Source: Candidatus Moraniibacteriota bacterium
GTDB taxonomy: Bacteria; Patescibacteriota; Minisyncoccia; Moranbacterales; GCA-2747515
NCBI GenBank assembly: GCA_027039165.1
Contig: JALWEZ010000075.1
Span: 1-15,240, forward strand
Length of the DNA: 15,240 nt
Direction: 5' to 3'
Program-made: the position numbers and the translations under genes
The notes under the pieces: model-generated
The model's database searches: none
Seen by the model: the letters and a program-made list of their open reading frames with translations, nothing else
Told to the model about the DNA's origin: nothing
Shown here: piece after piece, positions 1 to 15,240 of the stretch
Layout: the number at the start of each line of letters is the position of its first letter
Position numbering within the stretch: the stretch's first letter is position 1

Positions 1-99
1 GACTTATACAATGCAAATAATAAAGAAATTTTATTAGAAGAAATTAGAAATCTGGGAATAAGAGGAATTGATGATGATTTAGAAAAAGTAGGATTTTAA
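1..99 (+). CDS. C-terminal end of an unidentified protein (5' end outside window)
   Basis: An open frame runs from the first base to a TAA and encodes 32 residues, ending in LGIRGIDDDLEKVGF. It is acidic and probably helical, with no motif I recognise. A good hairpin terminator follows 35 nt later, which supports this being the true end of a transcribed gene. Its function cannot be told from this fragment. Confidence 0.6.
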   Translation, partial: DLYNANNKEILLEEIRNLGIRGIDDDLEKVGF

Positions 100-134
100 G
101 CAGGTTTTGAGAATAAAATTTTGGTAGAAAATTT

Positions 135-180
135 AAAAAGCACTATGAATATGAATGCACAGTGCTTTTTTTTATTTTTT
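135..180. terminator. Bidirectional intrinsic terminator between convergent genes
   Basis: A 10-bp perfect inverted repeat (AAAAAGCACT / AGTGCTTTTT) encloses a 16-nt loop and runs into a T-rich tract on the plus strand. On the minus strand the A run of the left arm serves as the U tract. It therefore can end both the rightward gene at the left edge and the leftward mscL, whose stop codon abuts the stem. Confidence 0.8.
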
Positions 181-555
181 TAGAGAGTCACGAATTTCAG
201 TAAGAAGAATAACTTCTGCAGAAGGCTTTTCCAGTTTCTTTTCTTCTTCTTTCTTTAGTTTATTGATTTGTTTGACTACAATGAATATTGCAAAAGAAAC
301 AATTAGGAAATTTATAATGGTGTTTATGAATACTCCGTAGTTTATGGTAACAGCTGGAGCATTACCCGAAGCTTCTTTTAGGGTTATCACTAGGTGAGAA
401 AAATCAATTTTGCCCATAAGCATTCCAATAGGGGGCATTATTATATCAGAAACAAAAGAACTTACAATCTTTCCAAAAGCTGCTCCTATTACAATACCAA
501 CAGCCATATCGATGACATTTCCTTTTATGGCAAATTTTTTAAACTCTTCTAACAT
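172..555 (-). CDS. mscL: Large-conductance mechanosensitive channel MscL
   Basis: This encodes a 127-residue inner-membrane channel that opens under membrane tension and releases solutes during hypo-osmotic shock, as a homopentamer. The N-terminal helix and the family signature [20 protein letters not shown] are at residues 11-30. Transmembrane helix 1 spans about 15-43 and helix 2 about 72-97. The periplasmic loop between them is short. A charged linker of K and E leads to the cytoplasmic helix [13 protein letters not shown], typical of the family. The length is close to the usual 130-150 residues. The ATG has no Shine-Dalgarno sequence; a candidate promoter lies about 30 nt upstream. The gene is monocistronic and convergent with the gene at the left edge. 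Confidence 0.96.
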
Positions 556-585
556 ATATTATTAATATTACTTCTTATACACTAA

Positions 586-613
586 AGTTTATCAAATATA
601 TAAAAAAAGTCAA
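586..613 (-). promoter_or_regulatory. Candidate sigma70-type promoter of mscL
   Basis: On the minus strand TTGACT is followed after 16 nt by TAAACT, placing the transcript start about 24 nt upstream of the mscL ATG. The -35 overlaps an inverted repeat, GTCAA-N4-TTGAC (609-622), whose other arm gives a TTGACA facing the opposite way. The region is very AT-rich, so chance matches are likely. Confidence 0.4.
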
Positions 614-680
614 AAAATTGACAGTTTTTAGTGAAAATGCTTATTTTACTTTTATAAACGAAGAATTTGGAGATGAATGA

Positions 681-1112
681 TCAGCTACTTCAGACAGAGA
701 CATGTCTCTAGAAGATATTCAATCATGCTCAGAACTTTTTCAACACGCAAAAGAAATGGCATAGAAGAAAGCATAAAAGGATTAATAGAAATTTCTTATA
801 CTCAACATGTAAAAAAGAAAAAGAGTTATAAATACATCATATTGGAATTGGTTTAGTGATGAAAAATATTTTTTATCAAGAGCTCATGATATTCTTTTAG
901 TGGGATTTCAAGAAAGATTATCAAAGGATTTTGAGATGTTAAAAACTAAGTTGGATTTAGGTGACATTGAATTACCAAAAGATGATATAAATACGCACAA
1001 AAATCCAAGTGATGTAGATAGAAATTTGAGTAAAAAAGCTATTAGTAATTTAAAAAAATGGTACAAAAGTGACTATGAGTTTATAGATGTGTGTAGTGAT
1101 TTATTTTATTAA
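681..1112 (+). pseudogene. Decayed sulfotransferase-like gene (Sulfotransfer_2 family remnant)
   Basis: The readable C-terminal part, from about 828 to a TAA at 1112, contains LSRAHDILLVGFQERLSKDF, followed by a Leu/Lys-rich stretch, an Asn/Lys loop and WYKSDYEFIDVCSDLFY. This order resembles the end of type 2 sulfotransferases, where a 'FvGlxERfdes' block precedes a terminal 'D..lY..a..lf' helix. Upstream in the same frame, 681-761 reads RDMSLEDIQSC, like the 'mSLeeF' region of that family. Stops at 678, 762, 774 and 810 interrupt it and imply at least two frame changes. No start codon or N-terminal PAPS-binding segment is seen. An intact gene would transfer sulfate to a carbohydrate or protein. 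The family call is inference from remembered motifs; a short real gene starting at GTG 900 is possible but less likely. Confidence 0.5.
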
Positions 1113-1324
1113 TTTTAGTTATTTTTCATGTTCTAACCAATATCTCAAGCTCGTTTTATGGATTTTAGTTTTTGTAGGAATTTTTTAGTATTAGTTATCA
1201 ATGGCAATGTCATATTAGTATGTTATATGTTACAGTTTTACTTAAAAAAATACTAAGAAAATAAGATTTTAAATGGATTTTAATAATAAAAATAAATTTT
1301 AGATGGGTTGTTGGATAATTTAAA
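1113..1324. other. AT-rich intergenic stretch with no recognisable feature
   Basis: Short stop-rich frames only. It may be further decayed sequence belonging to the remnant upstream. No RNA gene or clear promoter was seen. Confidence 0.5.
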
Positions 1325-1358
1325 ACCCAACAGTATGATAACTAGTTGGGTATTTTTT
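1325..1358. terminator. Intrinsic terminator, convergent position
   Basis: ACCCAAC (1325-1331) pairs with GTTGGGT (1345-1351) around a 13-nt loop, and a T run follows. It lies at the stop codon of the minus-strand small gene. An upstream GGGTT (1305-1309) can pair with the same AACCC, giving a mutually exclusive alternative stem. Confidence 0.65.
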
Positions 1359-1554
1359 ACATATGATGTACCATTTCTAATGGTATGAATTTTGCGGACA
1401 CAGAAACGGCCACAATTAACATAGTGACACCAGCTATAGCGTAAAGCACTTTTATGATTTTATTTGTGCTTTTTTTTGACTCATGAAACATGAGTCTAGC
1501 AAATAATAACATTCCTATAGAACTTAGCGCTATTATTATTATGCTAATTATCAT
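1357..1554 (-). CDS. Small two-helix membrane protein, unknown function
   Basis: This encodes 65 residues with two predicted transmembrane helices, about residues 2-22 (IISIIIIALSSIGMLLFA) and 36-55 (VLYAIAGVTMLIVAVSVSA). A basic, hydrophilic turn with ESKKSTNK separates them. I chose the ATG at 1554 because AAGGAG lies 6 nt upstream. The longer upstream extension (to 1635) reads through that Shine-Dalgarno and has poor initiation context. No family is recognised. It stands alone between a terminator and a divergent DUF389 gene, so the two may share the intergenic control region. It could be a holin-like, toxin-like or accessory membrane peptide, but nothing in the sequence decides. Confidence 0.6.
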   Translation of the reverse strand: MIISIIIIALSSIGMLLFARLMFHESKKSTNKIIKVLYAIAGVTMLIVAVSVSAKFIPLEMVHHM

Positions 1555-1560
1555 AACCCA

Positions 1561-1566
1561 CTCCTT
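1561..1566 (-). promoter_or_regulatory. Shine-Dalgarno site of the 65-residue membrane protein gene
   Basis: AAGGAG on the minus strand is 6 nt from the ATG at 1554. It fixes the start of this gene. It is the only clear Shine-Dalgarno sequence I see in the window. Confidence 0.65.
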
Positions 1567-1667
1567 TTTTTGAATTTGACAAAAGTTTCTTTGTCTAAAT
1601 AAATGATAACATAAAATATATAAAACACAAATCAATTTTACTTAAATTTATAAATTTCTTTAATTCA

Positions 1668-1676
1668 TGATATAAT
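1668..1676 (+). promoter_or_regulatory. Extended -10 promoter element of the DUF389 gene
   Basis: TGATATAAT is an extended -10 (TG-N-TATAAT). It predicts a start near 1683 and a leader of about 30 nt. The matching -35 position is weak (TTATAA), as is common with extended -10 promoters. Confidence 0.5.
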
Positions 1677-1712
1677 TACCTATGTAATTTATAGATAAAT
1701 TGTAAATATTAT

Positions 1713-2456
1713 ATGAATCTTCTTTTTAGTAATATAGATGAAAAAGATAAATCAAATGCTATAAGAGAGCTCATTTCCGATGCAACTCCGAGACCATCGT
1801 TTTTTTTCTTAGTAGGTCTGTCAATACTTATGGCTACACTTGGTTTACTTATAAATAATGCTTCTATTATAATAGGTTCAATGTTAATTGCACCTATTAT
1901 GTCACCACTACTTTCGATGGCTTTGGGGATAGTTACTGCAGAAGAACGTGTAATATCTTGGTCATTTATAACTCTTGCAAAAGCAATTGGATATTCTCTT
2001 ATATTTTCAATAGTTGTTACGTGGCTTTTTGGTGCACACGTTGATCTTTACAACGTTGAAATTATGTCTAGAACCGAGCCTTCAATTATTTATCTGATAG
2101 TTGCTATAATTTCTGGTGTAGCTACTTCTTATGCTAGAGTAAAACCAGAATTAAATGAAACATTACCTGGTACTGCTATAGCTGTTGCGCTAGTACCTCC
2201 AATTGCTGTAACTGGAATAGGTATAGCAACACTAAACTGGGCACTAGCTACAGGAGCATTTCAGATGTTTATTTTGAACTGTATAGGTGTAGTGCTTTCT
2301 GCTATGCTTATGTTTTCACTTATGAATTTGTATTCAAAAAGAGTTTTGACTTTAGTAGCTCAGTCAAAAGAGACGCTTAAGCTAGAAAAAGAAAAAGAAA
2401 AAGCTAAGACAAAAAAAGAAAAAATATCCAACGAAAACAATACTATAACATATTAG
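1713..2456 (+). CDS. DUF389 family integral membrane protein
   Basis: This encodes 247 residues. The core matches the DUF389 family (Pfam PF04087), whose biochemical role is not established. Diagnostic stretches are LMATLGLLINNASIIIGSML followed by IAPIMSPLLSMALGIVTA (about residues 39-76). A later one is LNETLPGTAIAVALVPPIAV (about 147-166), which is typical of the family's conserved Pro/Gly segment. Five or six transmembrane helices are visible between about 28 and 207. A short soluble N-terminus precedes them. The tail (about 215-247) is a highly charged Lys/Glu helix, probably a cytoplasmic coil. The ATG has no Shine-Dalgarno; an extended -10 lies 37 nt upstream. The gene is monocistronic, and its stop lies 2 nt from the 3' end of the convergent tRNA-Arg. 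Confidence 0.85.
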   Translation: MNLLFSNIDEKDKSNAIRELISDATPRPSFFFLVGLSILMATLGLLINNASIIIGSMLIAPIMSPLLSMALGIVTAEERVISWSFITLAKAIGYSLIFSIVVTWLFGAHVDLYNVEIMSRTEPSIIYLIVAIISGVATSYARVKPELNETLPGTAIAVALVPPIAVTGIGIATLNWALATGAFQMFILNCIGVVLSAMLMFSLMNLYSKRVLTLVAQSKETLKLEKEKEKAKTKKEKISNENNTITY

Positions 2457-2458
2457 TG

Positions 2459-2531
2459 TGTTCCTGGTAGGAGTCGAACCTACGACCTTTTGGACCGCAA
2501 CCAAACGCTCTATCCACTGAGCTACAGGAAC
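2459..2531 (-). tRNA. tRNA-Arg(GCG)
   Basis: This is a full cloverleaf of 73 nt. The acceptor stem is GTTCCTG/CAGGAAC, the D stem GCTC/GAGC, the anticodon stem TTTGG/CCAAA and the T stem GTAGG/CCTAC with loop TTCGACT. The anticodon loop TTGCGGT gives anticodon GCG, reading CGC and by wobble CGU (arginine). A20 in the D loop and discriminator A73 fit arginine identity. CCA is not encoded. Most bacteria use an ACG (inosine-modified) isoacceptor for this box, so G34 is unusual. A near-consensus promoter lies just upstream; no separate terminator is visible before the convergent DUF389 gene. Confidence 0.93.
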
Positions 2532-2542
2532 TTAATAATTCT

Positions 2543-2571
2543 ATTGTATAATAATACACATATACTGTCAA
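2543..2571 (-). promoter_or_regulatory. Promoter of tRNA-Arg
   Basis: On the minus strand a perfect -35 TTGACA, a 17-nt spacer and a -10 TACAAT (one mismatch) lie 12 nt upstream of the tRNA 5' end. This is the strongest promoter match in the window and indicates a standard housekeeping sigma factor. Confidence 0.8.
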
Positions 2572-2583
2572 TTTATTTTTTTG

Positions 2584-2612
2584 TATAATTGTGCTAATAT
2601 ATAATATATAAT
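2584..2612 (+). promoter_or_regulatory. Candidate promoter region of the secreted cohesin-like gene
   Basis: Three TATAAT hexamers (2584, 2600, 2607) precede the gene, but none has a convincing -35 at proper spacing. The region is AT-rich, so which one is used, if any, cannot be told. Confidence 0.3.
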
Positions 2613-2630
2613 TAACATGAAAATAAAATA

Positions 2631-3602
2631 ATGAAAAAGATAATCTTTATTTACATATGCTTATTGTTTGCTTTAAATTTTGGCATAAATAATTCGTATG
2701 CGAGTGAGGGGGATGTTTGGCTGGTTCCAAATAATATTTCTAATATGACACCGTCAAAAACATTTGACGTGGAGTTACATGCTGATACTGGAGGTAAAAA
2801 TATTGGAGCATTTAATATGTTTTTAGATTTTGATTCTAATCATATAACAGTAGATACTTCACAAGGTAATGATGGTATTAGTGTTGGAGGTAATACTCAA
2901 AACTATATGATTCTTGCAAATCCTAATGATTTACAAAACGGTCATTATAGATTTGCAGGTATATCTGCTACAAGTTTAGCAAATGGAAACGATGTTACTT
3001 TAGCAATTATTCACCTCAAATCAACTCAAACATTTACAGCAGGGGAAACTGATTTACATCTAAGAATAAATGAATTAGCGGATGAGTTAGGAAATGCATT
3101 ATCGGCTGGAAGTATAACAGGAACAAAAATAACCTCAGAAAATGAATTAACTCCAATATACAGATTATTCAACAAAAGAACTGGTGTGCATTTGTACACA
3201 AGAGGCGAAGCAGATAGAGACAAAATTTTAGCTAAATGGAGTGATTTTGAATTTACAGATAATGCACCAGCTTTTTATGCTAGTCTCATAGATGATGGAA
3301 CTACTCCAATATACAGATTATTCAACAAAAGAACTGGTGTGCATTTGTACACAAGAGGCGAAGCAGATAGAAACAAAATTTTAGCTAAATGGAGTGATTT
3401 TGAATTCACAGATAATGCACCAGCGTTTTATGCTAGTCTTGTTCAAAAATCCGGATTAACTCCAATATACAGATTATTCAACAAAAGAACTGGTGTGCAT
3501 TTGTACACAAGAGGCGAAGCAGATAGAGACAAAATTTTAGCTAAATGGAGTGATTTTGAATTTACAGATAATGCACCAGCTTTTTGGATGAAAGTCGAAT
3601 AA
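2631..3602 (+). CDS. Secreted protein: cohesin-like domain plus three DUF5648-like repeats
   Basis: This encodes 323 residues. A signal peptide (residues 1-24: basic MKK, hydrophobic core, probable cleavage after SYA) sends it across the membrane. Residues about 30-165 look like a cohesin-type beta sandwich: TFDVELHADTGGKNIGAFNM, then FLDFDSNHITVD, then HYRFAGISA and a Gly/Ser-rich end. Cohesins bind dockerins or glycans in other bacteria. Residues 174-323 are three copies of a 46-residue unit (TPIYRLFNKRTGVHLYT...EFTDNAPAFYASL). They resemble DUF5648 (Pfam PF18885), a repeat found in surface proteins. No sorting motif or C-terminal membrane anchor is seen. A 4-codon upstream frame (2617-2631) ends overlapping the ATG. 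A role in surface attachment or carbohydrate binding is inference. Confidence 0.8.
   Translation: MKKIIFIYICLLFALNFGINNSYASEGDVWLVPNNISNMTPSKTFDVELHADTGGKNIGAFNMFLDFDSNHITVDTSQGNDGISVGGNTQNYMILANPNDLQNGHYRFAGISATSLANGNDVTLAIIHLKSTQTFTAGETDLHLRINELADELGNALSAGSITGTKITSENELTPIYRLFNKRTGVHLYTRGEADRDKILAKWSDFEFTDNAPAFYASLIDDGTTPIYRLFNKRTGVHLYTRGEADRNKILAKWSDFEFTDNAPAFYASLVQKSGLTPIYRLFNKRTGVHLYTRGEADRDKILAKWSDFEFTDNAPAFWMKVE
3150..3585 (+). repeat. Three near-identical in-frame tandem repeats
   Basis: Units start at 3150, 3303 and 3459, with periods of 153 and 156 nt. Units 1 and 3 are identical over 127 nt. Unit 2 differs at three positions, only one of which changes an amino acid (D to N). The linkers between units differ in sequence and length. 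This points to recent duplication or ongoing conversion within the secreted-protein gene. Confidence 0.95.
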
Positions 3603-3621
3603 TTTTTAGTACAAGTTTTCG

Positions 3622-3666
3622 AAATCTGTTTATAGTATTTTTTAAAAAAATATTTTAAACAGATTT
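3622..3666 (+). terminator. Hairpin after the secreted-protein gene, possible terminator
   Basis: AAATCTGTTTA (3622-3632) pairs perfectly with TAAACAGATTT (3656-3666); the 23-nt loop is itself a T6A7 near-palindrome. The 3' side is not a strong U tract. The right arm can instead pair with TCTGTTTA at 3672-3679, so alternative folds exist. Confidence 0.45.
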
Positions 3667-3685
3667 TGAATTCTGTTTATAACAA

Positions 3686-3715
3686 AAAACTTTCAGTAAA
3701 TTTACTGAAGGTTTT
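3686..3715 (+). terminator. Intrinsic terminator-like hairpin upstream of the deaminase gene
   Basis: A 13-bp stem (3686-3698 with 3703-3715, one G-U pair) has a 4-nt loop and contains the perfect 18-bp palindrome TTCAGTAAATTTACTGAA. T-rich sequence follows. It sits 30 nt ahead of the deaminase ATG, so it may end the upstream transcript or modulate read-through. The palindrome could alternatively be a protein-binding site. Confidence 0.6.
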
Positions 3716-3745
3716 GTGGTTTTATTTAATTTTAAATTTAATATT

Positions 3746-4750
3746 ATGACATTAGAGGAAAGACAAAAAAATATAAAGAGAGCAGAGTTGCATACTCACT
3801 TGGGTTCATCAGTTGCTCCCTCATCTCTTTGGGCAATAGCTCACGATGAGGGAATTCGTCTTCCTATGAAAAATTATTGGGAATTTGCAGATATGATTAC
3901 AATGGCAAAAGGTAAGAAAAATGCGACTTTGAATGAGATGCATAATAATTTTTTTCAGTGGACGGAGCTTATTCAGAGTTCACCGAATGCTGTATATCAA
4001 TCAGTAAGAAGTGTGATTAGCGGAGGGTATAGAAAGTGTAATTTAGTTCTTCAGGAACTAAGATTTAATCCAATGTTTAGGAATAGACAAGGAGAGAGGG
4101 ATTTAGACCACATTATAACAGCAGCAATTCATGGAATGGAAAAAGCAATGCTTGATTATCCTCAAGTAAAAGCAGGTCTTATAGTTATGATGGATAGAAC
4201 TTTGACTTTTGAACAAAATGAAATAATTCTAAAAAAAGCTATTAAATATAAAAATAGAGGTGTAATAGGAATAGATGTAGCAGGACCTCAGTCCAGTGAG
4301 TTTTCTATGGAAGAAACTTCTATTCTTTTTGAAAAAGCTCGTCAAGCTGGATTGGGAATAACTATTCACACTGGAGAAGAGGGAAGTTTGGAAGAATTGG
4401 ATTATGTGGTGCATAAAATAAAACCAGATAGAATTGGACATGGAATTTTGGCTGTAAAAGATGAAAACATTATGAAAGGATTGGTGGAAAATGATATAAC
4501 TCTTGAAATCTGCCCAACTTCAAATTTGCTAAACAGTAAAGTGACTACTGTAGATGAGTTGCGAAATATAATAAGAACTCTTTTTGACTTTGGTGTAAAG
4601 ATAACGATTAATACAGATGGTCCAGAAATGTACAAAACTAATGTAATGAAAGAAGAAGACTTTTTGCTAGAAAACAATATCCTAAAAGAAGAAGAGCTAG
4701 AAATATGCAGAAAAAACGCCTTCAAAGCTTCTTTTGTGCGAGAGGTTTAG
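3746..4750 (+). CDS. Adenosine deaminase family metal-dependent hydrolase
   Basis: This encodes 334 residues of the TIM-barrel adenosine/AMP deaminase family, which hydrolytically deaminates purine nucleosides in the cytoplasm. Zinc-binding and catalytic residues are in order: H16 and H18 (AELHTHLGSS), H208 and E211 (ITIHTGEEGS), H232 (DRIGHGI), then LEICPTSNLLNSK (254-266), then D291 (TINTDGPEM). Spacing matches mouse adenosine deaminase (H15, H17, H214, E217, H238, D295). The second aspartate of the usual TDDP, which contacts the purine N7, is Gly here (G292). Substrate preference may therefore differ; a salvage, aminodeoxyfutalosine-like or modified-base role is possible. I chose ATG 3746 because the GTG 30 nt upstream would overlap the terminator-like hairpin and add a non-conserved AT-encoded extension. 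No clear terminator separates it from the convergent helicase gene. Confidence 0.85.
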   Translation: MTLEERQKNIKRAELHTHLGSSVAPSSLWAIAHDEGIRLPMKNYWEFADMITMAKGKKNATLNEMHNNFFQWTELIQSSPNAVYQSVRSVISGGYRKCNLVLQELRFNPMFRNRQGERDLDHIITAAIHGMEKAMLDYPQVKAGLIVMMDRTLTFEQNEIILKKAIKYKNRGVIGIDVAGPQSSEFSMEETSILFEKARQAGLGITIHTGEEGSLEELDYVVHKIKPDRIGHGILAVKDENIMKGLVENDITLEICPTSNLLNSKVTTVDELRNIIRTLFDFGVKITINTDGPEMYKTNVMKEEDFLLENNILKEEELEICRKNAFKASFVREV

Positions 4751-4793
4751 TATATTAAAAGTTTATGATAGATAATTTATACAAGATATTGTT

Positions 4794-7700
4794 TTACTTT
4801 GATTTAATACCTAATTCATCCAATTTTTTCCACAAAGAATCTAAAGCGTCAGCACCATTTTTATAAAATGCACTTCCAGATAATCTCCAAAATACCCAGC
4901 CAGCTCTTTCTAATATTTGTTGTCGTTCTATATCTTCCTGCCAAGCCTCAATTCTATTGTGATACTTATCTCCATCACACTCAATAGCTAATTTTGCGTT
5001 TTCACCCTGAACAACAAGGTCAATTCTATATCCAGCAACTTCGTATTGTGGAATAACTTTATATCCAGACTCTATAATTATTTTTGCTACTTCATATTCA
5101 AATTCGGAGGCTCTACCTCTCTCCACTCCTTCCTTTACAGCTTGTAAACCAGCTTTCCTTTCTTCTGTTTTGCGATTATAGAACCAATCTAAAATCTTTT
5201 TTCTTAAATCATCTTGGTTTGATAATTTGTCTTTAGGAATGGAATGGAACAAAACCATCTTGTTTTTCGCACGAGACATTGCAACATTTATTCGTTGTTT
5301 ATTCTCCTTTTTATTTATTGAATATGGCGTAATATTTTTATCTGGGTTGTGTAAATCTGGTGCCTTAACCATTGACAGCAAAATGACATCCCTCTCATCT
5401 CCTTGAAAAGTATATGAATCTCCACAAACAATTTTTCTTTTTTCAATTTCTTTTGATGATATATTTTCACTAATCAGTTTTGTTATATATTTTTGTTGGT
5501 CTTTACCTAACAAAGATATAACACCAAATGTTATTGGTCTTATTTCTCCTTCTTCGTCTGTCTCTTCATATCTATCATCTTTTAACATTTCTTGCAGTTT
5601 TTCTACAAGAGCTTCAGCTTCTGGTTTATTTATCTTTCCGCTTGTTTCCTCAAAACCATTTTCTACAAATACAGTTTCTAGAACTGGCTCTAATCTATAT
5701 TTAGGTAATTGGTCCCGCAAGATTTTCAAGCTACCTTTATAAGACAATGAATTGCTAAAACCTATAATTTCTTCAATAGATCTAAAGTGTTCAGTAAGTG
5801 TTATCATTTCAGTCATTTTAATTTTTGCTATATCAAAAAGACTAGATGTGTTTGAAAAATGATGACTATTAGGCACATCAGCAATATAGCGTGTAATTAA
5901 GTCCGTAACTTTACTTTGTGTTGTAAAAGAAGTAGGGCTAACCTGTTCATCATCACCGACAACTAATAACTTTTCTCCTATGTATGCAATATTTAATCCT
6001 CGTGTATCAACCTGACTAGCTTCATCAAAAATTACAACATCAAACATGCCTGCTCTCGGATCTGGGAAAAGTTGGTGTACGGTATTTACTGGCATTATCC
6101 ATACAGGCACAGCGTCAGCGCCTATTTTTAGAGACTCTTTTGCGTCTTTTAGGTGTTTAGGGGCGTATTTGCCAAGCCCTTTGCCATATTTTTTCATACT
6201 TAATGCAAATGAAGCCAACGCCTCCTTTTGTTTTTTAGTAACCCTTTTCTTTAAATGTATCCAAGCTGAAATTTGCACTAATTCTCTAACAACATCTCTC
6301 TCCTTGTTTTTCAAGATAGATAAGTCTTTGCTTATTTTAGAAAGGGAATCACCACTATGTAATTTATCCAACCAACTTATTAATCTTTTCCACTTCCAGT
6401 TCTTCTCTATATCAAATTCAATATTTTCTCCATTTTTTACGGAAAGTCTTATCTTCGAAATTGTTTTCTGCAGCTTTTTTCCTATCTCATCTTCAACCAA
6501 TTTTATTTGTTTTGCTTTATTTTGGCTATCAATTAAATCTGGAATTTCTGCATAAAACGATTTGATATATTCAAGATCACCAGTCTCTATACTTTGTAAA
6601 TAAGTAATAACTTTTTTATGATTGTTTTTATTTTTCTTTAACTGCTTGATAGTATCATTGTAAACTTCTTCGTAAAATTTATTATATTCAACAGATACTT
6701 CTCTTGTTTTTAAAATAGACAAAATTTCTTCTTTTAGATCGTCAATTTCATCAATTTTAATTTCTTTTATTTTTTTGGCAAGTTTAAGTACTTTTTCGTG
6801 TGCGCTTTTTTTTTCAAAATCTTTGGAAATATTTGTTATAAGTTTTTTGTATTCATCAACTTTAAAATAAGACAAATACCCATCAAATACTTCCAGCGCC
6901 TTTTCTACGAAAGAAATACTTCTTATATCAATATCTTTGAACAATTTATAATTTTCCAAAGATTTTTTGACGCCAATGTAGTTATTTTCAAAATTAACAA
7001 TTCGTTTTATATGAGCAAATAACTCTTCAAACTCAACAATATTAAATGGCTCTGGGAATTCTTTTTTATTTCTTAGGTTCTCAAATGCTTGTCCCCAGAT
7101 ATTTTTTAATTCTTCTGCAATCTTTTCTTTTGTAAAGTATGCTTCTACTAATTCAAGATCTTTAATCGTCTCAATTTCTTTGTTATTGATTTTTACATTT
7201 TTTATAAATTTCTTTGTAGAAAAATCAAATAATATACTTACGCCTTTTTTGATTTTTTCTTCATCACCTGAACGTTCTTTAATTTTTGAAATGATTTCAA
7301 GTGTAGAAATATAATCTATCTCATAATCGGACATGAGATCAACTTTATTTCCAATCAGTTTCTTGTGAGCGTTATTAAATTGATTGATTAGATTATCTAT
7401 TTTTTCTACTGTATCGTGCCATATACTTGCATGATTATTATTACTTAGAGTTTTAAATAATTCTTTTTCATATTCTTCATCAAATGAAATAAGGACTTTC
7501 TTTATTAATTTAAGTTCTTCAATTAATTTATCAATATCAGTCCTTTTCTCCTTATTGAAAAAATCCGATTCTGATATTTCATTTTTTTGAAAGAAATCAA
7601 CATCTTTTAACCTCTTTTTAAATTTTTCTGCTTTTTCTTTAAATAAGAAAAATTTCTTTATGTCTTCCTTGATCTCATCTAATCTCTCAAGTTCTTCTCT

Positions 7701-9683
7701 TGCTGGTATAAAGAATTTGAATAGTTCTCTTTCTTTCTTATCTAAACTATCTCTGATTTTGAAATATTTTTTTAACACTTCTATTTGTGGCAATTTTTCA
7801 ATTTCTGGTACTTGATCCAGGTTTATAAAGTCCCATACGTCACTATTTGATGACTCTAATGCAGATATGTAATCATTAATCTGACGTTGTGAAATTGAGA
7901 GTTCGTCATCATACTTGATATCATCAAGCATTTTGAATTCATCTGACATTTGAAATTCGGCACAGAATTTTACTGCAGATATTGGAGTAAACTTTTCTGA
8001 GTCGATAGTGATTACTTCCCTTGAATCAATTAATGATTTGCTTTCAAATTCATTGTTTTTCTTAGCTATTTGTTCTCTGATTTCTTGCAACTCTTTTTCT
8101 TTTTTCTTTTTCTTGTCTGGTGTGAATTTTACTTTATCTGATAGTGTTGCATTAATTTCTGATACTGCTGATTGTAAATCATTATTTCTTGAAGCAGACT
8201 CAACTTGAGAAACAGCAAGACTCCTAATCTCTTTTGGTATTTTGTTTTTTAATACTGATAGTGCCTGCCCGGTTTGTGAAGTAACGAGAACAGTTTTTCC
8301 TTGCGCAAGAAATCTTGATATTAAGTTTGCAATCGTATGGGTCTTTCCTGTACCTGGGGGACCCTGAACAACAGAGCCGTAATTTGTGTCCATTTGAACC
8401 GCTATCCTTTTTTGTTCTTCGTTATAAGGTAGCGGAAAATATAATTCACTATCTGGTATTTTTCCACTCTTTGCCACTTCGTTATTCTCATCATCTTGTT
8501 TGTCATTATCAGATAAAGCCCCGTCTTCTGTTACAAGATCGGACAGAAATGGTGTTAGTTTTTCATTATTTTTTATATCTTCTTGTATCTTTTTTGCATA
8601 TTCAACCCATGTTTTTCCGCTTTTCTTTAGCAGGAGTAGGTGGTGAATATTAAAAGAAATTGGTTTATTTGTAATTTTTAGCTCTTGGTCTCTTTTATCA
8701 TATTTTGACTCTCCGTCAGGAGTTATATAACGCACTAATTGTTGCATGTAGCGATGTATCATCTTAAAATCCCATACATCAAAATCAGCTTCTTGTATTT
8801 TTTTATTTATCCTTTCTGCTAATTCATCAATATCAGGTAAATTTTGATTATTCTCATCAATAACCTCTCTCACAAAAGAAACATCAAAAAATGTTTTTGA
8901 ATTGATATTCGGTTTTATAGAAATTATGTTCCTATTAGAATCAAAATCAATTTCAACAGGCGTAAAAAGTGTCGGATGATATATTTCTGTATTTCCTTGT
9001 TTCCAGGTCAAAATATCATGACTCCAAAGCAGGTCATAACTATCAGATTCAGTTTTTAGAAATGATCTTAGTGCGTATAATTTATCATAAGCTTGGTTGG
9101 CAATATGGTATTGTATATTTTTATCTCGCCACGGTTTCCATTTTGACTCAAGCCAATTATCAAACAAGGTTTGTAATTCTGGATAATCTTTAAAATGTAA
9201 GTCGATCTCTCTTTCGGTGATTTTCTCATACTCACCTGTATTGGGGTTTTTTGTAACCCAGCCCTGTAAGATCGAACCAATACGAGATGAGTCGTTCAAT
9301 TTATTAAATGTCTCAATGCGTTTTTTGTCATCGTCAAAGTATTCTGTTTTGTAAATAGTTTCTTTCGGCTCTGGTTTAACAAAACCAACCATTTCAATAT
9401 CAACCCACGCAGACAATTCTTTCGGTAACTTTGGTGGATTAGATATTTTGTATCGCTCTATATGTAAATAAACTCCATCATATTTTTCTTTGTCCAAAGA
9501 TTCATCAGCCCTATTTCTCAAAAAGATTTTATCAAGATTGGGTAAAAAATCTTCATTTTCTAAATCTATCTTTTCTTCTTCTCCGTTTAATTTTTTAATA
9601 CTTTTCCTAACATTGATATTAAGCAAAGATAGTTGTTCTAAATATTTGAACAATCTTACTCCATTTGATTTTGATTTTTCCAT
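4794..9683 (-). CDS. Large superfamily 1 (Upf1/Dna2-like) helicase with C-terminal Vsr/MTES_1575-like nuclease
   Basis: This encodes 1629 residues. Helicase motifs in order: Q-like LPYNEEQKRIA (418-428), Walker A GPPGTGKT (441-448), motif Ia VLVTSQTGQAL (465-475), Walker B VVIFDEASQV (1216-1225), motif III LLVVGDDEQVSP (1239-1250), LTEHFRS (1296-1302), motif V YTFQGDERDVILL (1424-1436) and motif VI NVAMSRAKNKMVLF (1466-1479). About 660 residues, Lys/Glu-rich and largely helical or coiled-coil, are inserted between motifs Ia and II. Residues 1527-1629 form a nuclease-like fold with RIDLVV (D1555) and AIECDGDKYH (E1568, D1570), as in PD-(D/E)XK/Vsr-type DUF559 or MTES_1575 domains. The N-terminal 400 residues are not assigned. 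The set suggests ATP-driven movement on nucleic acid coupled to cleavage. Similar helicase-nuclease proteins occur in phage-defence loci. It stands alone, without methylase or partner. The ATG lacks a Shine-Dalgarno. Confidence 0.88.
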   Translation of the reverse strand: MEKSKSNGVRLFKYLEQLSLLNINVRKSIKKLNGEEEKIDLENEDFLPNLDKIFLRNRADESLDKEKYDGVYLHIERYKISNPPKLPKELSAWVDIEMVGFVKPEPKETIYKTEYFDDDKKRIETFNKLNDSSRIGSILQGWVTKNPNTGEYEKITEREIDLHFKDYPELQTLFDNWLESKWKPWRDKNIQYHIANQAYDKLYALRSFLKTESDSYDLLWSHDILTWKQGNTEIYHPTLFTPVEIDFDSNRNIISIKPNINSKTFFDVSFVREVIDENNQNLPDIDELAERINKKIQEADFDVWDFKMIHRYMQQLVRYITPDGESKYDKRDQELKITNKPISFNIHHLLLLKKSGKTWVEYAKKIQEDIKNNEKLTPFLSDLVTEDGALSDNDKQDDENNEVAKSGKIPDSELYFPLPYNEEQKRIAVQMDTNYGSVVQGPPGTGKTHTIANLISRFLAQGKTVLVTSQTGQALSVLKNKIPKEIRSLAVSQVESASRNNDLQSAVSEINATLSDKVKFTPDKKKKKEKELQEIREQIAKKNNEFESKSLIDSREVITIDSEKFTPISAVKFCAEFQMSDEFKMLDDIKYDDELSISQRQINDYISALESSNSDVWDFINLDQVPEIEKLPQIEVLKKYFKIRDSLDKKERELFKFFIPAREELERLDEIKEDIKKFFLFKEKAEKFKKRLKDVDFFQKNEISESDFFNKEKRTDIDKLIEELKLIKKVLISFDEEYEKELFKTLSNNNHASIWHDTVEKIDNLINQFNNAHKKLIGNKVDLMSDYEIDYISTLEIISKIKERSGDEEKIKKGVSILFDFSTKKFIKNVKINNKEIETIKDLELVEAYFTKEKIAEELKNIWGQAFENLRNKKEFPEPFNIVEFEELFAHIKRIVNFENNYIGVKKSLENYKLFKDIDIRSISFVEKALEVFDGYLSYFKVDEYKKLITNISKDFEKKSAHEKVLKLAKKIKEIKIDEIDDLKEEILSILKTREVSVEYNKFYEEVYNDTIKQLKKNKNNHKKVITYLQSIETGDLEYIKSFYAEIPDLIDSQNKAKQIKLVEDEIGKKLQKTISKIRLSVKNGENIEFDIEKNWKWKRLISWLDKLHSGDSLSKISKDLSILKNKERDVVRELVQISAWIHLKKRVTKKQKEALASFALSMKKYGKGLGKYAPKHLKDAKESLKIGADAVPVWIMPVNTVHQLFPDPRAGMFDVVIFDEASQVDTRGLNIAYIGEKLLVVGDDEQVSPTSFTTQSKVTDLITRYIADVPNSHHFSNTSSLFDIAKIKMTEMITLTEHFRSIEEIIGFSNSLSYKGSLKILRDQLPKYRLEPVLETVFVENGFEETSGKINKPEAEALVEKLQEMLKDDRYEETDEEGEIRPITFGVISLLGKDQQKYITKLISENISSKEIEKRKIVCGDSYTFQGDERDVILLSMVKAPDLHNPDKNITPYSINKKENKQRINVAMSRAKNKMVLFHSIPKDKLSNQDDLRKKILDWFYNRKTEERKAGLQAVKEGVERGRASEFEYEVAKIIIESGYKVIPQYEVAGYRIDLVVQGENAKLAIECDGDKYHNRIEAWQEDIERQQILERAGWVFWRLSGSAFYKNGADALDSLWKKLDELGIKSK

Positions 9684-9737
9684 AGCATTTATTTCATTAA
9701 GTTTGTGTTTAAAATGAGGTTTTCAATTGTTAATATA

Positions 9738-9766
9738 ATAATAACAGCTATAAATATTTTGTACAA
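9738..9766 (-). promoter_or_regulatory. Candidate promoter of the helicase-nuclease gene
   Basis: On the minus strand TTGTAC, a 17-nt spacer and TATTAT lie about 55 nt upstream of the ATG. The -35 is poor (three matches). The position after the tRNA terminator supports independent transcription. Confidence 0.35.
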
Positions 9767-9792
9767 ATCAAGGGTTTATCTAAATGAAATAT

Positions 9793-9821
9793 AAAAAACA
9801 AGGTGTATTTGACCTCGTTTT
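9793..9821 (-). terminator. Intrinsic terminator of tRNA-Ser
   Basis: On the minus strand AACGAGGT pairs with ACCTTGTT (one G-U) around a 7-nt loop and is followed by a run of T. It begins 8 nt past the tRNA 3' end and isolates the tRNA from the helicase gene. Confidence 0.75.
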
Positions 9822-9827
9822 AATCTG

Positions 9828-9914
9828 AGGAGAGAAAGGGATTCGAACCCTCGAGCCCCGTGAGGGACTAACACCTTAGCAGGGTGTCCTATTCAACCAC
9901 TCTAGCATCTCTCC
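9828..9914 (-). tRNA. tRNA-Ser(GCT)
   Basis: This is an 87-nt class II tRNA. The acceptor is GGAGAGA/TCTCTCC, the D stem has 3 bp, and the anticodon stem ACACC/GGTGT closes loop CTGCTAA, giving anticodon GCT for AGC/AGU codons. A 5-bp variable arm (GTCCC/GGGGC) and T arm GAGGG/CCCTT with loop TTCGAAT complete it. The long variable arm fits serine. The discriminator base is U, whereas bacterial tRNA-Ser normally has G73; this is odd. CCA is not encoded. A terminator follows and a weak promoter precedes. Confidence 0.95.
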
Positions 9915-9925
9915 TTACTTAATTA

Positions 9926-9953
9926 AGTTTAACACATTTAAAAACAAAATCAA
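9926..9953 (-). promoter_or_regulatory. Candidate promoter of tRNA-Ser
   Basis: On the minus strand TTGATT, a 16-nt spacer and TAAACT lie 11 nt upstream of the tRNA 5' end. The layout parallels the tRNA-Arg promoter, but the match is weaker. The same -10 hexamer and spacer length occur at the mscL candidate. Confidence 0.45.
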
Positions 9954-10148
9954 CCTTTGCCTTAGTAACTATTCAGGTTTTTCCAGTACATTTTAAAAAA
10001 TGCTTTAAATAAAGAGTTTAAAAAAATGTCAAATACTTTTTATAAATTTTAAAATACCGTAATTAAAGCGTTTTTGGGATTTTCTTAGATAAACGTGAAT
10101 AATTACTTGCCTTAAATTTGATTTAAACTGTATTTAATGATGTAAAAC
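9954..10148. other. AT-rich intergenic stretch without recognised features
   Basis: It separates the divergent tRNA-Ser and dihydrofolate reductase operon. Frames are stop-rich. Short A/T runs form only weak hairpins. No RNA gene, repeat or operator stands out. Confidence 0.5.
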
Positions 10149-10176
10149 TTGTATTATCTGTGTTATGATATATAAT
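10149..10176 (+). promoter_or_regulatory. Promoter of the folA-kinase-tmk-dut operon
   Basis: TTGTAT, a 16-nt spacer and a perfect TATAAT place the start near 10183, about 18 nt before the ATG at 10201. This excludes the upstream ATG at 10165, which lies within the promoter. Confidence 0.6.
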
Positions 10177-10200
10177 GTGGGTAGTTATAAAAGCAAAGAA

Positions 10201-10725
10201 ATGAAAATTAGAAAAAGCATGATAGCGTGTGTTGGTAAAAATAGAGAACTTGGCAAAAATGGGGGGCTTATTTGGGATTTACCAAAAGATTTGAAGTATT
10301 TTCAAAATATGACCAAGGATTGTCCTGTGATAATGGGCAAAAACACATATTTTTCGATACCAGAAAAATTTAGACCACTCAAAAATAGAGCAAATATCGT
10401 ACTAACTGAGCCAGGCGAGGCGATTATAGCAAAAAATGCCCAGGAGGGACCGTTTGTAGTAAATGATTTAGCAAGTGCTTTTAGACATGCACAATACACT
10501 GCAGAAGAAAATGGAATAGATGAGATATTTGTAATAGGAGGAGCGTCTGTTTATGAGCAAACTATTAGTCATATGGATAGACTTTATATAACTGAGGTTT
10601 TCGCTCAGGATGCAAGTGCTGATGTTTTTTTTCCAGACTATAAGAGTATTTTTACAAAAGAAATACTTAGGACAAAAAACAGAGAAAATGGAATTGAGTT
10701 TGATTTTGTAATTTTAGAAAAATAA
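10201..10725 (+). CDS. folA: Dihydrofolate reductase
   Basis: This encodes 174 residues. The enzyme reduces dihydrofolate to tetrahydrofolate with NADPH in the cytoplasm, sustaining one-carbon transfer and dTMP synthesis. Family marks: IACVGKNRELGKNGGLIWDL (about 8-27), with W25 and the catalytic acid D30 in LPKDLKYF. These are followed by VIMGKNTYFSIP (43-54), the NADP-binding VIGGASVYEQ (111-120) and LYITEV with the conserved Thr (128-133). Length is normal. ATG 10201 is preferred over 10165 because the latter overlaps the -10; ATG 10219 is also possible, since the family usually begins near MI.. at that point. It is the first gene of a four-gene operon, with 10 nt to the next gene. No thymidylate synthase accompanies it here. 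Confidence 0.93.
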   Translation: MKIRKSMIACVGKNRELGKNGGLIWDLPKDLKYFQNMTKDCPVIMGKNTYFSIPEKFRPLKNRANIVLTEPGEAIIAKNAQEGPFVVNDLASAFRHAQYTAEENGIDEIFVIGGASVYEQTISHMDRLYITEVFAQDASADVFFPDYKSIFTKEILRTKNRENGIEFDFVILEK

Positions 10726-10735
10726 TAATATTATC

Positions 10736-11296
10736 ATGAATAAAAAAGTAGTTATAGGAGTTTCGGGAAATATTGGAGCTGGTAAGGGGACAGTTACTAA
10801 TTATCTCACACAAGCATACCACGCAAGTAATTTGCGATACTCTCATATTTTACAAGATATTTTAGCTAGACTTGATTTGGGATATAATCGTAAAAATTTG
10901 GCACTTCTTGCAGAAAGTCTGCGTAGAACTTTTGGTGGAGATATTTTGTCCAAAGCTCTAGTTGCTGAAGTGAGCAGAACGGACGCAAATATAATAGTAA
11001 TAGATGGAATTAGAAAAAAAGAAGAATTAGATGAGCTTAGAAAAATTGATAATTTTTATTTTTTCTTTATAGATGCGAGTTTGGAAACTAGATACAAGAG
11101 AATAAAAGAACGAGATGAAAAAAGCGATGATAAAACTAAGACATTTGAAGAATTTAAAGTTGATCAAGAACGTGAGGCAGATAAAGATGTGCCTTCTTTG
11201 AAAAAATATGCTGATTTTGTAATTGATAATAATAAAGAATATTCGCATACTATGGAGCAAGTATCTCAAATTATGAGAGAACTTTTAAATCAATAA
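10736..11296 (+). CDS. P-loop nucleotide kinase-like protein (dephospho-CoA kinase/dNMP kinase-like)
   Basis: This encodes 186 residues. The N-terminal beta strand and Walker A are VVIGVSGNIGAGKGTVTNYL (5-24). The sequence GAGKGT is typical of the adenylate/nucleotide kinase superfamily. IIVIDGIRKKEEL (86-98) looks like the strand-plus-DG(I/V)R segment of archaeal dephospho-CoA kinase-like and phage-type deoxynucleotide kinases. ETRYKRIKERDEKSDD (117-132) provides Lid-like arginines. YADFVIDNN (158-166) is the usual final strand. The phosphate acceptor cannot be assigned from sequence. The position between folA and tmk, with 10- and 13-nt gaps, favours a nucleoside monophosphate kinase role in DNA precursor supply; this is inference. 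There is no Shine-Dalgarno. Confidence 0.7.
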   Translation: MNKKVVIGVSGNIGAGKGTVTNYLTQAYHASNLRYSHILQDILARLDLGYNRKNLALLAESLRRTFGGDILSKALVAEVSRTDANIIVIDGIRKKEELDELRKIDNFYFFFIDASLETRYKRIKERDEKSDDKTKTFEEFKVDQEREADKDVPSLKKYADFVIDNNKEYSHTMEQVSQIMRELLNQ

Positions 11297-11309
11297 ATTT
11301 AAAAGTAAT

Positions 11310-11975
11310 ATGAAAAAGGGTAGATTAATTGTTATAGATGGTTTGGATGGTAGTGGAAAAGAAACTCAAAGTAAAAAACTTATAGAATTTCTAAGAGCAA
11401 ATAAAAAAGCAGTAAAAATAATGGATTTTCCTAGATATGAGAATAATTTTTTTGGGAAGTTTCTAAAAGAATGTTTGAGTGGGGAGTGTGGTAATTTTTT
11501 GGAATTAGATCCGCGTATTGCTTCTGTGCTTTATGCGACAGATAGATTTGAATCAAGTGGAGAAATTAAACAATGGTTAAGAGATGGGTATTTTGTAGTG
11601 CTAGACAGATATGTAAGTGCAAATCAAATTCATCAAGGTGGAAAGATTGAAGATTTAAACAAGAGAAAAGATTTTTTGAATTGGTTAGATGAAATGGAGT
11701 ACAGCGTTTTTAAATTGCCAAAACCAGATATTGTTATTTTTTTGGATATGCCGGTTGAATTGTCTCAAGAGCTTCTAAAAAATTCTAACAAAAAAATGGA
11801 TGTTGCAGAAGAGGATTTGGCTCACCAAGAAGATTCTAGGAATTGTGCTTTGGAGTTGGTGAGAGAAAATGATAATTGGGAAAAGGTGGATTGTGCAAAA
11901 AACGGACAATTAAGGAGTATAGAAGAAATTCACAATGAAATGCAAAAAATTCTTAAAAAAATAAATATTATATAA
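11310..11975 (+). CDS. tmk: Thymidylate kinase (dTMP kinase)
   Basis: This encodes 221 residues. The enzyme phosphorylates dTMP to dTDP with ATP. Marks: RLIVIDGLDGSGKETQSKKL with the P-loop (5-24), dTMP-site MDFPRYENNFFG (38-49), IASVLYATDRFE (70-81), the DRY motif VVLDRYVSANQIHQ (96-109) and strand PDIVIFLDMPVE (139-150). The P-loop residue after Lys is Glu (GKET) where Ser or Thr is usual; related tmk sequences with Gln or Ala there are, as I recall, known in Clostridia, so the enzyme is probably active. The Lid (NKKMDVAEEDLAHQEDSR) has few arginines. It lies 4 nt upstream of dut, consistent with translational coupling. Confidence 0.88.
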   Translation: MKKGRLIVIDGLDGSGKETQSKKLIEFLRANKKAVKIMDFPRYENNFFGKFLKECLSGECGNFLELDPRIASVLYATDRFESSGEIKQWLRDGYFVVLDRYVSANQIHQGGKIEDLNKRKDFLNWLDEMEYSVFKLPKPDIVIFLDMPVELSQELLKNSNKKMDVAEEDLAHQEDSRNCALELVRENDNWEKVDCAKNGQLRSIEEIHNEMQKILKKINII

Positions 11976-11979
11976 AACT

Positions 11980-12405
11980 ATGGAGTTAAAAGTAAAAAAA
12001 ATTCACAAAGATGCAATTTTGCCTTCTAGAGCTCATGAATTTGATGCGGGCTTGGATTTGTATAGTACACAAGATTTAGACTTATTGCCCGGTGAGAGAA
12101 AGCAAATTAAAACAGGTATCGCTATGGCAATTCCGGAGGGTTACGTAGGACTTATTTGGGATAAAAGTGGATTGTCTTTTAAACACGGACTAAAAGTTTT
12201 TGGTGGAGTGATTGATAGTGGATATAGGGGAGAAGTGCGGGTTATAATAGCAAATACTTCTCAGACTAAATATGAAGTAAAGAAGGGTCAAAAAATTGCA
12301 CAACTGTTAATTCAAAAAGTAGAACTTATGAGTGTGGTAGAGAGTGATTTGCTTTCTGATACACAGAGAGGAATTGGCGGTTTTGGAAGTACGGGACTTT
12401 GTTAA
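11980..12405 (+). CDS. dut: Deoxyuridine 5'-triphosphate nucleotidohydrolase (dUTPase)
   Basis: This encodes 141 residues. The trimeric enzyme hydrolyses dUTP to dUMP and pyrophosphate, preventing uracil incorporation and feeding dTMP synthesis. All five motifs are present: I DAGLDLYS (22-29), II DKSGLS (61-66), III GVIDSGYRGEV (76-86) with the catalytic Asp79, IV GQKIAQLLI (103-111) and V RGIGGFGSTG (130-139). Motif II has Lys in place of the common Arg. The protein ends two residues after motif V. Last gene of the tight run; stop is TAATAA. No terminator is seen before gatB, so read-through into gatB is possible. Confidence 0.95.
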   Translation: MELKVKKIHKDAILPSRAHEFDAGLDLYSTQDLDLLPGERKQIKTGIAMAIPEGYVGLIWDKSGLSFKHGLKVFGGVIDSGYRGEVRVIIANTSQTKYEVKKGQKIAQLLIQKVELMSVVESDLLSDTQRGIGGFGSTGLC

Positions 12406-12422
12406 TAATGCATAACTTTAAC

Positions 12423-12451
12423 TTGCTAGTAAACAAAAATAGTACTAATAT
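12423..12451 (+). promoter_or_regulatory. Candidate promoter of gatB
   Basis: TTGCTA, a 17-nt spacer and TAATAT lie 45 nt before the gatB ATG, in the 91-nt gap after dut. Both boxes have four matches to consensus. Confidence 0.35.
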
Positions 12452-12496
12452 TAATATAACGAAGCCAAAATTATTCAAATTTAATAAAATTTAAAT

Positions 12497-13963
12497 ATGT
12501 CAAAATACAATGTAACTATCGGGATGGAAATTCATGTAGAGCTTAAAACTAAATCAAAGATGTTTAGCACTGCTCCAAATAAACTAGGACTTGAAAAAGA
12601 GCCAAATTCTTCTATTGATACAGTAACTACCGCTCAGCCTGGTTCACTCCCAGTTCCAAACAAAAAAGCTATAAAATTTGTACAAATGGCAGGTATTGCA
12701 CTTAATTGTGAAATAGCTAAGGAGAGTAAATTCGACAGAAAGCATTATTTTTATCCAGATTTACCAAAAGGTTATCAAATATCTCAGTTTGATAAACCAC
12801 TGTGTGCAAAAGGTTATGTGATGATTAATGGCAAAAAAATAGGAATTACTAGAATTCACATGGAAGAAGATACAGGTAAAAATATTCACGATGGGCACGA
12901 TACTCTTGTAGATTTAAACCGTGCTGGAGTTCCTCTTATGGAGCTTGTGAGTGAGCCGGATATAACTAGTGGGGAAGAGGCGAGAGCATTTTGTCAAGAA
13001 TTACAAAGAGTTTTCCGTTATGCTGGGATTGCAGATGCTGATATAGAAAAAGGACAGATGAGATGTGAGGTAAATATTTCTCTTTATAAAGATGGTGAAG
13101 ATCCTCTTTCTGGTACTAAGGTTGAGATAAAAAATATAGGATCTCTAAGAAGTGTACAAAAAGCTGCTGAATATGAAATACTTAGACAAACAGAAGCTCT
13201 TGAAAATGGTGAGGTGATAAAGCAAGAAACAAGAGGTTGGAATGATGCTAAACAAAAAACAATTGCTCAGCGTTCCAAAGAAAATGCAAATGATTATAGG
13301 TATTTTCCTGAACCAGATATTCCGCCTATGGTATTTGAAGATTGGTATATAGAAGAGTTAAGAGATAAAATGCCAGAATTACCTCAAGCAAAAAGAGAGA
13401 GATTTAAAAAAGAATATGGTACAAGTAATGAGATAATGGAAGTTTTGATTGATGATAGGTTTTTTGCAGATTATTATGAAAATGTGGTAAGTGAAATTAG
13501 AGATAAAAAAGAGTCAGGTGAGTTTGTTGGAGACAATGATAAAGCTATAAAACTTGCTGGAAATTATTTAGTAAATGAAATTCCACCACTTCTTGCTCAG
13601 CTAGAAATAAGTATATCAAAGATTAAGATAACGCCAGAAAATTTCGCAGAACTTATGACTATAATAACAGATGGTAAAATTAATTCTTCTGCAGCTCAAA
13701 CTGTGCTTGATATAATGATTAAAACTGGAGGTGATCCAAGTAATATAATAGAAGAGAAAAATTTAGCTCAAGAAAACGATGAAGAAAAATTGATGCTACT
13801 TGTGAAAGAAGTAATGGAAACTAATCAAAAAGCAGTAGAGGATTATAGAAGTGGAAACGAGAGAGCAATAAAAGCTCTTATGGGGCAAACAATGGCAAAA
13901 TCAAAGGGAAAAGCAAATCCACAAGCTGTGATGGAGATACTTAAGAAATTATTAAGTGAGTAA
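12497..13963 (+). CDS. gatB: Asp-tRNA(Asn)/Glu-tRNA(Gln) amidotransferase subunit B
   Basis: This encodes 488 residues, close to the family's usual length. In the GatCAB complex GatB binds the misacylated tRNA and activates the carboxyl group, so that Gln-tRNAGln and/or Asn-tRNAAsn are made by amidation. Marks: VTIGMEIHVELKTKSKMFS (6-24), RKHYFYPDLPKGYQISQ (81-97), HMEEDTGK (121-128) and the GatB signature LVDLNRAGVPLMELVSEPD (137-155). The C-terminal part, from about 340, is the helical and YqeY-like tail that contacts tRNA. The CPxCLG-type cysteine motif usually found near residue 45 is replaced by VTTAQPGSLP, so that metal site appears absent. gatA and gatC are not in the window. Start ATG 12497 matches the family N-terminus; no Shine-Dalgarno. 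Confidence 0.96.
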   Translation: MSKYNVTIGMEIHVELKTKSKMFSTAPNKLGLEKEPNSSIDTVTTAQPGSLPVPNKKAIKFVQMAGIALNCEIAKESKFDRKHYFYPDLPKGYQISQFDKPLCAKGYVMINGKKIGITRIHMEEDTGKNIHDGHDTLVDLNRAGVPLMELVSEPDITSGEEARAFCQELQRVFRYAGIADADIEKGQMRCEVNISLYKDGEDPLSGTKVEIKNIGSLRSVQKAAEYEILRQTEALENGEVIKQETRGWNDAKQKTIAQRSKENANDYRYFPEPDIPPMVFEDWYIEELRDKMPELPQAKRERFKKEYGTSNEIMEVLIDDRFFADYYENVVSEIRDKKESGEFVGDNDKAIKLAGNYLVNEIPPLLAQLEISISKIKITPENFAELMTIITDGKINSSAAQTVLDIMIKTGGDPSNIIEEKNLAQENDEEKLMLLVKEVMETNQKAVEDYRSGNERAIKALMGQTMAKSKGKANPQAVMEILKKLLSE

Positions 13964-13969
13964 ATAAAC

Positions 13970-13998
13970 TTGAATACAGAAAATAAATGTTTTATACT
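13970..13998 (+). promoter_or_regulatory. Promoter of the ferredoxin gene
   Basis: TTGAAT, a 17-nt spacer and TATACT lie 36 nt before the ATG. The -10 overlaps a perfect 12-bp palindrome, ATACTTAAGTAT (13994-14005), which could be an operator or chance in AT-rich DNA. Confidence 0.55.
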
Positions 13999-14034
13999 TA
14001 AGTATGTAATATTAAATAATATAATAATAAAAAT

Positions 14035-14262
14035 ATGGCAAAAGTTACTCATAAAAGAGAAGAATGTATAGGTTGCGGAGCTTGCGCTTCTATTGCACCA
14101 GATTATTGGTCAATCAATGAAAGTGATGGAAAAGCAGATCTAAAAGATGCAGTAAAAAATGAAGAGGGTTTGATGGAAGTTCAAATAGATGAAAGTGCAG
14201 TGAGCGAAAATATGCAAGCACAAGATTCTTGCCCAGTAAGCATTATCAAAGTTGAAGAATAA
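14035..14262 (+). CDS. Single-cluster 4Fe-4S ferredoxin
   Basis: This encodes 75 residues. A small cytoplasmic electron carrier is indicated by CIGCGAC (Cys11, Cys14, Cys17) plus DSCPV (Cys66), which provide the four ligands of one [4Fe-4S] cluster, as in Thermotoga-type ferredoxins. The middle is acidic and the overall charge is strongly negative, as expected for ferredoxins. There is no second cluster motif. APDYWSI after the first motif matches the family pattern. It has its own promoter and a strong terminator, so it is monocistronic. The redox partner cannot be inferred from neighbours. No Shine-Dalgarno; the ATG is preceded by AT-only sequence. Confidence 0.93.
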   Translation: MAKVTHKREECIGCGACASIAPDYWSINESDGKADLKDAVKNEEGLMEVQIDESAVSENMQAQDSCPVSIIKVEE

Positions 14263-14293
14263 TTTTTGATTTTTGAGAAAATCTTTTAAAAAC

Positions 14294-14324
14294 AAAAAAC
14301 ACGAGGAAGACCCCCGTGTTTTTT
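14294..14324. terminator. Strong bidirectional intrinsic terminator
   Basis: AAAAAACACG (14294-14303) pairs with CGTGTTTTTT (14315-14324); a further GG/CC adds to the stem after one mismatch. A and T runs on both flanks let it end the ferredoxin transcript and the convergent minus-strand gene. Confidence 0.85.
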
Positions 14325-14345
14325 GATGATATGGTTTAAATTTAC

Positions 14346-15240
14346 TTATTTTATCTCACTTCCACCCCATTCAACTACACTAAAACCTTTTCGTTCGAAG
14401 TGTTCTAGTTTTTGCTTCTCAATTTCTACTGGTTTCTCAAGCGGTTTAAATACCATAAAAACTCTAAGTATTGAGTCTGGTTTTGGTGTGATGGTAAGCG
14501 GCGCATTATCTGTATACTCCTTGCCTGCAAAGTGGATTAGATTATAAGCATTGCCTTGCATTTTAGGAAACCAATAAACTATAAATTCGTTGTATTCTTT
14601 TGGCGTAAGTCCCATCTGTGATAAAGTTTTTTGCAAAAATTCTTTGGTGTCAGTGCCTTTTACTACAAAACCAGTTGATAAATCCCACTCAATCTCTCTA
14701 CTAGGACGCCCCTCCCAAAACAAATAGCTATACTCTTTTCCGTCTGCATAATTTATAAGCTCTCCATCTGGATAAGCAAGCACCCTCCAGCCCTTTAACT
14801 TCTCATCATATTCTGGATAATCTGCAAAAATCTCACCCTTATAGTCAAGCCTCACCTGTACATATTGCTTTTTTGTTGGGTAGAGGTATATTACTGGTTT
14901 ATAAAATACTATACAAAAACCATTAAGATCTCCAGCAGGTTCTTTTGGTTTTTTAGTAAAACATCCCCAAGAACAATATTTTCCGATTGTGCTATCACAA
15001 TGACAAGATTTATATAAGTTTTTTCCTTGTAATTTACAAAAATATTCTGCTATTCGTGGCACATCTTTTTTCTCTTCATTAATTACATTATTTTTACGTA
15101 AAAACGGTATACGACCCATTTTTATAAATATTATTTCAGAAAATAAAAAAATTGTAGTAGTTACTGTAAGTAAAATTATTATAATTTTTATAAGAATGCT
15201 TCTTTTCTTTTTAGCTTTAGCTTTTGGATTATTTGTATTA
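14346..15240 (-). CDS. Membrane-anchored extracytoplasmic protein with KPVIYLYP motif (5' end outside window)
   Basis: The frame is open to the right edge: 297 residues are visible. The internal ATG at 15119 is not the likely start, because the 40 codons before it encode a Lys/Arg-rich stretch (PKAKAKKKRS) and then a transmembrane helix (ILIKIIIILLTVTTTIFLFS). That is a typical signal-anchor. After it comes a Cys-rich region with six cysteines (FCKLQGKNLYKSCHCDS, YCSWGCF, then GFC), possibly disulfide-bonded. Next is FYKPVIYLYPTKKQYVQVRL, then GWRVLAYPDGELINYADG, YSYLFWEGRP and NEFIVYWFPKMQGNAYNLIHF. I recall this KPVIYLYP/YSYLFWEG arrangement as a conserved uncharacterised family in Firmicutes and candidate phyla. 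Function unknown; location outside the membrane is inference from topology. Confidence 0.75.
   Translation of the reverse strand, partial: NTNNPKAKAKKKRSILIKIIIILLTVTTTIFLFSEIIFIKMGRIPFLRKNNVINEEKKDVPRIAEYFCKLQGKNLYKSCHCDSTIGKYCSWGCFTKKPKEPAGDLNGFCIVFYKPVIYLYPTKKQYVQVRLDYKGEIFADYPEYDEKLKGWRVLAYPDGELINYADGKEYSYLFWEGRPSREIEWDLSTGFVVKGTDTKEFLQKTLSQMGLTPKEYNEFIVYWFPKMQGNAYNLIHFAGKEYTDNAPLTITPKPDSILRVFMVFKPLEKPVEIEKQKLEHFERKGFSVVEWGGSEIK

Follow-up and report, generated by a model that had tools for sequence, protein, structure and literature searches.

The window, by which we mean the whole 15,240-nucleotide stretch of DNA analysed here, carries a gene for a 1629-residue helicase-nuclease that we consider a fairly probable partner-free, single-protein, ATP-dependent DNA-degrading defence enzyme, its role in defence being drawn from sequence comparison. 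This reading is supported by an intact UPF1-like SF1B motor, a helical insert and a nuclease, recognised in the sequence and in predicted structures, and by the position of the gene as a lone unit with an accessory distribution; each of the database models that come nearest (PDC-S37, Hhe and ProA) is a defence model. A defence role is made plausible by this patchy distribution and by the neighbours of distant homologues.

Domain architecture and family of the helicase-nuclease

The original prediction had described superfamily 1 helicase motifs joined to a C-terminal ECDG-type nuclease in a single protein at positions 4794 to 9683. The open reading frame proved exact and intact, and the motifs of both parts were located and borne out by Pfam and by their conservation in the listed homologues. 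The gene and its predicted parts are as follows.

4794..9683, minus strand: helicase-nuclease gene, an intact ORF with an ATG start and 1629 codons; by orientation a single-gene unit
8529..9683, minus strand: N-terminal alpha/beta region (residues 1-385), common to the family; candidate sensor or DNA-binding part
8049..8450, minus strand: first part of the SF1B helicase core (residues 412-545), with the Q motif, motif I (GPPGTGKT) and motif Ia
6114..8048, minus strand: long all-helical insert between motifs Ia and II (residues 546-1190), from the secondary structure of the model
5169..6113, minus strand: rest of the helicase core (residues 1191-1505), with motifs II (DEASQ), III (GDDEQ) and IV-VI, from the AAA_12 match and the fold
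4812..5108, minus strand: Vsr-like PD-(D/E)XK nuclease domain of the MTES_1575 family (residues 1526-1624)

The helicase motifs occur in the order expected for SF1B UPF1-like helicases, with Walker A (GPPGTGK) at residues 441-447, DEASQ at 1220-1224, GDDEQ at 1243-1247, EHFR at 1298-1301, FQGDERD at 1426-1432 and NVAMSR at 1466-1471, and the modelled core has a UPF1/IGHMBP2/Sen1/Dna2-like fold. Pfam placed AAA_30, AAA_19 and AAA_11 inside residues 420-575, AAA_12 at residues 1281-1478 and the MTES_1575 REase domain (PF18741) at residues 1528-1621, the last with 109.2 bits against a cut-off of 38.2. The C-terminal domain, which contains ECDGDKYH at residues 1568-1575, is predicted to adopt a Vsr-like fold and retains a conserved nuclease site, including its acidic and His residues. 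Residues ~546-1190, which had been counted as helicase in the original prediction, form in the model a long all-helical insert; mean identity is 0.28-0.29 over residues 546-1130, the lowest in the protein except for the linker at 386-411 (0.15), and the last 60 residues of the insert are conserved (0.58). The N-terminal region has no Pfam domain match, and a model of residues 1-430 (pLDDT 81, pTM 0.68) returned no structure match at E ≤ 1e-3 in PDB or BFVD.

Of 7993 sequences scored, 1499 passed E ≤ 1e-3 as homologues, which puts the similarity far beyond chance; the best match stands at 89% across the full length. Among the 120 homologues listed, 115 have at least 1450 residues (median 1607), and in these the Walker A, Walker B, III and VI patterns are kept throughout (115/115), ECDG..[YWF]H in 114 and [RK]ID[LIV]V in 108. 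None of the 120 carries DUF4011 (PF13195) or DUF3320 (PF11784) among its precomputed domains, and 114 of the 120 listed matches of a DUF4011-type protein from Patescibacteria carry both. The window protein itself has no Pfam match to DUF4011 at E ≤ 0.01, and a PF13195 search found no match in its own genome, with 2 of the 145 genomes searched exceeding the cut-off.

Comparison of N-terminal profiles gave the same picture. The profile from 54 close relatives aligned with that of 47 more distant listed members at Prob 100 over 411 columns. It also aligned with N-terminal sequences from genomes of Bacillota (Prob 100, 15 loci), Pseudomonadota (99.5, 18 loci) and Actinomycetota (99.4, 15 loci), 48 of the 49 chosen loci being usable and one of the 19 Pseudomonadota loci giving none. 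Against a profile of 108 DUF4011-type N-termini, hhalign returned Prob 0.4, compared with Prob 100 for the within-family control, and the Bacillota, Pseudomonadota and Actinomycetota sets scored 1.3, 0.3 and 0.5 against the DUF4011-type N-terminus. The tblastn match starts before residue 400 in 62 of 80 genome loci. In a tree of the catalytic part, 34 non-DUF4011 proteins were separated from 30 DUF4011-type proteins by a branch with SH-aLRT 99; this was a quick tree with long-branch warnings, drawn from 34 of the 120 listed homologues and 30 of the 120 listed matches of the DUF4011 search, and one of the proteins on the DUF4011 side (P0269) is a fragment without a precomputed DUF4011. The DUF4011 tests and the tree thus agree with the earlier suggestion of a possible distinct class lacking this domain.

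In a fasttree of 105 rows, the window protein grouped with four Patescibacteria loci (L005, L151, L185 and L184; support 99), inside a 92-row family bearing 15 phylum labels. The input consisted of 108 loci, from which L006, L093 and L095 dropped out because their C-terminal match was not usable, and L065 because it was too short (14 residues). L005 is 64% identical to the window protein overall and 81% over the C-terminal part. Two other Patescibacteria members, L152 and L023, sit elsewhere in the 92-row family, so the gene may have entered Patescibacteria on more than one occasion. On the tree, 7 label changes are required for Bacillota, 6 for Pseudomonadota and 3 for Actinomycetota, which alone is no proof of transfer. 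Because bins can hold foreign contigs, individual placements (L007 and L020, for instance) are uncertain. A same-genus genome (G001) encodes a different, 994-residue SF1 helicase with a Vsr-like nuclease end, as judged by inspection (L150:8587-11571); it is preceded by two small ORFs (118 and 156 residues) and falls outside the window protein's family on the tree.

The locus and its counterparts in related genomes

The gene matches only itself in its own genome (1,151,606 bases in 265 contigs). Named relatives of the neighbouring gatB, among the matches listed, belong to Candidatus Moranbacteria (Moraniibacteriota), Parcubacteria and Patescibacteria, and the host of this 1.15-Mb genome is therefore probably a Moranbacterium. 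The host cell is probably dependent on another organism; Patescibacteria are mostly inferred to be episymbionts (for example PMC13059738). Two features lie immediately upstream of the gene.

9827..9914, minus strand: tRNA-Ser(GCT), the upstream neighbour on the same strand
9795..9821, minus strand: terminator-like hairpin between tRNA-Ser and the helicase-nuclease gene; weak, and of a class found at chance level

Terminator-like hairpins as a class number 4 in the window, where 5.0 are expected. On the downstream side, the adenosine deaminase gene is convergent and ends at 4750. Judged by the orientation of these neighbours, the helicase-nuclease gene is transcribed alone, and its description as solitary stands; the candidate promoter proposed alongside was dropped as evidence, because sigma-70-like sites are no commoner in the window (64) than in shuffles (75.1 ± 8.7). 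The gene has housekeeping neighbours: adenosine deaminase, DHFR, nucleotide kinases, dUTPase and gatB (dut and gatB identified by inspection). The window as such is no defence island. The claim that there is no methylase holds for the annotated ORFs of the window and fails for the genome, which has an N6-adenine methylase gene on another contig (C60:172-1086; N6_Mtase, 382 bits), so that a restriction-modification system may exist in this genome.

Gene order around tRNA-Ser(GCT) could be compared with seven other loci of the taxonomic family. In five of them DUF389 is found no more than 0.3 kb from this tRNA, and the stretch read contains no helicase-nuclease; in four of these five that stretch also includes tRNA-Arg(GCG), on the far side of DUF389. 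DUF389 is absent from the stretch read in the other two loci (G013, and G001, which lies near a contig end). The window instead reads DUF389, tRNA-Arg, DUF5648 gene, adenosine deaminase, helicase-nuclease, tRNA-Ser, with DUF389 (1713-2531) and tRNA-Ser (9827-9914) split and rearranged around the helicase-nuclease segment. Given the tight linkage of tRNA-Ser and DUF389 in five other genomes of the family, the stretch bounded by the two tRNAs looks extra, but rearrangement has affected the locus too, and a clean empty site cannot be outlined. The adenosine deaminase did not turn up in any of the 16 other genomes of the family. In the same-genus genome, by inspection, a Clp-type ATPase gene precedes DHFR and a von Willebrand-type lipoprotein gene follows tRNA-Ser. 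Integration borne by the tRNA was considered and rejected, no copy of the tRNA-Ser end being present among window repeats of at least 20 bases.

Two repeats in the window may be recorded separately. The gene at 2631-3602 encodes a secreted-looking protein with three in-frame repeats of ~150 bases in its DUF5648 region, at 91-94% DNA identity to the first, which suggests recent duplication. Between tRNA-Ser and DHFR, a 142-bp palindromic repeat (9965-10106) with ends GTAAC...ATTAC is flanked by a perfect 8-base duplication, TTGCCTTA. Copies of it at 73-99% identity occur on contigs C58, C226, C116 and C108 (two) of the same genome, the C58 copy having its own 8-base duplication, and the element looks like a small non-autonomous transposon. 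We take its ends and duplication length to be reminiscent of IS66, and on contig C60 a weak 67-base match of the repeat has a fragment of an IS66 transposase ~125 bases away.

Distribution and genomic neighbourhoods

The distribution of the helicase-nuclease is patchy and accessory. Within the order, a match at 1e-20 occurs in 3 of 128 genomes, the full-length type occurring only in the window's own genome and in none of the 16 other genomes of the taxonomic family; the other two matching genomes have open frames of 1004 and 1121 residues that fall outside the family on the tree. The class sample gave matches in 8 of 383 genomes at 1e-20, two of them (G521 and G555) at 49% in the C-terminal third, and the phylum sample gave 29 of 379 at 1e-3, mostly weak. 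Matches were also found in 418 plasmid records, 215 of them predicted conjugative, in a mixed set that includes other helicase-nuclease types.

This pattern bears on the strongest alternative, that the protein is an accessory DNA repair or recombination helicase-nuclease, Dna2- or AddAB-like, acting on broken or stalled host DNA, which we regard as unlikely. The full-length gene is absent from nearly all close relatives, being present in 1 of the 128 genomes of the order, and general repair genes are rarely so patchy. No core-repair neighbourhood runs through the phylum with it, and no common neighbourhood was noticed among the members looked at, in a non-systematic comparison. Distant members, moreover, lie near BREX, CBASS, Avs and restriction genes.

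Among nine plasmid regions opened, one of which had no annotation, defence-type genes lie within 10 kb in six of the eight annotated ones. Two Acinetobacter plasmid members, which are not independent of each other, directly follow a BREX operon; one member lies near type I restriction genes, another near AbiE, and a further one near genes for DUF4194, an AAA ATPase and rmuC, the first two of which we presume to be Wadjet-like. In one region with a BPTD_3080 restriction gene, the homologue is annotated as a DUF3320 protein and is therefore not of the window type. The remaining two annotated regions have no recognisable defence neighbours. Six of the plasmid members, from the two BREX regions and the type I restriction, DUF4194, AbiE and one of the none-recognised regions, were scanned with Pfam: all have AAA and MTES_1575 domains and none matches DUF4011 or DUF3320 at E ≤ 0.01. 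Five of these six lie near defence-type genes and one near nothing recognised.

Chromosomal members were surveyed by comparing near ORFs, up to five of at least 150 residues on each side, with far ORFs elsewhere on the same contigs. The scans covered 228 of 249 near and 232 of 255 far ORFs, from 24 of 26 loci each (one of each in part), leaving out the last two loci of each set as well as L049, and the best 25 families per scan were read. The length-greedy ORF caller makes mistakes in genomes of high GC content, and at L030 it preferred a spurious long ORF to the gene itself. Near ORFs of the 24 members gave matches to models of CBASS cyclase, E1-E2 and JAB, Avs4, BrxC and BrxF, two type IV and two type I restriction matches, three PbeA matches and a second PDC-S37-like gene, along with matches that we took as housekeeping look-alikes (a UvrD-type helicase matching GajB and LmuB; DpdF, BrxHI and dGTPase). 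Far ORFs gave mainly matches taken as look-alikes (a PD-T4-6 kinase, four mad3 ABC ATPases, DndA/SspA, mad6, RtcR and DEDDh), together with one weak E1-E2 match, a homing endonuclease and reverse-transcriptase/Cas1 matches. Qualitatively, this contrast speaks for defence islands around chromosomal members; it carries no significance figure because PADLOC counts models, not genes.

Closer to the window the picture is mixed. Within its own Patescibacteria clade, only L184, with an OLD/AriA/Gabija-like ATPase neighbour, fits a defence context, as perhaps does L151, which is adjoined by a PIF1-type helicase with a WYL domain. In L005, the nearest relative for which neighbouring genes could be read, ligA and an amidase lie less than 5 kb downstream. 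Defence neighbours were seen for distant members, and the neighbours in the window and in L005 are housekeeping genes. In one Patescibacteria member (L152:6497-12582), a 1523-residue relative is followed after 17 bases by an RmuC gene on the same strand, a possible operon; rmuC was seen beside L152 and near one plasmid member.

A short same-strand ORF directly precedes the gene in three plasmid members (the type I restriction, DUF4194 and AbiE regions). A small upstream partner was sought across 83 loci, from which L027, L051, L069 and L081 ran off the contig and were dropped, with furthest-upstream starts that make the gaps rough. The candidate was rejected, BLASTP at 1e-3 having grouped only two pairs among 128 candidate short peptides.

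Proposed mechanism and comparison with known systems

The alternative that the protein belongs to an already named system, as a Hhe, ProA or PDC-S37 protein, we consider improbable. It draws on the best-scoring models: PDC-S37, a phage-defence candidate of PADLOC-DB (PDLC05009), leads the PADLOC matches at 212.5 bits, in a library without a cut-off, its helicase and nuclease parts aligning between residues 1193-1623 and positions 918-1340 of 1550. That best stretch covers the catalytic part only. Six other proteins of the window type score 189-242 bits, and in all seven proteins scanned the profile positions before 293 lie outside the best stretch, so the N-terminal part of PDC-S37 is probably different; the name was not found in the literature searched. 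ProA, an anti-phage protein (NCBIfam NF058533), aligns with residues 383-1624 at 226.1 bits, which does not reach its cut-off of 1500, and its profile positions before 615 lie outside the match; the literature search gave no paper attributable to ProA as an anti-phage protein. The Mokosh models, for which no cut-off is given, score 86-87 bits, with best stretches at 945-1480 (MkoC) and 1211-1478 (MkoA).

Hhe (DUF4011-helicase-Vsr; NF042953, PDLC02194) likewise has a helicase followed by a Vsr-like nuclease in one protein. The relation to Hhe drawn in the original prediction is upheld for the catalytic parts, which align at 145.2 bits (NCBIfam; best stretch 1193-1625), and goes no further: the score falls short of the NF042953 cut-off of 2000, the window protein has neither DUF4011 nor DUF3320, and DUF4011-type relatives stand apart across the SH-aLRT 99 branch, in a tree without reference Hhe, ProA or PDC-S37 proteins. 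Hhe membership was rejected on the strength of Pfam, the PF13195 search, the N-terminal profiles and the tree.

A role as mobile-element cargo that protects its element, through plasmid competition or element exclusion, or that acts in a homing-like manner, as the nuclease's resemblance to a homing endonuclease would suggest, is very unlikely: no integrase or relaxase is present among the window ORFs scanned or read, the tRNA-Ser end is not repeated as noted above, and only 4 of 50,697 phage records match, weakly. The named-system and cargo readings partly overlap with the preferred one, so the odds of all the readings need not sum to one.

Under the preferred reading of a single-protein defence enzyme, the motor would load on DNA ends, gaps or single-stranded DNA arising from phage or plasmid replication; the family of the nuclease points to DNA, not RNA, as the substrate. 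The N-terminal region and helical insert would sense the substrate or a phage factor such as SSB, and the N-terminal region together with the ~640-residue insert would keep the nuclease off until triggered, roles of sensing and gating suggested by their position and conservation. The C-terminal domain would then cut the translocated DNA and clear the invader or, as an alternative outcome, would cut unspecifically and kill the cell. The source of specificity would be DNA structure or a trigger protein. We favour a distinction of self from non-self that depends on DNA structure or on a protein of the phage, given the lack of a methylase or specificity subunit beside the gene and the analogy with Hna. 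In the text available from PMC13381803, Hna is a single helicase-nuclease protein of abortive infection that is auto-inhibited and switched on by phage SSB; it is likewise partner-free and serves as a mechanistic analogue only, with no homology claimed, its helicase being of SF2 and that of the window protein of SF1B.

Helicase-nuclease fusions recur in bacterial immunity, and the field has yet to settle how a single protein that has no methylase tells foreign DNA from that of its own cell. The present family offers a clean case, with one gene and an unclassified N-terminal region found from Bacillota to Patescibacteria. As a tentative and rather doubtful proposal, the N-terminal ~385 residues may form a new invader sensor in a widespread one-protein immune system that lacks a dedicated model in the libraries searched. 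To this sensor the system would add a motor of UPF1 type, a gate formed by the helical insert and the Vsr-like nuclease, and it would work even in reduced, probably episymbiotic Patescibacteria. Because DUF4011-type relatives have a different N-terminus on a related chassis, domain removals could test where recognition resides. The family would also show what a cell of ~1.15 Mb, probably host-dependent, spends 4.9 kb on.

The combination itself is of a known kind. SF1 helicases with Vsr-like nucleases in conflict systems are described in the accessible part of PMC3710099, where MTES_1575, the namesake of the nuclease domain, is an SF1 helicase fused to a Vsr-type REase. The giant MTES_1575 proteins of that account also carry HEPN, transglutaminase-like and wHTH (DUF3320) domains, for which the window protein has no Pfam match. 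The main text of a paper on BREX diversity (PMC12839542), as far as available, mentions no Vsr, DUF559 or MTES, and SF1 once, in its references. Neither Pfam nor NCBIfam nor PADLOC apparently offers a dedicated model for the type to which the window protein belongs, its chassis being ordinary; it is a large family without a settled name, of the known kind that joins an SF1 helicase to a Vsr-like nuclease.
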